The notes under the pieces: generated by a model | The model's input: the letters and a program-made list of their open reading frames with translations, nothing else | Databases searched by the model: none | Told to the model about the DNA's origin: nothing | Position numbers and translations under genes: made by a program | Assembly (NCBI RefSeq): GCF_004136635.1 | Contig: NZ_NOIU01000001.1 | Span: 1 to 64,000, forward strand | DNA length: 64,000 nt | From: Rothia halotolerans | GTDB taxonomy: Bacteria; Actinomycetota; Actinomycetes; Actinomycetales; Micrococcaceae | Reading direction: 5' to 3' | Shown: positions 1-64,000 of the stretch, one piece after another | How the letters are laid out: each line of letters opens with the position of its first letter | Position numbering within the stretch: the stretch's first letter is position 1

Positions 1-493
1 GACCCCAGTGCAGGAAGGAGCGGGACATCGCGGACTGGGCGATCTGCTCCTCCGAGCCGGTGACGCCCGGAGGCGGCGACGCGAAGTGCGAGAGCGGCTC
101 GGAGGCTCCGAAGAAGACCAGGCCGATGCCCATTCCCGCCGCGAACAGGAACGCCAGCCAGGTCATGAAGCTGTAGTCGGGCGTCGAGTCGTCCGGGCCC
201 AGCTTGATGTCGCCCAGGCGACTGAAACCCAGGTACAGGGCGAAGATCACGAACAGCGCGACGATGGCGACGTAATACCAGCCGAAGTAGCCGATGACGT
301 CTTCCTGCAGCGCCGAGAACAGGCGGTTGGCCTCCTGGGGGAAGGCCATGGTCCCCCCGATGAACAGGGCCATGACGACCGCGGCGGGGATGAAGACGCG
401 CTTGTCGATCAGCCCCTTCCGCATCTTGTTCCGAATCCGGGGGGAGATGTCCCCCTCCCGGAGATCGGGTTTGCGAGTCAGAAAATTGGACAT
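1..493 (-). CDS. BCCT-family osmolyte transporter, N-terminal part
   Basis: The gene runs off the left window edge; 164 codons from the ATG at 493 are present. About 30 cytoplasmic residues precede a first membrane helix (near residues 33-50), then a second helix, and then the family-typical stretch [22 protein letters not shown] carriers import glycine betaine, choline or carnitine, usually with sodium, for osmoprotection. The upstream AGG is only a weak ribosome site, so the start is reasonable but not certain. It is divergent from pgi. The substrate cannot be told from this fragment. Confidence 0.88.
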
Positions 494-779
494 CTACTAC
501 CTAAATCTCGTGGCTCATGAGGTGCGAGGCTTGCTCGGCGATCCGGACGTGATCCGTGGATCTCGGACCCATCGCATCCGTACTTCTGCAGGACCGATAA
601 CAAGCACACTTACCCATACGGTAGACAAGTCGGCTGATCAATGCCACTTCAGCCACGGGCTGAACCGCCGTCTATGCCCAGCTTCACCGCCCCGTTCGTG
701 TTCTCATACGACGCTGTCCGACGCGGACACGGGGAGCGGACTATGGCGTCGGCGCGCGCTCAGAGGCCACAATGAGGCT
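494..779. promoter_or_regulatory. Divergent intergenic region, transporter / pgi
   Basis: About 286 bases separate the transporter start (493) from pgi (780), and both promoters must lie here. The stretch 600-625 is the most A/T-rich part. I see no convincing riboswitch, terminator or palindromic operator, and no further gene. Confidence 0.35.
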
Positions 780-2465
780 ATGAGTTCACCGAAGCTTCCC
801 GATGTCACTGCCAGCTCCTCCTGGAAGGCCCTGGCCGCCCACCGCTCCGAGATCGAGCCGGACCTCCGCGCCTGGTTCGCCGAGGACCCGCGGCGCGCCT
901 CCGACCTCACGGTCGAGGCGGGCGAGATCGTCGCGGACCTGTCCAAGAACCTCGTCACCGGGCGCACGCTCGAGCTGCTGCTGGACCTGGCCCGCGAGGC
1001 CGGCGTCGAGCAGCGCCGGGACGCGATGTTCGCCGGCGAGCACATCAACGTCACCGAGGACCGGGCCGTGCTGCACACCGCGCTGCGCCGGCCGCGCGAC
1101 GTCGAGCCCCACCTGACGGTGGACGGCCAGGACGTCGACGAGGACGTCCACGAGGTCCTGGCCAAGGTCTACGACTTCGCGGACCGGGTGCGCTCGGGCG
1201 AGTGGACCGGCGTGACCGGCAAGCCCATCGAGACGGTCGTCAACATCGGCATCGGCGGCTCGGACCTCGGCCCCGTGATGGTCTACGAGGCGCTCAAGCA
1301 CCTGGCCCAGCCCGGCCTGAGCGCCCGGTTCATCTCCAACATCGACCCGACCGACGCCGCCGAGACCGTCGCCGACCTGGATCCCGAGACCACCCTGTTC
1401 ATCGTGGCCTCCAAGACCTTCGGCACCCTCGAGACGCTGACCAACGCCCGGGTGTGCCGCTCCTGGCTGCTGGACCGGCTGCGCGAGGAGGGGGCCCTGG
1501 AGGGCTCGGACGACGGCACCGAAGCCGTCGCGAAGCACTTCGTGGCCGTCTCCACCGCGCTGGACAAGGTCGAGGCCTTCGGCATCGACCCCGAGAACGC
1601 CTTCGGCTTCTGGAACTGGGTGGGCGGGCGCTACTCGGTGGACTCGGCGATCGGCACCTCGCTCGCCGTCGTGCTGGGCCCCGATGCCTTCGAGGAGCTC
1701 CTCTCCGGCTTCCACGCCATGGACGAGCACTTCCGCACGACGCCGGCCGAGCGGAACCTGCCGCTGCTGATGGGCCTGCTCAACGTCTGGTACGTCAACT
1801 TCTTCGACGCCGCCTCCCACGCGGTCCTCCCCTACGACCAATACCTGCACCGCTTCCCCGCCTACCTCCAGCAGCTGACGATGGAGTCCAACGGCAAGTC
1901 GGTGCGCTGGGACGGCAGCCCGGTGACCACCCAGACCGGCGAGATCTTCTGGGGCGAGCCCGGCACCAACGGCCAGCACGCCTTCTACCAGCTGATCCAC
2001 CAGGGCACCCGGCTGATCCCGGCGGACTTCATCGCCTTCGCCAACCCCGTGCACCCGGTGAAGGACGGCGAGACGGACGTCCACGAGGTCTTCCTGGCCA
2101 ACTTCTTCGCCCAGACCAAGGCGCTGGCCTTCGGCAAGACCGCCGAGGAGGTCCGCGCGGAGGGCACCGAGGAGGCGGTGGTCCCGGCGCGGGTGTTCAG
2201 CGGCAACCGGCCGACGACCTCGCTCATCGCCCCCGCGCTGACCCCCGCGGTCCTCGGCCAGCTGATCGCGCTCTACGAGCACATCACCTTCGTCGAGGGC
2301 ACGATCTGGGGCATCGACTCCTTCGACCAGTGGGGCGTCGAGCTGGGCAAGCAGCTCGCCCAGGAGATCCTGCCGGCCGTGGCGGGAGACCGCGGGGTCC
2401 TGGAGGAGCAGGACGCCTCGACGCGCGGGCTGATCTCCTACTACCTGGAGCACCGCGGCCGCTGA
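780..2465 (+). CDS. pgi: Glucose-6-phosphate isomerase
   Basis: A 561-residue protein interconverting glucose 6-phosphate and fructose 6-phosphate in the cytoplasm (glycolysis/gluconeogenesis). Both family signatures are present: [12 protein letters not shown] near residue 280 and [14 protein letters not shown] near residue 510. The phosphate-binding [10 protein letters not shown] and the catalytic-region motifs MESNGKSV and HQGTRLIP are also visible. The frame is open upstream of 780, but the ATG at 780 gives the normal family N-terminus and length (about 550). GAGG only two bases upstream is a poor ribosome site. It appears to be transcribed alone. Confidence 0.97.
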
Positions 2466-2585
2466 GCCGGGCCGGGCTGGTCCCTGAGCAGAACCGGCCC
2501 GAACCAGGCGCCGAGTGAGGCGGGCCGGGCCCCACGCCGAGCAGAACCGGGCGGGGCGGGGCGCCGAGGCGTCCCGCCCGGGCGG

Positions 2586-3023
2586 TCAGCCCCTGAGGGC
2601 CGCCGCCCGGTCGATCAGATAGGGGAAGACGCAGTCGCGAGTCAGCGGGGCGATCTCCGGCCGGCCGATGCCCTCCATGGGGTTGGTCCAGCGCAGCTCC
2701 TCGATCTCGGCGCGGGCGGCCAGCGGCCCCGTCTCCGGGAACGCCCCCGCCGCGCCGCGCAGCTCGAAGACCTCCCCGACCAGCGCCCAGCCGGCCTCGT
2801 TCGCGGCCGCCGTCTCCCACCTGCCGAGGTGGTGCAGGTCGCCCGGGTCCACCTCGAGACCGAGCTCCTCGTTCACCTCGCGCGCGGCCGCGGCGAGGGC
2901 GCTCTCCCCCGGCTCCGGCTTGCCGCCCGGGAACATGAAGGAGGCGGTCCCCCGTTTGCGCACCGTCAGGACGCTTCCTGCGGAGTCCTGGATGACGACT
3001 GCTGAGACTGTGATGACGGGCAT
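2586..3023 (-). CDS. Nudix (MutT-type) hydrolase
   Basis: A 145-residue cytoplasmic hydrolase of nucleoside diphosphate derivatives. The Nudix box is complete: GGKPEPGESALAAAAREVNE followed by ELG, giving the G-x5-E-x7-REV-x-EE-x-G pattern that binds the catalytic divalent cation. The ATG at 3023 gives the short N-terminal strand MPVITVSAVV directly before the fold; the frame is open further upstream but that part looks non-coding. The substrate is unknown; family members clean oxidised nucleotides or cleave NDP-sugars. It converges with pgi. Confidence 0.9.
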   Translation of the reverse strand: MPVITVSAVVIQDSAGSVLTVRKRGTASFMFPGGKPEPGESALAAAAREVNEELGLEVDPGDLHHLGRWETAAANEAGWALVGEVFELRGAAGAFPETGPLAARAEIEELRWTNPMEGIGRPEIAPLTRDCVFPYLIDRAAALRG

Positions 3024-3162
3024 CTGCCCAGCGTAGCCCGCCTCCCCAGGGCCTCCGCCGCCCCCGCTCACTCCGCGAGACCCGGGGCCCGCCGGGGCCC
3101 GTCCGGTATATTGAGGCGAGGAAACGACCCGTGACTCAGCAGCAGGGAGAATGCCCACGCCT

Positions 3163-5385
<2,223 letters not shown>

Positions 5386-5403
5386 CCCGCTCCCGGAAAA
5401 AGT

Positions 5404-5452
5404 GGCCCGGGGCCGACGGCGTCCGCTGCTGCGGCGCCCTCGGCCCCGGGCC
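5404..5452 (+). terminator. GC-rich hairpin after icd
   Basis: A perfect 13-bp stem, GGCCCGGGGCCGA (5404-5416) with TCGGCCCCGGGCC (5440-5452), starts 19 bases after the icd stop. It lacks a long T-run, as is common in actinomycetes, so termination is inferred from stem strength and position. Confidence 0.7.
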
Positions 5453-5529
5453 TCTTCGCGCTCCGGACGGGCCACGGGCCGGGCAGGCGCTCCGAACGGG
5501 CCCACCGGTCGAAATGCCCCCGCACGCGG

Positions 5530-5581
5530 CGACAAAGGCCCCGGCGTCTCCCAGAGAAGGGAGGCGCCGGGGCCTTCGTCG
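5530..5581 (-). terminator. Hairpin terminator after the amino-acid permease
   Basis: An 18-bp stem (5535-5552 with 5559-5576; one T/G wobble position) closes a six-base loop AGAGAA, and CGAC/GTCG can extend it. It sits 80 bases beyond the permease stop and on the minus strand is followed by TTTGTC. It may also back up icd termination from the other side. Confidence 0.7.
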
Positions 5582-5659
5582 TGCGGTCGCGATGCGGAGT
5601 CGAGAAGCCGCCGGCTACGAGGGAAGGGCGGCCCTTCCTCACGCGTGGACGAGTGGGCC

Positions 5660-7138
5660 TTACTTCTTCCCTTCGCCCACGCGGATGCCGGAGACATCGA
5701 CCTCGTCCAGCGGGATGATCCGGTCCTTGGTCACGGCCTTGTGGATGAGCCACACCGCGAGGAAGATCGGCAGGCCGATGTAGGCGCTCAGGACCTGCAG
5801 CAGCTTCCCGTCGAACACCGCCTGGTAGTTCTGCCCCAGGATGACGACGACGCACAGGGCGAAGGCCAGCAGCGGCCCGGCGGGGAAGAGCGGGGCCTTG
5901 TAGGGCAGCTCGGCCAGGTCGTAGCCCTGCCGCACGAAGGCCCGTCTGAAGCGGAAGTGGCACACGGCGATGCCCACCCAGACGATGAACCCGGAGAGCC
6001 CGGAGATGTTCACCAGCCAGGTGTAGGCGGCCCCCTGTCCGACGAGGGCGGTGAGGAAGCCGAACAGCCCCACCGAGGCCGTCATGAGCAGCGCCGGCAG
6101 CGGGATGCCCCGGCGGTTCACGCGGGCGAAGATCTTGGGCGCCTTGCCCTCCGTGGCCATCGAGAAGAGCATCCGCGCCGAGGCGTACAGCCCCGAGTTG
6201 CCGGCCGATAGGATCGCGGTGAGGATCACGGCGTTCATCAGGGAGGCGGCGAAGGCGATGCCGGCGCGCTCGAAGACCAGCGTGAAGGGCGAGAAGGCGA
6301 TGTCGGTCTCGTCGTTGCGCAGCAGGTTGGGGTCCGTGTAGGGGATGAGGAAGCCGATCACGGTGATCGCCCCGACGTAGAAGAGCATGATGCGCCAGAA
6401 GACGGTGCGGATCGCCTTGGGCACGTCCTTCTGCGGGTTCCGGGACTCGCCGGCGGCGACGCCGACCATCTCGGTGCCTTGGAAGGAGAAGCCGGCGATC
6501 ATGAACACGGCGATGATCGAGACGAAGCCGCCGTTGAACGGGGCGTCCTCGGTCGTCCAGTTGGACAGGCCCGGCGCGGAGCCGCCGAGGATTCCGAGGA
6601 TCATCAGCACGCCCGTGATGAGGAAGACGATCACCGCCGCGACCTTGATGAAGGCCAGCAGCGCCTCGCTCTCCCCGAAGGCCTTGGCCGAGAGCGCGTT
6701 CAGGCCCGTGAGGATCACCAGGAACGCGCCCGCCCAGACCCACCCCGGGACGTCCGGGAGCCAGAAGGACATGATCAGCCCGGCCGCCACGAGCTCCGCC
6801 GCGACCGTGATGGCCCAGTTGAACCAGTAGTTCCATCCCATCGCGAAGCCGAAGGAGGGGCTGACGAAGCGGGTGGCGTAGGTCTGGAAGGCGCCGGGGA
6901 CCGGCAGGTGCGCCGCCATCTCCCCCAGGGACTGCATCAGCAGCAGCACCATGCCGCCGATGACGACGTAGGCGACGAGCGCGCCGCCGGGCCCGGCCTG
7001 CGCGATCGTCCCGCCGGATGCGACGAACAGCCCGGTCCCGATGGCGCCGCCGATGGCGATCATCATCAGGTGCCTGGGGCTCAGGCCGCGCTTGAGGCCC
7101 TCCTGTGTGGAGAGGTCCTTCTCGATATCTAACGACAC
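5660..7138 (-). CDS. Amino-acid permease of the APC superfamily (LysP-like)
   Basis: A 492-residue membrane protein with about twelve helices. The first helix region carries IAIGGAIGTGLFVASG, the glycine-rich motif of the amino-acid transporter family. GWNYWFNWAITVAAELVAAG and the later FWRIMLFYVGAITVIGFLIP resemble the proton-coupled lysine permease LysP more than AroP or GabP, so lysine or another cationic/neutral amino acid is a fair guess. The start is GTG at 7138, preceded by a G-rich ribosome site. The lrp and azlCD genes next door make an amino-acid transport neighbourhood. Confidence 0.9.
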   Translation of the reverse strand: MSLDIEKDLSTQEGLKRGLSPRHLMMIAIGGAIGTGLFVASGGTIAQAGPGGALVAYVVIGGMVLLLMQSLGEMAAHLPVPGAFQTYATRFVSPSFGFAMGWNYWFNWAITVAAELVAAGLIMSFWLPDVPGWVWAGAFLVILTGLNALSAKAFGESEALLAFIKVAAVIVFLITGVLMILGILGGSAPGLSNWTTEDAPFNGGFVSIIAVFMIAGFSFQGTEMVGVAAGESRNPQKDVPKAIRTVFWRIMLFYVGAITVIGFLIPYTDPNLLRNDETDIAFSPFTLVFERAGIAFAASLMNAVILTAILSAGNSGLYASARMLFSMATEGKAPKIFARVNRRGIPLPALLMTASVGLFGFLTALVGQGAAYTWLVNISGLSGFIVWVGIAVCHFRFRRAFVRQGYDLAELPYKAPLFPAGPLLAFALCVVVILGQNYQAVFDGKLLQVLSAYIGLPIFLAVWLIHKAVTKDRIIPLDEVDVSGIRVGEGKK

Positions 7139-7224
7139 TGTGGCCCCCGATGGTTCGCCAGGTTGAAAACCAGTTCAGGCTATCACCGCCGAAGGGTACC
7201 CAGGAGTCCGGCAGCGCGCGCCTG

Positions 7225-7665
7225 TCAGCGCTGCGACTTGAGGTTCTTCATCGTCATGCGCGAGTCGACGCGGGCCACGGCGCTGTCGCTGAACAGCCGC
7301 CTCATGACCCACTCCTCGTAGGCCGGGGCGTCGCGCACCTGCACGTGCATCATGTAGTCGGGCGAGCCGAACATCCTCCGGAACTCCACGACCTCGGGCA
7401 TCTGCGCCACCCGTTCCTCGAAGCCCGTGATGACCTCCCGCCCCTGGGCGCTGAGCTCCACGTGGGTGACGACCTCGAAGCCGCGTCCGAGGGACTCGGG
7501 GTCGACGACGGCCCGGTAGCCGGTGATGACGCCCTCCCGCTCCAGCCGCCTCACCCGCCGCAGGCAGGGGGCGGGGGTGAGTCCCACCCGTCCCGCCAGC
7601 TCCTGGTTGCTGAGACGCCCGTCCCGGCTCAGCTCGTCGATGATTGCGCGATCCAAGGAATCCAT
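7225..7665 (-). CDS. lrp: Lrp/AsnC-family transcriptional regulator
   Basis: A 146-residue regulator: an N-terminal helix-turn-helix (residues about 1-60, starting MDSLDRAIIDELSRDGRLSN) followed by the RAM ligand-binding domain that senses amino acids. The ATG at 7665 gives the normal family start; the frame is open upstream but there is no better start. It is divergent from azlC, only 81 bases away. In Corynebacterium Lrp activates the brnFE exporter in response to methionine and branched-chain amino acids, and the arrangement here is the same. Confidence 0.93.
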   Translation of the reverse strand: MDSLDRAIIDELSRDGRLSNQELAGRVGLTPAPCLRRVRRLEREGVITGYRAVVDPESLGRGFEVVTHVELSAQGREVITGFEERVAQMPEVVEFRRMFGSPDYMMHVQVRDAPAYEEWVMRRLFSDSAVARVDSRMTMKNLKSQR

Positions 7666-7746
7666 GGACCCATGATTGCCCACCAGCCGGATCTGCGGCA
7701 ACAAAAAGGACAGCCGATTGCGGACCGGATCGGATAGTCTCGCATC
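7666..7746. promoter_or_regulatory. lrp / azlC divergent control region
   Basis: 81 bases between the two starts. A -10-like GATAGT at 7733-7738 lies only eight bases before the azlC ATG, so azlC may be transcribed as a leaderless message. The Lrp binding site should lie here, but I see no clear palindrome. Confidence 0.45.
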
Positions 7747-8583
7747 ATGCCCGCTCCCGATACTGCCTCCCTGCCGGCGGCATCCTCGCCCGCCGACCCG
7801 CCGGAGCCGCCCCCGGCGCCGGCGGGAACACCCTCCGAAGCCGCCGAGCCCTCCGTCTCCGAGGCCTCGGCGGCCCCCGAGGCCGAGACCGCGCCCCGGG
7901 CCTCCGACCTGAAGGCGGCCTTCAAGAGCGCCGGAGTGGTCTGGATGGGCATCTTCGTCCTCGGCCTCGGCTTCGGCGTCCTGGTGACCGCCCACGGCCT
8001 GCCCTGGTGGCTGGCGCCCATCATCTCGGGGACGGTCTTCGCCGGGTCCGTGGAGTTCATCCTCATCGGGCTCATCGCGGCCTCGGCGCCGCTGGCGAGC
8101 ATCGCGCTGACGACCTTCCTCATGAACTCCCGGCACCTCTTCTACGGCCTCTCCTACCCGCTGAAGAGGATCCGCAGCAGGTGGGGTCGGCTCTACGCGA
8201 GCTTCTCGCTGTGCGACGAGGCATTCGCCCTGCACGCCAGCCGGGAGCCCGAGACCCTGACCGGGGGCCGGATGCTCTGGACGCATCTGGGGCTCCACGT
8301 GGGCTGGGCCGCGGGCGGCGCCCTCGGCGGGCTCACCGGGGCAACCCTGCTCTCGGAGATCGAGGGCATGGACTTCATCCTCACGGCCCTGTTCATCGTG
8401 CTGGCGCTGGAGGCCTACCTGGAGCGGCCGGACCTGCTGACCGCCGGCCTTGCCGCCGCCTCCGCCGCCGTCGCGCTGCTCCTCGCGCGCGGCTCGATGC
8501 TCCTGGTCGCCATGCTCGTCTTCCTCACCACGCTGGTGGCCCGCTTCCTCGTCACGTCCCGGAGGTCTCGTCGTCGTGCCTAG
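7747..8583 (+). CDS. azlC: Branched-chain amino-acid exporter, large subunit (AzlC/BrnF)
   Basis: A 278-residue AzlC-family membrane protein with several helices, including WMGIFVLGLGFGVLVTAHG and the conserved MNSRHLFYGLS segment. With AzlD it forms the two-component exporter of isoleucine, leucine, valine and methionine (BrnFE in Corynebacterium). The first 50 or so residues are Pro/Ala/Glu-rich and unlike the family, so either they form an unusual cytoplasmic tail or the true start is a later ATG. It overlaps azlD by eight bases, and Lrp control is likely. Confidence 0.92.
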   Translation: MPAPDTASLPAASSPADPPEPPPAPAGTPSEAAEPSVSEASAAPEAETAPRASDLKAAFKSAGVVWMGIFVLGLGFGVLVTAHGLPWWLAPIISGTVFAGSVEFILIGLIAASAPLASIALTTFLMNSRHLFYGLSYPLKRIRSRWGRLYASFSLCDEAFALHASREPETLTGGRMLWTHLGLHVGWAAGGALGGLTGATLLSEIEGMDFILTALFIVLALEAYLERPDLLTAGLAAASAAVALLLARGSMLLVAMLVFLTTLVARFLVTSRRSRRRA

Positions 8584-8902
8584 TCCCGCCTATGTCGCCG
8601 CGGCCATCGGGATCGCCGTCGCCATCACCTTCGCGCTGCGCCTCATCCCGTTCCTGGCCGGCCCGAAGCTGAGGGACTCGCAGGTCATGGCCTCGGTCTC
8701 CCGCTGGATGCCGCTGGGGATCGTCGTCATCCTCGCCGTGTACGGGCTCTCCACGATCGACTTCTCGGCGCCGGACCACGGCGTGCCGGCGCTGGCGGGG
8801 GCCGCCGTGACCGCGCTGGTGCACCTCTGGCGGCGCAACGTCCTGCTCTCGATCCTCTCCGGCACCGTGGTGTGCCTGGTGCTGGCCAACCTCGTGTTCT
8901 GA
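8576..8902 (+). CDS. azlD: Branched-chain amino-acid exporter, small subunit (AzlD/BrnE)
   Basis: A 108-residue membrane protein with about four helices, the same length as Corynebacterium BrnE. I chose the GTG at 8576, inside the end of azlC, because it gives the normal family start (VPSPAYVAAAIGIAVAITFA); the frame is open further upstream. The overlap indicates translational coupling with azlC. Confidence 0.9.
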   Translation: MPSPAYVAAAIGIAVAITFALRLIPFLAGPKLRDSQVMASVSRWMPLGIVVILAVYGLSTIDFSAPDHGVPALAGAAVTALVHLWRRNVLLSILSGTVVCLVLANLVF

Positions 8903-8947
8903 GCCCGGCCGCGCGGCCGGGAGGCGAGGCGCCCGGAGCACGGCGCC

Positions 8948-9104
8948 GGGGGACGACACCGCCGGGCCTCGACCCTCAGGAACGACACCGACGCCGCTTG
9001 GCCTGCGGGTCCGGATAACGGCGCAGCCCGGCTGGGGGTTCCGGAGGACGACCTCGCCCGGCGCGCATACCCCGGAGACGACAACGGCCGGCACGCCTCC
9101 CCGC
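8948..9104. repeat. Degenerate tandem repeat, about 31-bp period
   Basis: Five imperfect units begin with GGA-x-(G)ACGAC-type sequence at about 8951, 8979, 9013, 9043 and 9074 (GGACGACACC, GGAACGACACCG, GGATAACGGCG, GGAGGACGACCTCG, GGAGACGACAACGG). The units also share a CCGG-rich middle. It fills the gap between azlD and sufE, and the last unit forms the left arm of the sufE terminator. It looks like a decayed tandem array. Confidence 0.5.
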
Positions 9105-9130
9105 GGGGATCGCGTGCCGGCCGTCGTCGT
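9078..9130 (-). terminator. Hairpin terminator after sufE
   Basis: A 19-bp stem, ACGACAACGGCCGGCACGC (9078-9096) with GCGTGCCGGCCGTCGTCGT (9112-9130), one mismatch, and a 15-base loop. It lies 37 bases past the sufE stop on the minus strand and could also stop azlCD transcription. Confidence 0.75.
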
Positions 9131-9166
9131 ATCGCCGTGACGCCGGGTTTCAGCCCGGGCGCGGCC

Positions 9167-9619
9167 TCATCCGGCCAGGGCGGCGGACTTCTCCGAGACC
9201 TGGCGCTGGATGCGGGCGAGCATCCCGCTCATGCCGTTGAGCCGCAGCGGGCTGACCGCCTCACTCAGCGAGAGGCGCAGGGCGAGGTCGGCGGGGACGG
9301 CGAGGACCGTCTCGGCGGGGGCGCCGTCGAGTCCCTCGTGGAGGATCCCGGCGAAGCCGCGCGTGGTCGGCGCCTCGGGCGGGGCCGAGAAGTGCAGGTG
9401 CACGGTGCCGTCGTCGTCCACCTCGGTGAGCAGGAAGATCGGCGACTGGCACTCGGGGACGGGCTCCAGCAGCTCCGGGTGGTCCTGGAGCCGCTCGGGC
9501 AGGGCCGGCAGGCCCTTGCTGAACTCGAGCAGCAGCTGCAGCCGCTCGGGCTTGGGCATCGAGGCGAAGTCCTCGGCGATCTCCCGCAGGGACTCCGGCA
9601 GGTCGGCGTTCTCGAGCAT
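9167..9619 (-). CDS. sufE: SufE family cysteine-desulfurase sulfur acceptor
   Basis: A 150-residue cytoplasmic protein. SufE takes sulfur as a persulfide from the cysteine desulfurase SufS and passes it on for Fe-S cluster assembly. The acceptor cysteine is Cys57 in the motif PVPECQSPIFLL, and the length is normal. Its ATG directly follows the stop codon of the upstream rhodanese gene, so the two are translationally coupled and form a sulfur-transfer pair. No sufS or sufBCD is in the window. Confidence 0.92.
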   Translation of the reverse strand: MLENADLPESLREIAEDFASMPKPERLQLLLEFSKGLPALPERLQDHPELLEPVPECQSPIFLLTEVDDDGTVHLHFSAPPEAPTTRGFAGILHEGLDGAPAETVLAVPADLALRLSLSEAVSPLRLNGMSGMLARIQRQVSEKSAALAG

Positions 9620-10522
9620 CTAGGCCGCCACCGCCTCGCCGGGCTCCTCGCCCCGGGCGATCGGCACCCGCACGGCGTTACCCCACTCGGTCCACGAGCC
9701 GTCGTAGTTGCGCACGCTGCCGAAGCCCAGCAGGTACTTCAGGACGAACCAGGTGTGGCTGGAGCGCTCGCCGATCCGGCAGTAGGCGATGACGTCCTGG
9801 CCGGGCTCGAGGCCGAGCTCCTCCTGGTAGATCCCGCGGAGCTCCTCGGCCTCCTTGAAGGTCCCGTCCTCGGCGGCGGCGCGGGCCCACGGCACGGAGT
9901 GCGCGGTGGGGATGTGGCCGCCGCGCATGGCCCCCTCCTCGGGGTAGTCGGGCATGTGGGTGCGGCGTCCGGTGTACTCGTCGGGGCTGCGCACGTCGAT
10001 CAGCGGCAGCCGGCCGATGCTGTCCCGGACCTCGGGCAGGAAGGCGCGGATCGAGGCGTCGTCGCGCTCCACCACCGGGTACTCGGTCGCGGCGGGCGCC
10101 GGCGCCTCGGTGACGGTCTCGCGGCCCTCGGCGAGCCACTGGGCGCGGCCGCCGTCCATGAGGCGCACGTCCTCGTGCCCGAAGAGCTCGAAGACCCACA
10201 GGGCGTAGGCCGCCCACCAGTTGGACTTGTCGCCGTAGACGACCACGGTGGTGTCCCGGGAGATGCCCTTGGCGGACATCAGCCGGGCGAAGCCCTCGCC
10301 GTCGACGTAGTCGCGGGTCACCGGGTCGTTGAGCTCGGTGTGCCAGTCGATCTTGACGGCGCCGGGGACGTGCCCGGTCTCGTACAGCAGGACGTCCTCG
10401 TCGCTCTCCACCACGACGACGTCCTCGTCCCCCGCGTGCTCGGCCACCCACTGGGTGCTCACCAAGCGCTCCGGGTGCGCGTACTGCGCGAACTTCGGGT
10501 GCTGATCGGTCGGTGCTGTCAC
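9620..10522 (-). CDS. sseA: Thiosulfate/3-mercaptopyruvate sulfurtransferase (two-domain rhodanese)
   Basis: About 300 residues with two rhodanese domains. The N-terminal domain (about 20-145) is inactive, and the C-terminal one has the active-site cysteine in [16 protein letters not shown]. It moves sulfur from thiosulfate or 3-mercaptopyruvate to an acceptor. The GTG at 10522 has GGAGG four bases upstream; an in-frame GTG at 10538-10540 is the alternative and adds six residues. The tight junction with sufE suggests it feeds sulfur into the same pathway. Confidence 0.92.
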
Positions 10523-10620
10523 TGTGCCTCCATCGCTCACGTGTCGAGTCCTCGCAACGGTCTCGATTCTTCCTCATCATCAGAAACGGCGCGGGGCGGT
10601 CCGGATATTCCCGGCGGCCG

Positions 10621-13194
10621 TCACCGCGTGCGCCGCGCCGGCGGCCGGGCCAGGCAGCGGCCGGTCGCGCTCCCGGCGTCGGCCGCCACCTCGGCGGGCG
10701 CGCCCTGGGCCACGATCCTGCCGCCCCGCTCCCCCGCCCCGGGGCCGAGGTCCACCACGTGGTCGGCCTGGGCGACGACCCGCAGGTCGTGCTCGACGAC
10801 CACCACCGTGTTCCCCTGGTCCGTGAGCCGGTTCAGCTCGGCGGTGAGCAGCTCGACGTCGGCCGGGTGCAGCCCGCTGGTCGGCTCGTCCAGCAGGTAG
10901 ACGGTGTGCCCGCGCGGGGCGCGCTGCAGCTCGGTCGCGAGCTTGATGCGCTGCGCCTCGCCGCCGGAGAGCTCGGTAGCCGGTTGCCCGAGGGTCAGGT
11001 ACCCGAGGCCGATGGCGTCCAGGGCCTCGAGCGCCCGGCTCACCCCGGCGTCGTCGGCGAAGACCTCCCGGGCCCCGCGGACGCTCAGCTGGAGGACCTC
11101 GGCGATGTTCCGGCCGTTCCAGGTGACCTCGAGGGTGTCCGGGGCGTAGCGGGCGCCACGGCAGTCGGGGCACACCGCGTAGCTGCCCGGCAGGAAGACC
11201 AGCTCCACCTCGATGCGGCCCTCGCCCGCGCAGGTGGGGCAGCGGCCCTCGGCCACGTTGTAGGAGAACCGGCCCATCCCCCAGTCCCGCTCGCGCGCCG
11301 CCGGGGTCTGGGCGAAGAGCTTCCGGACGCGGTCGAACAGGCCCGTGTAGGTCGCCAGGCAGGAGCGCGGGCTGCGGCCGATCGGCTTCTGCGTGATCCG
11401 CACCAGGCGGTCCACGGTCTCGGCCCCCTCGACCTCGTCTACCGCCGGGGCGGCCTCCTCGGCCGGGTCGAGGGCCTCGGCGTCGGCGTCGGCGGGCTCC
11501 GGATCCTCGGCGAGCGCGGTCCGCACCCGCTCGCCCAGGACGCTCCCCACCACGTGCGTCACCAGCGTGGACTTGCCCACCCCGGAGACGCCGGTGACGG
11601 CGGTGAAGGCCCCGAGCGGCAGCTCCAGGTCCACGTCCTGCAGGGTCCGGGCCCGGATGCCGCGCAGCCGCAGGATCCCCGCGGGGGCTCGCGCCCGGTC
11701 CGGGGTCCTGGGCTCCGGGGCGGGCGCGCGGAGGCTGCGCGCCGTCGGCGACTCGGTATTCTCCAGCAGCTCCGCGACCGTCCCGGAGTGCAGGATCCGG
11801 CCGCCCTCGGTGCCCGCGCCGGGGCCGACGTCGACGACCCAGTCGGCCTGCGCCACCAGGTCCATGTCGTGCTCGACCAGCAGCACCGAGTTGCCCTCCT
11901 CGAGGAAGCGCCGGAAGAGGTCCAGGAGCATGCCCTTCTCCGAGGGGTGCAGCCCGGCCGAGGGCTCGTCCAGGACGTAGGCGACGCCGAAGAGCCCCGC
12001 CCGGAGCTGGGCCGCCAGCCGCAGGCGCTGCAGCTCGCCCGAGGAGAGGCTCCGGGCCCGGCGGTCCAGGGACAGGTGCCCCAGCCCCAGGCCGACGACG
12101 GCGCGCAGCACCGGCAGGATGCTGCCGAGCAGCAGCCGCTCGGCCTCCTCCTCGGGACGCCCGCCCTCGGCGGGCAGGGCCTCCTCGCGCCGGCTCAGCC
12201 GCTCCAGCAGGTCCTCCCCCGAGCGCTCGCCGAGCCGGTGGATCGGCTCGCCCAGGTAGGTGACCCGCAGCGCGTCGCGGTTGAGGCGGTGGCCCTCGCA
12301 CTCGGGGCAGAGACGCGTCTGGAGGTAGCGCAGGGCCCGGCGGCGCGAGCGCTCGGTCTTCGACTCGTCGACGGAGCGCAGCAGGTAGCGGGCGACGGAG
12401 GACCACTTGCCCTGATAGGTGCCCTGGGTCCGGCCGGGCTCCCGGTCCGGGACCACGGTGACCACGGGCTGCTCGTCGGTGAAGAGGATCCACTCGCGGG
12501 TGGGCGCGGGCAGGTCCCGCCACGGCGTCGCGATGTCCACGCCGAGGGTGCGCAGGATGTCCCGGAAGTTCTTGCCGAGCCAGGCGCCGGGCCAGGCCGC
12601 GATCGCGCCGTCGGCGATGCTCAGGCTCGGGTCCGGGACCATCGACTCCTCGGTGGGCTCCCGCAGGACGCCGGCGCCGTGGCAGACCGGGCACATCCCT
12701 TCGGGCGTGTTGGGGCTGAAGGCGTCCGAGGTGAGGCGGCCGTCGTGCAGGGCCGAGCCGCGGGCGAGCACGTCCGCGGGGTGCTCGCCTGCGCGGGAGT
12801 AGAGCAGCCGCACGGCGTTGGAGAGCGTGGTGACGGTGCCCACCGTGGAGCGCGCCCCGCCGCCCGAGGTCCGCTGCTCCAGCGCCACGCTGGGCGGCAT
12901 GCCCGTCACGGACTCGACGCAGGGGTCCATCGCGTCCCCCAGCAGCCGCCGGGCGAAGGGGGCGATGGACTCGAGGTAGCGACGCTGGACCTCCCCGTGG
13001 AGCGTCCCGAAGGCCAGGGAGGACTTGCCGGAGCCGGAGACGCCGGTCAAGGCCACCAGGGCGCCGCGCGGGAACTCCACGGAGACGTGGCGCAGGTTGT
13101 GCAGGTGGGCGTCGAGCGCCCGGATGTGTCCGCTCCCCGGGCTCTCCGGGCTTCCCGTGGGTTCCGTCTCTGTCCTCGAATCCGCGCTGTCCAT
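10621..13194 (-). CDS. UvrA-like ABC ATPase (short, class III type)
   Basis: An 857-residue protein with two ABC modules: Walker [15 protein letters not shown] near residue 40 and [10 protein letters not shown] in the second half, ABC signatures [12 protein letters not shown] and [12 protein letters not shown], and zinc-finger pairs [16 protein letters not shown] and CPDCRGA. It is about 100 residues shorter than housekeeping UvrA (near 950), like the UvrA2/DrrC group tied to tolerance of DNA-binding drugs. The role is therefore DNA-damage recognition or drug resistance rather than core repair. The ATG at 13194 has no clear ribosome site; an open frame continues upstream but becomes non-coding. 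Confidence 0.88.
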
Positions 13195-13248
13195 CACAAG
13201 GGCCACGGTAACAGGAGGGGCCCGCGCCGGCGGGCGTAGCCTGGAGGG

Positions 13249-14319
13249 ATGAGTCACGAGACGTTTCACGCAGAGTTCAAGGTGGTGGGCGGCAAGCTGG
13301 TGGTCGCCGACCTGACGACCGACGGCCGCGCCATCACCGACGCCAAGATCTCCGGCGACTTCTTCATGGAGCCGGAGGAGGCCTTCTTCGACATCGCCCC
13401 GGCCCTGGTGGGGGCCTCGGTCGCGGAGGACGCGCCGGGGCTGGCCTCCCGGCTCGACGCCGCCCTGTCCCGCCACGGCTCCGAGCTGCACCTGCACGGG
13501 TTCACCACGGCCGACGTCGCCGTGGTGGTCCGCCGTGCGCTGACCCGCGCCAAGGACTTCACCGACTACGACTGGACCGTGATCCACTCCCCCGTCCTGC
13601 CGACGGCGCTCAACGTCGCCCTCGACGAGCACCTGCTGAACGAGGTGGTCGAGGGGCGCCGCGGCCCCACGATCCGGATCTGGGAGTGGTCCGACCGGGC
13701 CACCGTGATCGGCTCCTTCCAGTCCTACGTCAACGAGGTGGACCCGGAGGGGGTCGCGAAGCACGGGATCGACGTCGTGCGCCGCATCTCCGGAGGCGGG
13801 GCCATGTTCATGGAGGGCGGCAACTGCATCACCTACTCGATGTACGCCCCGCTCGAGCTGGTCGCGGGGCTGAGCTACGTGGACTCCTACCCCTACCTGG
13901 ACGGATGGATCCTGGAGTCCCTGGCCGCGCACGGCGTCGACGCCTGGTACAAGCCGATCAACGACATCACCTCGACCGGCGGCAAGATCGGCGGGGCCGC
14001 GCAGAAGCGCACCGCCCAGGGGCTGCTGCACCACGTGACGATGTCCTACGACATCGACGCGGACAAGATGACCGAGGTCCTGCGGATCGGCCAGGCCAAG
14101 ATCTCCGACAAGGGCATCTCCAGCGCCAAGAAGCGCGTGGACCCGCTGCGGCGGCAGACCGGGGCCTCGCGCGAGGAGATCATCCAGACCATGATCGACA
14201 CGTTCGTCCGCCGCTACGGCGCCCGGACCGGGGAGCTGAGCGAGCACGACCTCGACGCCGGCCGCCGCCTCGTCGAGGAGAAGTTCGGCACCGAGCAGTG
14301 GCGGCACCGGGTCCCGTGA
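13249..14319 (+). CDS. lplA: Lipoate-protein ligase with N-terminal accessory domain
   Basis: A 356-residue enzyme that activates lipoate with ATP and attaches it to the E2 and GcvH proteins. The catalytic domain (about 105-350) has RRISGGGAMFMEGGN and the lysine motif TSTGGKIGGAAQ. The first 90 or so residues look like the lipoate-ligase accessory domain, which in E. coli LplA is at the C-terminus, so the domain order is swapped in one polypeptide. GGAGGG lies directly before the ATG and a -10-like TAGCCT six bases ahead, so a leaderless transcript is possible. Confidence 0.88.
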   Translation: MSHETFHAEFKVVGGKLVVADLTTDGRAITDAKISGDFFMEPEEAFFDIAPALVGASVAEDAPGLASRLDAALSRHGSELHLHGFTTADVAVVVRRALTRAKDFTDYDWTVIHSPVLPTALNVALDEHLLNEVVEGRRGPTIRIWEWSDRATVIGSFQSYVNEVDPEGVAKHGIDVVRRISGGGAMFMEGGNCITYSMYAPLELVAGLSYVDSYPYLDGWILESLAAHGVDAWYKPINDITSTGGKIGGAAQKRTAQGLLHHVTMSYDIDADKMTEVLRIGQAKISDKGISSAKKRVDPLRRQTGASREEIIQTMIDTFVRRYGARTGELSEHDLDAGRRLVEEKFGTEQWRHRVP

Positions 14320-14384
14320 TCCGTGACGGCCGGTGCCTGGCCGGGAGGCCGGGCCCGGCGAGGACCACGGGTTAGACTCGCGCC

Positions 14385-14888
14385 ATGGGCAAGGACTCCA
14401 GGGCATTTGACTACTCGCTGGACTACGCGGAGCTGGACCTGCGCGAGCATCCGGAGCTGTACCGGGTCGGCCGAGGCGAGCAGGGGGTCCTGAAGGTCCA
14501 GCCCTACAAGGACGAGATCCTGCCGCACTGGAGGTTCAAGGACCCGGAGGCGGCCGCGGCGTCGAGCCGGAGGATCACGGAGCTGTTCCGCGCCTACCTG
14601 GAGGCGGAGGACTTCGTCGGCGCGGACATGGCGCGGAAGTTCCTGCAGATGGGGTACACCCGCGCGCGCCGCTACGCGAACCACCCCGGCGGGAAGAAGT
14701 ACCGGGGGCCGGTCCCGGAGGACCAGAAGGGGCGCAGCGGCGCCCACGGGCGCGAGGAGAGGCCGCGCGGCCCCGAGGACCCGGTCAAGGCGGAGGCCGC
14801 CCGGATCTTCAAGGCCGCGTGGGACGCCGCCGAGGCCGACGAGCGCTATGCCGGGATGAAGCGGCGGCACCGGGAGCTGCACGGGTAG
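14385..14888 (+). CDS. DUF4385-family protein
   Basis: A 167-residue soluble protein matching, from memory, the DUF4385 family (start FDYSLDYAELDLREHPELY, then the conserved YKDEILPHWRFKDP). The middle has the basic stretch MGYTRARRYANHPGGKKY, and a charged linker precedes a C-terminal helix. The function of the family is unknown to me. A TAGACT at 14371-14376 is eight bases before the ATG and there is no ribosome site, so it is probably leaderless. Confidence 0.75.
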   Translation: MGKDSRAFDYSLDYAELDLREHPELYRVGRGEQGVLKVQPYKDEILPHWRFKDPEAAAASSRRITELFRAYLEAEDFVGADMARKFLQMGYTRARRYANHPGGKKYRGPVPEDQKGRSGAHGREERPRGPEDPVKAEAARIFKAAWDAAEADERYAGMKRRHRELHG

Positions 14889-14957
14889 GCCCGCCCGCTC
14901 CCGACGGCGCGCGGGACGGGTCCTCCCCCTCTGCTCCCGACGGCGCGCGGAACGACC

Positions 14958-15401
14958 CTAGAGCCGGGCCTTCACGCCGTTGCGGATCCGCTGGAGGTCC
15001 ACGGTGCCGGGGCACGCCGTCGCCACCACGGAGCTGTGGGGGATGATCTGCGTCAGGGGGTTGAGGCCGTAGGTGCGGCACAGCTGGGCGCACAGCTCGA
15101 TCGAGGCGGTGTAGGTGGACTGGCTGGGCGGGCGGACGGCGTCGGCGGAGTGCTCGATGCCGATGCTGCGCTGGTTCATCGCGAAGTTGCCGGCGTGCCA
15201 GGCGGTGTTCTTCTCGCTCACGTACTGGTGGACGGCGCCCTCGCCGATCCCGTAGTGGGCGCTCACGCCCGAGTTGGGGTCCGCGAAGGTCGCGTCGGCC
15301 GCGGCGAGGGTCCCCACGATGTAGTGGATGACGATGCGGTCCACGGCGCTGCCGCCGCGGCCGGCGGTGTAGTTCGGGCTGGTCTTCGTCACGGGCGCCA
15401 C
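14958..15401 (-). CDS. N-acetylmuramoyl-L-alanine amidase domain (Amidase_2 type)
   Basis: 147 residues from a GTG at 15401. The fold motifs are clear: VDRIVIHYIVGT (zinc His), the SAHYGIGEGAVHQYV core, WHAGNF, IGIEHSAD, and the C-terminal IPHSSVVATACPG with zinc His and Cys. Such enzymes cleave the amide bond between muramic acid and the stem peptide. As annotated it has no signal peptide; the export signal is in the overlapping upstream reading frame (15403-15621), whose stop lies two bases before this start. GGGGAG four bases upstream could re-initiate translation. Either a coupled pair or a frameshifted secreted amidase. Confidence 0.82.
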   Translation of the reverse strand: MAPVTKTSPNYTAGRGGSAVDRIVIHYIVGTLAAADATFADPNSGVSAHYGIGEGAVHQYVSEKNTAWHAGNFAMNQRSIGIEHSADAVRPPSQSTYTASIELCAQLCRTYGLNPLTQIIPHSSVVATACPGTVDLQRIRNGVKARL

Positions 15402-15402
15402 G

Positions 15403-15621
15403 CTACTCCCCCTTCCCGAGCGGGCAGCCCAGCTGGTTCGCCGGGTTGACCTGCTTCTGCTCGAGGTCCAAGGCGGTCTCCCTCCCGCGCAGGGGCTCCT
15501 GGGAGGGCGCCTCCTCCTGCGTCTGCGCGGCATGCGCGGCGGTCCCCGCGGCCAGCGCCACGCCGGTGGCGGCTGCGGTGGCGGCCCCGGTCCTGAGCAG
15601 TCGTCTTCTCGAGAAATCCAT
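15403..15621 (-). CDS. Tat signal peptide leader ORF of the amidase locus
   Basis: 72 residues starting MDFSRRRLLRTGAATAAATG, a textbook twin-arginine signal followed by a hydrophobic stretch and an AHA cleavage site, then a short Gln/Glu-rich linker ending in NPANQLGCPLGKGE. It has no domain of its own. Its stop is two bases before the amidase start but in a different frame; a one-base shift would fuse signal, linker and amidase. An alternative start lies at 15657. Confidence 0.7.
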   Translation of the reverse strand: MDFSRRRLLRTGAATAAATGVALAAGTAAHAAQTQEEAPSQEPLRGRETALDLEQKQVNPANQLGCPLGKGE

Positions 15622-15709
15622 ACGAGGCAAATTACGGCCCGAGGTGGAATGCATCAAGCGGCGGAGGGGATCTTCATCCGAAAGTAGGGGCCCGCGCCGT
15701 CATTCGTAG

Positions 15710-15738
15710 GAGGCCCCTCGCGGACGACGCGGGGCCTC
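15710..15738 (-). terminator. Hairpin after membrane protein gene
   Basis: GAGGCCCC (15710-15717) pairs with GGGGCCTC (15731-15738) around a 13-base loop. It is placed downstream of the minus-strand gene ending at 15874. The rest of 15622-15873 holds no recognisable gene. Confidence 0.45.
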
Positions 15739-15873
15739 GGTGCCTCGCCCGAGACGCTGGAGGTGAGGGGCACGCTGCTCACCCCGGACGGCGTCAACGA
15801 GCCTCGCCGGAGGGGAGGGCCCAGACACGGGAGGCCCAGCCTCCGCGGACGCCGGCACACCGAGGCGGGGCTG

Positions 15874-16404
15874 CTACCGCAGGAGGTAGATGAGGGCAGA
15901 GGCGAGCGCGAAGAGCAGGAACGAGGCACCCATCAGCGGCCCCGCCAGCCGGCTGCTGGCCTCCCCGCTCGCGCGCAGGCGGGGAAGCAGGGCGAGCAGG
16001 CACAGCGCCTGGAGCACACCGAGGACGGCGAGGGACCAGTCCTCCAGGAAGCCCGCCAGCGGCACGAAGTGCAGGGCCACCACCAGCGCGACCCACCAGG
16101 CCGCCCAGCGCCCTCTCCCCCGCCGCCACAGGAGCAGGCACCCGACCCCGGCCAGGAGCACCTCCGCGAGCACGACGACGCCGAACCACCCGTACCTTCC
16201 CTCCAGAGCGGAGCCGCCACCCCACCGCGTCGCGACCGCGTACCCGAAGACCCCCGCCAGCACCGCGCCCAGGGCCGATCCCAGCCCGAGCCGCCACCGC
16301 CACCGCGCCGGCGGGTCCTCCTGGGCCCAGCCGAACCACACGAACGCCATCAGGCCGAACCAGGCGATGACGAAGGCGTGGTCACGGGCGAACTCGGTGA
16401 GCAT
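15874..16404 (-). CDS. Hypothetical integral membrane protein
   Basis: A 176-residue hydrophobic protein with five or six membrane helices, beginning MLTEFARDHAFVIAWFGLMA and containing the segments LGLGSALGAVLAGVFGYAVA, WFGVVVLAEVLLAGVGCLLL and, at the end, LLFALASALIYLLR. Trp-rich loops (FGWAQEDPPARWRWR) lie between helices. I do not recognise the family. It stands alone, away from the gene upstream. Confidence 0.7.
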   Translation of the reverse strand: MLTEFARDHAFVIAWFGLMAFVWFGWAQEDPPARWRWRLGLGSALGAVLAGVFGYAVATRWGGGSALEGRYGWFGVVVLAEVLLAGVGCLLLWRRGRGRWAAWWVALVVALHFVPLAGFLEDWSLAVLGVLQALCLLALLPRLRASGEASSRLAGPLMGASFLLFALASALIYLLR

Positions 16405-16519
16405 GCGTCCAGCTTATGTCCCGGGTCACACCATGACGAGGACGGCCGGTCTGGTGACGCCCACAGCGGGGATGCCCGCCGTGGGATCTCGCTACCGCCG
16501 ACCGTGTCCCAGGCCCGCC

Positions 16520-18331
16520 TCATAGGCTCCTGCTGAGGACCACCCCGTCCGGAACGTAGCCCAGTCCCTCGTAGAACCCGCGTTCCCCGCCGGCGGCGTC
16601 GAGGCCCACCTGGGCGAGGGCGGCGCCGCGGGCCCGGCCGTGGCCGTGCGCCCAGCCCACCATCGCGACGGCGAGCCCGCTCGTCCGCTGCTCACGGTCC
16701 ACGGCGAGCCCCTCGATGCGCAGGCGGGACGAGCCGTCGCGGGTCAGCCCCGGGACGATGATGAGCTGCACCGTCCCCACGATCCGGCCTGCCTCGTCCC
16801 GGACCACGGCGAGGTAGTGGGATCGGTCGCGGGCGACGACGTCGTAGGCGGCCTCGTAGCGGGCCGTCGCCGCCGACTCCTCGTCCCCGGCGGCGCCGGC
16901 GGCCCCGCTCGTATCGGCGTCGGCGTCGGGCCCAGTCTCCCCCGCCTGCCCGGCCAGGAGCGCCGCGATCGCCGGGACGTCCGCCCGGCTCGCCCGCTGG
17001 AGGCGGAACCCACGGCCCTCCAGCCGCAGCAGCCCGCCGGCCGAGGAGCGCGCCGCGGCCTGCAGCTTGGCCACCAGCAGGTCGAGCCAGGCCCCCACGT
17101 GCTCCCGCGCCTCGGGCGTGTCCGGGTACCGGCAGCGCAGGTGCAGGCCGGACTCGTCGAGGATGAACCAGAGCATGACGCCGTCGGTCCGGATCGTCGC
17201 GCCGACGTACTGCGCCTCCAGGCCCGTCGCGTCGATGCGGACCGGCAGCCGGCGCAGGTCCAGCCAGGAGATCGCGAACATGCCCGGCGCCTCCGGCATG
17301 CCGTCCCAGGGCCGCATCAGATCCTCCAGCGGCCAGGAGCCCAGGCGCACGGCCTCCTTGACCGCCGCCGCGGCGGCGCCCGGCGCGGGGTCGGCGCACT
17401 CCAGCACGGAGTTGGTGATGAACCAGCCCACCGAGTCGTGCCAGGAGGGCTCGTAGCGGCTGTGCACCGGGAAGACCGCCCGCAGCGGGGAGCCGGCCAG
17501 CTCGCGGGTCGCCGCCGCCATCGCGGCCACAGCCAGGGTCAGCGTGGAGACGCCGTCCTCGCGGGCCTGGGCGGAGAGGGCCGCGCTGTCGTCGACGTCG
17601 AGCACGTCCCGCACCTCCACCCGCTCCGGCTGCATCGCCGCCTCGCCCAGGGGCAGCGGGAAGCGGGGCATGACGCCGCCCTCCGCCGCGAGGATCTCGG
17701 CCCAGCGGCGCCGGACGCCCTCGGGGGCGGTGGGGCGCTCGCCGGCGGCACCGGTGTGCTCCGCGAAGTCCAGGGCCGGTGGCAGCCGCGGGGCGCGGCC
17801 GCGGCGGAGCTCGGCGAGCGCTGCGAGGAGGTCCCGGGCGATCACGAGCATCGACCACATGTCCACGTGGGAGTGGTCTGCCCCGACGACGACGGTGGGC
17901 CCCGCCGCGGTCTCCAGAACGCAGAGCCGGTGGGAGGGGCGGGCGTAGGGGGCGCACGCGCGGTCGAGGACGTCGCGGAGGGCCTCGTTCACGGCCTGGC
18001 CGGGAGCGATGGGGTGCTCCGTCCAGCCGCCGGGGCCGACCTCGACGGCGTGCAGCCGCGGGACGCCGTCGTCACCGGGGACAAAGGCCGAGCGCAGCGT
18101 CCCGTGCCGGGCGATCACCGCGAGCCACGCCGTGGCCAGGTCCTCGCGGTCCACCGGCTCGCCCAGCCGGAAGGAGAGCGCCATCCACGAGCCGGGGCGG
18201 TCGCCCGCGCCGACGTGCCGCCGCTGGTCGAAGGAGACCGGCAGCGGAGGCCCCGGAGGGGAGGCGGTCACGTCGTACCCCAACAGCCGTCCGAAGGGGA
18301 GCCGCAGGTGCGCGACGTTGGTCAGTCGCAT
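16520..18331 (-). CDS. Condensation-domain protein fused to a GNAT acetyltransferase
   Basis: 603 residues in two parts. Residues about 1-420 resemble an NRPS-type condensation or acyltransferase (CoA-dependent acyltransferase) fold: the motif DHSHVDMW (His153, Asp157) matches the second His and Asp of HHxxxDG, and VGWFITNSVLEC and the DLRRLPV region fit the C-terminal half. Residues about 430-603 are a GNAT N-acetyltransferase, with RIEGLAVDREQRTSGLAVAM as the acetyl-CoA loop and FYEGLGYV near the end, joined by an Asp/Ala/Gly-rich linker. No carrier or adenylation domain is nearby. The substrate is unknown; perhaps it acylates a free amine or alcohol. Confidence 0.75.
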   Translation of the reverse strand: MRLTNVAHLRLPFGRLLGYDVTASPPGPPLPVSFDQRRHVGAGDRPGSWMALSFRLGEPVDREDLATAWLAVIARHGTLRSAFVPGDDGVPRLHAVEVGPGGWTEHPIAPGQAVNEALRDVLDRACAPYARPSHRLCVLETAAGPTVVVGADHSHVDMWSMLVIARDLLAALAELRRGRAPRLPPALDFAEHTGAAGERPTAPEGVRRRWAEILAAEGGVMPRFPLPLGEAAMQPERVEVRDVLDVDDSAALSAQAREDGVSTLTLAVAAMAAATRELAGSPLRAVFPVHSRYEPSWHDSVGWFITNSVLECADPAPGAAAAAVKEAVRLGSWPLEDLMRPWDGMPEAPGMFAISWLDLRRLPVRIDATGLEAQYVGATIRTDGVMLWFILDESGLHLRCRYPDTPEAREHVGAWLDLLVAKLQAAARSSAGGLLRLEGRGFRLQRASRADVPAIAALLAGQAGETGPDADADTSGAAGAAGDEESAATARYEAAYDVVARDRSHYLAVVRDEAGRIVGTVQLIIVPGLTRDGSSRLRIEGLAVDREQRTSGLAVAMVGWAHGHGRARGAALAQVGLDAAGGERGFYEGLGYVPDGVVLSRSL

Positions 18332-18381
18332 GGCGGTAGTCTAGCGTTCTGACCCCTCGGCACACGTCACAAGGAGCCCAC

Positions 18382-19161
18382 ATGCCGTCATTCAGCGTCC
18401 CGGGAGCCGTCCTGGACACGGAGCTCAGCGACGAGGGCGGGCACGCGGTGGTGCAGCTGCACGGGCTGACCTCGAGCCGCTCACGGGACCGCGTGATGAA
18501 CCTGGACCTCGGGCGGGGGCTGAGCGGCACCCGGCTGCTGCGCTACGACGCCCGCGCCCACGGCCGCTCGACGGGCCGCGCGGTCCCCGAGGACTACCGG
18601 TGGACGGTGCTGGCCGAGGACCTGCTGCGGCTGCTGGACGAGTGGTTCCCCGGGGAGCGGGTGCACGGCGTCGGGCCCTCGATGGGGGCGGCGACGCTGC
18701 TGCACGCCGCGATGCTGGATCCCGGCCGGTTCAGCGGCTTCACCCTGATGGTCCCGCCGACGGCGTGGGGGACCCGCCCGGCCAGGGCGGAGCGGTACCG
18801 GCAGGCGGCCGCGATCGTGGAGCGGCGGGGAGTCGCCGGGATGCTGGCCGCGGCCGAGGACGTGCCCCCTCCCCCGGCGGCGGTCCCCGCGCCGGCCAGC
18901 GCGCCCGACGTCGCGGAGGGGCTCCTGCCCGCGGTCTACCGCGGCGCCGCGCTCAGCGACCTGCCGTCCGCCGGGGAGCTCGCCCGGCTCGGGACGCCGA
19001 CCTCGCTGCTGGCCTGGGCGGAGGACCCCGCCCACCCGCTCTCCACGGCCGAGGCGCTGGCGCAGCTGCTCCCGGCCGCGACGCTGCGGGTCGCCTACAC
19101 CCCGGCGGACGTGGACGCGTGGCCCGGGGTGCTGAAGGACGACGTCGCGGCGCACGGGTAG
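18382..19161 (+). CDS. Alpha/beta-hydrolase
   Basis: A 259-residue soluble hydrolase. QLHGLTSSRSRD gives the oxyanion HG motif, YDARAHGRST the family DxRGHG-like turn, and VGPSMGAATLLHAA the nucleophile elbow with Ser100. The cap region (about 135-195) is Pro/Ala-rich. AAGGAG lies seven bases before the ATG. It is divergent from the condensation/GNAT gene with only 50 bases between, so the two may be co-regulated; the substrate is unknown. Confidence 0.85.
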   Translation: MPSFSVPGAVLDTELSDEGGHAVVQLHGLTSSRSRDRVMNLDLGRGLSGTRLLRYDARAHGRSTGRAVPEDYRWTVLAEDLLRLLDEWFPGERVHGVGPSMGAATLLHAAMLDPGRFSGFTLMVPPTAWGTRPARAERYRQAAAIVERRGVAGMLAAAEDVPPPPAAVPAPASAPDVAEGLLPAVYRGAALSDLPSAGELARLGTPTSLLAWAEDPAHPLSTAEALAQLLPAATLRVAYTPADVDAWPGVLKDDVAAHG

Positions 19162-19177
19162 GCGCGGCGGCGCCGGA

Positions 19178-19483
19178 TCAGGCGACCCGGACACGCTCCT
19201 CGTCGGTGACGTACTCGATGGCGAGCCCGCCGCCGACGGCCTCCAGGTAGCTGCGGATGGTGCCGATCTTCGCGTTCTCGAGGTCTCCGTGCTCGATCTT
19301 GGAGACCTGCCGCTGCCCCACCCCGATCCTCTGGGCGAGCTGCTCCTGGGTCAGCCCGGCGTGCTCACGCAGTTCCCGGAGGCGATGGGCGCGGACCTCC
19401 GCGAGCATCCGCGCCTTATGCGCCTCGACGTTCTCCCGGTCCACGGGATGCTCGGCGAGGAAGTCCTTCAGCGTGGTGGCCAT
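19178..19483 (-). CDS. HigA-type (XRE) antitoxin
   Basis: A 101-residue antitoxin with a helix-turn-helix at about residues 35-80 (LREHAGLTQEQLAQRIGVGQ, then KIEHGD). It lies just after the RelE/HigB-type toxin gene (five-base gap), the reversed toxin-antitoxin order of HigBA modules. It should neutralise the toxin and repress the operon through the site upstream of the toxin gene. The ATG at 19483 has GGGAG before it; an open frame further upstream overlaps the toxin and is discarded. Confidence 0.9.
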   Translation of the reverse strand: MATTLKDFLAEHPVDRENVEAHKARMLAEVRAHRLRELREHAGLTQEQLAQRIGVGQRQVSKIEHGDLENAKIGTIRSYLEAVGGGLAIEYVTDEERVRVA

Positions 19484-19488
19484 CTCTT

Positions 19489-19830
19489 TCACTCCCCTTT
19501 CAGTCTGGTGAGGTGCTCTTCGAACAGGTCGTCGGCCAGAGGGATGCTCTGGTGGTACCAGCGTCTCCAATTTCCCGCTTTGTCGCCGGCGACCAGCAGT
19601 ATCGCCTGACGCTCGGGGTCGAAGGCGAAAAGGATTCGCAGCTCGGATCGACCGGAGGAACCCGGGCGGAGCTCCTTCATGTTCTGATGGCGGGATCCGG
19701 TCACGGTGTCCACCAGCGGTCGCCCGAGCTGCGGGCCGTGCTCCTCCAGCAGCTCGAGGGCGGCGACCACCTGTTCCCGTGAGCCGCCGTCCAGTGAAGC
19801 GAGCCACTGTGCGATCAGCCCGATATCCAT
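19489..19830 (-). CDS. HigB/RelE-type toxin (Gp49-like)
   Basis: A 113-residue small basic protein of the phage Gp49-like/HigB family: LEEHGPQLGRPLVDTVTGSR and MKELRPGSSGRSELRILFAF are typical, followed by LLVAGDKAGNW. Such toxins cut mRNA at the ribosome. It is first gene of a two-gene operon with the antitoxin at 19178. Confidence 0.9.
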   Translation of the reverse strand: MDIGLIAQWLASLDGGSREQVVAALELLEEHGPQLGRPLVDTVTGSRHQNMKELRPGSSGRSELRILFAFDPERQAILLVAGDKAGNWRRWYHQSIPLADDLFEEHLTRLKGE

Positions 19831-19848
19831 CCTTCACATGAGCCCAGG

Positions 19849-19868
19849 TTAGACCCTGCAAGGTCTGA
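19849..19868. promoter_or_regulatory. Imperfect inverted repeat upstream of the HigBA operon
   Basis: TTAGACC (19849-19855) and GGTCTGA (19862-19868) are inverted with one mismatch and a six-base gap, starting 19 bases before the toxin start. This is the expected place for the antitoxin operator. The half-site TTAGACC recurs in the palindrome at 50635. Confidence 0.5.
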
Positions 19869-19893
19869 AGGCAATGCCGCGCATCATGGCGGA

Positions 19894-20031
19894 TCACGCC
19901 GAGACCCCTCCGCCGCCCACCTCGACGTCGTTGGGCGCGAAGGCCTCGACGTCGCCGAAGAGCCTGTCACCCCACGCAACGACGCGGGGCAGGTCGCTCA
20001 CCGCGAGGCGCGAGAAGAGCTCCGGGTCCAT
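19894..20031 (-). CDS. Small hypothetical protein, 45 residues
   Basis: A 45-residue ORF starting MDPELFSRLAVSDLPRVVAW, with GGAGGAG seven bases before the ATG, much better than chance. It is acidic, with one likely amphipathic helix and a Gly-rich tail. It sits between two toxin-antitoxin modules and resembles nothing I know; it could be the surviving start of a longer gene. Confidence 0.45.
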   Translation of the reverse strand: MDPELFSRLAVSDLPRVVAWGDRLFGDVEAFAPNDVEVGGGGVSA

Positions 20032-20150
20032 ATGCCTTGCTCCTCCGGTGGGCTTTCCGTACGGGCGGCAGCTCTGTGAGGGGATAGCGGGAGGAGCAGC
20101 GACGCCGCGAGAGGGATGACGGGAAGGAGGGCAACGCCGTCGGAGCGGCC

Positions 20151-20573
20151 TCAGCACCCGTCCCACGGATTCGCCAGCGGAACGCCCGGCGCCGTGAAGT
20201 CGCCGACGTTCCGCGTCGCCACGGTCATCCCGTGGACCTGCGCGGTGGCCGCGATGTAGGCGTCCCGCTCCGGCTGGGGACCCGGCACGTGGAGCGCGGC
20301 CGCCCGCCGGGCGACCGCGAGGCCGACCGGCAGCACCCGTTCCGAGAAGAGGTCGAGCACCTCCTCCTCGAGCCACCGGCGGAGCCGGCGGCCCTGGACC
20401 GCGTCACGCCGCTCCACCCGGCGGACCCCCAGCTCGATCTCCAGGACGGTGATCACGCTCAGGTGCAGGCTCTCGGGAGGATGGGAGCGGACCCATTCGA
20501 GCACGGCCGGCTCGGCCCGGTGCGCGGGCTTGCGGAGCTCGCTCAGCACGTTGGTGTCCAGCAGGTAGTTCAC
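20151..20573 (-). CDS. PIN-domain ribonuclease toxin (VapC/FitB type)
   Basis: A 140-residue PIN nuclease: MNYLLDTNVLSELRKP holds the first catalytic Asp (Asp6), the middle Glu lies in VITVLEIELGV, and ERDAYIAATAQVHG and ATRNVGDF carry the C-terminal acidic residues. PIN toxins cleave RNA with magnesium. It overlaps the antitoxin gene by four bases, so synthesis is coupled. Confidence 0.92.
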   Translation of the reverse strand: MNYLLDTNVLSELRKPAHRAEPAVLEWVRSHPPESLHLSVITVLEIELGVRRVERRDAVQGRRLRRWLEEEVLDLFSERVLPVGLAVARRAAALHVPGPQPERDAYIAATAQVHGMTVATRNVGDFTAPGVPLANPWDGC

Positions 20574-20818
20574 AGCTCGGGCGTGTTCAGGCCGAAGGGG
20601 CGGGGCAGCGGCTCGAACTCGACGTCGTCGTCATCCTCCATGCGCAGGCGCTCCACGACGTCCTCCGCCTCCCCCTGCAGCGTCCGGTACTCCGCCACCG
20701 TGAGGAGGACGTAGGCGGGCTCGCCTCGGTCCGTGATCACCACCGGCCCCGAGGCGGCCGCGCGCTTGGCCGCGCTCACGTCGCGGTTCAGCTCCCGAGC
20801 GGTCATCTTCGTCACCAT
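20570..20818 (-). CDS. Phd/YefM-type antitoxin
   Basis: An 82-residue antitoxin. The DNA-binding N-terminus MTARELNRDVSAAKRAAASG and the core VVITDRGEPAYVLLTVAEY are typical of Phd/YefM; the acidic tail (MEDDDDVEFEPLP) would wrap the toxin. The start could be ATG 20818 or the ATG four codons later. It pairs with the PIN toxin at 20151 and should bind the palindrome at 20832. Confidence 0.92.
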   Translation of the reverse strand: MVTKMTARELNRDVSAAKRAAASGPVVITDRGEPAYVLLTVAEYRTLQGEAEDVVERLRMEDDDDVEFEPLPRPFGLNTPEL

Positions 20819-20831
20819 GGCCCGCCTCCAG

Positions 20832-20851
20832 ATGTAGGTACGTACCTACAT
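20832..20851. promoter_or_regulatory. 20-bp palindromic operator of the Phd-PIN module
   Basis: ATGTAGGTACGTACCTACAT is a perfect 20-bp palindrome 13 bases upstream of the antitoxin start, overlapping the likely promoter. Phd-family proteins bind such sites for autorepression. Confidence 0.8.
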
Positions 20852-20965
20852 GATACTCCGCCGGGGTTCCCTGCACCAGGCCCCGGGCCCTCGAAAGCCC
20901 AGAGGACGCGGGGTTCCCCCGGCCCCTCCTCCCCTCGGGGCACGCGAGCGATGGGGCGCGCCCCC

Positions 20966-21424
20966 TCAGTCGAGGCAGAACTCGTTGCCCTCGGGATCCG
21001 CCATGACGAGGTGTCCGGCGTCGAAGGGCGGCTCCGGCTCCACGCGGCGCAGGCGGGCGGCGCCGAGCGCGAGGAGCCGCCCGCACTCCGCCTCGAGCGC
21101 CGCCATCCGCTCCTCGCCCCGCAGGCCGGGCGCCGCGCGGACGTCCAGGTGCACGCGGTTCTTCGCTGTCCTGCCCTCGGGGACGCGCTGGAAGAAGATC
21201 CGCGGGCCGCTCCCCTCCGGAGCCTCGACCGCCGCCTTCGATCTCCGCTCCTCCTCAGGCACTCGGGCTCGCTCCAAGAACTCGTCCCACGCGGCCCACG
21301 GGTCCCCCGCGGGCCTCTCGCCGCCGGGAGGGCCGGGAACCACGTACCCCAGGGCCTCGCTCCAGAAGGAGGCGAGGACCCGCGGATCCCGGGCGTCGAA
21401 GGTGACCTGGACGCGGCGGCTCAT
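20966..21424 (-). CDS. VOC-superfamily (glyoxalase-like) protein
   Basis: 152 residues with the VOC fold: start MSRRVQVTFDARDPRVLASF, middle NRVHLDVRA (metal-ligand His region) and end HLVMADPEGNEFCLD, the classic C-terminal VOC strand. Family members act as dioxygenases, lyases or drug-binding proteins; no substrate can be assigned. It overlaps the DinB-like gene by four bases and is probably co-translated. Confidence 0.85.
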   Translation of the reverse strand: MSRRVQVTFDARDPRVLASFWSEALGYVVPGPPGGERPAGDPWAAWDEFLERARVPEEERRSKAAVEAPEGSGPRIFFQRVPEGRTAKNRVHLDVRAAPGLRGEERMAALEAECGRLLALGAARLRRVEPEPPFDAGHLVMADPEGNEFCLD

Positions 21425-22041
21425 CGCCGCCCTCCTTCGGCGCGGCGGGTGTGCAGGTAGAGGTCGCGCAGCAGGCACACCTCCGAGAGGTGGTGGATGA
21501 TCTCCCGGTCGATGTGCAGCACCAGCGCGGCCATGGACCACTCGGCGTACTCCCCCTCGGCCTCCCCGCAGGGCCGGGCGAGGCCCTCCTCCCCCAGGGA
21601 GGCGACGCCGGCCCTCCACCGGGCGTACTCCTCGTCGAGCTGCCCGAGCGCCTCGGTCGCCGTCGCGGCGTAGTCGTAGGAGAAGTAGTCCACGGGCTCC
21701 CGCCCGAAGTGGGAGGCGTTGCGCATCCCTAGCACGCCAACGATGACGTGCCCGAGCCGCCAGGCGATCGTGGTGAACGGCGCGGGGTCGGGCTCGGGGG
21801 CCTCGAAGTCGATGACCATCTCGCCGGCGCCGCCCTGAAGCGGCGCGGTGCCGGTGCCGCGGGGGCGCACGCTCCAGCAGTCGGGCACCGGCTCCCAGAA
21901 GTACTCGGCGTCCTCCAGCCCCTCGAGGCGACGACGCAGCTGGTGGTCCCAGTGCCATTCGATCTGGTTCAGGAGCAGGTCGTTCCAGGATTCCCCGGAC
22001 TGCCCTCGCGTGGTCCCGTCGTGTGCGGTGCTCTCGTGCAT
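21421..22041 (-). CDS. DinB-family metal-dependent protein
   Basis: A 206-residue four-helix DinB-like protein. The histidines of WRLGHV (near residue 97) and MAALVLHIDREIIHHLSEV (near 175-190) fit the three-His metal site. Actinobacterial members include mycothiol-dependent enzymes, so a thiol-transferase role is possible. It heads a two-gene unit with the VOC protein and is divergent from the broken WYL regulator. Confidence 0.83.
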   Translation of the reverse strand: MHESTAHDGTTRGQSGESWNDLLLNQIEWHWDHQLRRRLEGLEDAEYFWEPVPDCWSVRPRGTGTAPLQGGAGEMVIDFEAPEPDPAPFTTIAWRLGHVIVGVLGMRNASHFGREPVDYFSYDYAATATEALGQLDEEYARWRAGVASLGEEGLARPCGEAEGEYAEWSMAALVLHIDREIIHHLSEVCLLRDLYLHTRRAEGGRR

Positions 22042-22134
22042 GGTCTCGCCTTTCTCGACGACTCGTCAGCTTCCATCCCAGCATGCCTCCTCTTCCGGAC
22101 AGCTCCGGTCCGTGATCCGTGCGATGCTGTGAGC

Positions 22135-23108
22135 ATGACCGTCGAGTCGACCGCGGAGCGGGTCCTGCGCCTGCTGTCCCTCCTGCTGCGCCGCCCCGTC
22201 TGGAAGGCCGCGGAGCTCGCCGTCGAGCTCGGGGTGACGGAGCGCTCCGTCCGGCGCGACGTCGGGCGGCTGCGGACCCTCGGGTACCCGGTGCGGTCCA
22301 CGCCGGGCGTGGGAGGCGGCTACCAGCTGGGCGCGGGGGCGAGGATGCCGCCGCTGCTGCTGGACGACGAGGAGGCCATCGCCACCGCGGTCTCCCTGCG
22401 CCTGGGCACGGGCGGCACCGTGGCCGGGGAGGGCGAGGCCGCGCTGCGCGCCCTGGCGAAGCTCGACCAGGTGATGCCGCCGCGGCTGCGCTCCGAGGTC
22501 CGCGCGGTGCACGGCGCCACGGAGGCGCTGCCCCGGCCCGGCGTCGGCATCGATCCCGACCTGCTCCTCGTCCTCGCCCGCGCCTGCCGCGACGAGGTCC
22601 GGGTGCGCTTCGGCTACACCTCCCGCTCAGGAGAGGCGCGACGCCGCACGGTGGAGCCCGTCCGGATGGTCGCCACCGCGCACCGCTGGTACCTGATGGC
22701 CTGAGACGTGGACCGCGACGACTGGCGAGTCTTCCGGCTCGACCGCATCGACGGCCTCGAGAGGACGACGTGGCGCTTCCCCGCGCGCCCCCATCCGGAC
22801 CCGGTGGACTAGTGCAGCACTCGGTGACCGCGGCGCCGTACCGGCACGTAGCGCGGGTGAGGGGGCACGCCCCGGCCGAGGAGGTCGCGGTGCAGGTGCC
22901 GCCGCAGGTCGGCCGCGTCGAGGAGGACCGGGAGCCGGGGTGGTGCGTGCTCGTCGCGGGGGCGGACCGGCTGGACGCGATCGCCGTCCACGTGGCGATG
23001 CTGGGCTACGAGGCGGAGGTGCTGGAGCCGGAGGAGCTGCGGACCGTGGCGGCGGGGCTGGGACGGCGGCTCACGGCGATGGGGACGGGCGGCGGCGGAA
23101 CCACGTGA
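22135..23108 (+). pseudogene. WYL-domain (YafY-type) transcriptional regulator, broken
   Basis: The N-terminal helix-turn-helix (LLSLLLRRPVWKAAELAVEL) and the WYL domain up to HRWYLMA are intact, but TGA at 22702-22704 stands where relatives have Trp (TGG) before the conserved DVDRDDWRVFRLDRID, which continues in frame. About 100 bases later TAG at 22810 ends this frame, while the C-terminal WCX part (VQHSVTAAPYRHVARVRGHA through VLEPEEL) continues in another frame to 23108. One nonsense change plus a shift of one or two bases explain this. The truncated 189-residue product might still bind DNA. It is divergent from DinB/VOC, its likely former target. Confidence 0.85.
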
Positions 23109-23174
23109 CCGGCCGTCAGGAGGCGATGCCACGTTCCAGACTCCGCCCGCGCCGAGGAACGCCTCAGGAGGACG

Positions 23175-24068
23175 TCACCCCTTATGCGCCGTCTCTCCCT
23201 CCTCTCCGCGCTCGACGGGCAACCACAGCTCGCACGTGGCGGTGCTGAAGTCTGCCGAGTGCTCGAGGACGGCGACCATCGACGGGCCGGGGCGCAGCCG
23301 CCAGGGATTGGAGGGGAACCACTCGGTCGCCGTCGCCGCCCACGCATCCTGCAGGGCCCGGGGGTACTCGCCGGAGGTCCGGAAGACCGCCCACATGCCG
23401 GCCGGCACGTCGATGACGTCGAGGTCCTCGGGCACGTTCGCCTCGGCCCCCACCGCCGCACCGTGCAGGTAGACCAGCTCGCTGCCCTCCGAGTAGTCGG
23501 GGGCGACGTCGGAGCTCACCGCCAGGATGCCGGCCGGCTCCGCGGAGCTCAGGCGCTTGAGGCGCTCGTGCTCGGCCTCCGGCAATGACGCGACGTGCGC
23601 CTGGATGTGGGGATTGACGCCCTCGTAGATCAACGGCACGCGGGCGGCGTGGCCGATCAGGCGGAAGGCGTCGCGGTCGACAATGCGGGTGTCCATGGGT
23701 GTGCTCCCTTCGATGGTCAGGCGGAGCCTGAGGCGCGGTTGGCTGCGAAGGGGGCCGCCGCGGCGACGGACCTGGCCGTGGCTCACGCCGTGCACGGCGC
23801 GGAACGCGCGTCCGAAGGCCTCGACCGATCCGTATCCGTAACGCACGGCGATCGTCAGCAGGTCCTCGTCTCCGAGCAGGTCGGCCGCGGCGACGGTCAT
23901 GCGGCGGCGTCGCACGTACTCCGACAGGGGCATTCCGGCGAGGGACGAGAACATCCGGCGGGCGTGATACCCCGTGGTCCCCATCCTGCCGGCGAGCGCG
24001 TCGACGTCGAGCTCGTCGGCCAGGTGCTCCTCGACCTCGTCGACGAGCCGGTTCAGGATCTCGATCAT
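23175..24068 (-). CDS. AraC-family regulator with GyrI-like effector domain
   Basis: 297 residues: N-terminal double helix-turn-helix of AraC type (about 10-105, with ARRMFSSLAGMPLSEYVRRR and YGYGSVEAFGRAFRAVHGVS) followed by a GyrI/SOUL-type small-molecule domain (about 135-290), as in Rob and SbmC-like multidrug sensors. The ATG at 24068 has AAGGGAG six bases upstream and is preferred over the ATG five codons earlier. It is divergent from the VOC gene at 24309, with a long inverted repeat between. Confidence 0.9.
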   Translation of the reverse strand: MIEILNRLVDEVEEHLADELDVDALAGRMGTTGYHARRMFSSLAGMPLSEYVRRRRMTVAAADLLGDEDLLTIAVRYGYGSVEAFGRAFRAVHGVSHGQVRRRGGPLRSQPRLRLRLTIEGSTPMDTRIVDRDAFRLIGHAARVPLIYEGVNPHIQAHVASLPEAEHERLKRLSSAEPAGILAVSSDVAPDYSEGSELVYLHGAAVGAEANVPEDLDVIDVPAGMWAVFRTSGEYPRALQDAWAATATEWFPSNPWRLRPGPSMVAVLEHSADFSTATCELWLPVERGEEGETAHKG

Positions 24069-24129
24069 GGCGGCTCCCTTCATCCTCCAGTCTCGCCGGC
24101 GCACGGGCCGCGTGCCCGATTTCTCCGGA

Positions 24130-24185
24130 CCGCTCTCATCGGGTGCCCCCGGGGCGAGGGTCACAGGTCCACCCGATGAGAGCGG
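24130..24185. repeat. 16-bp perfect inverted repeat between AraC and VOC genes
   Basis: CCGCTCTCATCGGGTG (24130-24145) and CACCCGATGAGAGCGG (24170-24185) are perfect inverted copies with a 24-base gap. Next to each is a near-copy of CCCCCGGGGCGAG. The arms are 40 bp apart, about four helical turns, so a looped regulator could bind both. It lies in the divergent promoter region. Confidence 0.7.
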
Positions 24186-24308
24186 CCCCGGGGGCGAGTG
24201 GCCGGCACCGCATGGGACGTCTCGGCGCCCTCGAGAAACGCGATCCGGCGTCCCCTAGCCATCGGCAGCCCTTCCGCCGCCAGTCGGAGGCGCCTACACT
24301 GCACTCGT

Positions 24309-24719
24309 ATGAGCGCCTCCATACAGACCCGACACACCGTCTTCGCCATCGACTGCCCCGACGCCGTGGCACTGGCCGAGTTCTACGCGACACTGCTCGG
24401 CTGGGAGATCGACGACGCCGGCGGCGAGACCGACTGGATCGACGTCCGCCCGGCCCACGGCGAGACGGGGTACCACATCGCCTGCCAGCGGATCGAGGGC
24501 TACCGGCCCCCCGAGTGGCCGGAGGGCGAGGTCCCTCAGCAGGCGCATCTGGACTTCTACGTGGACTCCATCGCCGAGGCCGAGCCGCGCGCGCTCGCCG
24601 CCGGCGCCCGGCGGCACGAGGTCCAGCCGGCCGAGAACGCCGACTTCCCGGGCGGGAACGGCGGCTTCACCGTCTACCTCGACCCGGCGGGGCATCCGTT
24701 CTGCCTCTGCCAGGCGTAG
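24309..24719 (+). CDS. VOC-superfamily protein
   Basis: A 136-residue glyoxalase/bleomycin-resistance-fold protein: HTVFAIDCPDAVALAEFYAT at the start, AHLDFYVDSIAEAEPRA in the middle and FTVYLDPAGHPFCLCQA at the end. It is likely to be controlled by the divergent AraC/GyrI regulator. TACACT at 24295-24300 is eight bases before the ATG, and no ribosome site is present, suggesting a leaderless message. The substrate is unknown. Confidence 0.87.
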   Translation: MSASIQTRHTVFAIDCPDAVALAEFYATLLGWEIDDAGGETDWIDVRPAHGETGYHIACQRIEGYRPPEWPEGEVPQQAHLDFYVDSIAEAEPRALAAGARRHEVQPAENADFPGGNGGFTVYLDPAGHPFCLCQA

Positions 24720-24887
24720 GACTGCGGACAGCAGGCCCCTGCCACGCTCAGGCCGGCTGCCCAAGGCGCGGTCTCAGGCTGCCGACTGTCCGCCGGTGCC
24801 GGTGCCGGGCAGCCCGACCCTCGCTACCGGACCGGACGGTTCGAGCCTCGGGACGCCTCCACGCCGGCACGACCCGACCCCACCGCG

Positions 24888-25700
24888 TCAGTCCGCGAAG
24901 AGGAACGAGCGCAGCGCCGCGATGACCTCATCCGGCTTCTCCGCGTGCACCCAATGGCCCGCCCCGTGCACCGTCATGCGCCGCACCTTGGGGAACAGCT
25001 CCCGCATCGCGGGCAGGTCCTCGCGGCTGACGTAGTCGGAGCGCCCGCCGGCGATCCAGAGCACGGGCCCCTCGTACCGCGCGCCCTCGGCGTCGGGGAA
25101 TCCCATGACGACGTCGAGCTCGGCCCGCAGCAGCCGCAGGTTGGGCTCCCAGCGGAACCCCTCCGCGTCGTCCCGCCGGAGATTCTGCAGGAGGAAGCCG
25201 CGGACGCCGTCCTCGGGGATCTTCTCGCGCAGCTGCCGGCCGGCGTCGGTGCGGCGCTGCAGCGAGCCCAGGTCGACCTCGACCAGCGCGCCGAGCAGGT
25301 GCTCGAACTCCCCGCGCGACTCCTCCGCGGCCACCGGCGAGATGTCGACGACGACGAGCCGCCGCACCAGCTCCGGATGCCGCAGCGCCAGCACCATCGC
25401 GACCTTCCCGCCCATCGAGTGCCCGACGACGTCGACCGACCCCTCGGCGGCGAAGCCCTCGCGCAGGTGCGCGGCGACGGCGTCGGCCATCTGCCGGTAG
25501 TCGACGTGCTCGGTCCACTCCGACTGCCCGTGGTTGGGCAGGTCGACCAGCAGGCACCGGGCCTCCGGGGCGAGGCCCGAGGCGATGCGGGTGAAGTTCT
25601 TGCCGCGGCCGAAGAGGCCGTGGAGGAAGACGATGCGGCGGGCGGCGTCGGCGGGGCCGACGGCGGTGGAGTTCAGGGCGGGCGAGAGTCGTTCGGTCAC
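24888..25700 (-). CDS. Alpha/beta-hydrolase, YbfF/esterase-like
   Basis: 270 residues from a GTG at 25700. FLHGLFGRGKNFTRIASGL is the oxyanion region, GHSMGGKVAMVLALRHP the nucleophile elbow (Ser95), VLWIAGGRSDYV the acid strand and HGAGHWVHAEKPDEV the catalytic His. This matches the YbfF-like acyl-esterase group. Upstream residues in the same frame are low-complexity and rejected. Confidence 0.86.
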   Translation of the reverse strand: MTERLSPALNSTAVGPADAARRIVFLHGLFGRGKNFTRIASGLAPEARCLLVDLPNHGQSEWTEHVDYRQMADAVAAHLREGFAAEGSVDVVGHSMGGKVAMVLALRHPELVRRLVVVDISPVAAEESRGEFEHLLGALVEVDLGSLQRRTDAGRQLREKIPEDGVRGFLLQNLRRDDAEGFRWEPNLRLLRAELDVVMGFPDAEGARYEGPVLWIAGGRSDYVSREDLPAMRELFPKVRRMTVHGAGHWVHAEKPDEVIAALRSFLFAD

Positions 25701-25842
25701 GTGTCCACGGTAGTCGCGGCGGGCGTTCCCGGCGAATGCCCGGGCCCGGGGTCCGGCTCGGGGTCCGGATCCGGTGCCCACCCTTCCATCCGGGGCCCGT
25801 GGCGGCCTTCGCCCCTCCCCGCGGGAGCGTCCGGGCCGGCGC

Positions 25843-26265
25843 TCAGTCGTTCTCGCAGGAGAAGGCCCACATCACGCCGAAGCGGTCGAAGACCTGGCCG
25901 TACCAGTCGCCCCACGGCGCCTTCTCGAAGGGCATCCCGACCGAGCCGCCGCCGTCGAGGAGCTTGTGGATGAATCCTCGCGCCTCGTCGGCGGTGGCCG
26001 TGGTGTAGAGCAGCGAGTAGGCGGTGCCGGTCACGGGGTAGTCGTTCTCGTCGTCCATGGCGTCCCCTCCGGCGATGACCCCGCCGGGCAGGGTCAGGGT
26101 CGAGTGCGCGACCGCCTTGGGGTCCGGGGTGAACGGCATGCCCTCCAGCTCCATGTCCCCGTACCTCAGGATCTCCAGCTCACCTCCGAAGACCTCGTGC
26201 CAGTGCTCCATGGCCTCGGCCGTGGTGCCGGGCAGGGCGATGTAGGTTGCGAGTGACGATGTCAT
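25843..26265 (-). CDS. VOC-superfamily protein (PhnB-like)
   Basis: A 140-residue PhnB-like VOC protein (YIALPGTTAEAMEHWHEVFG, then GDAMDDENDY and KAPWGDWYGQVFDRFGVMW). AAGGAG stands six bases before the ATG at 26265. Related proteins are often annotated as glyoxalase-fold proteins of unknown substrate. It appears to be a single gene; 26266-26529 beyond it holds no gene I can support. Confidence 0.87.
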   Translation of the reverse strand: MTSSLATYIALPGTTAEAMEHWHEVFGGELEILRYGDMELEGMPFTPDPKAVAHSTLTLPGGVIAGGDAMDDENDYPVTGTAYSLLYTTATADEARGFIHKLLDGGGSVGMPFEKAPWGDWYGQVFDRFGVMWAFSCEND

Positions 26266-26529
26266 GATCGGCTCCTTCGGATGTGACGTACTGGAGAGAC
26301 CAGTATGACCGAGATCACAGGATCGACGATAGTCCCGGCCACACAGAGCGTCCCTTCCTCCCAGGGGCAACGGTTCTGCCGGTGCTGACCGAAACGGCCC
26401 CTTCTTCCGCCTGCATGCTTGAGCTTCGCGAGGCGCCAGTTCACGTCACCCCTGCGGGATCACGATCTTGGACGCAAGGCATCTCGGCCTGACGGGAGCC
26501 GACCCCCGAATTCCTCTACGACTCGCCGC

Positions 26530-26949
26530 TCAGGTTCCCCAAGGATCGATCAGCTCGACCCCGGTCTCGGCGAAGTCTTTGACATTCCGGGTCGCGCAGA
26601 ACGCGCGATGCGCTCGGCAGATCGCAGCGATCTGAGCATCGGCCGTGCTGATCGGCAGTCCCGCCTGCTCACGCGAGAGGAGGACCTCGGCGTAGTGCTC
26701 GGCCGCCTCCTCGTCGAACCCCAGCACCGCCCCGCTCTCCCGATAGGGCTGCAGCGCGATCTCGATGCCCGTGCGCAATGCCGCTTTGCGTCGTCCGTCC
26801 GGCAGACGACGGACGCCCGCCAGGAGCTCCGCGAGCGTAATCGTCGTCATGGCCACCTCGCCCTCGAGGGACTCCATCCATTCGACCACCCGTGAGTCGG
26901 GACTCGGTCGGAAGATCTCCGAGATGACATTCGTGTCCAGGACGATCAT
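26530..26949 (-). CDS. PIN-domain toxin (VapC/FitB type)
   Basis: A 139-residue PIN ribonuclease: MIVLDTNVISEIFRP (Asp5), ITLAELLAGVRRLP (Glu), STADAQIAAICRAH and ATRNVKDFAETGVELIDPW (Asp). Closely FitB-like. It overlaps the antitoxin gene by four bases. Confidence 0.93.
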   Translation of the reverse strand: MIVLDTNVISEIFRPSPDSRVVEWMESLEGEVAMTTITLAELLAGVRRLPDGRRKAALRTGIEIALQPYRESGAVLGFDEEAAEHYAEVLLSREQAGLPISTADAQIAAICRAHRAFCATRNVKDFAETGVELIDPWGT

Positions 26950-27179
26950 TCGAAGTCCACCGCCCGCGCCACATCATCGCGGCCAGGAACCCGAAGATCC
27001 TCGATGCCGCCCGCCTCCTGTGCCGCCCGCATGAGCGCAAGGCCGACATGGGGTCGACGCGCGGCCCTGGTGAGGATGTCGCGGGCTTCGGCCTCCATGG
27101 AGCGGCCGTGCTCCTTAGCCTGGGCGGCAAGCCGACTCTTCGCGCTCTCGTCTAACCCTCGAATGACAATGGATGCCAT
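26946..27179 (-). CDS. Ribbon-helix-helix antitoxin (FitA/VapB type)
   Basis: A 77-residue antitoxin starting MASIVIRGLDESAKSRLAAQ, the Arc/FitA-type DNA-binding part, followed by an acidic toxin-binding tail. The ATG at 27179 has a very strong ribosome site, AAAGGAGGTGA, six bases upstream; the longer frame start is rejected. It pairs with the PIN toxin at 26530. Confidence 0.92.
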   Translation of the reverse strand: MASIVIRGLDESAKSRLAAQAKEHGRSMEAEARDILTRAARRPHVGLALMRAAQEAGGIEDLRVPGRDDVARAVDFE

Positions 27180-27194
27180 CAGAATCACCTCCTT

Positions 27195-27214
27195 TGATAT
27201 CGACAATGATATCA
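27195..27214. promoter_or_regulatory. Operator of the FitAB-like module
   Basis: TGATATC occurs at 27195-27201 and 27207-27213, five bases apart. Because GATATC is itself palindromic, the block TGATATCGACAATGATATCA is also an inverted repeat. It overlaps the start of the ribosome-site region and resembles the related site at 28948. Confidence 0.7.
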
Positions 27215-27390
27215 GTCAGCCATCCCGCTCGTCAGCATGCTCAAGCCCCACACCGCCGTCGGACGACTATGAGGAGACGCCCCCGAGGGCCTCGGTGCCA
27301 GGCATCGCTCGGAACGCCTCGCTGAGGAGGGAGCGGGCACCGGCAGCCCTCCCGGATAGACTGGCCGATTATGACGAGGAGAGGGTGCCG

Positions 27391-27987
27391 ATGCCGATCG
27401 AGCAGATCCGCAGCCGCTATGGCTCGCGAGCGGCCGAGTACACCGAGCACCTCGGCTCCGTCGAGGTGACGGCCGCCGAGGACCGCCGCGTCATCGCCGA
27501 GTGGGCCGCGGCGATCCACGGCCCCGCGCTCGACGCCGGGAGCGGCCCCGGCCACTGGACCGCGTTCCTCGCTGAGCGCGGCGTGAAGGCCGAGGGCCTC
27601 GACGTCGTGCCCGAGTTCGTCGAGAGCGCGCGGCAGCGCTTCCCACAGCTGCGATTCCGTCTCGGCGAGCTCGAAGCGTTGCCCGTCGGGGACGGGTCCC
27701 TCGGCGGCATCCTGAGCTGGTATTCCGTGATCCACACAGAGCCCGAGGGCGTTCCGGCGATCCTCGGCGAGTTCGCCCGGTGCCTGCGCCCCGGGGGAAC
27801 TCTGCTGCTCGGGTTCTTCGACGGGCCCCGGATCGAGCCGTTCGACCACGCGGTCGTCACGGCCTGGTTCTGGCCCGTCGAGGCCATGGCGGAGGAGCTC
27901 CGCCGCGCCGGATTCGAGATCCTGAGGACCCACGCCCGCACCGATCCGGGCAGCCGGCCTCACGGCGCGATCCGGGCACGACGGTAG
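27391..27987 (+). CDS. SAM-dependent methyltransferase, class I
   Basis: 198 residues. Motif I is ALDAGSGPGHWTAFLAERG (about residues 50-68); GLDVVPEFVESARQRFPQLR, GSLGGILSWYSVIHTEPEG and CLRPGGTLLLGFF follow, the normal order of the ubiE/small-molecule group. The ATG at 27391 has GGAGAGGG about eight bases upstream, and TAGACT near 27359 could be its -10 box. The substrate is unknown. It is flanked by two toxin-antitoxin modules. Confidence 0.86.
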   Translation: MPIEQIRSRYGSRAAEYTEHLGSVEVTAAEDRRVIAEWAAAIHGPALDAGSGPGHWTAFLAERGVKAEGLDVVPEFVESARQRFPQLRFRLGELEALPVGDGSLGGILSWYSVIHTEPEGVPAILGEFARCLRPGGTLLLGFFDGPRIEPFDHAVVTAWFWPVEAMAEELRRAGFEILRTHARTDPGSRPHGAIRARR

Positions 27988-28293
27988 GCCTCGGGCCCCG
28001 TGTTCGCGCCAGAGAAGAACACCATAGGCTTACGGCATTCTTCGACATGCCGAAGGGTGCATGCGGCGCCATAAGTATGACGATCTCTCGTTTTGAGCCT
28101 CAATGGCTCTGCTCAATCTGCTCAACGGGACCCCTCTCGCAGAGCAGGGTCCGACAGCGATGCATAGCGTGATTTTGCCTGGCGATGCGCCATCCTTGGA
28201 TAGCCCCCAGCCCCTCGTAGCGAGATGATGCCATTCTGCGGATCGAGGCCGATAGCGCTCTGCGAACGGAACGCTGCGGCCCTTCGCCTCCGG
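27988..28293. other. Gene-free stretch with lower G+C
   Basis: 306 bases between the methyltransferase and a toxin gene. It is visibly less G+C-rich than its surroundings and contains a small hairpin (GGACCC ... GGGTCC, near 28130-28155) but no supportable gene, RNA or complete insertion sequence. It may be a decayed remnant. Confidence 0.35.
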
Positions 28294-28713
28294 TCACCTC
28301 AACGCAAGCGTCTCCACCGGCTGCCCCGTGATCTCTGCGATGAGATCGAAGTCCTTGTCCAGTGCCAGCACCGTGAGCCCGGCCTTCTCGGCGGTCGCCG
28401 CGATCAGCAGATCCGGAATGGAAGGCGCTCGATGATGGCCGCGATCGGCGAGGAGCATCTGCACCTCGAATGCGCGGTCCTCCATCGCGGGCGTCAGATG
28501 CTCGATCGGCATCAGGGACAACGGCGGCAGACCGAAGGCCGCCCTCCCCGCTTCACCCGAGCGGGCGGAGAAGCCGAGTTCGAGCCTCGTCATCGTCGAG
28601 AGCCGCACCAGACCTCGTTCGATGCGCGCATTCCACACGTCGAGGCGCGCGGCGTGCCCGGACTGCATCCGTGCGTAGGCCGATTTGTCGATCAGCCAAC
28701 TCGTCACCGCCAC
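28294..28713 (-). CDS. PIN-domain toxin (VapC type)
   Basis: A 139-residue PIN nuclease with the less usual start [16 protein letters not shown] (Asp9), [13 protein letters not shown] (Glu), [15 protein letters not shown] and [19 protein letters not shown] (Asp). It overlaps the antitoxin gene by ten bases. This is a different PIN subgroup from the two other PIN toxins in the window. Confidence 0.92.
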
Positions 28714-28928
28714 GCGGCATCCATCACGTCGTCGTCCGCCAGATCGGCGAAAGCCTCGGCGGAGCGCTCCCAGTCCGCAGCCGTCAGTTCAGACGCGGAG
28801 CTGACGGGAGCAGCGCCTTCGAGCTTCCTGCGCAGGAACTCGTTACGAGACAGGCCCTGATCGGACGCCGCGGCATCGATACGCTCCACCGCCTCGTCGC
28901 TGAGCCCTCGAATCAGAACATTCGTCAT
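28704..28928 (-). CDS. Ribbon-helix-helix antitoxin (VapB type)
   Basis: A 74-residue antitoxin: [20 protein letters not shown] is the ribbon-helix-helix start, with [12 protein letters not shown] completing it, and the tail [20 protein letters not shown] is acidic. The ATG at 28928 has GAGGTGA five bases upstream. It pairs with the PIN toxin at 28294. Confidence 0.9.
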
Positions 28929-28947
28929 GATGATCACCTCTTACATA

Positions 28948-28969
28948 TGATGATATCGCGATATCATCA
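28948..28969. promoter_or_regulatory. 22-bp palindromic operator of the VapBC-type module
   Basis: A perfect 22-bp palindrome, each half being TGATGATATCG, 20 bases upstream of the antitoxin start. It shares TGATATC with the operator at 27195, so the two antitoxins may cross-bind. Confidence 0.8.
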
Positions 28970-29098
28970 GCCTCTCCAGTCATGATCGCGACGTCGTGGA
29001 TACGGCCCGGGGCCGACACGCGAAGACATCGAGTGGACGCTGAGGCAGCTCCACCATGCCCCGACTGGGGGCCATCGCGGACAGCTGCGGGCACCCCC

Positions 29099-29656
29099 TC
29101 AGTCCTCGCCGTCATGCCGATGCACGATATGCCCCTCCTGGTCGAAGATCATGATCACCTCGGCAGGCCCCCCTTCGGCCACGAAGGCATGAGGCGTCAT
29201 CGTGGCGAACTCGGCGGCCTCCCCCGCCTCGACGACGACCGCACGCTCCCCCAGGAGGAGACGGACCCTGCCCTCCATCACGAAGAACCAGTCGTGCCCG
29301 GGGTGCACCCGCTGCTCCGGAACCGCGGAGGTGGGCTCGAGCCGGACCTTGAGGGCCTTCATGCTGCCGGTCGCCTTGGAGAGCATCCACGTGGTGCGCG
29401 GGCCCTCCCGGTTCGGCTCGGGACGGATGACGACGTCGTCGTCGGTGTCGTCCTCGAGCAGGGTCTCGACGTTGGTGCGCAGGGCGCGGGCCAGCGGGAG
29501 GAGCACGTCCAGGCTGATCGCGCGCTTGCCGGTCTCGATGCGGCTGATCGTCGACGGGCTGAGGTGGGAGCGCTCGGCCAGGTCGTCGAGGGAGAGGGAC
29601 TGGGCACGACGCAGGCTGCGCAGCCGGGTGCGCACGACCTGTTCGATCTCGGACAT
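29099..29656 (-). CDS. XRE-cupin transcriptional regulator
   Basis: 185 residues: helix-turn-helix at about 8-65 (LDDLAERSHLSPSTISRIE) plus a cupin domain (about 105-180; HPGHDWFFVMEGRVRLLLGE). This two-part layout usually gives a small-molecule-responsive repressor. It is divergent from the oxidoreductase-methyltransferase gene, its probable target. Confidence 0.93.
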   Translation of the reverse strand: MSEIEQVVRTRLRSLRRAQSLSLDDLAERSHLSPSTISRIETGKRAISLDVLLPLARALRTNVETLLEDDTDDDVVIRPEPNREGPRTTWMLSKATGSMKALKVRLEPTSAVPEQRVHPGHDWFFVMEGRVRLLLGERAVVVEAGEAAEFATMTPHAFVAEGGPAEVIMIFDQEGHIVHRHDGED

Positions 29657-29740
29657 GAGGGGCTCCCAACGGCTCGTGGAGGTCTTTGCGAATACTGCAA
29701 GATGCTATGCACTATACGCGATCCTCGCTATTCTCGAGCT
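29657..29740. promoter_or_regulatory. Divergent control region, XRE-cupin / oxidoreductase
   Basis: An A/T-richer 84-base gap. TTGCGAATACTGCAA (about 29683-29697) is an inverted repeat with TTGC/GCAA arms and is a candidate XRE operator; TATGCACTATAC just after it offers -10-like hexamers. Confidence 0.5.
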
Positions 29741-31408
29741 ATGACCTCCAGCGACCAGCACCCCGAAGACCAGCACAGCGCCGACCGGGCGCACGACCAC
29801 AGCGGTGACTCGAGCGCCGAACCGCACCCCGCCCTTCCCTCCATCACCCGCCACGCCGACGTCGCGATCATCGGAGGCTCCGCCGCCGGCCTGGCGGCCG
29901 CCCTGCAGCTCTCCCGTCAGCAGCGCTCGGTGATCGTGGTCGACGCCGGGGATCCGCGCAACGCGCCGGCCGCCGCGATGCACAGCTACCTCGGCCACGA
30001 AGGGCGCTCCCCCGCCGACTTCCTGCGGATCGCCCGCGCCGAGGTGTGCTCCTACGGCGCGGAGGTCCTCACCGGGCGAGCCCTCGACGTCGCCCGCGAC
30101 GCCGAGGGCTTCCGCATCGAGCTGACCGGCGGTCACGTGCTCCGCGCCCGACGCGTCGTCGCGGCGACCGGCCTGACCGACGAGCTCCCCGAGATCCCCG
30201 GCCTCGCCGAGCACTGGGGCACCTCGGTCATCCACTGCCCCTTCTGCCACGGCTACGAGTCGCGGGATCGACGCATCGTCGCCCTCGTGACCTCGCCCGT
30301 CGGCCTGCACGCCCTGCCCCTGCTGCGCCAGCTCACGGAGCAGCTCACCGTCGTCGTCCACGGAGGCGTCCCTGCCGAGGACCCGCAGCTGGCCACCCTC
30401 AAATCCGCGGGCGTGCCGGTGATCGTTGAACCCGTCGAGCGGATCCTCGACGATGACGCGGGGCGGCTGCGCGCCCTGCGGCTGGCCGACGGCACCGAGG
30501 TCCCCGCCGACACCATCCTCATCGGCACCCGCCTGCACGCTCGCGTGGCGCCCTTCGCCGGCCTCGGCCTGGCCGCCAGCGAGCACCCCACCGGCATCGC
30601 GAGCTACGTCGAGGCGGATCCGGTCACCGGGGCGACGGCCGTGCCGGGCCTCTACGCGGCCGGAACCCTCGCCGAGCCCACGCTGCAGGTGCTGCCCACC
30701 GCGGCCGCCGGTGGGCGGGTCGGGGCGATGATCAGCTTCGACCTGGCCCAGGAGGACCTCGAGGCAGCGGCTCGCCCGGTGGCCCACGCCGCCGACTGGG
30801 ACGGTCGCTACAGCGGCGACCTGCAGTGGAGCGGCAACCCCAATGGCTCCCTCGTCGCCGAGGCCGCCGGCCTGACCCCGGGCACCGCCTTGGACATCGG
30901 GGCCGGAGAGGGCGGGGACGCCCTCTGGCTCGCGGAGCAGGGATGGCGGGTCACGGCCAGCGACATCTCGAAGCTGGCCCTCGAGCGCGTCCGCGCGGAG
31001 GCGCAGCGGCGATCGTTGCCGGTGGAGACCCTGCAGACCGACGCCAACGCCGCCGAGCCCTTCGACAGGGCCCGGTACGACCTGGTCACCGCCGCGTACG
31101 CCTCGATCCCGCGGACCCCGGATGCGCGCGGAGTGACGAACTTCCTCGACGCGGTGGCGCCCGGCGGGCGGCTGCTGATCATCAACCACGACGTGAGCGA
31201 TATCCGGGAGACTCTCTCCACCGCGGAGCCGGAGTCCACCCGGCCCTTCGACCACGAGGCCTTCGTCGGCACCGACGACTTCGTGGAAGCGCTGACCGCA
31301 TCGCCGGAATGGGAGATCGAGGTCAACGAGCGCCGGGAGCGCCCCGCCGGAGCGGCCTCGGCCCATCACGTCCACGACGTCGTCCTGCGAGCCCGCCGAC
31401 TGAGCTGA
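29741..31408 (+). CDS. Thioredoxin-reductase-like flavoprotein fused to a methyltransferase
   Basis: 555 residues in one chain. After a His/Asp-rich leader (1-38), residues 40-345 are a thioredoxin-reductase-type domain: FAD motif VAIIGGSAAGLAAALQLSRQ, redox pair Cys166-Cys169 in HCPFCHGYE, and a C-terminal FAD loop LYAAGTLAEPTLQVLPTAAA. Residues about 350-555 are a class I methyltransferase with ALDIGAGEGGDALWLAEQG. This two-enzyme fusion is known in actinomycetes but its reaction is not. Electron donor and methyl acceptor are unknown; reduction and methylation of a thiol or metalloid compound is one idea. The divergent XRE-cupin protein likely controls it. Confidence 0.88.
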   Translation: MTSSDQHPEDQHSADRAHDHSGDSSAEPHPALPSITRHADVAIIGGSAAGLAAALQLSRQQRSVIVVDAGDPRNAPAAAMHSYLGHEGRSPADFLRIARAEVCSYGAEVLTGRALDVARDAEGFRIELTGGHVLRARRVVAATGLTDELPEIPGLAEHWGTSVIHCPFCHGYESRDRRIVALVTSPVGLHALPLLRQLTEQLTVVVHGGVPAEDPQLATLKSAGVPVIVEPVERILDDDAGRLRALRLADGTEVPADTILIGTRLHARVAPFAGLGLAASEHPTGIASYVEADPVTGATAVPGLYAAGTLAEPTLQVLPTAAAGGRVGAMISFDLAQEDLEAAARPVAHAADWDGRYSGDLQWSGNPNGSLVAEAAGLTPGTALDIGAGEGGDALWLAEQGWRVTASDISKLALERVRAEAQRRSLPVETLQTDANAAEPFDRARYDLVTAAYASIPRTPDARGVTNFLDAVAPGGRLLIINHDVSDIRETLSTAEPESTRPFDHEAFVGTDDFVEALTASPEWEIEVNERRERPAGAASAHHVHDVVLRARRLS

Positions 31409-31546
31409 CGGCCGAGCCCGACGACGACGCTGCAGCGGCCACCTCACCCGGGACAAGCTCAGATGCCGCACGGCTGACGACGGCCACCCCATCCTCGACG
31501 ACGATCATGCGATCTGTCGTCGGGGATGGGGCGGCTCACTCGGTCC

Positions 31547-31900
31547 TCAGGAAACCGCCGACCGGACGATCTCGGCGATGCGCTTCTCGGTCTCCTCGTC
31601 GAGGGAGTCGAGGTACCACGCAGCCGGCATCATCGCCCCGTCCGCGCCGCCGGCGGGCCGGAAGGCGGCCTTCTCGGTGATCGCGAGGTTCAGTCGTTCG
31701 TCGTTGCGCAGCGTCACCAGCGCGGGAGTGCTCGCCGAGGCGGCATAGGCGGGCATCCCGTACCAGATCCGCGGCTTCAGATGAGGTGCCGCGGCCAGAA
31801 TGACGTCGTGCACACGCCGCATGACCGACCGGCGCGGTTCGTCCATCGTCGCGATCTTCTCGATCACCTGGGTGAGGTTCTTCTCGTCCTTCGACGGCAT
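31547..31900 (-). CDS. DUF1801-family protein
   Basis: 117 residues with the DUF1801 pattern: IEKIATMDEPRRSVMRRVHD, then IWYGMPAYAASASTPALVTL and an acidic C-terminal helix. Family members are small soluble proteins, some implicated in stress, with no proven activity. The ATG at 31900 gives the family start. Confidence 0.8.
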   Translation of the reverse strand: MPSKDEKNLTQVIEKIATMDEPRRSVMRRVHDVILAAAPHLKPRIWYGMPAYAASASTPALVTLRNDERLNLAITEKAAFRPAGGADGAMMPAAWYLDSLDEETEKRIAEIVRSAVS

Positions 31901-32092
31901 AGCATGTCCTCTCGTCAGCCGACGCCGAGCGTCGGCGGCATGAAGTCGGCGCATCGGAGCGCCGCACCCCACCCGGACATGGCCTGAACCGCTCAGTCCT
32001 CTCCGCGATGATTCACGTGGTCTTCACGTGGAAGTGCCATCGGTGATACAAGTCACCAATTCTAGAGTACCTGATGTGTGGGACGGCCGGTG

Positions 32093-32182
32093 TTAGACGT
32101 TGAACCGGAACTCCACCACGTGTCCACACATAGGGCAGTCTGGTCGTCGGGCCCTGTCTGGTGCGCCGCGCGTTCGCCCAGC
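32093..32182 (-). other. In-frame zinc-ribbon-like tail beyond the stop of the XRE gene
   Basis: Past the TAG at 32183-32185 the same frame runs open for 29 more codons and ends PDCPMCGHVVEFRFNV before TAA at 32093. CPxCG followed by hydrophobic/aromatic residues looks like a real zinc-ribbon knuckle. It could be the lost C-terminus of the XRE protein (nonsense mutation), readthrough, or chance. Confidence 0.4.
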
Positions 32183-32779
32183 CTAGCGCTCGACCGCGCG
32201 GAGGGCGTCGAGCCGGGACGCGACGAGCGCTTGCGCTCGGTCCATGAGGCCGAGGTCTCGCTCCCCCTCGTCGATGCGCGCGCGGAGCCTCATGACCGGC
32301 AGTGCGTCCGCCTCCCGCAGGGCGAGCTCGCCGAGGTCGTCCAGCTCGGCCACTGCCGCCTCGTGCTGGTCCTGGCGGTGGGCGCGCAGGACGTCGAGGC
32401 GCTCCGACTCGTCGCGCCAGTAGGAAATCCGCGACTCGCGACCGAGACCGACGCGGCCCTCCATCCAGGCGCGCAGCTGCGGCGCGACGACGTCGTCGGG
32501 CACAGCGGTGGCCAGCTGGGCCTCCTCGGGGTCGGGCAGGTCGGCGGGGACGTGGGCGAGGAGGTCGGTCAGGGTGACGCCGAGGGCGACGGACAGGGCC
32601 ATGAGGTCGTCGACGGTGACCGCTCGCGCGCGGCGCTCGATCCCCTGGACATCGTCGCCGGAGAGCGAATGATCGAGCTCGATCAGCGCCCGGGACAGCT
32701 CATCGACGGTGAGCCCAGCGGCCTCGCGGTGACGGGCGACGGCTGCGGCGACGGCCACGGAGGTCGGCGCGTGCGTCAT
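32183..32779 (-). CDS. XRE-type helix-turn-helix regulator of the mobile element
   Basis: 198 residues. The first 75 residues are a helix-turn-helix domain (AAAVARHREAAGLTVDELSR, GDDVQGIERRARAVTVDDLM); the rest is a charged alpha-helical region. Its ATG lies two bases after the end of the next upstream gene, so both are in one operon of repressors. It marks the left side of the element. See the in-frame tail after its stop codon. Confidence 0.75.
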   Translation of the reverse strand: MTHAPTSVAVAAAVARHREAAGLTVDELSRALIELDHSLSGDDVQGIERRARAVTVDDLMALSVALGVTLTDLLAHVPADLPDPEEAQLATAVPDDVVAPQLRAWMEGRVGLGRESRISYWRDESERLDVLRAHRQDQHEAAVAELDDLGELALREADALPVMRLRARIDEGERDLGLMDRAQALVASRLDALRAVER

Positions 32780-32781
32780 CG

Positions 32782-33258
32782 TCAGTCCTCGCGCTCGGCC
32801 ATGCGACGGCGCTTCACCTCAGCCTCGAGCTCGTCGGTGCTGAAGACCCCGAGGACCTGCTTGGCCAGCGCTTGGCGGCCGGCGATTGCAGCTGGAGCCT
32901 GGAGGTCGACGGCAGCCGTCTCGACGTCGGCCATGATCGCCGCGGCCCGCTCGCGCCCGAACCCCCTGAGCATGTTCGCGTCGATGCCGAGCACCGAAGC
33001 GAGCTTGGCCAGGGTCTCGTCCGGCGGGTGCGTCGTGCGGGGCTCGCCCTTGTAGTAGCGGATGCCCGCCAGGGCGATGCGGACGGCACCGACACTGATG
33101 CCTGTCGCCGCGGCGAGGTCGGCGGCGGTGAGCCCGCTCTGCTTGTACGCCCGCTGGAGCTCGGCCGACTCAATCGGGATGTCGACGCCCTTCTTCGTGC
33201 CGGTGTCGCCCTCATCCTCGTCCTCTGACTGGATAGGAGTGGTCTCATCCTTGACCAT
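32782..33258 (-). CDS. XRE-type regulator of the mobile element
   Basis: 158 residues: acidic N-terminal 35 residues, a helix-turn-helix (LTAADLAAATGISVGAVRIA) at about 47-110, and a basic end VKRRRMAERED. GGAAGG lies about six bases before the ATG at 33258. First gene of a two-gene minus-strand operon, divergent from the Cys-rich protein gene at 33391. Probably an element immunity/maintenance repressor. Confidence 0.75.
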   Translation of the reverse strand: MVKDETTPIQSEDEDEGDTGTKKGVDIPIESAELQRAYKQSGLTAADLAAATGISVGAVRIALAGIRYYKGEPRTTHPPDETLAKLASVLGIDANMLRGFGRERAAAIMADVETAAVDLQAPAAIAGRQALAKQVLGVFSTDELEAEVKRRRMAERED

Positions 33259-33390
33259 GGCCGCCTTCCGCTCGTCTATCAGGGTGCGTGACGTATCAAG
33301 ACTACACGCGACACTACTAACGTGCGACGTCTGTAGTAGACTCATCACGCGACTTTGACGACAACCCTGCACCACAGAGAGGGAGTAGCG
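33259..33390. promoter_or_regulatory. Divergent promoter region of the repressor operon
   Basis: 132 bases. CACGCGAC appears twice as a direct repeat (near 33303 and 33345), with GTAGTAG/CTACTA elements between. It is the likely binding site of the XRE proteins; exact operators cannot be set. Confidence 0.4.
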
Positions 33391-33759
33391 ATGGAGGATA
33401 TGAACGACGAACTGGCGGAGCGGCTGAGGAAAATGAACGAACGGGCTGCCCCACCGCTGACCTGGGAGGAATTCAAGGTCAGGACGCCGTGCCGCGGCTG
33501 CGGGCAGCCGTGGTTGGACGGGGAGGAATGGCGGTCGGGCGGGACCGCGCACTTCACCGACGAACAGCGGGAGCGCTACGAGGCCGAGAAGAAGCGCTTC
33601 GCTCAGCAGCACGGCCGCTGCGGGAACGAGCGGCACTCGATGTCGGGGTCGCTGACCATCCACTGCAGGCGGTGCTGCCCGCCTCCGCCGCTGTCGCCGC
33701 AGCAGGTCGAGGAGATCCGACGAGTCTTCGCCGAGGCGAGGAGGTCGCGGAACGGCTGA
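33391..33759 (+). CDS. Cysteine-rich small protein of the mobile element
   Basis: 122 residues. Cys pairs CRGCG (near residue 35), CGNERH (near 78) and CRRCC (near 92) could bind zinc. The N-terminus is helical and charged (MEDMNDELAERLRKMNERAA). GGGAG five bases before the ATG supports the start. No family recognised. A strong terminator follows. Confidence 0.6.
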   Translation: MEDMNDELAERLRKMNERAAPPLTWEEFKVRTPCRGCGQPWLDGEEWRSGGTAHFTDEQRERYEAEKKRFAQQHGRCGNERHSMSGSLTIHCRRCCPPPPLSPQQVEEIRRVFAEARRSRNG

Positions 33760-33768
33760 GCGAGGCGG

Positions 33769-33800
33769 AGCAGCCCCGGTGCTTGAGCACCGGGGCTGCT
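33769..33800 (+). terminator. Perfect 14-bp stem-loop terminator
   Basis: AGCAGCCCCGGTGC (33769-33782) pairs fully with GCACCGGGGCTGCT (33787-33800) around TTGA, ten bases after the Cys-rich gene, with CTGTGTT following. Confidence 0.85.
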
Positions 33801-33908
33801 CTGTGTTCGGGCGACGGCAGCACAGGTCGGCGCTGCGCGCTGGCCTGGCGGCCTGGGCCGGCCGAGGGCCGGGGGTCAGAGGAAGGCTGCATGGGATGCC
33901 AGCGCGTC

Positions 33909-34311
33909 TGTCTCACGGTTGTGCGACAGACGTTTCCGCAGGTCAAAGGCCGTTTCAGGGGTTGACTCCGGATGCACTGTCGCACACTCAAAATGGATCG
34001 TGAGACAGGCGTTTCCGCAGGTCAGAGGCAGTTTTAGGGGTGATTGTCTCACTTGTCTCACCAATTCTTAGAAAGATACATACGCGCGAGCAGCGAGCTG
34101 CGTCCAATGGGATGCGTAGACCTGCATGCTGGTTCTGTCCTAGATAAGCCCGGGAAAAGCGTGAGACATGTGAGACATTCGCTCAAATACCTGCCCTGAC
34201 CAGGACAAACTCTGTCTCACGCCTGGAAATCGGCGTGCGACACTTCGCTGACTTTCCGCGGGAAACATGCGCTCTGACCAGGGAGTATGCCTGTCTCACG
34301 CTCGTGAGACA
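33909..34311. repeat. Dyad-symmetric octamer array; candidate origin or partition site
   Basis: Twelve copies of TGTC(T/G)CAC or its complement lie in a 772-base gene-free stretch between two convergent genes. Forward copies start at 33909, 33978, 34045, 34054, 34213 and 34292; reverse copies at 33921, 34000, 34161, 34170, 34235 and 34304. Every copy has a mirror partner, start plus end always summing to 68220-68222, so the whole 403 bases are symmetric about 34,110. GGTCA at 33941 and 34020 mirrors TGACC at 34275 and 34197 in the same way. Pair spacing outward from the centre is 9, 22 and 12 bases on each side. Position and form fit iteron-type origin, centromere or relaxosome DNA rather than a promoter. 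Confidence 0.85.
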
Positions 34312-34531
34312 GGCGCGTCGCTCAGCCCCGTCGGCCAGGGTCCGCTTGCGAGAGCGGTCTCCCCTTGGTTGTCCCCGGCGGCGAGCGCGTTGCGAGGGGC
34401 GTGACCGCTTGGGTGTGCTCCTCCTTGCTCGCGCTACGTGCAGAAATTGGCCGGAGGCTAATAGACCTCAACGCCTCACTGACCCGACCCCTCCCTCAGG
34501 CCACCTGGCCTGCGCGAAGCGGCAGGAGTGC

Positions 34532-34960
34532 TCAATCGAGGTTCCGCAGCGGCCACTGCTGGACATGAAGGTCATTGAGAAGGTCCTGGTGCTCGAGCTC
34601 CCGGAGCTTCTCCTTCGCGGCCTCGACCTCTTCCTCGCGTCGTTCGACCTCCTCCTGTGCGGCGCGAAGGAGGAGGTCCGCCTTTTCGACCGCGTACTCG
34701 GCGTGTCGGATCTCGACGTCGTGCTCGTCGTCGTCCCCACCGAGCAGGTGCACCAGCGGTATGCGCAGCACTTCGGCAGCGTAGGCGGCTTCGTTGAGCT
34801 TGACGCCTCGCAGGCCTTTCTCGATCTTGTTCACCGCCGTGGGGATGAGCGTGACCCCGAGACGCTCCGAGAGCGCGTGAGCGAGCTCGGCCTGGGTCAT
34901 GCCGACGGCCATGCGGCGGTGCCGCAGCCGGTGGGCGAAGATCTCTTCGGGCGTGGCCAT
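34532..34960 (-). CDS. XRE-type regulator with coiled-coil tail
   Basis: 142 residues: helix-turn-helix at about 8-80 (RMAVGMTQAELAHALSERLG, TAVNKIEKGLRGVKLNEAAY) and a long helical coiled coil (about 88-135, AEYAVEKADLLLRAAQEEVE onwards). GGGAG stands before the ATG at 34960. It is divergent from the AlpA operon and likely its repressor, binding the palindrome at 35011. Confidence 0.8.
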   Translation of the reverse strand: MATPEEIFAHRLRHRRMAVGMTQAELAHALSERLGVTLIPTAVNKIEKGLRGVKLNEAAYAAEVLRIPLVHLLGGDDDEHDVEIRHAEYAVEKADLLLRAAQEEVERREEEVEAAKEKLRELEHQDLLNDLHVQQWPLRNLD

Positions 34961-35269
34961 GTCTCCCTCTCTCAGCACCCACACAAGATGCTCTCATCGC
35001 AGTCTATAGCATCAAAGTTGCTTTGATCGGTGCGAGTTGGTAGAGTCGGGAGCAAGGCGGAGCTCAGTGGCCCCGTCACCGCTCTATAAGACCGTTGATC
35101 TCTCGCCGACACTGGCGACTGGGGAGATCTCGGGCCGGGGACGCGGCCCCGGATGGAACTCGACCACGCAGGCGGCAAAGAAGATCTTCGGTTCAACCGG
35201 AGGCGCGGGGAGCAGTCGAGGCACCGATCGACGACACGGTTGATCGGGCGTCTTGAAAGGGCTCCTGTC
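34961..35269. promoter_or_regulatory. Divergent promoter and leader before the AlpA operon
   Basis: A 309-base region without a convincing gene. It holds -10-like TATAGC and TAGAGT, the palindrome at 35011, and a hairpin CCGGGG/CCCCGG at 35135-35152 in the AlpA-side leader. An open frame from 35153 runs into the AlpA gene but lacks a ribosome site. Confidence 0.5.
35011..35027. promoter_or_regulatory. Palindromic operator ATCAAAG-TTG-CTTTGAT
   Basis: A perfect 7-bp inverted repeat with a three-base centre, 51 bases upstream of the XRE start and in the shared promoter region. It is a probable site for the XRE protein at 34532. Confidence 0.7.
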
Positions 35270-35476
35270 ATGACCTCTGTCAATCAGCTGCCGGACCGGC
35301 TGTACTCCGTGCGCGAGCTGTGGGCTCTGGGCTACGGCTCGAAGAACTCGATCCGCGCGCGCATCCACGAGGGAGCCGTCCCCGCCGTGCGTGTGGGGAA
35401 GACCCTGAAGGTCCGTGAGAGCGATCTCCGCTATCTCGCCGTGCCTGTCGAGCCTGCCGAGGAGGCCTCGGCATGA
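35270..35476 (+). CDS. AlpA/excisionase-type helix-turn-helix protein
   Basis: A 68-residue MerR-like winged DNA-binding domain (HTH_17): LYSVRELWALGYGSKNSIRA then VPAVRVGKTLKVRESDLRYL. AAAGGG lies nine bases before the ATG at 35270. Such proteins act as excisionases or activate mobile-element replication operons. It heads an operon of overlapping genes leading to the primase-helicase. Confidence 0.85.
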   Translation: MTSVNQLPDRLYSVRELWALGYGSKNSIRARIHEGAVPAVRVGKTLKVRESDLRYLAVPVEPAEEASA

Positions 35477-35766
35477 GCGCCGTCGACACCGGCACGGCAC
35501 AGCCGCCGCAGTGCCAGCGCGGACGCTTCATCGAAGATCTCGGCGCAGCCATGAAGAACTCGCCGGATGCGGACTCCGAGCTCGTGCAGTTCTGGAGCGA
35601 CGTCCGGCTCACGTGGGGCATCGTGGCCTACGCGCCCCACTCCGAGGGCGTGGCCGCGCTGTTCCGCATCGACGAGGACAGCGACGTCGAGTACGCCGTC
35701 TACACCTGGGCCGACCTGGAAGCCGAGTGGGCCGCCTGGAACTCGATGGCCGAGGTGTCGGCATGA
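35473..35766 (+). CDS. Hypothetical element protein
   Basis: 97 residues, acidic and Trp-containing (LVQFWSDVRLTWGIVAYAPH, VYTWADLEAEWAAWNSMAEV), overlapping both neighbours by ATGA. No family recognised. Its place between AlpA and the primase suggests a replication or regulation accessory. Confidence 0.65.
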   Translation: MSAVDTGTAQPPQCQRGRFIEDLGAAMKNSPDADSELVQFWSDVRLTWGIVAYAPHSEGVAALFRIDEDSDVEYAVYTWADLEAEWAAWNSMAEVSA

Positions 35767-35915
35767 GCACCGCGACCCTCGACGCGCCCAGTGCCACGCG
35801 GAAGACCGAGGACGACCTCGAGGCTCTCGTCGAGCAGATCGTCGACACGTTCCCGCCTCTGACCGCCGAGCAGAAGGCCGAACTCGGCTGCCTGCTCGCC
35901 CCTGCGAGGACATGA
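35763..35915 (+). CDS. Small hypothetical element protein
   Basis: 50 residues (MSTATLDAPSATRKTEDDLE, then EQIVDTFPPLTAEQKAELGC). The ATGA overlap with the previous gene supports expression. The C-terminal half resembles a short helical pair found beside actinobacterial element genes; function unknown. Confidence 0.6.
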   Translation: MSTATLDAPSATRKTEDDLEALVEQIVDTFPPLTAEQKAELGCLLAPART

Positions 35916-35916
35916 G

Positions 35917-35943
35917 AGAAGCCCCGCACGAGGCGGGGCTTCT
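35917..35943 (+). terminator. Hairpin after the AlpA gene cluster
   Basis: AGAAGCCCCGC (35917-35927) pairs with GCGGGGCTTCT (35933-35943), loop ACGAG, two bases after the stop. It probably attenuates transcription into the primase gene. Confidence 0.8.
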
Positions 35944-36010
35944 GATCTCAACCGATTGTCCGTCTGGCCGAGGTGGGACTCGTTGCCAGGCGTTGCTGAA
36001 AGGACACGCG

Positions 36011-37915
36011 ATGTCTTCCAACACCTCCATTGTACCTGAAACCGACGAGGCTGTGGGCTCCACAGGGAGCGAGACCGCCAAGCGGGGTCACGAGGCCGGC
36101 GGCGTCCTCGACAGGGTCAAGGCTCACTTCGCCGAGCAGCAGGGCCTCGTCCCCCTCAACCAGATCATCACCTTCGTGACGAAGGCCTACCTCGCCGACC
36201 TCGACCCGGGCGATGCCCCCGGGCCCGCCGTCATCGAGGCCCAGCTGCTCACCATCGCCAACGCGGTGATCCGCGCCGAGAACGCCAAGACCGGCGACCG
36301 CGACCTCAAGCTGCCGATGGCCAAGACCCTCAACGCCTGGCAGGTCGCCCAGATCCTGATTCGGCTGCACAACGTTGTCAGGATTTCGCCTGCCGGCGAG
36401 AGCAACGTCGATCAGGAGTACGACCCCATCGCGATGTACCAGTCACGTGGCCCGGGTCGCGGAACTTACACGGCGAGCGAGGACGACATCCGGAAGAAGG
36501 CCCGGGGCTACAACGCCCAGCTCATCCTCCGCGACTTCAACGAGGTCCTCGCCGTCCTCAAGGAGGACTGTAGGCGGACGACGACCTGCCAGCACCGCGA
36601 CCTCATCGCCGTCGGGAACGGCATCTTCCACTACGGCACCGAGCCGCTCGACATCGCCATCGGCGGCAAGGAGTTCCACTTCGAGCCCAAGTCGCTCCAC
36701 CCCTTCGACCCGGCGCTGGTCTTCCTCGTGAAGAGCAAGGTCGATTACCGTGACGACGCCGCTCCCGTCTTCATCGAGAATCCTGACGGCACGGTCTGGG
36801 ACCTCGAGTCCTGGGTGGCCGAGCTCTCCGACGACGAGGGCGTCCCTGAACTGCTCTGGGAGATCGCGGGAGCGATCATCCGTCCGCATGTGAGCTGGAA
36901 CAAGTCCGCCTGGTTCTACTCGGAGCGGGGCAACAACGGCAAGGGCACGGCTTGCAGCCTCCTGCGCAATCTCGTCGGCGCTGGATCCCACACCTCGATC
37001 CCGCTGTCCGACTTCGGCAAGAACTTCGCTCTCGAGCCTCTCATCAAGTCGACGGCGATCATCGTCGACGAGAACGACGTCGGAGAGTACATCGATAAGG
37101 CCGCGAATCTCAAGGCCGTCGTCACCGGCGACGTCATCCAGATCGACCGCAAGTATCGGATGCCGCTCGCGTATCGCTTCGAGGGCTTCATGGTCCAGTG
37201 CCTCAACGGATTTCCGCGGGTCAAGGACAAGTCCGAGTCGTTCTACCGCCGGCAGCTCTTCGTCCCGTTCTCGAAATGGTTCGGCGGCGAGGCCGAGCGC
37301 CGCTACATCAAGGACGACTACCTCAAGCGGCCCGAGGTCCTCGAGTACGCCCTCTGGTACGTCCTCCACAAGGCGGGCGGCGGCGCGTACTACGAGCTGT
37401 CCGAGCCGGAGGCGACCGAGATCGTCCTCGCCGAGTACAAGGAGGCCAACGATCCCGTCCGCGCCTTCTGGGGGGAGTTCCGGGAGCGCCTCGCCTGGGA
37501 CCTCGTGCCGTTCACCTTCGCCTACGACCTTTACAAGGCCTGGTTCGCCGACGTGTCGCCCACGGGCTCGCCCGTGGGCAGGCAGCAGTTCATCGCCGAC
37601 CTCATCGAGATCGTGCGCGCCGATCCCGAGTGGCACTTCCCGGGTAAGGACAAGACGGGCAAGGTCAAGGAGACCCGTATCGGCAGGCACATGAACGCCA
37701 CCGAGCCGCTCATCGCCGAGTACGACCTCAAGGCCTGGAAGCGGTCGGTGAGGGACAAGTACCGCGGCATCCTCCGCTCGACACCGCGGTCGAACACCGC
37801 TGTCGCGCAGGCGACCGACGCGCCCAGCGCGCCGCCGACCGCGGCCGCTGGCATCAAGTATCGCGGCGACGACGACATCGATGCTCCAGCCGACAACGAC
37901 GCGCCGACCACCTGA
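36011..37915 (+). CDS. Phage/plasmid primase-helicase, P4/D5 type
   Basis: 634 residues. The central and C-terminal part is an SF3-type helicase: Walker A SERGNNGKGTACSLLRNLVG near residue 306, a Walker B region AIIVDENDVGEY near 350, and the D5-type stretch FEGFMVQCLNGFPRVKDKSE before an arginine-rich sensor. The N-terminal 280 residues include an acidic D5_N-like region (LILRDFNEVLAVLKEDCRRT). The C-terminal tail is a low-complexity linker. It should start replication of the element, and the octamer array at 33.9-34.3 kb is the obvious candidate target. The ATG at 36011 gives the clean N-terminus. Confidence 0.88.
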   Translation: MSSNTSIVPETDEAVGSTGSETAKRGHEAGGVLDRVKAHFAEQQGLVPLNQIITFVTKAYLADLDPGDAPGPAVIEAQLLTIANAVIRAENAKTGDRDLKLPMAKTLNAWQVAQILIRLHNVVRISPAGESNVDQEYDPIAMYQSRGPGRGTYTASEDDIRKKARGYNAQLILRDFNEVLAVLKEDCRRTTTCQHRDLIAVGNGIFHYGTEPLDIAIGGKEFHFEPKSLHPFDPALVFLVKSKVDYRDDAAPVFIENPDGTVWDLESWVAELSDDEGVPELLWEIAGAIIRPHVSWNKSAWFYSERGNNGKGTACSLLRNLVGAGSHTSIPLSDFGKNFALEPLIKSTAIIVDENDVGEYIDKAANLKAVVTGDVIQIDRKYRMPLAYRFEGFMVQCLNGFPRVKDKSESFYRRQLFVPFSKWFGGEAERRYIKDDYLKRPEVLEYALWYVLHKAGGGAYYELSEPEATEIVLAEYKEANDPVRAFWGEFRERLAWDLVPFTFAYDLYKAWFADVSPTGSPVGRQQFIADLIEIVRADPEWHFPGKDKTGKVKETRIGRHMNATEPLIAEYDLKAWKRSVRDKYRGILRSTPRSNTAVAQATDAPSAPPTAAAGIKYRGDDDIDAPADNDAPTT

Positions 37916-37947
37916 CCACCGACGTCCCACCCGAGAAAGGCCCACCC

Positions 37948-38148
37948 ATGACCAAGAAGACCCGTCGGCCCCTGTCGAGGAAGGCTTTCGAGCGCGAGCT
38001 GGCCAAGGCCGTCGATGGCGACCCGAGCGCCGATCCGGAGGTCCGGGCGTTCGTTGACGAGATGACCAAGCGCCTCGGCGTCGTCGTCGCTGTGAACCAC
38101 CCGCGGGGCGTCGAGGTCTTGCGCAAGCGCGGAGGAGCTGACCGATGA
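37948..38148 (+). CDS. Small hypothetical element protein
   Basis: 66 residues, basic start (MTKKTRRPLSRKAFERELAK) and an acidic middle. GAAAGG lies before the ATG. It overlaps a possible start of the next gene. No family recognised. Confidence 0.6.
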   Translation: MTKKTRRPLSRKAFERELAKAVDGDPSADPEVRAFVDEMTKRLGVVVAVNHPRGVEVLRKRGGADR

Positions 38149-38195
38149 CCACCATCCCCGATCAGACCCACCCCACCACAGAGAAGGAGAACTCC

Positions 38196-38417
38196 ATGTC
38201 CACGAACCCCAGCCTCATCGTCAGCACCTCTGGCGACGTCCAGTCGCTGGCGACCAGGCGCTATCTCGACGCCGCGCGCGTGCCGTACGCCACGGTCACC
38301 GCCGAGTCTCTGTCGGTCCTCTTCACCGACAGGGAGGGCAGCCTCCACCAGTGGGCCGGGCACCGCGCTGATCGCCTCGCAGCGGCCGTCGCCGACTTCA
38401 AGGCGGCGGCAGCATGA
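38196..38417 (+). CDS. NrdH-redoxin-like protein without active-site cysteines
   Basis: 73 residues following the NrdH/glutaredoxin pattern: the active-site segment is SGDVQSLATRRYLDAARVPY, where NrdH has CxxC-x-ATKRxLDxAGxxY, and the end has HQWAGHRADRLAAAVADF like the NrdH WSGFRPD motif. Both catalytic cysteines are replaced (Asp and Ser), so thiol redox activity is impossible by the usual route. AAGGAG before the ATG at 38196 favours this start over the ATG at 38145. A second protein of this kind is at 51654. Confidence 0.72.
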   Translation: MSTNPSLIVSTSGDVQSLATRRYLDAARVPYATVTAESLSVLFTDREGSLHQWAGHRADRLAAAVADFKAAAA

Positions 38418-38893
38418 GCATCGACGTCGACCACCGCGCTCGGGCTCTCAGGGCCTGGGCGCGGGGCCTGCTGCCCCTCGAGGCGGCGGTCGAGCTGCTC
38501 ATCACCGCCCTCGACGGTCGGCTCCTCGACGGCCCATGGATCCGCAAGGACGAGCAGGGCCGCGTCTGGTTCGACCCGGACGTCGCCGCGGCCGAGGACG
38601 GCCATCTGTCCGGCGGGGAGCGCCGCATCCTGGCCGTCGCGACGAGCCTCGCCGGCGAAGAGCACCCGGTCGATCTTGGTGACGCCATCACCGGTCTCGA
38701 CCATGACGAGCTGCGGCTCGTGCTCTGGGCCGCGGCGCATGCGGGCGGCCTTGAGCCTGACCCCCGCCCCAAGCCCCCGGTCTTCGCGCGAGCGCATGCG
38801 AAGCGCCGGCGTGCGCACCAGCCGCCCGACGCCGACGCCACCTCCGCTCCCGCTCCGGGCGGCGACGAGAACCACACCGACGAGGAGAACTGA
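38414..38893 (+). CDS. Hypothetical element protein
   Basis: 159 residues. Residues 1-110 are a compact alpha-rich part (RALRAWARGLLPLEAAVELL; HLSGGERRILAVATSLAGEE), followed by a low-complexity Ala/Pro/Asp tail. ATGA overlap with the NrdH-like gene. It resembles plasmid-borne actinobacterial proteins of unknown role. Confidence 0.65.
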   Translation: MSIDVDHRARALRAWARGLLPLEAAVELLITALDGRLLDGPWIRKDEQGRVWFDPDVAAAEDGHLSGGERRILAVATSLAGEEHPVDLGDAITGLDHDELRLVLWAAAHAGGLEPDPRPKPPVFARAHAKRRRAHQPPDADATSAPAPGGDENHTDEEN

Positions 38894-38894
38894 C

Positions 38895-39119
38895 ATGAGC
38901 GACGACACCACGAACGACCAGCGCCCGGCGGTCCATCAAGCCGTCAACGGCGGCGTGCGCATCCACTGGCCGAAGCTCGAGTACGAGCGGGCCGACGTCT
39001 TCGTGTTCCCCGACGGATCCATCGAGATCAACCCGCTCGCAAACGTCTACGACCGTCCCCGGATCCGCATCGACGGCGCAGGGTCGATCGAGGTCATCGA
39101 GCACCCGACCGGCGACTGA
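38895..39119 (+). CDS. Hypothetical element protein
   Basis: 74 residues (HWPKLEYERADVFVFPDGSI and IRIDGAGSIEVIEHPTGD), a small beta-rich fold. It begins one base after the previous stop (TGACATG). Function unknown. Just after its stop the DNA continues as a possible frameshifted tail (39120-39234). Confidence 0.6.
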   Translation: MSDDTTNDQRPAVHQAVNGGVRIHWPKLEYERADVFVFPDGSIEINPLANVYDRPRIRIDGAGSIEVIEHPTGD

Positions 39120-39234
39120 CGACCTGGGCACCCCGTCTTCCGCTGCCGCTCCCGACGGGGCCGGTGCCACCTCCGCTACCGCTCCGGAGGGCACCGACGA
39201 GAACGACGAAGGCGGTGATCCTGTCAGCAACTGA
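39120..39234 (+). pseudogene. Frameshifted tail sequence after the 38895 gene
   Basis: In another frame this reads ...DLGTPSSAAAPDGAGATSA, then TAPEGTDENDEGGDPVSN and TGA at 39232. It is clearly related, in DNA and protein, to the tail of the gene at 38414 (ATSAPAPGGDENHTDEEN). Removing one base at the TGA of the 38895 gene would fuse them. Either a lost C-terminus or a duplicated tail fragment. Confidence 0.45.
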
Positions 39235-39310
39235 ACTTTCACATTCAACGCACATTCGAATCGCCGAGAATTGAAGAACGAAAACACCTGATCAGACGGA
39301 GGAAAAGACG

Positions 39311-39817
39311 ATGTCATTCAAGACGAAGAAGCAGCGCCAGGACGAGAAGATCGAGGAGCTGCGCCGCGAGCTCGCCGCGCGCGAGGCCAAGCAGAAGGCC
39401 GAGGCCGAGGCCGAGGAGCGGCGCATCGAGCAGGCCAAGGAGCACGCGGGAGACAACCACACCCGGCTCGTCCTGGAGCTCTACGATCTCCTCGGCGTCG
39501 AGCCCGAGCACCCGAACGTCCGCGTGGTCAAGGGCAAGAGCATGTCGGTGGCCGTGGACAAGAGGGAGGACGTGAGGTCCGTGCGCCTCTTCGAGATGGT
39601 CGAGGCCCTCGTCGAGGCAGTCGACCCGTCCGTGATCGAGGAGCTCCAGCGCAAGGACGACGAGGGTCGCGAGGAACGCCGCGAGGAGCGCTCGGAGGCG
39701 AGGAAGGCATCGGCGAAGAGCCAGCAGACCAAGGTCGAGGACAAGCCGGACGCCAGGGCGACGCCTGCTCCCGGTCCAGCACCGACGCCGCAGGAGCGTG
39801 TCGCACAGCCCGCATGA
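39311..39817 (+). CDS. Coiled-coil element protein
   Basis: 168 residues, highly charged: KKQRQDEKIEELRRELAARE is the start of a coiled coil to about residue 45, a globular part (YDLLGVEPEHPNVRVVKGKS) follows, then a long acidic/basic helical stretch and Pro-rich end. GGAGGAAAAG precedes the ATG. Function unknown; it may be structural or a replication partner. Confidence 0.7.
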   Translation: MSFKTKKQRQDEKIEELRRELAAREAKQKAEAEAEERRIEQAKEHAGDNHTRLVLELYDLLGVEPEHPNVRVVKGKSMSVAVDKREDVRSVRLFEMVEALVEAVDPSVIEELQRKDDEGREERREERSEARKASAKSQQTKVEDKPDARATPAPGPAPTPQERVAQPA

Positions 39818-39851
39818 GGCAGCACGCTCGGCTCGCCCGAGCCGCCAACGA

Positions 39852-39885
39852 AAGCCCCGGATCACCGCGAAGGTGACCGGGGCTT
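39852..39885 (+). terminator. Hairpin terminator after the coiled-coil gene
   Basis: AAGCCCCGGATCACC (39852-39866) pairs with GGTGACCGGGGCTT (39872-39885), one bulged A, loop GCGAA, followed by CGTCGTGT. Confidence 0.8.
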
Positions 39886-39904
39886 CGTCGTGTAGCCAGC
39901 ACCT

Positions 39905-40000
39905 CCGGACATGTCCGGGCTGATCGAGGGCTCACGTGCGCCACAACGAGACCATTCATGGGTCGCCGGAATGATCGGGCCTGATCGCGGACATGTCCGG
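39905..40000. repeat. Two CCGGACATGTCCGG-type palindromes
   Basis: CCGGACATGTCCGG at 39905-39918 is a perfect 14-bp palindrome; CGGACATGTCCG at 39988-39999 repeats its core. CCGGACAT occurs again at 40711, just ahead of the mobilisation genes. They look like sites for one binding protein. Confidence 0.65.
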
Positions 40001-40179
40001 TCTCGAAGCAGTCACAGCCCAGCCGTCGATGAGCCCTCGGTCAGACCACTCATCGGGGCATGGTCATGCACGGTCTTGACGAGGGCTCGTCGATGTCGAC
40101 CCGTGGTCGCCTATGGGTCCGAATGGAGACGTCCGTGACGCCGCCGGTCTGCGCTCCGCTCCGACCTGGCATATCGACC

Positions 40180-40221
40180 GCAGCGGAGCGCAGGGAGCAG
40201 CGGAGCGCAGGGAGCAGCGGA
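40180..40221. repeat. 17-bp tandem repeat
   Basis: GCAGCGGAGCGCAGGGA occurs at 40180-40196 and 40197-40213 with eight bases of a third copy. GCGCTCCGCT at 40151-40160 is complementary to part of the unit, so arms could fold. Confidence 0.75.
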
Positions 40222-40704
40222 TGACGAGCAGGAGCCGCATCGTCGTCGTTCGGCCCGCGCCTGCGCGGGTCTTCTCGCGGGGGTGGGGAGCCGAAGGCGA
40301 CCAGGGGGCGAAGCCCCCTACCTCCGAGGGCCGAGCGGAGCGAGGACCGAGGCAGGCCGACTCTCGGTTCGCGCGCAGCGCGGGGGCCCGAAGGGCCGAT
40401 GACCGGTTAACCAGAGAGTCTGCCTGCCACTGGGTCCAGGTCAACACCAAGGTGGGGTGGAATGCCCATCTGGATGAAGCCCCTTGCTGATGCAGCTTCC
40501 ATTGTGGACCTTGAGCATTTCACTTCTGGATGCTCATGGAGTTCTCTGCTCCACAGCCTGCTGTGTGCTTGAACCCTGGTGTGCAGGATGAGACAATTGA
40601 GGCAATGGAAGGCCAGGATGGCTGACCAGTACCGCGGCCGACAGGCCGAGACTCTCCGAGGGCGGACAGCGGGACCGCGCGGGGCCGGACCGTCGTAGGA
40701 CGGG

Positions 40705-40742
40705 CAGTAGCCGGACATTCGTAGCTACTGTGCGAGGTCCGG
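40705..40742. promoter_or_regulatory. Nested inverted repeats before the mobilisation operon
   Basis: CAGTAGC (40705-40711) with GCTACTG (40724-40730), and CCGGAC (40711-40716) with GTCCGG (40737-40742), the second ending five bases before the accessory-protein ATG. This is a candidate operator or part of oriT. Confidence 0.45.
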
Positions 40743-40746
40743 CGTC

Positions 40747-41241
40747 ATGGCACCCAAGAAGAGCAAGCGCACCGTCGTCGGCGCGTCCTTCCACGACGAC
40801 ATCGCCGACCTCGACCGTCAGCGAGCGAAGCTGGGTCTGTCTCGAGGCGAGGCGCTCAAGCTCATCTGGGAACGCTTCGGCGACGAAGCCGTCGACGCCG
40901 CGCAGCAGAGCAAGGCGCGGATCGCAGCGATCGAAGAAGAGATCGCTCCGCTCGTCGAGGCCCTCGACCGTGCGACCGCCGCATGGCGGGAGCGAGCGCA
41001 CCAGCGCCAGATGATCGGCGGGCTCCTCAACCAGGTCTCCCGCTTCGCCAACGTCCAGCGCCTGCGTCTGCGCGAGGGCGAGGTCGCCGCCGAGGATCTG
41101 CACGACGAGCTCCACGATCTCATCTACGCGGTGCGCGGCATCGAGCGCCGCCTCGACGTGCAAGCTTCCATCGAGCTGACCGACGACCAGGTACTGGCCG
41201 ATGCCCGCGCCCTCATCGAGCGGATGCGGGCCGGAACATGA
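40747..41241 (+). CDS. Relaxosome accessory protein (MobC-like position)
   Basis: 164 residues. The start MAPKKSKRTVVGASFHDDIA followed by LDRQRAKLGLSRGEALKLIW resembles a ribbon-helix-helix DNA-binding domain; residues 60-164 are helical with a coiled-coil tendency. It overlaps the relaxase gene by four bases, the standard place for a protein that binds oriT and loads the relaxase. Assignment rests mostly on context. Confidence 0.65.
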   Translation: MAPKKSKRTVVGASFHDDIADLDRQRAKLGLSRGEALKLIWERFGDEAVDAAQQSKARIAAIEEEIAPLVEALDRATAAWRERAHQRQMIGGLLNQVSRFANVQRLRLREGEVAAEDLHDELHDLIYAVRGIERRLDVQASIELTDDQVLADARALIERMRAGT

Positions 41242-44200
41242 GCGATGTCACCCGCGGCAGCATCGTCGCTAAGGTCCTCACCGGTCGGACGGCCGCGCCG
41301 CTCCAGCGCTACCGGGACAAGCTCGAGGAGGGCCAGGAGGCCCCGCTGTTCACGGCGACCCGGCACTGCTCGCACGACGCAGAGGCTCAGATCCTTCAGT
41401 GGAAGGCCGTCCGCGAGGAGCATGGCACCCAGGGCGCGACGCGCAAGGTCAACGACAGCTACGAAGCCGTCGATCCGGAGACCGGCATCCACGCCAACGG
41501 TCAGCGGGGAACGCACGTTCGGTACCACGACGGCAAGCAGTGGAGGAAGCGGCCGGTTCGCGCCGACGAGACCCCGACCCATCTGCTCGTCAAGGCGGAC
41601 GACCTCGTCAGGTACGAGAAGGAGTCCGAGGCGACCCACACGATCTACTCGGCCGGCCGCGACCTCGTCAATCCCGACAGCGTCGAGGACTGCGCCCGAT
41701 TCTTCCTCGCCGTCAAGGCGATGCGCGACGAGAAGTACCCGGGCATCCAGGAGTCGATGTGGCTGGAGAGGAACGGTGAGTCGGGCAACGTCCACGTCCA
41801 CGTCGCCAGCAACTCGACGATCTACGCCGACTTCGAGCTCGACGGCGTGCAGTACAAGGCCGGCCACAAGATGGCCGGTGATCTGCTCCGCGTGCACGCG
41901 GTCCGCGCCGCGTTCGAGCAGTTCCTCGACGCGCATCAGGAATACGGCTTCGAGCAGAGCTTCGCCCGCGTCGGGACGAAGGAGTACGCCGAAGCCCAGC
42001 ACCGCGACGGCCAGCACTCGTACTGGGAAGCGAAGCGGGCCGGCAAGGAGAGCCAGCAGGACCGGATCCGCCGAGCGATCTACGAGGCGCTGCTGACCGA
42101 CAGTGTCCACGACCGCGACTCGTTCGTCGCCGAGATGCACAAGCGCGGCGTCGCCGTCCGCGAGACCGGCCTGCGCCGCGGCGTGGCCGGCAGGAACCAC
42201 GACTACAACTACCGGCTGACGAGCTCGGGCCCGAAGTCCACGGGCATCAACGGCAAGACCCTCGGCGTCGAGTACAGCTACAACGCCATCGACGCGCAGC
42301 TGAGCCTCAAGGCGCTGTCCGAGGAGATCGAGGTCCCCCAGGGCAAGCAGAAGATCGGCGACCGCCGGCTCTTGCCGTTCGAGGGCAAGCCTTGGTCGGA
42401 GGAGACGCAGCGCGACTACGAGAAGCTCGTCGCCGACATCAAGGACCTCGTCGAGGACGAGCAGGAGAAGGCCGCCGCCGAGATCGTCGAGAAGGGCCCG
42501 CTGACCTTGGGCCGGTCCGTCGTCCGCGAGCTCGAGTCCCGCCGCTCGGCGTGGTCGACCAGAGATCTCATGCGGGCGCTCGACCGCCGCATCGCGCCGC
42601 TGCGCGAGACCGGTCACGCCGACCTCGACGAGATGCGCGAGGACGCGATCGCCGCGGCCCAGGAACGTCTCGTCTCCGTACTCGGGCGCAAGGTCATCAG
42701 CGACGGCACCGAGCACGTCCGGCACTGGACGACCCAGGAGGTCATCGACCAGGAGCAGGCCATCGAGGAGAGCCTCGCGCGCCGCAGCCGCCACCAGGGC
42801 GTCGACGGAGAGGTCAAGGTCGACCGGGGCACGTTCACGCTCGCCGACGGCCAGGCCAGGGCCGCGCGGATGCTCACCGGCACGCACAGGGTCGCCGCCA
42901 TCGAAGGGGCCGCAGGCTCGGGAAAGACCTCGACCCTGGAGGCGGCCAACGAGCAGCTGATGAAGACCGGTCGGCGCATGGTCGTGGTGTCCCCGACGAA
43001 GAAGGGCGCGATCGAGGCCGGCGAGGCCATCGACGCCGAGGGCAACTCGGTCCACAGCATGCTCTATCGCGCCGGCGCGTTCATGGACCCGGAGAACGGC
43101 AACGCATGGGTGCTGCCCGATCAGTGGAAGGAACAGCCGCCGCAGTGGCGCATGGACGAGAACACCGTCCTCGTCGTGGACGAGGTCGGCATGCTCGACA
43201 AGGCCACCGCCGCCGTCCTGCACAAGTACGTCGACGACATGAATGTCGGCACCTACGCCGTCATGGGCGACTCGAAGCAGCTGGCCGCCGTCGGTCGCAG
43301 CGGCTACCTCGCTCGGGCCGCCGAGCTCAGCGACCAGCACGTCGTCCTCGAGGAGCTTCAGCGCTTCCGCACGGCCGAAGGAACCCTCGACGAGGAGTAC
43401 GCGGCTGCCACGCTCAAGCAGCGCCTGCGCCAGAGGCCGGACGCCTTCGTCGATCTCCTCAAGCGCCGCGACCAGCTCGTCACCGACGGCCGCGAGGCGA
43501 TCATCGACGGCGTCGCCCAGACGGTCGTCGAGGAGCTCGCCGCCGGTCAGGACTCCCTGGCCATCTCCGCGACCAACGCGCTCAACCAGGAGATCAACCA
43601 CAGGATCCTCGATCGCCTCATCGAGCGCGGCGACATCGACGTCAGCCGCACCGTGACCGGACGCGACGGCGACCGCATCGCCGTGGGCGCGAAGGTGGCG
43701 ACCCGGAAGAACAACAGTGACTTCGACGTCGCCAACCGCGAGACCTGGACGGTCAAGGAGATCCGGGACAACGGAGGCATCGTCGTCGAGAACGACAAGG
43801 GCAAGGGCCGGGAGCTCTCGGCAGCTTACGTCCGCGAGGACGTCCAGCTCGCCTGGGCACTGACCGGCCACGGCGCGCAGGGCATGACCGTCGACCGGGC
43901 GCACCTCGTCCTCACCGACCGCACCGATGCCGCCGGCCTGTACGTCTCGCTCACACGTGGTCGGCACGCCAACACCGTCCACGCCGTCGCCGACGACGAG
44001 CAGGACGCGCGGAGGCAGTTCCGGGCCGCGACGCGGCGGGAGAACGCCGACGCCGGCCTCCACGTCCTCGGCGAGCAGGCCGAGGAGCAGATCGCCGAGA
44101 TCGAGGCGACTCAGGCTGCCAAGGAGCAGCAGGCCGCCAGCGACCGCCGGGTGACCGAGGCGATCGAGCGGCAGGAGGCCAAGCTCAAGCAGCTCGAGAA

Positions 44201-45254
44201 CGAGACCGAGGCCTTCGACGAGCGCGTCGACCGGGACTTCGACCAGCGCTGGGCCGCTCAGGACGCTGACCGCGAGCAGTTCGAGCGCGATCGGCAGGCG
44301 TTCCTCGCCGACCCTCCGCAGCGGTTCGCCGGGCTGACCGAGGACGAGCTGGCGCGGCTCGTCGCCGAGAAGGTCATCGTCAAGGACGACCGTCGCAGCG
44401 GCTACCTCGAGACCATGCGCAGCGATGATCTCGCCGCGATGCGTCGAGAGCACGGGTACACCGACGAGGAGGCGAACTACCTCGCGGTGAAGTGGTGGTC
44501 GCTGGGCCGCCCTGAGACCGTGCAGGAGCGCGAAGCCATCGCTGCGCGAGCCGAGTCCTCGCAGGCGGTCGAGGCCACTGCCACCTCTCAAGACTCGACA
44601 CGCGACGTTGCTATGCCGACGACGACGCCGCGCATCGACGAACGCGAGGAGCAGCAGTCCCCGACGACGACGTTCACGTCCCGCCTGCGCGGCATCGAGG
44701 TGAAGTCGCCGCGGACCAGGGAACGCCTCGACATGCTCGCCCAGCTCGAGGAGGACTACCGCGGACGGATGCCCGACGCCGCCTTCGAGCAGCGCCTCGT
44801 CGAGATCGGCGGTGTCCGGAGGCAGCTGCTCGACACGCACGGGGACGCCATGTCGCCCGGGTTCCGCCGGCCGCTCGAGCAGCGGGCAGCGATGCGCGAC
44901 GACGCTCAGATGGCGTTCGACACCCGCGTGGCACATCACGAGGAGATCGAGGATCTCCAGCAGCAGAACCTGTTCGGCCAGCACGATGACCGCATCGAGG
45001 AGCTCCGGCACGAGGCCGAGTTCAACGGCGCGTGGGCGAAGGACGTCCGCGATCTGATCAAGCGGGGCGTCTACTCGCCGCGCGACTACGACGAGGACCT
45101 GCGCGCACACCGGCAGGAGACGGCGTCCCGGAGGGCAGAGCTCGTGCCGACTGCCGCTGAACAGCGAGCCGCGGAGGCGAAGGACAACCTCCGCGCCGAC
45201 CGCGAATCGGATGCCCATGCCGCGAACGACCACGACCAGGGCATGGGCCTGTGA
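41238..45254 (+). CDS. Conjugative relaxase-helicase (TraA-like)
   Basis: 1338 residues. Residues about 1-330 are a relaxase: the HxHxxxN metal motif is NVHVHVASN (His186, His188). Residues about 540-960 form a RecD/TraI-type helicase with Walker A AAGSGKT near 560, Walker B VLVVDEVGML near 648 and the C-terminal motif TGHGAQGMTVDRAHLVLTDR near 875. A charged coiled coil and linker follow to the end. It should nick oriT, stay bound to the 5' end and unwind the strand for transfer. The histidine motif looks more like MOBQ/MOBP than MOBF relaxases. Confidence 0.88.
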   Translation: MSDVTRGSIVAKVLTGRTAAPLQRYRDKLEEGQEAPLFTATRHCSHDAEAQILQWKAVREEHGTQGATRKVNDSYEAVDPETGIHANGQRGTHVRYHDGKQWRKRPVRADETPTHLLVKADDLVRYEKESEATHTIYSAGRDLVNPDSVEDCARFFLAVKAMRDEKYPGIQESMWLERNGESGNVHVHVASNSTIYADFELDGVQYKAGHKMAGDLLRVHAVRAAFEQFLDAHQEYGFEQSFARVGTKEYAEAQHRDGQHSYWEAKRAGKESQQDRIRRAIYEALLTDSVHDRDSFVAEMHKRGVAVRETGLRRGVAGRNHDYNYRLTSSGPKSTGINGKTLGVEYSYNAIDAQLSLKALSEEIEVPQGKQKIGDRRLLPFEGKPWSEETQRDYEKLVADIKDLVEDEQEKAAAEIVEKGPLTLGRSVVRELESRRSAWSTRDLMRALDRRIAPLRETGHADLDEMREDAIAAAQERLVSVLGRKVISDGTEHVRHWTTQEVIDQEQAIEESLARRSRHQGVDGEVKVDRGTFTLADGQARAARMLTGTHRVAAIEGAAGSGKTSTLEAANEQLMKTGRRMVVVSPTKKGAIEAGEAIDAEGNSVHSMLYRAGAFMDPENGNAWVLPDQWKEQPPQWRMDENTVLVVDEVGMLDKATAAVLHKYVDDMNVGTYAVMGDSKQLAAVGRSGYLARAAELSDQHVVLEELQRFRTAEGTLDEEYAAATLKQRLRQRPDAFVDLLKRRDQLVTDGREAIIDGVAQTVVEELAAGQDSLAISATNALNQEINHRILDRLIERGDIDVSRTVTGRDGDRIAVGAKVATRKNNSDFDVANRETWTVKEIRDNGGIVVENDKGKGRELSAAYVREDVQLAWALTGHGAQGMTVDRAHLVLTDRTDAAGLYVSLTRGRHANTVHAVADDEQDARRQFRAATRRENADAGLHVLGEQAEEQIAEIEATQAAKEQQAASDRRVTEAIERQEAKLKQLENETEAFDERVDRDFDQRWAAQDADREQFERDRQAFLADPPQRFAGLTEDELARLVAEKVIVKDDRRSGYLETMRSDDLAAMRREHGYTDEEANYLAVKWWSLGRPETVQEREAIAARAESSQAVEATATSQDSTRDVAMPTTTPRIDEREEQQSPTTTFTSRLRGIEVKSPRTRERLDMLAQLEEDYRGRMPDAAFEQRLVEIGGVRRQLLDTHGDAMSPGFRRPLEQRAAMRDDAQMAFDTRVAHHEEIEDLQQQNLFGQHDDRIEELRHEAEFNGAWAKDVRDLIKRGVYSPRDYDEDLRAHRQETASRRAELVPTAAEQRAAEAKDNLRADRESDAHAANDHDQGMGL

Positions 45255-45274
45255 GACGAGAGGAGGTGATGACG

Positions 45275-45535
45275 ATGACCGAGACGAAGTCGATCGAGTA
45301 CTGGATCAACAGGCTCGAGGGCTGGGCCGACGAGATGGAGAAGAAGGCGAAGGAGACCGAGGTCGAACAGCACTACTACTTCGCGCCGCGGCCGACGCTG
45401 GGACGCACGAGCCCGAACTACCACTTCTACAACAACGCGGAAGAGCGAGCGGAGAAGTACCGGGCGAAGGCCCGAGAACTGCGAGCACAGGCGGCCGACA
45501 TGCGGCTGACCCGGGCGAGACGCGCCAGGGCCTGA
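45275..45535 (+). CDS. Small hypothetical protein of the transfer region
   Basis: 86 residues (MTETKSIEYWINRLEGWADE; YFAPRPTLGRTSPNYHFYNN), helical ends and an aromatic middle. GGAGGTG is six bases before this ATG, so it is preferred to the ATG at 45251 that overlaps the relaxase. Function unknown. Confidence 0.65.
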   Translation: MTETKSIEYWINRLEGWADEMEKKAKETEVEQHYYFAPRPTLGRTSPNYHFYNNAEERAEKYRAKARELRAQAADMRLTRARRARA

Positions 45536-45584
45536 CGCAGGCCCTGGCACAGGCAACGAACCACAACGAGAGAGGAACGAGATC

Positions 45585-46196
45585 ATGGCAGAGACGACGA
45601 TCGATCAGGAGCAGGCCGACCGGATGCGGCTGCTGCTCGCCCGCGACGGGGAGCAGGCGGTGGCCGACCGCTACGGCGAGGGCGCGCTCAACTCCGCCGA
45701 ATACGCAGAGGCGCAGCGGCGGGTGCAGGCCCAGTGGGAGCGCGAGCGCCAGCTTCGACAGGAGGCGTTCATCGAGGGCGAGCAGGGCGATGCTCTCCTC
45801 GCCTCGGGCGACGACCAGGGCCAGGCCTCCGAGGCCCAGCGCCTGCACGAGATGCAGCGACGTCAGGAAGAGGCCGAGCGCGCGCAGCAGGAGGAGAACG
45901 AGCGCCAGCAGCAGGAGGAGCTGGAGCGTCAGCGCCAGGAGCAGGAGAACGAGGCCGCTCAGGCCCAGCAGGAACAGCTCGAGCAGGAGGAGGAATCAGA
46001 GCAGGCTGTCGACGAAGAGCACGCGGACCAGCGCGAGGAGGCTGCCGCAGCTGAAGAGCAGGAGCCGGCCCAGACCGAAGCTGCTCGTCGCTTCGAGGAG
46101 GCCCGGGCGAACATGCGCGAAGACCGGGAGCGGCGCGCCGAGGCTGAGGAGGCCCAGGATAAGGACGAGGAGCAGGACGAGGGCGCGAGCCTGTGA
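45585..46196 (+). CDS. Gln/Glu-rich coiled-coil protein
   Basis: 203 residues. After about 55 normal residues (DRMRLLLARDGEQAVADRYG) the chain is an almost continuous Glu/Gln/Arg coiled coil (from about residue 85). Such proteins follow relaxase genes in actinobacterial plasmids. Role unknown. Convergent with the coupling protein; a terminator lies between. Confidence 0.7.
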   Translation: MAETTIDQEQADRMRLLLARDGEQAVADRYGEGALNSAEYAEAQRRVQAQWERERQLRQEAFIEGEQGDALLASGDDQGQASEAQRLHEMQRRQEEAERAQQEENERQQQEELERQRQEQENEAAQAQQEQLEQEEESEQAVDEEHADQREEAAAAEEQEPAQTEAARRFEEARANMREDRERRAEAEEAQDKDEEQDEGASL

Positions 46197-46229
46197 CCCG
46201 ATGAGGCCGCAGCCGGCGGCGCACGAGTA

Positions 46230-46259
46230 GAGGCCGTGGATCTCAGGATCCACGGCCTC
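46230..46259. terminator. Bidirectional hairpin between convergent transfer genes
   Basis: GAGGCCGTGGATC (46230-46242) pairs perfectly with GATCCACGGCCTC (46247-46259), loop TCAG, between the coiled-coil gene and the coupling-protein gene. Confidence 0.85.
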
Positions 46260-46280
46260 AGTGCGTTGCGGGTCGCTGCT

Positions 46281-47771
46281 TCAGTCCAGGAGGTCGGTCG
46301 CCTCGATGTCAGGCAGGGAGACGAGGACGCCGGGCTGACCGCCGATGAGGAGGCGTCCAGTCCCAGGCTTGCGCGGCAGCAGCTCCGACGAGGTCACGCG
46401 CTCGACGCGGTCGACCGACCGCGTGCCGCGCCCGCCATGATCGGTCGAGGTGGTGACCCGCTCGTCCTCGCCGGCGAACCACGCCGCCAGCTCGAGCGCC
46501 TCCTTGGCCGGCGTCCCGGGCAGGACGAGGATGCTCGGGAACGTCTCGAGCAGCTCCTCGGCTGCATCGCCGTAACGCCTCCGCAGCTGCTTCGTGCCCT
46601 GGACGGCGGCGACGAGGCGGATGTTGTAGCCACGGAGGAGGCTGACCATCTCGGGCAGCTTCGGCAGTGGAGCCGACTGGCAGAGCTCGTCGAGGAAGAG
46701 GCCGAGGGTCGGCAGATTCCGGTCGACGCCCTTCCTCCACCACCGGATGGACTGCTCGATCACCGCGCAGGCCGCCGAGGCCGCGGAGCCGTCGCCGGGC
46801 GAGACGATGTAGAGCGTCGCACCGGGCTTCTCGAGCATCGCCGGCTCGAACGCCTCGGCGTCCTTGTCGCCGGCCACGACATCGAGCGACCAGGCCCTCA
46901 GCGCGTTGCGCATGGTCATCGCGACGGAGTCGCGCTGGCGCTGCTCCATGTCCATCACAGCGCGGAGGGCCTCGGCATGGCGCGACCCGAGCGTCTTGGC
47001 ACGCAGGTACGCGTTGCCCCAGTTCGGGGTCACGTAGTCCTCCTCGTCGGCGGGAGGAGCCTCGCCGGGCTTCGTCTTCTTCGGCGGGTGGTCGAGAGCG
47101 TCGAGGGCCCACTGAATGCCGCCGCCGTCGATCGGCTGGCCGGTCTTGAGGTGCGGGATCTCGCCGCCGGCGCGGATGAGGGCCGCCAGCGGCCTGCTCG
47201 CCATGCCCTCCCAGGTCGAGTCGGAGCCGCCCGACTTGCTCCCGCCCGAAGGGGTCCCGACGTCCTTGGTGGCGATGAGCAGGTCGGCCATCCCCACAGC
47301 CTCGTCGTCGCTGTGGACGAGCTTGCAGGGATCGCTGACGACGCGGGTGACGTCGATGCCCTGCACATGGGACTCCTTGATCTCCTCGCCGAGGTCGAGG
47401 ACATAGACGGGGCCGCGCTGGGCGCGCTTCCTGATCGTCCAAGCGACGTCCTCGCCCTTCGTCGACATGAAGATCACCGACTGATTTCCCCACATGACGA
47501 CGTTCGCGTAGAGGCAGCGCCTCCCCTTGCCGGAGCCGGTCAGGCCGGCCAGCAGCATGTGCCAGCCGCTCAGCGCGGTCTCGCCCACACGGCGTCCTGC
47601 GTTGAGCCCGTAGTCCAGAGGGTCCTGGTCCTCGAGCAGCAGGCCCGCGTACGGCATGTCGATCGGCTTCGGCTTCGACGGTGCCGACTTCGTGCCCGCA
47701 CCGGCATCGTCCTGGGCCTGGTCGGCCTCGGGTGTCGCGAACCGGTTCTTCATCGTGCCCATGAAGCTCAT
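46281..47771 (-). CDS. TraG/VirD4-type coupling protein without membrane helices
   Basis: 496 residues. Walker A is GLTGSGKG (residues 76-83), Walker B LGLFLDELCQSA near 355, and the TraG/TraD C-terminal part (LLRGYNIRLVAAVQGTKQLR; FPSILVLPGTPAKEALELAA) follows. This ATPase would bring the relaxosome to a secretion channel. No N-terminal membrane helices are seen, unlike VirD4, so the membrane proteins encoded divergently at 48.1-49.8 kb may be its anchor. It overlaps the preceding small gene by ATGA. Confidence 0.87.
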   Translation of the reverse strand: MSFMGTMKNRFATPEADQAQDDAGAGTKSAPSKPKPIDMPYAGLLLEDQDPLDYGLNAGRRVGETALSGWHMLLAGLTGSGKGRRCLYANVVMWGNQSVIFMSTKGEDVAWTIRKRAQRGPVYVLDLGEEIKESHVQGIDVTRVVSDPCKLVHSDDEAVGMADLLIATKDVGTPSGGSKSGGSDSTWEGMASRPLAALIRAGGEIPHLKTGQPIDGGGIQWALDALDHPPKKTKPGEAPPADEEDYVTPNWGNAYLRAKTLGSRHAEALRAVMDMEQRQRDSVAMTMRNALRAWSLDVVAGDKDAEAFEPAMLEKPGATLYIVSPGDGSAASAACAVIEQSIRWWRKGVDRNLPTLGLFLDELCQSAPLPKLPEMVSLLRGYNIRLVAAVQGTKQLRRRYGDAAEELLETFPSILVLPGTPAKEALELAAWFAGEDERVTTSTDHGGRGTRSVDRVERVTSSELLPRKPGTGRLLIGGQPGVLVSLPDIEATDLLD

Positions 47772-48028
47772 GGCGTCTCCTTCTTCGTGTTCCCCCAGCG
47801 GGCGGCGATGGCGACTCGCGCCCCGTCGCTGACCCGCTTCTTCGTCGCGGTCTTCTCTTCCTCGATGAGCTCGGCGATCTCGGGCTCGTCCACGTGATCG
47901 AGGCCGTGCACGAGCAGCACCCGCGCCAGCAGACCCCTGCCGAGGCCCCGTTCGACCGCGATGTCCCCGAGCGCCTTGTGCTCGCCGTCGGACAGCGGCA
48001 CCCACTGCTTCTTTCCCAGGTCACTCAC
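47768..48028 (-). CDS. Small protein coupled to the coupling-protein gene
   Basis: 86 residues (MSDLGKKQWVPLSDGEHKAL; LLARVLLVHGLDHVDEPEIA), a helical protein possibly related to ribbon-helix-helix regulators. It is first in the operon and overlaps the coupling-protein start by four bases. Function unknown. Confidence 0.65.
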   Translation of the reverse strand: MSDLGKKQWVPLSDGEHKALGDIAVERGLGRGLLARVLLVHGLDHVDEPEIAELIEEEKTATKKRVSDGARVAIAARWGNTKKETP

Positions 48029-48151
48029 AAGCTCTCGCCCCCTTCTCCGGTTGTCTGCGTTACCCGTCTAGCGTAGCATTGTCGTAACATCTTAGTTCAT
48101 CGAATCCGCTGCAATAGTTGCGGTGAGGTCACACAGACAAGGGGCAGAGCA

Positions 48152-48367
48152 ATGGGACGGTTCACCATCGGAGCGATCGTCGTGATCTTCGTCGTCGGCG
48201 CGATCTTCTTCGCCGGGGCGCTCCTCGGGGGCGGGTCGCAGATGAGCGAGGGACAGGAGGCCGCGGTCGTCGAGATCGAGTCCTGCATCGCGGAGTCGAA
48301 GGACGAGAAGGACGTCGCGGAGTACCGCGAGGACGTCGCCGCCTGCCTCGAGAAGGCCCGGCCGTGA
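48152..48367 (+). CDS. Small single-helix membrane protein
   Basis: 71 residues with one N-terminal membrane helix (FTIGAIVVIFVVGAIFFAGA) and an acidic extracellular or cytoplasmic tail with two Cys. First in a plus-strand run of envelope genes linked by overlaps. Function unknown. Confidence 0.7.
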   Translation: MGRFTIGAIVVIFVVGAIFFAGALLGGGSQMSEGQEAAVVEIESCIAESKDEKDVAEYREDVAACLEKARP

Positions 48368-49212
48368 CCGCGTCCCGCTGGGAGAAGGAGCGCTCGGCGC
48401 ATCTGCTGAGCCGGTCCGAGGCGGGCACGCCGAAGCGTCGGCGTGCCGAGCTGCTGGCCCGGAGGGCCCGCCGTCTGAGTCGGGGCGGCATGGGCACGGC
48501 GGAATCCTCGTTCTCCGAGGACGTCACGCAGCAGTGGTGGCGCGAGTGGGTGCAGGCCGGTGACAGGGACGGGGAGAAGGCCTCCCGCTTCCTCCTGGTG
48601 ATGGCCGCGTTCGGGCTCCTCTGGCTCGTCCTCGGCCCGGCCCTCGTGATCGCCTTCGCCCTCTACGGCCTCCTCTGGATCTTCGCCCCGAGGATCGGGC
48701 GGCTGTGGGCCTGGCCGTGGCTCGCAGCCGCCGCAGCCGTGCTGGCGGTCGGCGCGTACGCGCTGAGCCACTCGGCGGCGGAGCCTGTGACCGTCTCGGC
48801 GGGGTTCGTCCCCGAGTTCGACTGGAGCGCCTTTCTGTTCATGGCGATCTGGGGGCAGCTCGTCGCCGGGCTGGTCCTGACCAGCTACTACATCGTCCGG
48901 TCCGGCTGGGCGGCCGTGCCGCAGGGCGCGGTGCCGAAGCCCGTGAAGAACAAGGACGGCTCGTACCGCAAGGTCGCCGAGAAGGAGAAGGTCCGACTCG
49001 ACCCCTACGCGGGAGCGCCGGTCGCCGCAGTCGATTCCACGGAGCCGCAGGAGAAGAAGGTCTCCCTCGCCGCCGAGTCCGAGCCGCAGGACGAGGAGCC
49101 AGAGGACCAGGTCGACGAGGAGGAACCGCTGTTCTCCGACGAGGACGAGGAGTGGGACTTCGACGAGGTCGAGAAGAACGACGAAGGACACGAAGAAGGA
49201 GAGAAGTCATGA
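48364..49212 (+). CDS. Membrane protein of the transfer region
   Basis: 282 residues: basic N-terminus (about 75 residues), three or four membrane helices between about 77 and 185 (LLVMAAFGLLWLVLGPALVI; WPWLAAAAAVLAVGAYAL; FLFMAIWGQLVAGLVLTSYY), and an acidic C-terminal tail. It could be the membrane anchor for the soluble coupling ATPase encoded divergently. ATGA overlaps on both sides. Family not recognised. Confidence 0.7.
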   Translation: MTASRWEKERSAHLLSRSEAGTPKRRRAELLARRARRLSRGGMGTAESSFSEDVTQQWWREWVQAGDRDGEKASRFLLVMAAFGLLWLVLGPALVIAFALYGLLWIFAPRIGRLWAWPWLAAAAAVLAVGAYALSHSAAEPVTVSAGFVPEFDWSAFLFMAIWGQLVAGLVLTSYYIVRSGWAAVPQGAVPKPVKNKDGSYRKVAEKEKVRLDPYAGAPVAAVDSTEPQEKKVSLAAESEPQDEEPEDQVDEEEPLFSDEDEEWDFDEVEKNDEGHEEGEKS

Positions 49213-49769
49213 CCAGCATCCCCGCCGATCGGCCGATCGAGCCGACGCCGGAGCACCGGCCGCAGCAGCCAGCGATCCATATTCACAACAACGTCGACGC
49301 GAACGCTCACGTGTGGCGGGTCGTCGGCACCGTCCTCGCAGTCGGGGCCTTCTGCTCGATCGCTTGGGGACTGGGTCAGGCAGGGCTTCTCGAGCTCGCC
49401 TCGGCCCTGACGACGGCGTTCCTCTTTCAGTTCGTCGCGCTCCTGCTGCGCAACGGCATCATCGTCCTGCCCGACAGCACGAGCGACGACGCGAGGATCG
49501 AGGACGGCAAGAGCGCGATCCGCTCGATCATCGGCATGGTCCAGGCGTTCATCGACCGCAGCTCGATCCTGCGGCTGGCGCTCATCGCGATGGCCTACGG
49601 CCTCGCCTTCATCGCGGCCCGCGCCGCGATCCAGGGAATGCTCGGCATCTTCTCGAACGTCTTCATCGCCGCCGGAGCCGGTGCCGCGATCGCCGCGGTC
49701 ATCTGCGCACCGACCCTCTTCACCGGCCTGTTCCGGGCCTTGAAGGTCAAGCGGGGCGAGCGGTCGTGA
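49209..49769 (+). CDS. Membrane protein of the transfer region
   Basis: 186 residues with four helices (VWRVVGTVLAVGAFCSIAWG; ALTTAFLFQFVALLLRNGII; LALIAMAYGLAFIAARAAIQ; VFIAAGAGAAIAAVICAPTL) after a polar 35-residue start. Part of the same overlapping cluster. Function unknown. Confidence 0.7.
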   Translation: MTSIPADRPIEPTPEHRPQQPAIHIHNNVDANAHVWRVVGTVLAVGAFCSIAWGLGQAGLLELASALTTAFLFQFVALLLRNGIIVLPDSTSDDARIEDGKSAIRSIIGMVQAFIDRSSILRLALIAMAYGLAFIAARAAIQGMLGIFSNVFIAAGAGAAIAAVICAPTLFTGLFRALKVKRGERS

Positions 49770-49819
49770 GCACTCGAACCGACGTCAAGTCCATCCACGC
49801 AAACACCTCTGGGGGAACC

Positions 49820-50491
49820 GTGAACCGCACCACGACCAAGATCGGCGGCATCGCCGCACTGACCATCGCCGGGCTGGCCATGACCGGCTGCTCGATGCTC
49901 GAGGGCGGTGAGAAGAAGGCGGAGGAGCCGCAGAAGCTCGCCATCGAGGGCAGCTTCGTCTACGCCCCCGCCGCGGGCGGCGAGGACGAGGAGACCGAAG
50001 GGTCATCGACGGCCACGTTCGACGAGGGTGACCCCGAGGCGGCGGCAGCAGCGGTCGGCGACCTCTACACGCTGAGCGTCTCCGACGACGGACGGGTCGA
50101 GGTCACGCGACAGACCTGCAAGGCCGACCCGACGGGGACCGCCGAGCCTGTCACCGACGCCCGCGAGACGGCCTTCGGCGAGCTGGGCGAGGCCACCTCG
50201 GAGACGACGGCACCCCTGTCGTGGCTCGAGCCGGGAGCCTTCGCCAAGGACAAGGAGAAGGAGGCCGAAGTCGAGGTCCTGTCCGAGGACATGGTCAGGG
50301 TCGCGGGCGTCAACTTCTTCGCCTCCGACGGCGACCAGGGCTCGCAGTTGCAGACGCAGTTCGACGAGCAGTGCGGCGCGATCGGCGAGGAGTCCTCGGA
50401 AAATGAGAGCCCCGATGCCGAGCCGACCGACCCGCCGTCCTCGGAAGCCACTGATGCGACCGACGAGCCCACGACGGGCGGTGAGCAGTGA
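49820..50491 (+). CDS. Lipoprotein of the transfer region
   Basis: 223 residues from GTG 49820, preceded by GGGGGAA. The signal peptide IAALTIAGLAMTGC ends in a lipobox, giving Cys as lipidated residue; the rest is acidic with a Ser/Asp/Glu-rich tail. A GTG at 49766 overlapping the previous stop is an alternative start but would put 18 residues before the signal. Surface role unknown. Confidence 0.7.
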   Translation: MNRTTTKIGGIAALTIAGLAMTGCSMLEGGEKKAEEPQKLAIEGSFVYAPAAGGEDEETEGSSTATFDEGDPEAAAAAVGDLYTLSVSDDGRVEVTRQTCKADPTGTAEPVTDARETAFGELGEATSETTAPLSWLEPGAFAKDKEKEAEVEVLSEDMVRVAGVNFFASDGDQGSQLQTQFDEQCGAIGEESSENESPDAEPTDPPSSEATDATDEPTTGGEQ

Positions 50492-50622
50492 TGGAGGTCG
50501 TCATGTTCATTCTCGGCGGGATCGTCGCCACCCTCGTCGTCCCGACCGGGCTCTCCGGCCGGATCCAGACGATCCTGCGCCGCAAGGTCGGCGAGCTGAT
50601 CAAGGGCGGCCGAGGGCGGTGA
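50491..50622 (+). CDS. 43-residue membrane peptide
   Basis: MEVVMFILGGIVATLVVPTG gives one membrane helix, followed by a basic tail (RIQTILRRKVGELIKGGRGR). It starts at the last base of the preceding stop (TGATG). Last gene of the envelope run; function unknown. Confidence 0.55.
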   Translation: MEVVMFILGGIVATLVVPTGLSGRIQTILRRKVGELIKGGRGR

Positions 50623-50634
50623 GCCGGCGGTCTA

Positions 50635-50650
50635 TTAGACCGCGGTCTAA
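50635..50650. promoter_or_regulatory. 16-bp perfect palindrome TTAGACCGCGGTCTAA
   Basis: The palindrome is flanked by direct repeats GCCGGCGG (50623-50630 and 50651-50658). It lies 154 bases upstream of the second lipoprotein gene, between two same-strand genes, and resembles a TetR- or MarR-type operator. Confidence 0.65.
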
Positions 50651-50803
50651 GCCGGCGGCCCGATGCTGCACCCCAGTGCGATGACCCAGGGGTCACCGGC
50701 CTGATGACATCGGAAGGGCGGCCTGCGGCATCGCCCTCGACCTCGGCCCGCTCCTGCACCGCACGGGCACAAGGACATCGATCCAGAGAACAAGGAGAAA
50801 CCC

Positions 50804-51595
50804 ATGACCACGAACCCCATCAAGAAGGCCCGCCTTTCCGCGGCGGTCGCCCTCGTCGCCGGCCTCAGCCTGGCGCTGACCGCCTGCGGCGGCACGGACG
50901 CGCAGAACGGCAAGGGCGGCACCGGAGGCTCCGACACGAGTCAGTCCCAGCCCAGCGCCGGAGCCGACCAGTCACCCTCGGAGCCCGCCGAGCCGACGAC
51001 CGTCTACGACTTCGAGAACGCGAAGGTCGAGAGCTCGAGCGATCAGATGCCCTTCGCGGCGATGGACCAGCCGTTCGTCGTCCGGCTCTCCGAGGAGCTC
51101 GCGGGCGCGATCCCCGACGGACAGTCAATGGCCGTCGAGAAGTACATCGTGACGCCGAAGTCCTTCGGCACCGGCATGTGCAGGGCCGACGTCGCGGTGA
51201 CGTACGGCGATGGGGGCCTCGAGTCGGTGAAGGCCACGACGCCGGGCGACAAGGAGAGGGAGTCCACCGAGGCGGCGATCCTGTACAACCTCACCGGCAA
51301 GTCCCCCACCGTCGTCCCCGTCGACGCCCTGCCGAGCGACGACGACCTCGTGGAGGACCAGGCCTACGTGACCAGCGATGGCAGCGGCTTCACCATCGTC
51401 GAGGAGTGCAGCGAGGACGACTCGGAGACGTTCGTCGGCCTGCACTTCCCGTACGTGGACCGCGGTGAGCGCAGCAGCGAGCAGTCGTACGCGAGGGCGA
51501 GCGTGACCGTCCTGAGATCGGGTTCGTCGACGGTGACCGGCGACACGGAGGCCGACCTCAGCGTGTCCGGCAACTGGACGAAGCCGACGGACTGA
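50804..51595 (+). CDS. Lipoprotein of the mobile element
   Basis: 263 residues. The signal peptide ARLSAAVALVAGLSLALTAC ends in a lipobox and the mature part begins with a Gly/Ser/Pro-rich linker. The globular part (AMDQPFVVRLSEELAGAIPD, KYIVTPKSFGTGMCRADVAV) is not recognised. AAGGAG precedes the ATG. It shares style with the lipoprotein at 49820 but no clear homology. Confidence 0.75.
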   Translation: MTTNPIKKARLSAAVALVAGLSLALTACGGTDAQNGKGGTGGSDTSQSQPSAGADQSPSEPAEPTTVYDFENAKVESSSDQMPFAAMDQPFVVRLSEELAGAIPDGQSMAVEKYIVTPKSFGTGMCRADVAVTYGDGGLESVKATTPGDKERESTEAAILYNLTGKSPTVVPVDALPSDDDLVEDQAYVTSDGSGFTIVEECSEDDSETFVGLHFPYVDRGERSSEQSYARASVTVLRSGSSTVTGDTEADLSVSGNWTKPTD

Positions 51596-51616
51596 GCGGC
51601 ACGAGCAACAAAAGAG

Positions 51617-51646
51617 GAGCCCCGACTGCATCAGCAGCCGGGGCTC
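51617..51646. terminator. Bidirectional hairpin after the lipoprotein gene
   Basis: GAGCCCCG (51617-51624) pairs with CGGGGCTC (51639-51646), with an inner CTG/CAG, between two convergent genes. Confidence 0.75.
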
Positions 51647-51653
51647 TCGTCTG

Positions 51654-51872
51654 TCAGGCGGCTGACCGGACGTCGGCGACGGCCTCGTCGAGGCGGTCGG
51701 CGCGGTAGCCGGACCATTCGCGGGTGGTGCCGGCGCTGTCAGTCCAGGCGACCCGCAGGGCGTCGGCGGGCACGGCCTCGTAGTCGACGCCGGCGCGGGC
51801 GAGGTGCCGGGTCGTGGCCGCCGACTGGACATCGTGGGCGGTGTGGACAGTGATGGCGGGTGCGGCGTTCAT
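51654..51872 (-). CDS. NrdH-redoxin-like protein without active-site cysteines (second copy)
   Basis: 72 residues, start MNAAPAITVHTAHDVQSAAT: the redoxin CxxC is again DVQS. RHLARAGVDYEAV and TREWSGYRADRLDEAVADV match the NrdH helix and WSGFRPD motifs. It is clearly a relative of the protein at 38196, diverged but with the same replaced residues. GGAG lies eight bases before the ATG at 51872. Convergent with the lipoprotein gene. Confidence 0.72.
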   Translation of the reverse strand: MNAAPAITVHTAHDVQSAATTRHLARAGVDYEAVPADALRVAWTDSAGTTREWSGYRADRLDEAVADVRSAA

Positions 51873-52159
51873 GGCTGTGCTCCGATCGGGTGAGGGTTCT
51901 CGTCCACTCCCCACCCGGGCGGGCTCTGCCCGCCTCCATCTCGCACCTTTGACGCCGAGGCGGAAGTCCGGTGCGGTCAGTCGTCATGGTCGTTACATCA
52001 AGGCTCTGCGGCCCGTCCGCGAGGACAAGAGCGCGCACGCCCGCGGACGAGCCTCGCCGGCTGGGCATCCCGAGAAATGGGTGGACGACTGCTGATGGAG
52101 AGCACCTCGCCCGAAGTCGAAGTCACCCCGGGGCAACGCCCGGTCTCTCCGGCGTCGGT

Positions 52160-53095
52160 TCAGCCGTTCGACGACTCCTCGCGGATGATCGCGAGGCCTT
52201 CGCGGAAAGTCGTCACATCGAAGCCGGGGAACCGCGTTCGGAACTTCGTCGCGTCGAAGACGTTGTCGTGGGCGTAGCGCGGCAGCAGTTCGCGGATCTC
52301 CCGGGCGTCGGGCGAGACGAGCCCGGCGGCGCTGAGCGCCCACTTCGGCAGCACCGTGTACTTGTCGTCCGCGCCGAGCTCCTGGGCGGACATGGCGACG
52401 AGTTGCCGGTAGGTGGGCCGGGTCTCGTCGACTGGCAGATGCCAGGTCTGGCCGTAGGCGTCGGGGGCGTTGCCGAGCGCGGCCAGCCCGCGGCTTGCGT
52501 CGGGGGTCCAGATGAGGCTGCGACGCCGGTCCGCGCGGACAGGAACGAGGGCGCGCTTGCCCGCCTTCATGCGATCGATGACGAGCGAGTTGGTGAATCC
52601 CTGGGTGCGTCCTGGCCCGTAGAACTCCGGGGCGCGTGCAATGAGGACCGGGATCTCTCCCCTGGCCATCTCGTCGAGGACCATGGTGGCCAACTCGTCA
52701 CGGACCCGGCCCTTGCGCCCGATGGGCTCGAAGGGCGTGTCCTCGGTCTGGACGCGAGCGTCCTGAGGATACATGTAGGTGTTGTCGAAGTAGGCGAACT
52801 TCGCACCGGCGGCCCGGCTCGCGTCCAGCGCGTTGCGGAGCATCGTCGGGAACTGCGCCTCCCACAGCTCGGTCTTCGCGGGCAGGCCCGCGGTGAAGTA
52901 GACGACCTCGCTGCCGGCGACCGCCTCGGCGGTCTGCCCGGCGTCGAGCAGGTTAGCGCGCGCCAGCATGTCGGTGTCGTTGACCTTGCGCGGGTTGCGG
53001 CTGACCAGCCGCAGGTCGCTCGTGCCCCGGCGGTTCAGCTCGCGCGCGAGCTCCACGGCGATCTGGCCGGTCGCGCCCAGGATCGTCTGGGTCAT
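52160..53095 (-). CDS. NmrA/NAD(P)-dependent epimerase-type protein
   Basis: 311 residues of an atypical short-chain dehydrogenase: MTQTILGATGQIAVELAREL is the Rossmann start, TAGLPAKTELWEAQFPTMLR and FAYFDNTYMYPQD the middle, EFYGPGRTQGF the C-terminal half. Likely an NAD(P)-binding reductase or redox sensor. It is divergent from the TetR gene and probably repressed by it. The ATG at 53095 gives the family start. Confidence 0.87.
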   Translation of the reverse strand: MTQTILGATGQIAVELARELNRRGTSDLRLVSRNPRKVNDTDMLARANLLDAGQTAEAVAGSEVVYFTAGLPAKTELWEAQFPTMLRNALDASRAAGAKFAYFDNTYMYPQDARVQTEDTPFEPIGRKGRVRDELATMVLDEMARGEIPVLIARAPEFYGPGRTQGFTNSLVIDRMKAGKRALVPVRADRRRSLIWTPDASRGLAALGNAPDAYGQTWHLPVDETRPTYRQLVAMSAQELGADDKYTVLPKWALSAAGLVSPDAREIRELLPRYAHDNVFDATKFRTRFPGFDVTTFREGLAIIREESSNG

Positions 53096-53199
53096 CGGTG
53101 TCGTCCTCTCTGCGCGCCCGCGGTGCGCCCGAATGGACACGCTGAGCGGACCGCGCTATGTTTGCAGTGCTTACATCAAGATAGAAGGAGAAGTGAGCG
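53096..53199. promoter_or_regulatory. Divergent promoter with GCTTACAT site
   Basis: TGGACA (53134-53139), 17 bases, TATGTT (53157-53162) is a good promoter for the TetR gene. AGTGCTTACAT follows at 53166-53176, just after the -10 box, where a repressor would block it. The same motif is at the next promoter (53823-53854). Confidence 0.6.
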
Positions 53200-53787
53200 G
53201 TGTCAACATCGGCGAGGGCCTACCATCACGGCGATCTGCGCGCGGCGCTCGTGGAGAGCGCTGTCGAGATGCTCGAGGCCGGGGAGGCGTATTCGATGCG
53301 CGCGGTCGCCCGTCGCGCGGGGGTCTCGCCGACCGCGCCCTACCGGCACTTCCCGGACCGCGACGCGCTGGACTCGGCGATCGCGGTCGAGGGATTCGAT
53401 GACCTCCGGGACGCGCTCGCGCAGGCCCTCGGGTCCGCTCCAGCGGCGGCGGGTCCGGTCGACGTGCTCGGGGAACTCGGCGTCGCCTACGTGAGCTTCG
53501 CGCTGCGCCGTCCGGCCCTGTTCCGGCTGATGTTCGGCAACGAGTGCGACGAGGAGAGCAGCGACCGCGTCCAGGCCTCGCAGGCGCTGCACGCCGTGCT
53601 CGGCGACGTGATCGCGCGGCTCTTCCCGGGCAGGGTGACGCCGGAGCTCGCCACGGCGCTGTGGAGCCTCGCCCACGGCCTGGCGTTCCTGCATCTGGAC
53701 GGCAAGTACCGGCCCGAGCCGGCCGACGAGGTTGCCGGACGAGTCCGCGCCGCCGTCTCGGCGCTGCTCGGGCTGAACGCCGGGTGA
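53200..53787 (+). CDS. TetR/AcrR-family repressor
   Basis: 195 residues from GTG 53200. The helix-turn-helix is at about 10-56 (HHGDLRAALVESAVEMLEAG; YSMRAVARRAGVSPTAPYRH), the rest a ligand-binding domain of the WHG type (RPALFRLMFGNE). It likely controls the divergent NmrA-type gene, the esterase gene and itself via GCTTACAT sites. GAAGGAGAAG is upstream. Confidence 0.92.
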   Translation: MSTSARAYHHGDLRAALVESAVEMLEAGEAYSMRAVARRAGVSPTAPYRHFPDRDALDSAIAVEGFDDLRDALAQALGSAPAAAGPVDVLGELGVAYVSFALRRPALFRLMFGNECDEESSDRVQASQALHAVLGDVIARLFPGRVTPELATALWSLAHGLAFLHLDGKYRPEPADEVAGRVRAAVSALLGLNAG

Positions 53788-53816
53788 ACAGACGCCCACG
53801 AACCGTCCACCGGGCG

Positions 53817-53854
53817 TTGACGGTGCTCACATGTGGCCGTAGTCTCATGTAAGC
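53817..53854 (+). promoter_or_regulatory. Promoter and inverted GCTyACAT sites before the esterase gene
   Basis: TTGACG (53817-53822), 17 bases, TAGTCT (53840-53845). GTGCTCACATG in the spacer and CATGTAAGCGC after the -10 box form an inverted pair sharing GCT(T/C)ACAT with the site at 53169. This implies joint control by the TetR protein. Confidence 0.65.
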
Positions 53855-53887
53855 GCCGCGCACATTGCGCCGTCGGAAGGAACCGTC

Positions 53888-54850
53888 ATGACCGCCAACC
53901 CGCACGGCATCGCCCTCGAGCCCGCCGCTCAGGCGTTCGTCGAGGCCACCTCCGAGCCGCCGTTCCTCTACCAGCTGCCTCCCGAGGAGGGCCGCAAGGC
54001 CGTCGATGAGGTCCAGGACGAGGAGATCTCCAAGCCCGAGGTCGACGAGGAGTGGATCACCGTCGAAGGCGGTCCCACCGGGGAGGTCCCCACCCGCATC
54101 GTCCGCCCGAAAGGCGCGACCGGCGCTCTGCCCGTCGTGCTCTACACCCACGGCGCGGGCTGGGTCTTCGGCGACGCCCACACCCATGACCGCCTGGTGC
54201 GCGACCTCGCCGTCGGCACCGGCGCGGCTGTCGTCTTCCCCGAGTACGTGCGCGCTCCCGACGCGCAGTATCCCTCGCAGAACGAGCAGTCCTACGCCGT
54301 GGCGCAGTGGATCGACCAGCACGGCGGGGAGAAGGGCCTGGACCCCGAGCGCGTCGTCATCTCCGGCGACTCCGTCGGCGGGAACATGGCGATCGCACTG
54401 ACCCTCATGGGCCACGAGCGCGGCGATGTGTCCTTCCGCGGCGCGGCGCTGTTCTACCCGGTGACGAACGCCGCCTTCGACACCGAGTCCTACGAGCAGT
54501 TCGCCGAGGGCTACTTCCTCGCCCGCGACGGCATGAAGTGGTTCTGGGACCAGTACACGACCGACGAATCCCAGCGGGACGAGGTCACGGCGTCGCCTCT
54601 GCGCGCGACCGAGGAGCAGCTGGCGTTCTTCCCGCCGACGCTGATCATCACCGCCGAGGCCGACGTGCTGCGCGATGAGGGCGAGGCGTTCGCCGCGAAG
54701 CTCCGCCGCGCCGGCGTCGAGGTCACCCAGGTCCGCTACGGCGGCATCATCCACGACTTCGTCATGGTCAACTCCATGCACGACACGCCCCAGTCCAAGG
54801 CCGCCGTAGCCCAGGCCGTCGCGCACCTCAAGCGCCTCCTCGAGACCTGA
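53888..54850 (+). CDS. Esterase/lipase of the hormone-sensitive-lipase family
   Basis: 320 residues. HGAGWVFGDAHTHD is the oxyanion motif (HGGGF/W type), ISGDSVGGNMAIALTLMGH the nucleophile elbow (Ser162), and ITAEADVLRDEGEAFAAKLR plus YGGIIHDFVMVNSM give the acid and His. It hydrolyses short acyl esters. GGAAGG is upstream. In a likely TetR-controlled operon with the DJ-1-type gene 38 bases later. Confidence 0.93.
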   Translation: MTANPHGIALEPAAQAFVEATSEPPFLYQLPPEEGRKAVDEVQDEEISKPEVDEEWITVEGGPTGEVPTRIVRPKGATGALPVVLYTHGAGWVFGDAHTHDRLVRDLAVGTGAAVVFPEYVRAPDAQYPSQNEQSYAVAQWIDQHGGEKGLDPERVVISGDSVGGNMAIALTLMGHERGDVSFRGAALFYPVTNAAFDTESYEQFAEGYFLARDGMKWFWDQYTTDESQRDEVTASPLRATEEQLAFFPPTLIITAEADVLRDEGEAFAAKLRRAGVEVTQVRYGGIIHDFVMVNSMHDTPQSKAAVAQAVAHLKRLLET

Positions 54851-54887
54851 GCGCGGCCGGACCACCGCCGCGAACCGAGACCCTCCC

Positions 54888-55577
54888 ATGCCCAAGCGAA
54901 TCCTCCACGTCGTCACGAACGTCGGCCACTACGACGACCCGTCCCATCCCACAGGGCTGTGGCTGTCCGAGCTCGCCCACGCCTGGGAGGTCTTCGAGGG
55001 CCGCGGCTTCGAGCAGGCGATCGTCAGTCCTCTGGGCGGGAAGTCGCCGCTGGAGCCGCGGTCCCTGAAGTTCCCCACCTACGACCGGACCGCGAAAGCC
55101 TGGCACCAGGACCCTGAGCGCATGACGCTGCTGGAGACCACACTCAGCCCCGACCAGATCGATGCCGCCGACTACGACGCGATCTACTTCACCGGCGGCC
55201 ACGCCGTCATGTACGACTTCCCCGACAGCGAGGGCTTGCAGCGCATCACCCGTGAGATGTGGGAGCAGGGCAAGGTCGTCTCATCCGTCTGCCACGGCTA
55301 CTGCGGCCTGCTCAACACGAAGCTCTCGGACGGCACGCAGCTCGTCGCCGGCCGGAAGGTCACCGGCTTCGCCTGGCAGGAAGAGGTCCTCGCCCGCGTC
55401 GACGAGCTCGTCCCCTACAACGCGGAAGAAGAGATGAAAAAGCGCGGCGCGCGGTACGAGAAGGCCAAGCTCCCGTTTCTTCCCTACGCAATCGCGGACG
55501 GAAGGCTCGTCACCGGACAGAACCCAGGTTCGGCCAGAACAACGGCGAAGAAGGTCGCGTCTCTCCTGCAGGGATAG
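54888..55577 (+). CDS. DJ-1/PfpI-family protein (Hsp31-like)
   Basis: 229 residues. FTGGHAVMYDFPDSEGLQRI and the nucleophile motif VCHGYCGLL (Cys135) are typical of Hsp31-like chaperone/glyoxalase III proteins, which detoxify methylglyoxal or act on carbonyl compounds. It likely shares transcription with the esterase, and with the NmrA protein suggests an electrophile/carbonyl response unit. Confidence 0.92.
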   Translation: MPKRILHVVTNVGHYDDPSHPTGLWLSELAHAWEVFEGRGFEQAIVSPLGGKSPLEPRSLKFPTYDRTAKAWHQDPERMTLLETTLSPDQIDAADYDAIYFTGGHAVMYDFPDSEGLQRITREMWEQGKVVSSVCHGYCGLLNTKLSDGTQLVAGRKVTGFAWQEEVLARVDELVPYNAEEEMKKRGARYEKAKLPFLPYAIADGRLVTGQNPGSARTTAKKVASLLQG

Positions 55578-55610
55578 CAGCGTCGCGCGTGCCGCACCCC
55601 GCGCGAAGCC

Positions 55611-55796
55611 TCAGAGAAGAGACTCTGCGGCGACGTCCCGGCCCGCGTTCACCCGGAGGGGCCAGATCCCCAGCTGGAGCCAGCCGCCGGAGCGCTCCGA
55701 GCCGCGCTGCCGCCAGGCGCGCACGGTGATCCGGCACTCGCGCCCGCTGGGGACGACGGCGAGGTGCAGGGGTCCGATGGAGATGTGCTTGCTCAC
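55611..55796 (-). CDS. Small hypothetical protein
   Basis: 61 residues (MSKHISIGPLHLAVVPSGRE; GGWLQLGIWPLRVNAGRDVA), probably a small beta fold. Overlaps the previous gene by four bases. No family recognised. Confidence 0.6.
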   Translation of the reverse strand: MSKHISIGPLHLAVVPSGRECRITVRAWRQRGSERSGGWLQLGIWPLRVNAGRDVAAESLL

Positions 55797-56140
55797 AGAC
55801 GTGTTCTCCTCAGTTCAGGGTGGGCGTCCTCCCATGCCTCCTTGATGAACGACTCCAGGTTGAGCGCGGCCCAGTGCTCGACGAGGAGGCCCCTGTCGAC
55901 CCACTCGGCGACCTCAGCTTCGCTGCCTGCCTCGCGCAGGACGGTCTCGAGCATCGTCCGCACCCGCTCGGGCTCGGCGAGGTCGTAGGTCGCCGCCGGC
56001 GTCCAGTCGATGTGGATGGGGAGTGTGACCGTGCCCGAGGCCGGGCCGCGGAGCTCGGAGAGGTCGTCGGCGACGTGGACGGGCTTGGTGTGGGAGAAGC
56101 CCAGGCGAGTGCCCGGTGCCACGCGCTTGTAGATCTCCAC
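55793..56140 (-). CDS. Hypothetical soluble protein
   Basis: 115 residues from GTG 56140, which has AGAGGAGG before it; the upstream part of the frame is rejected. Features: RVAPGTRLGFSHTKPVHVAD, then an acidic helical end (EVAEWVDRGLLVEHWAALNL). First gene of a two-gene pair. Function unknown. Confidence 0.65.
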   Translation of the reverse strand: MEIYKRVAPGTRLGFSHTKPVHVADDLSELRGPASGTVTLPIHIDWTPAATYDLAEPERVRTMLETVLREAGSEAEVAEWVDRGLLVEHWAALNLESFIKEAWEDAHPELRRTRL

Positions 56141-56251
56141 GACGCCCTCCTCTCTCCTCAATCGTAAGCCGGGCAGTGGTCGTGTTCGTGTTGAGGCCTT
56201 CGTGGCCACGGGCTTCTCGCGTCGACGGTCACAGCACCACCGGATGCGCGA

Positions 56252-57433
56252 TCATGCGACGCTGCACGCCTCCGCCTGCGCGGATTCGGGCGTCCTGCGC
56301 GTTGCGGCGCGCGTCGCGATCCATCCCGTGAACGCCAGCGCGAGCACGGCGGGAACGAGCGCCCAGGCGGCGAGGTCAGCTGCTCCGATTCCGGCGGTGA
56401 GCAGTGCGCCGCCGAGCGCCGCGCCGACGGCGGAGCCGAGGTACATCGCGGCCATCTGGAAGGCGATGATCGGCATCGCCTGCGTCGGCCGGTCGGCCGT
56501 GAGGGCCTGTTGCAGCGTGGGCACGCTGGCCCAGCCGGCCGCGCCCCAGACCGCCGCCGCGATGAGCCACACGATCGGCGAGGCGGACAGCCACGCCGCG
56601 GCGAAGCTCAAGGCCAGCAGCGCAGGCAGCGCGGTCAGCAGGGGTCTCGGGCCGAAGCGGTCGAGAGGCTTTCCGATCAGGGCCGATCCCGTGACGCCGC
56701 CGATGCCCCACGCCCAGACCAGGGCGAAGCCCAGCCATTCCAACCCTCGGTCCTCTGCCATGGGCAGCAGGTAGGTGTAGAGGCCCAGGCTCGCCACTCC
56801 CAACAAGAAGGCAGCTGCGACGCCGACTGCCGTCCTGCCGGTTCGCAGGACCGTAAACGCGGAGCCGCCCGATGCCGCCTCGAGCCGCGGAAGCGACTTC
56901 GCGCGGACGGCCAGCGCCGCCATGCTGACGACTCCGATGAGCACGACCAGGGCCATGGTCCAGCGCCATCCGGCGCTCTGGCCGATGAGCATCCCGGCCG
57001 GCACGCCCGCCACGGTGCCCGTGGACAGGCCGAAGGTCACCAGGGACATGGCGCGGCCCCGTTCGTGGTCAGCGACCATCGCCGCGGCCGTCGCGGTCGC
57101 GACTGCGGTGAGGACGCCGGCTCCGGCACCTGCGATGACGCGCGAGGCCAAGAAGACTTCGATGCCGGGCGAGAGGGTCGTGACGAGGTTGCCGAGGTTG
57201 AACACGCCGAGCGCGATGAGCAGCGCTCGTGCCGTGCTTCCCCGGGTCAGACGACCTGACAACAGCGGGCCTGCCACGGCGTAGGCCGCAGTGAATGCGG
57301 TGATGCCGAGGCCGATCATCGCCACGGTGGTCGTCAGTGAGTCCGCGATCTGCGGGAGCACTCCTGCCAGAACGTAGGCGTCGATCCCCAGAGAGACGGC
57401 AGCGACGACCAGCGGCCACAGCTTGCGGATCAT
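56252..57433 (-). CDS. MFS transporter (drug-efflux type)
   Basis: 393 residues with about twelve membrane helices. It begins MIRKLWPLVVAAVSLGIDAY and carries the between-helix motif GRLTRGSTAR and the helix-5 antiporter motif region TGTVAGVPAGMLIGQSAGWR. It is of the DHA1 proton-antiporter type. It overlaps the ArsR gene by four bases, so efflux is likely induced by the ArsR ligand. Substrate unknown. Confidence 0.9.
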   Translation of the reverse strand: MIRKLWPLVVAAVSLGIDAYVLAGVLPQIADSLTTTVAMIGLGITAFTAAYAVAGPLLSGRLTRGSTARALLIALGVFNLGNLVTTLSPGIEVFLASRVIAGAGAGVLTAVATATAAAMVADHERGRAMSLVTFGLSTGTVAGVPAGMLIGQSAGWRWTMALVVLIGVVSMAALAVRAKSLPRLEAASGGSAFTVLRTGRTAVGVAAAFLLGVASLGLYTYLLPMAEDRGLEWLGFALVWAWGIGGVTGSALIGKPLDRFGPRPLLTALPALLALSFAAAWLSASPIVWLIAAAVWGAAGWASVPTLQQALTADRPTQAMPIIAFQMAAMYLGSAVGAALGGALLTAGIGAADLAAWALVPAVLALAFTGWIATRAATRRTPESAQAEACSVA

Positions 57434-57771
57434 GCGCCGGCCTCCTCTCCGTCGACGTCGGCGCTCTCGTAGCCGGTGAGCACCGTTCCGAGCAGGCCGG
57501 GGAAGCGCGCCTCGAGATCTTCGTCGCGGAGCTTGATCATGCACTTGCGGCCCTCGGCACGGACGAACACGACGCCGGACTCGCGCAGGAGGCTTGTGTG
57601 GTGGGTCAGTGTCGAGCGGGGAAGATCGGGGCCGAGGTCGATGCTGTCGGTCTCTCCCTGCGCGGCCAGCTTCCGCACCATGTTCAGGCGCAACGGCTCG
57701 CTGAGGGCGAAGAGGACACGGGGGATCGCGATCTCCTCGGCATCCGGATGGTGGTAGGTCCGTGGGGGCAT
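57430..57771 (-). CDS. ArsR-family repressor
   Basis: 113 residues, winged helix-turn-helix (LSEPLRLNMVRKLAAQGETD; LPRSTLTHHTSLLRESGVVF). No CxC metal-binding motif is seen, so the signal is probably not a thiophilic metal. AGGAG lies before the ATG at 57771. It should repress itself and the MFS gene through the repeats just upstream. Confidence 0.9.
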   Translation of the reverse strand: MPPRTYHHPDAEEIAIPRVLFALSEPLRLNMVRKLAAQGETDSIDLGPDLPRSTLTHHTSLLRESGVVFVRAEGRKCMIKLRDEDLEARFPGLLGTVLTGYESADVDGEEAGA

Positions 57772-57787
57772 GGAGCGACTCCTATCG

Positions 57788-57837
57788 TTCGAACTTTCTC
57801 GCACGATCATAGTTCGACAATTCTCGCACGATCAAGT
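57788..57837. repeat. 25-bp tandem repeat upstream of the ArsR/MFS operon
   Basis: Two 25-bp copies (57788-57812, 57813-57837) share GTTCGA, then TTCTCGCACGATCA; a third partial copy, CACGATCAAGTCA, follows near 57839. They sit 17-66 bases before the arsR start, over its promoter, and are the probable ArsR binding sites. The rest of 57772-58045 has no gene. Confidence 0.75.
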
Positions 57838-58045
57838 CACGATCAAGTCAGTGAGGCCCGGCCGCTTCGAGCGGCCTCGTTGGGCGATGCCCGGGCACGC
57901 CCGCCGGGCACATGACAGGAGGTTCAACTCGCGGAAAGCACCCTTCTCGAGGGTCTAACGGGGGCGCTCGCCGCAACGCTTCATCAGCCCCTCGGCTTCT
58001 ATCACACAGTTACTCAGTTGAATCTTCTTGCATTCATCGCCTCGT

Positions 58046-58648
58046 TCAGGGGCGCAGGGTCTTGGGGAATCCCGTCCAATGCAGATCGGCGCGCAGGTGG
58101 CTCATGTCGTTGAACATGACGATGCTCGGCGGCACGCTCTGCCGGTACTCGATCACGGTCAGCGCGGCGTTGGCGCTGCTGAGCCCGAGCCACCGCACTG
58201 CCGGAGCCTCCATGGCGTGACGGATGAGCCACGCGATCGGGTACGCATGGGTGACGAGCACTTCATGCACGTCGGCATCGGCCTCGGGCGGGGCGGCGAA
58301 CCTCGCGGTGAGGGTGTGCGCGATCTGGTGGCCCGCTTCGGCCTCGTCGCTGTCGTAGCCGTCGAAGAACGGCACCCATGACGGCGGGGTCTCCTCCGGC
58401 TTCGGCACGTAGGGCACGTGGTCGATCAGCTCGGCCGCTTCGCTCACTGGAGCGCTGCCGGTAAGGAAGATGTTGAGCTGTCGGGCGCTGTCGACGGCCC
58501 TGGGCAACGGCGAGTGCCAGACGGCGTCGATGGGAAGATGCGCCAGGCGCTGACCGAGCAGGCGGGCCTGCTCGCGCCCGGTATCGGTGAGGTTGCCGAA
58601 CGTGTCGGCGTCGCCGTGGCGTGCGATGTAGAGATATCTGGTGGCCAT
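58046..58648 (-). CDS. Histidine phosphatase-family protein
   Basis: 200 residues of the phosphoglycerate-mutase-like branch: ARHGDADTFGNLTDTGREQA holds the catalytic RHG (His11), HSPLPRAVDSARQL the Arg motif and VLVTHAYPIAWLIRHAMEAP the second His. Substrate unknown. Single gene. Confidence 0.92.
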   Translation of the reverse strand: MATRYLYIARHGDADTFGNLTDTGREQARLLGQRLAHLPIDAVWHSPLPRAVDSARQLNIFLTGSAPVSEAAELIDHVPYVPKPEETPPSWVPFFDGYDSDEAEAGHQIAHTLTARFAAPPEADADVHEVLVTHAYPIAWLIRHAMEAPAVRWLGLSSANAALTVIEYRQSVPPSIVMFNDMSHLRADLHWTGFPKTLRP

Positions 58649-58711
58649 GAGCGCGTCGGGAGCATCGCGGCGATGTTCCCCGTCTCCTTTCTTTCGGGGT
58701 CAGGCTTCGGG

Positions 58712-59878
58712 TCAGAGGACGGTGACGGTTCCGGCAGTGCCGTCCACTGTGATTCGGGCACCGTCCTCGATGCGAGCGGTGGCACCGGCGACGCCGAGCA
58801 CGGCGGGGATGCCGTATTCGCGGGCGACGATCGCGGCGTGCGAGAGCGCGCCGCCGGTCTCGGTGACCACCCCGGCGGCGACGGCGAACAGGGGTGTCCA
58901 GGCCGGGTCGGTGTACGGGCAGATCACGATGTCGCCGCGGCCGACGGCGGCGAAGCCGGAAGGGCCGCGGACGATCCGTGCCGCTGCGGTGACCGTTCCG
59001 TGGGAACCGGGCGTGCCGCTCAACGCCTCAGCGGGGTGGGGGTGGGACGAGCCGGGGGCTCTGGTGCTGGGGAGCACTGCGGTGATCGGGCGTGCTTGCA
59101 GGATCCACACGGTGCCGCCTGCGACCGCCCACTCGACGTCTTGCGGCCCGCCGAGCACCCTCGCGATCCGGCCTCCCAGCTCGGCCAAAGCTGCGACCGT
59201 GGCGTCATCCAGGGCGCGTGCGGCCTGTTTGTCGGTGGCAACCGCACTGGTGACGACGCCGCCGCGCTCACGGTCCAGGTCGATACGGGTCTGCTTGCTT
59301 CCCACCGAGCAGTCGATAGCCCCGTCCGAGGCGACCACGTAGGCGTCCGGCGTGATCGTCCCGCCGACGACGGCCAACCCCAGGCCCCAGGATGCTTCGA
59401 TCCGGGTCTGCTCCCCGGACTGCTGGGGCGTGAACATGACCCCCGATACATCCGCCTCGATCACAGGCTGCACGAGCACCGCCATGCCCGACGCATGAGA
59501 CGACGCTCCACCCGTCCGAGCCCAGTAGTCGCCCACTCGTGAAGCGCGGGCCGACTCCCAACACGCCGTGATCGCCCGGCAAACGTCGTCTGCGCCGCGA
59601 ACTCCGATGACGCTCTCGTACTGGCCAGCAGCCGAAGCGTCCACGGTGTCCTCGCTCGTCGCCGACGAACGCACAGCCACCACCGGCTCGCCCAGCCTCC
59701 CCAGTTCACGGGCGACCGCACCACGCAAGGAACGCCCGGCCTCGGCGCTGGTCGACTGACTGCCGTTGGGCACGACGAACCCATCGGGCACCGGCAGCCC
59801 CTCCCGCAGCAGCACACCGAGCGCCGCCGCCTTGCCGCCCGAGCTCGCCCGGGGCGCTTCTGAGAGCGTCGTCAGCAT
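58712..59878 (-). CDS. Short PEP/pyruvate-binding phosphotransferase-like protein
   Basis: 388 residues: an ATP-grasp domain of PPDK/PEP-synthase type (about 10-270; GGKAAALGVLLREGLPVPDG, VVAVRSSATSEDTVDASAAG, WAVAGGTVWILQARPITAV) and a C-terminal swivelling phosphohistidine domain (about 305-388; VTETGGALSHAAIVAREYGI). Rifampin phosphotransferase has the same two domains plus a large drug-binding domain between; that is missing here, as is the PEP/pyruvate barrel. It may phosphorylate something via His, or inactivate an antibiotic with a partner. Start ATG 59878 or GTG 59881. Confidence 0.8.
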   Translation of the reverse strand: MLTTLSEAPRASSGGKAAALGVLLREGLPVPDGFVVPNGSQSTSAEAGRSLRGAVARELGRLGEPVVAVRSSATSEDTVDASAAGQYESVIGVRGADDVCRAITACWESARASRVGDYWARTGGASSHASGMAVLVQPVIEADVSGVMFTPQQSGEQTRIEASWGLGLAVVGGTITPDAYVVASDGAIDCSVGSKQTRIDLDRERGGVVTSAVATDKQAARALDDATVAALAELGGRIARVLGGPQDVEWAVAGGTVWILQARPITAVLPSTRAPGSSHPHPAEALSGTPGSHGTVTAAARIVRGPSGFAAVGRGDIVICPYTDPAWTPLFAVAAGVVTETGGALSHAAIVAREYGIPAVLGVAGATARIEDGARITVDGTAGTVTVL

Positions 59879-59897
59879 CACACCAGCCTCTCAACGA

Positions 59898-59912
59898 AAT
59901 GTTGACAACATT
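59898..59912. promoter_or_regulatory. Palindrome AATGTTGACAACATT
   Basis: A perfect 7-bp inverted repeat around one base, in the 51-base gap between the phosphotransferase-like gene and its divergent regulator. TTGACA-like sequence lies inside. It is a probable operator for the protein encoded at 59930. Confidence 0.7.
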
Positions 59913-59929
59913 GTGTTGAGCCTAGCAGG

Positions 59930-60337
59930 ATGGGCGGCATGGAACGCAAGCACGATCTCGAGCGGCCCAGCAGTGCCGATGAGGCGCAGACCGGGCGTGA
60001 GCGCGAGGCCCGAGTCCGGCTTCTCGACAAGGGTGCAGACCAGTTGGAGGCTCGACCGTGGCAGCCAGACGCCGGGGCCTCGCCACCCGCGGTTGATCTG
60101 ACGCAGTACGCGCTCTGGCGGTCATCCGAGCTGACCCCGGACGAGCTTCTGGGGGCACTGTCGCTGCTCCCTGCGGCTCGCGCCGAGGTCGAGCGCGTGG
60201 AGGTCGGCCTGCTCTTCGCGGCTCGCAGCGAAGGGCTGACATGGCCGCAGATCGCCGAAGCGATGGGGTTCCGGTCCCCGCAGGCCTGCCAGCAGTACGT
60301 GAACCGGCTCAGCGCCAGGCAGGACAGACGAGCATGA
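59930..60337 (+). CDS. Helix-turn-helix DNA-binding protein
   Basis: 135 residues. A C-terminal helix-turn-helix (LLFAARSEGLTWPQIAEAMG; QACQQYVNRLSARQDRR), with a charged N-terminus. The start could also be the ATG at 59939. Divergent from the phosphotransferase-like gene and overlapping the next gene by ATGA, so it looks like the local regulator. Confidence 0.75.
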   Translation: MGGMERKHDLERPSSADEAQTGREREARVRLLDKGADQLEARPWQPDAGASPPAVDLTQYALWRSSELTPDELLGALSLLPAARAEVERVEVGLLFAARSEGLTWPQIAEAMGFRSPQACQQYVNRLSARQDRRA

Positions 60338-60969
60338 CGCATCGGTCCGCGCCGGAACTGCTCGTGCTGCACGCCGTGCGTGTCATGGGATTCGCCGACA
60401 GTGAAGCCGTCGCTGCGCGTGCGGGAACGAGCCGCCCCGAGGCAGAACGAGTGTTGAGTGAGTCGGAGTGCAAGGTGTGGGTGCAGCACGTCGCATTCGC
60501 CGACCTCGACGGCTGGTCACTCACCGACTCGGGCAAGGCGGAGAACGAGCGGCAGCTCGCGGCAGAACTCGTGGACGCCGACCCCGCTGGCGTGGTGGCG
60601 GCCGTCTACCGCTCGTTCCTTCCGCTCAACGCCCGACTGCTCCGAGCCGTCACCGACTGGCAGATCAGGCCCACCGAAGCCGACCGGTTCGCGCCCAACG
60701 ACCACGCCGACGACACGTGGGACGAACGCGTTCTCGATGAACTCGCGGCGCTGGGCAGGCAACTCGCGCCCTTGGCCGACCGCCTCTCTGCCGTTCTCAT
60801 GAGGTTCGACGACTACACGAAACGGTACGAGGCCGCCCTGCGCAAGGCCAGGAACGGAGAACTCGACTGGATCGACAAGACCGACGTCGACTCCTGCCAC
60901 CGAGTCTGGTTCCAGCTCCACGAAGACCTCGTCGCCACACTCGGCATCGACCGGCGGAACGAAGCCTAA
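60334..60969 (+). CDS. Regulator-like protein with N-terminal helix-turn-helix
   Basis: 211 residues. PELLVLHAVRVMGFADSEAV and the following 50 residues look like a winged-helix domain; the rest is helical with Trp and charged stretches (LMRFDDYTKRYEAALRKARN). It matches, from memory, proteins co-encoded with PEP/pyruvate-binding proteins in actinomycetes. Function unknown. Confidence 0.65.
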   Translation: MTHRSAPELLVLHAVRVMGFADSEAVAARAGTSRPEAERVLSESECKVWVQHVAFADLDGWSLTDSGKAENERQLAAELVDADPAGVVAAVYRSFLPLNARLLRAVTDWQIRPTEADRFAPNDHADDTWDERVLDELAALGRQLAPLADRLSAVLMRFDDYTKRYEAALRKARNGELDWIDKTDVDSCHRVWFQLHEDLVATLGIDRRNEA

Positions 60970-61199
60970 ACATCGATCGAGCAGTCGCTGCGTGCGCGAA
61001 GTCCCGTCGGTCCACGAATCGTCGAGTGAGCCGGAATCCAAACCACAGAACGCACCTGCTCTCCGTCCTGCAATCGGTCGGGACCCGGGACTGTCTCGAC
61101 GCCTCTCGCAGACGGCTCGAACTGGACTCACAAGTGTCTTGCAACTATGTCCGATATTATTCCTAGTAGAGGTACCGAGATGCAGGACTAGGGGCGAAC
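60970..61199. promoter_or_regulatory. Upstream region of the resolvase, possible res site
   Basis: 230 bases. The last 60 bases are markedly A/T-richer (CCGATATTATTCC near 61152) and contain short inverted pieces (TAGTAGAGG, TAGGGG), the expected position of a resolvase res site. No clear 12-bp subsites can be set by eye. Confidence 0.35.
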
Positions 61200-61811
61200 A
61201 TGGACGACGGTGCACGGGACTACGGGTACGCGCGGGTGAGCAGCGAGGCGCAGGACCTCAGGCGGCAGGTCGACGAGCTCAAGGCGGCGGGGTGCGATCG
61301 CATCGTCGAGGAGAAGGCGTCGGGCAAGCACGGGGCGAAGCGCCCGAAGTGGGAGAAGCTCGTCGATGAGAAGGACGGGCAGCTGCGGAGGGGCGATCGG
61401 CTCACGGTCGTCGAGCTGTCCCGGCTGGGTCGGTCGACGACTCAGCTGACCGCCCTGCTGCGCGACTTCAAGGACCGGGGCGTCGGCCTGCGCATCCTCA
61501 ACCTCGGCATCGACACCTCGACCCCGGCGGGCGAGCTCATCTTCACGATCATCGCGGCGGTCGGCCAGATGGAGCGCGACCTCATCGCCGAGCGCACCAG
61601 GTCTGCTCTGGACGCCAAGCGCCGGCGCGGCGAACGGGTCGGCGGTCGGAAGCCGAAGCACACTCCTGAGCAGGTGGCCCGGGCGATGGAGTTCCTCGAT
61701 ACCACCACCATGACTGGGCAGGAGATCGCCAACGCCGTCGGAATGAGCCGGTCGCGAATGTACGCGCTGGTCGCTCGGCGACGCGCGGAGCTCGAAGGTG
61801 CTGCGACCTGA
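61200..61811 (+). CDS. Serine recombinase (resolvase/invertase type)
   Basis: 203 residues. The catalytic domain is at about 8-140: YARVSSEAQDLRRQVDELKA with the nucleophile Ser14, and LGRSTTQLTALLRDFKDRG, GELIFTIIAAVGQMERDLIA. The C-terminal HTH_Hin-type domain (TMTGQEIANAVGMSRSRMYA) follows. This small form resolves plasmid or transposon dimers rather than integrates large elements. It suggests the mobile region continues here. Confidence 0.93.
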   Translation: MDDGARDYGYARVSSEAQDLRRQVDELKAAGCDRIVEEKASGKHGAKRPKWEKLVDEKDGQLRRGDRLTVVELSRLGRSTTQLTALLRDFKDRGVGLRILNLGIDTSTPAGELIFTIIAAVGQMERDLIAERTRSALDAKRRRGERVGGRKPKHTPEQVARAMEFLDTTTMTGQEIANAVGMSRSRMYALVARRRAELEGAAT

Positions 61812-61853
61812 AGGTCGACGTGACCTACTCGTCGAGCTGGTCGTCGCGGCCCA

Positions 61854-62186
61854 TCACGTGACGCAAGCGACAGGCCCATAGGCGACCGTGCCCAACGGCG
61901 GGACCTCCTCGGCGTCGAGCGCCCGCACATCGACGATGTTCGTGGTGAGGTGGCAGTCGCCGAAGCCCGGGCCGGGGAACTCGCAGGGCTCGCAGATGAC
62001 GACCTCGTGACCGCGGTCCCAGTCGTCGTTCGCCTGCATGTCGCGGTGGTGGACGATGCCTACGCGACCCTGCCACCGCCCGTCGAGGCTGTGCTCAGGC
62101 CGGCCGTCGCCGGGGATCCGCATGCGCCGGACACCGCCCTCGGGATCGCGCAGGTCGACAAGGTGACGGGTTCCGTTCTCCGTCAT
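61854..62186 (-). CDS. Hypothetical protein
   Basis: 110 residues, ending in VICEPCEFPGPGFGDCHLTT and PPLGTVAYGPVACVT; four Cys in the C-terminal half could bind metal. It overlaps the gene before it by ATGA. No family recognised. On the opposite strand to the resolvase. Confidence 0.65.
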   Translation of the reverse strand: MTENGTRHLVDLRDPEGGVRRMRIPGDGRPEHSLDGRWQGRVGIVHHRDMQANDDWDRGHEVVICEPCEFPGPGFGDCHLTTNIVDVRALDAEEVPPLGTVAYGPVACVT

Positions 62187-62932
62187 GTCTCAATTCTCCT
62201 CGGTGTCCTCCAGCCCGGGGGCCTTGCCGTCGCGCCGCCAGGACCGGGGACGTGCTCCTGCGCGTGCGCGGGGCAACGGGTGATGCCGAAGGAGACCGTG
62301 CCTTCGGCGGGCCCTCCGCAGAGATCGCAGGTGCGCAGGGACTCCTCCTTCGCGGCGCGGAGCCGGTCGTTGACAGCGGTCCAGACGTCCGGGTTTCCGT
62401 CGTCGCGCTGGTAGCGGTCGAGCGCTACTCGGAGGAAGGACATCTTGTTCCCGGCCGAGGTCACCGCGTAGTCCCCGAGCAACTCGGGGGCCACGAGATC
62501 GCGGTGCAGCCGGTTCATGATCGGCACCCAGCCGGCGGGCAGACCCCAGACGTACTGGAGACCGGTCAGTCGGATCGACGGGTCGACGAGCTCCTGCAGC
62601 GCCGCAGGATGCTGATCTGCCCAGGCGAAACGCGGGTTGAGCTGCCGGCGCTCGGCGTCGACGACCATCTCACCGGCCCAGCAGATCCTTTCCGCCAGCG
62701 AGTCAGGGTCATCGGAGTCGAGCACATCGACCTCGCAGATGGGCCCATTCGGGATCTCAACCTCAGCGGTGACCGTCGGGTTTCGGTAGTCGATGTCCTG
62801 GAGGACGATCGTGCTGACACCGTCAGGCAGGCCGACGTGCTCCGTCACGAGGATGGCGAGGTTCTTGGGATGGCGCTGTCCTGCGGGCAGCGACTCCCAC
62901 CTCTGCGACGCCTCCGAGAGTTCTTCGGTCAC
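62183..62932 (-). CDS. Hypothetical protein with C-terminal zinc-ribbon-like motif
   Basis: 249 residues from GTG 62932, preceded by GGGAGGAG. The main part (AILVTEHVGLPDGVSTIVLQ; LNPRFAWADQHPAALQELVD) is not recognised; the end has RTCDLCGGPAEGTVSFGITR and CPAHAQEH, a four-Cys knuckle. Operon with the gene at 61854. Confidence 0.68.
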   Translation of the reverse strand: MTEELSEASQRWESLPAGQRHPKNLAILVTEHVGLPDGVSTIVLQDIDYRNPTVTAEVEIPNGPICEVDVLDSDDPDSLAERICWAGEMVVDAERRQLNPRFAWADQHPAALQELVDPSIRLTGLQYVWGLPAGWVPIMNRLHRDLVAPELLGDYAVTSAGNKMSFLRVALDRYQRDDGNPDVWTAVNDRLRAAKEESLRTCDLCGGPAEGTVSFGITRCPAHAQEHVPGPGGATARPPGWRTPRRIET

Positions 62933-63023
62933 AGTGCTCCTCCCTCCCCACCACATCAGCGTAATGAGCGTGGTGTCCGGCGATCCATCCCGGCTGGGCG
63001 ACCGGCTCGACCATGACCATGGC

Positions 63024-63788
63024 TCACACGTCCCTCCGCCGGTAGACGACGATGGACGGGACGAGGGCGGCAAGGGTCCAGCCGAGGACGATCAGCCACG
63101 CGACCGGGGCAGGGGGCGCGTTCTCGGGAGCGGTGGAGAACCACAAGGTGTAGCCGGCGATGTCGGGCAGGTACACAGAGAACGAGTGGCCGAGCAGGAT
63201 GGGGCTGGCCACGACGAGGTAGAGCACAAGAGCCCCGGCGGCGGGCAGGGCCCGCTTGGTCAGGAAGCCGATCGCGGCGGAGAAGACGACCATGAGTACG
63301 AGGTAGACGCTCGCGCTCACGAGGGTCCTGGTGACCGTCGCCGCGTCGGGGAACGCCCCTCTCCCGTCCAGGACCAGCGCCGAGGTGCCGACCGTGACCA
63401 GGACGGTGACGAGCGCTGCCGGCAGCGCGACGAGGACGAGGGCGACCGTCGCCGCCAGCCGCTGGGCCACCCGGCGCGGCATGGCGACGAGCGTCGTGCG
63501 GATCTGCCCGCCGACGTACTCGGAGGTCGCGATCACCACGCCGAGGACGAACAAGCCCGCCTGCCCATAGGGCAGGGCGGCCATGGCGACGTCGAGCGAG
63601 TCGAGGCTGCCGGAGGACTCGGCTGCCTGGGAGGCGAGGAAGAAGGCGAGCAGCGCCGAGAGCGCCACCGTGCCTCCGGCCGTCAGCCAGGTCGCGGGCA
63701 AGGTGAGGATCTTCGACATCTCCGCACGGACGGCGTCGACGAAGGACGCCGCAGCGGTGCGCTGGGCGAGGGCGGGAGCGGCGCTCAT
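63024..63788 (-). CDS. ABC-2 type transporter permease
   Basis: 254 residues with about six membrane helices: FVDAVRAEMSKILTLPATWL is the typical N-terminal amphipathic start of ABC-2 permeases, then WLTAGGTVALSALLAFFLAS, and ATSEYVGGQIRTTLVAMPRR is the family loop. Overlaps the next permease gene (ATGA). The ATP-binding subunit is presumably beyond the window. Confidence 0.88.
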   Translation of the reverse strand: MSAAPALAQRTAAASFVDAVRAEMSKILTLPATWLTAGGTVALSALLAFFLASQAAESSGSLDSLDVAMAALPYGQAGLFVLGVVIATSEYVGGQIRTTLVAMPRRVAQRLAATVALVLVALPAALVTVLVTVGTSALVLDGRGAFPDAATVTRTLVSASVYLVLMVVFSAAIGFLTKRALPAAGALVLYLVVASPILLGHSFSVYLPDIAGYTLWFSTAPENAPPAPVAWLIVLGWTLAALVPSIVVYRRRDV

Positions 63789-64000
63789 GCGTCCCTCCTC
63801 GTGAACGTGACGGACGCGATGACGAGGAGGACAGCCACCCAGGCGGCCATGACGGCACCGCCGAGGACGGGAGCGATCTCCACCGAGGTGTCGAGGCCCC
63901 GGGACCACATCCGCATCCCGGCGACATCAGGCAGCCAGTTCGCGAGGTCGGCGACCCGGGTCAGAAGGAAGGTCACGGGCACGGCCGAGAAGTTCGCGAT
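63785..64000 (-). CDS. ABC-2 type permease, C-terminal fragment
   Basis: 72 codons to the window edge. It ends in a membrane helix (VLGGAVMAAWVAVLLVIASV) and FTRRDA, the usual C-terminus of ABC-2 permeases. Its start lies outside. It pairs with the gene at 63024 as the second transmembrane subunit. Confidence 0.8.
   Translation of the reverse strand: MANFSAVPVTFLLTRVADLANWLPDVAGMRMWSRGLDTSVEIAPVLGGAVMAAWVAVLLVIASVTFTRRDA

Follow-up and report, generated by a model that had tools for sequence, protein, structure and literature searches.

A mirror-symmetric twelve-octamer array near a P4-family primase gene of Rothia halotolerans: a probable two-armed replication origin

Results

Genes and features at the locus

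The window (the whole 64-kb stretch of Rothia halotolerans DNA analysed here, from a contig of 1.08 Mb) contains an array of short repeats at 33909-34311. As the earlier note had described, the array sits between the convergent genes 33355-33759 (+) and 34532-34984 (-), beside a terminator-like stem. It lies 1.7 kb 5' of a P4-family primase gene, with the XRE and AlpA genes in between (Table 1). The primase frame given is the reading frame as searched, with a likely ATG start at 36011, and the best solved-structure match among those listed for the protein was the SaPI5 primase-helicase, both fold and sequence matching. The presence of a TraA-like relaxase and a TraG/VirD4-like coupling protein suggests that the element is probably conjugative or mobilisable. 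A resolvase was located at 61200 in Pfam scans that covered 16 proteins of the window. No tyrosine integrase (PF00589) was found on the window's contig, the three matches of the genome being on another contig, so that excision of the element is at most presumptive. No tRNA was found in the window, no Rfam match in 33300-35300, and no ParA or ParB among the ten neighbour proteins scanned with Pfam. Two small gene pairs, at 26530-27206 and 28294-28937, resemble VapBC toxin-antitoxin modules, as judged by eye from their translations.

Table 1. Coordinates of the array components and of the neighbouring genes in the window
Feature	Coordinates	Strand	Remark
Inverted repeat, perfect, 16 nt, terminator-like	33768..33801	.	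adjoins array
Octamer A1 TGTCTCAC	33909..33916	+	outer pair, left arm
Octamer A2 TGTCGCAC	33921..33928	-	outer pair, left arm, inverted
GGTCA core	33941..33945	+	12 bases from octamer A2
Octamer B1 TGTCGCAC	33978..33985	+	middle pair, left arm
Octamer B2 TGTCTCAC	34000..34007	-	middle pair, left arm, inverted
GGTCA core	34020..34024	+	12 bases from octamer B2
Octamer C1 TGTCTCAC	34045..34052	+	inner direct pair, left arm
Octamer C2 TGTCTCAC	34054..34061	+	inner direct pair, left arm
Axis, 99 bp, octamer-free	34062..34160	.	presumed melting and helicase-entry region
Octamer C2'	34161..34168	-	inner direct pair, right arm
Octamer C1'	34170..34177	-	inner direct pair, right arm
GGTCA core (TGACC on + strand)	34197..34201	-	11 bases from octamer B2'
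Octamer B2'	34213..34220	+	middle pair, right arm
Octamer B1' TGTCGCAC	34235..34242	-	middle pair, right arm
GGTCA core (TGACC on + strand)	34275..34279	-	12 bases from octamer A2'
Octamer A2'	34292..34299	+	outer pair, right arm
Octamer A1'	34304..34311	-	outer pair, right arm
XRE-type HTH protein	34532..34984	-	between array and AlpA gene; best Pfam bits near or just below cut-offs
AlpA/HTH_17-like small protein	35153..35476	+	between array and primase; E 0.0073, under curated cut-off
Phage/plasmid primase, P4 family, with D5/SF3-type helicase domain and C-terminal region	36005..37915	+	proposed octamer-binding initiator; profile and structure matches
TraA-like conjugative relaxase/helicase	41238..45254	+	helicase domains above Pfam cut-off; TraA models under NCBIfam cut-offs
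T4SS coupling protein, TraG/VirD4-like	46281..47930	-	profile match

Geometry of the array

All twelve TGTCKCAC octamers of the earlier description were found at their places and on their strands, forming six mirror pairs with six octamers per arm. When TGTCKCAC is written as >, the strand order is ><><>> in the left arm and <<><>< in the right, with start-to-start gaps of 12, 57, 22, 45, 9, 107, 9, 43, 22, 57 and 12. Start and end add up to 68220 in four of the pairs and to 68222 in the two inner ones. Mirroring about the axis also holds for the four GGTCA cores, as had been claimed (33941 with 34279, sum 68220; 34020 with 34201, sum 68221); they are separated from an octamer by 12 bases in three cases and by 11 in the remaining one. 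There is a fifth GGTCA outside the array, at 33874. As to the degenerate core described for the spacers, the two left-arm spacers have TTTCCGCAGGTCA in common exactly, whereas those of the right arm share only CTGACCAGG. A solitary 13th octamer is present at 39799-39806, within the ORF 39311-39817.

Chance as the origin of the array is excluded. Sixty dinucleotide shuffles of the 64 kb gave at most two octamers per 403-bp stretch, and random placement of 12 sites (20,000 draws) yielded at most five mirror pairs, a number reached once, and never six. Outside the octamers only 51 of 160 mirrored positions agree, a figure that does not support a plain or recent inverted duplication and suggests that it is the spacing that is kept. 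The axis, at 52.5% GC, is GC-poor against the window (69.9%) but hardly below the arms (58%).

Conservation of the layout and drift of the word

A blastn search gave no matches in plasmids or phages, and the tandem octamer was present in only one of 295 family genomes, that of the window itself; within the family the octamer word is private to this genome. Relatives were collected via the primase (37 loci in GTDB genomes), the primase relatives being from Arthrobacter, Streptomyces, Kocuria, Brevibacterium, Leucobacter, clostridial MAGs and phages. Clustered 8-mers were sought in 38 relatives by a scan blind to the octamer, which revealed the window's exact strand pattern in 13 (L005-L015, L018 and L030) and near variants of it in L016, L017, L031, L032 and L041. 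The words of the relatives' arrays drift (TGTACCAC, TGTAGCAG, TGACACAC, TGTTCCAT). For example, TGTACCAC occurs in Arthrobacter, Pseudarthrobacter, Kocuria, Streptomyces and Brevibacterium, and GACACACT, which is TGACACAC in a shifted register, in two MAGs, Coriobacteriaceae and Ruminiclostridium. The conservation of the octamer in relatives, on which the earlier note had hinged, was seen in positions and strands but not in the letters.

At a tolerance of 20, and with two-mismatch sites counted only when they had a mirror partner, at least six mirror pairs were present in 22 of 29 hand-placed arrays (a set omitting other detected ones, e.g. phage arrays, L029, L039 and L040) and three to five in L173, L043, L020, L017, L026, L033 and L022; the arms of these 29 arrays had four to nine sites. 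The 12-base distance of the right-arm GGTCA recurs in L173, L043 (one of two), L005, L010, L013 and L017, and no core at that distance was found in L019 and L020. The same-genus genome G009 (L173) carries array, XRE, AlpA and primase in the window's order. Its array (18936-19238) consists of 12 sites of a nearly palindromic word, TGAGTCAC, arranged >><<>> and <<>><< on the two sides, the outer and middle pairs being direct rather than inverted as in the window; the strand order is mirrored and the outer spacings are unequal, with only four pairs within tolerance.

Several other features of the related loci were observed. A small protein without Pfam match, encoded at L004:432-770, is 74% identical over 87 residues to that of window positions 38414-38893, and the primases of these two same-genus elements are only 31-34% identical. 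Words resembling CCGTACCC, in 5-7 copies over 170-370 bp, are clustered near 3.1-3.6 kb in L013, L014, L015, L017, L030 and L041, this second cluster of the Streptomyces and Brevibacterium relatives being about 6 kb from the origin-like array. In a Muribaculaceae MAG, 17 TACCTTTT-like words form a denser, irregular array 3' of the primase (L029:11796-12229). A protein of 1057-1224 aa with FYDIES near its start is encoded downstream of the primase at L013:12170-15343, L017:12135-15371 and L024:14985-18659; that of L013 had no Pfam or NCBIfam match at E 0.001, and the protein may be a divergent replication enzyme. Genes of TnsA-like, Mu-transposase-like and ATP-binding proteins are found 5' of array and primase on a Streptomyces plasmid of 639 kb (L044:1-3594).

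Detection of the layout near primase genes

The core layout was defined for detection as two mirrored inner direct pairs with the next site 38-58 bp outside, at a threshold score of 38. This score was reached at 53 of 127 primase loci, a redundant set made up of the window and the collected loci minus five copies of the window region, vs 0 of 381 shuffles (maximum 37); 74 of the 127 loci remained under the threshold. Apart from the G009 locus, none of 43 tiles and 39 junction pieces, most of them from plasmid DNA distant from a primase, reached 38. Calls of absence are uncertain, since the detector missed a real array, that of NZ_CP109461, in which an inner copy has two mismatches. No array was found in 180 of the 182 kb of pGKT2, whose primase is 49% identical over 80% of its length, and the layout was faint or undetected at loci such as L037 and L038 (Leucobacter), L045 (Gordonia), L046 (bIL310), L048 (PY1) and L050 (LP-P111); despite this, bIL310, PY1 and LP-P111 have GTTAC-type repeats 3' of the primase.

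Nearly all detected arrays (50 of 53) are within 2.3 kb of the primase: in 24 the inner pairs lie 53-441 bp 3' of the primase ORF and in 26 the array is 5' of it, within 2.3 kb, the other three being at 5-7 kb. Homologs of the neighbouring proteins were scarce among 47 loci searched by blastp (XRE in 2, AlpA in 5, relaxase in 1; L054-L131 lay outside the relaxase search). Because the loci were gathered via the primase, no conclusion can be drawn from finding it in 47 of 47; the informative points are the closeness of the array to the primase and the scarcity of XRE, AlpA and relaxase homologs.

The layout in an annotated phage origin and in phage phi31

In the Streptococcus thermophilus phage Sfi21 (AF115103), positions 34487-34784 are annotated as an origin of replication, described in the record's note as a 302-bp non-coding region and a phage inhibitory sequence, directly after the primase gene. 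We found 11 GTTAC words in this region. The inner pairs are spaced at 8 bp and flank a step of 76 bp, and the neighbouring sites follow at 44 and 46 bp to the outside, compared with 45 and 43 in the window; a reduced form of the layout thus lies in the region annotated as the Sfi21 origin. A similar pattern, in TGTTCCAT, is present in the Lactococcus phage phi31, with inner pairs starting 53 bp after pri31, in the region 3' of this gene that we take to be the experimental origin (ori31, PER); presumably the origin regions of both phages have been tested by experiment. The window shares with both a nearby P4-family primase and inner direct pairs at 8-9 bp that mirror each other across a central stretch, followed by the next site 41-49 bp outside. 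The phages differ from it in their shorter arms, their words (GTTAC and TGTTCCAT), an AT-rich axis and the position 3' of the gene.

Covariation of word and primase

Across 31 arrays, word similarity tracks the C-terminal region of the primase beyond what the helicase core explains. These were 31 of the 53 arrays, near copies being omitted together with L029, L089, L090 and L092, whose words could not be brought into register; for the 31 words used, the register was chosen by hand. One clear counterexample is the pair L078 and L100, which share AGTTACTG and have different C-terminal parts (WH 0.53, tail 0.27). A smaller test of 15 sequences, the window included, was not specific, with partial r of 0.34 for the N-terminal part, 0.37 for WH and 0.33 for the tail, values matched in 70, 81 and 85 of 2000 permutations, respectively. 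The covariation could also come from joint exchange, since in many phage loci the array adjoins the 3' end of the gene.

Discussion

Alternative functions of the array

The earlier note had left open a partition centromere, in which the neighbouring XRE protein, or one like ParB, would bind the array and so segregate the excised element. Such a role would suit a cluster of short sites adjoining an HTH gene, and two relatives whose octamers differ (L173/L004 and L019) likewise retain an XRE gene between array and AlpA. However, XRE homologs were present in only 2 of the 47 loci, and the octamer follows the primase C-terminal region; the reduced layout in the annotated Sfi21 origin also speaks against segregation, as does the plasmid evidence: the array-bearing 639-kb plasmid has no ParA (PF13614), whereas pGKT2 has ParA and no array was found there. 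We consider a centromere very unlikely.

The XRE and AlpA genes between array and primase could point to an operator cluster, with one of these proteins binding the octamers and regulating the replication operon, and the inverted octamer pairs with a 4-bp spacer do resemble dimer operators. The array, however, is placed where two genes converge, next to a terminator-like stem, homologs of both proteins are missing from most of the 47 loci, and 24 of the 53 arrays are 3' of the primase. Regulation as the main function is thus highly improbable, although operator function could be an added role of an origin. Given the relaxase and the coupling protein of the element, an oriT or other conjugation site for the TraA-like relaxase may also be thought of, but the relaxase gene is 7 kb away and its homolog occurs in one of 47 loci, phage records included, while the layout occurs in phage loci; this is the most remote of the explanations weighed here.

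A probable replication origin and its relation to known systems

The array is very probably the replication origin of the element, a two-armed one whose octamers would be bound by the P4-family primase-helicase loading two hexamers. This reading is supported by the layout, its conservation with changing octamers, the closeness of the primase, the annotated Sfi21 region and the C-terminal covariation, all of them evidence from sequence comparison. The iteron-type origin proposed earlier was thereby strengthened, as the layout recurs beside related primases and, reduced, in an annotated phage origin. In the 639-kb Streptomyces plasmid carrying such an array, GC skew showed no inflection at the array and lends no support to an origin. 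Also speaking against this reading are the 74 of 127 primase loci under the detection threshold, the negative result for pGKT2 and the only slightly lowered GC content of the axis.

SV40 T-antigen and papillomavirus E1 are SF3 helicases that act as double hexamers on inverted sites, and their origins have fewer sites than the array of the window. A classical iteron plasmid origin (Rep_3/RepA) has head-to-tail direct iterons, and here only the two inner pairs are direct, within a mirror order. The C-terminal region proposed here for binding differs from the N-terminal origin-binding domain given for T-antigen and E1 in PMC7581432. According to that paper, the SCCmec primase-helicase Cch2 binds short iterons at a putative origin through its C-terminal domain; like it, the window's enzyme is a Primase_Cterm helicase whose C-terminal region would bind short iterons. 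The three 5-nt direct iterons of Cch2 do not form a two-armed array.

Among the closest known systems are the origins of phage satellites. According to PMC6092414, PICI origins have two iteron sets around an AT-rich region, their pri-rep-ori segments drive plasmid replication, and the organisation is called unique among bacterial replicons; the principle of two iteron sets is already known from PICIs, and the spread of the layout seen here argues against its exclusivity to them. The earlier note knew of no described origin with this exact two-armed layout; the published PICI principle and the Sfi21 origin are close precedents. Like PICI and SaPI origins, the array has two iteron sets flanking a central region and, by fold and sequence match, a presumed initiator of the SaPI5 type, whose binding was judged by covariation. 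The differences are that their central region is AT-rich and the window's axis not strongly so, and that their origin is immediately 3' of the rep gene whereas the array here is 5' of the primase, on the far side of the XRE and AlpA genes. The window, unlike them, also has a second motif, GGTCA, and a mirror layout fixed at 12 sites, in an element with conjugation genes. One actinomycete element with a Poxvirus_D5 protein is mentioned in PMC3218068.

Proposed mechanism and implications

We propose that the primase-helicase binds the octamers through its C-terminal region, about residues 481-600 by numbering from the codon at 36005 (the winged-helix part and the tail), and that the six octamers of each arm would nucleate one hexameric SF3 ring, perhaps with one subunit per octamer. 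Owing to the mirror symmetry, the two rings would face each other head to head across the 99-bp axis, which may then melt, and two forks would depart in opposite directions, giving presumably bidirectional replication after excision. One hexamer per arm, rings facing at the axis and melting of the axis are extrapolated from published work, including that on PICI origins; the count of six per arm with one site per subunit is hypothetical, given the four to nine sites in the arms of relatives.

As a tentative generalisation, which we would not yet favour over its alternative, P4/D5-family primase-helicases of bacterial mobile DNA may share one origin grammar: in the ideal case 12 sites split as six and six between the arms, so that every subunit of two head-to-head hexamers has its own. 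The spacing would be kept over phyla and the word would change with the C-terminal region of the enzyme; through such word changes, phages, satellites, plasmids and conjugative elements would fall into incompatibility groups. In the literature searched (by title, with subscription journals largely outside its reach), we found neither the fixed 12-site layout nor its occurrence across an actinobacterial conjugative element, a Streptomyces plasmid and chromosomal loci in several phyla, nor the drift of its word, nor such an origin in actinobacterial conjugative elements.

If the array is such an origin, the origins of phages, plasmids and a conjugative element would be linked by one spatial rule and not by sequence, and the layout could serve to locate origins in elements that lack annotation. 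A sharp test of double-hexamer helicase loading would be offered by the 6 + 6 count, and the natural word variants would give a ready series for studies of origin specificity and incompatibility.
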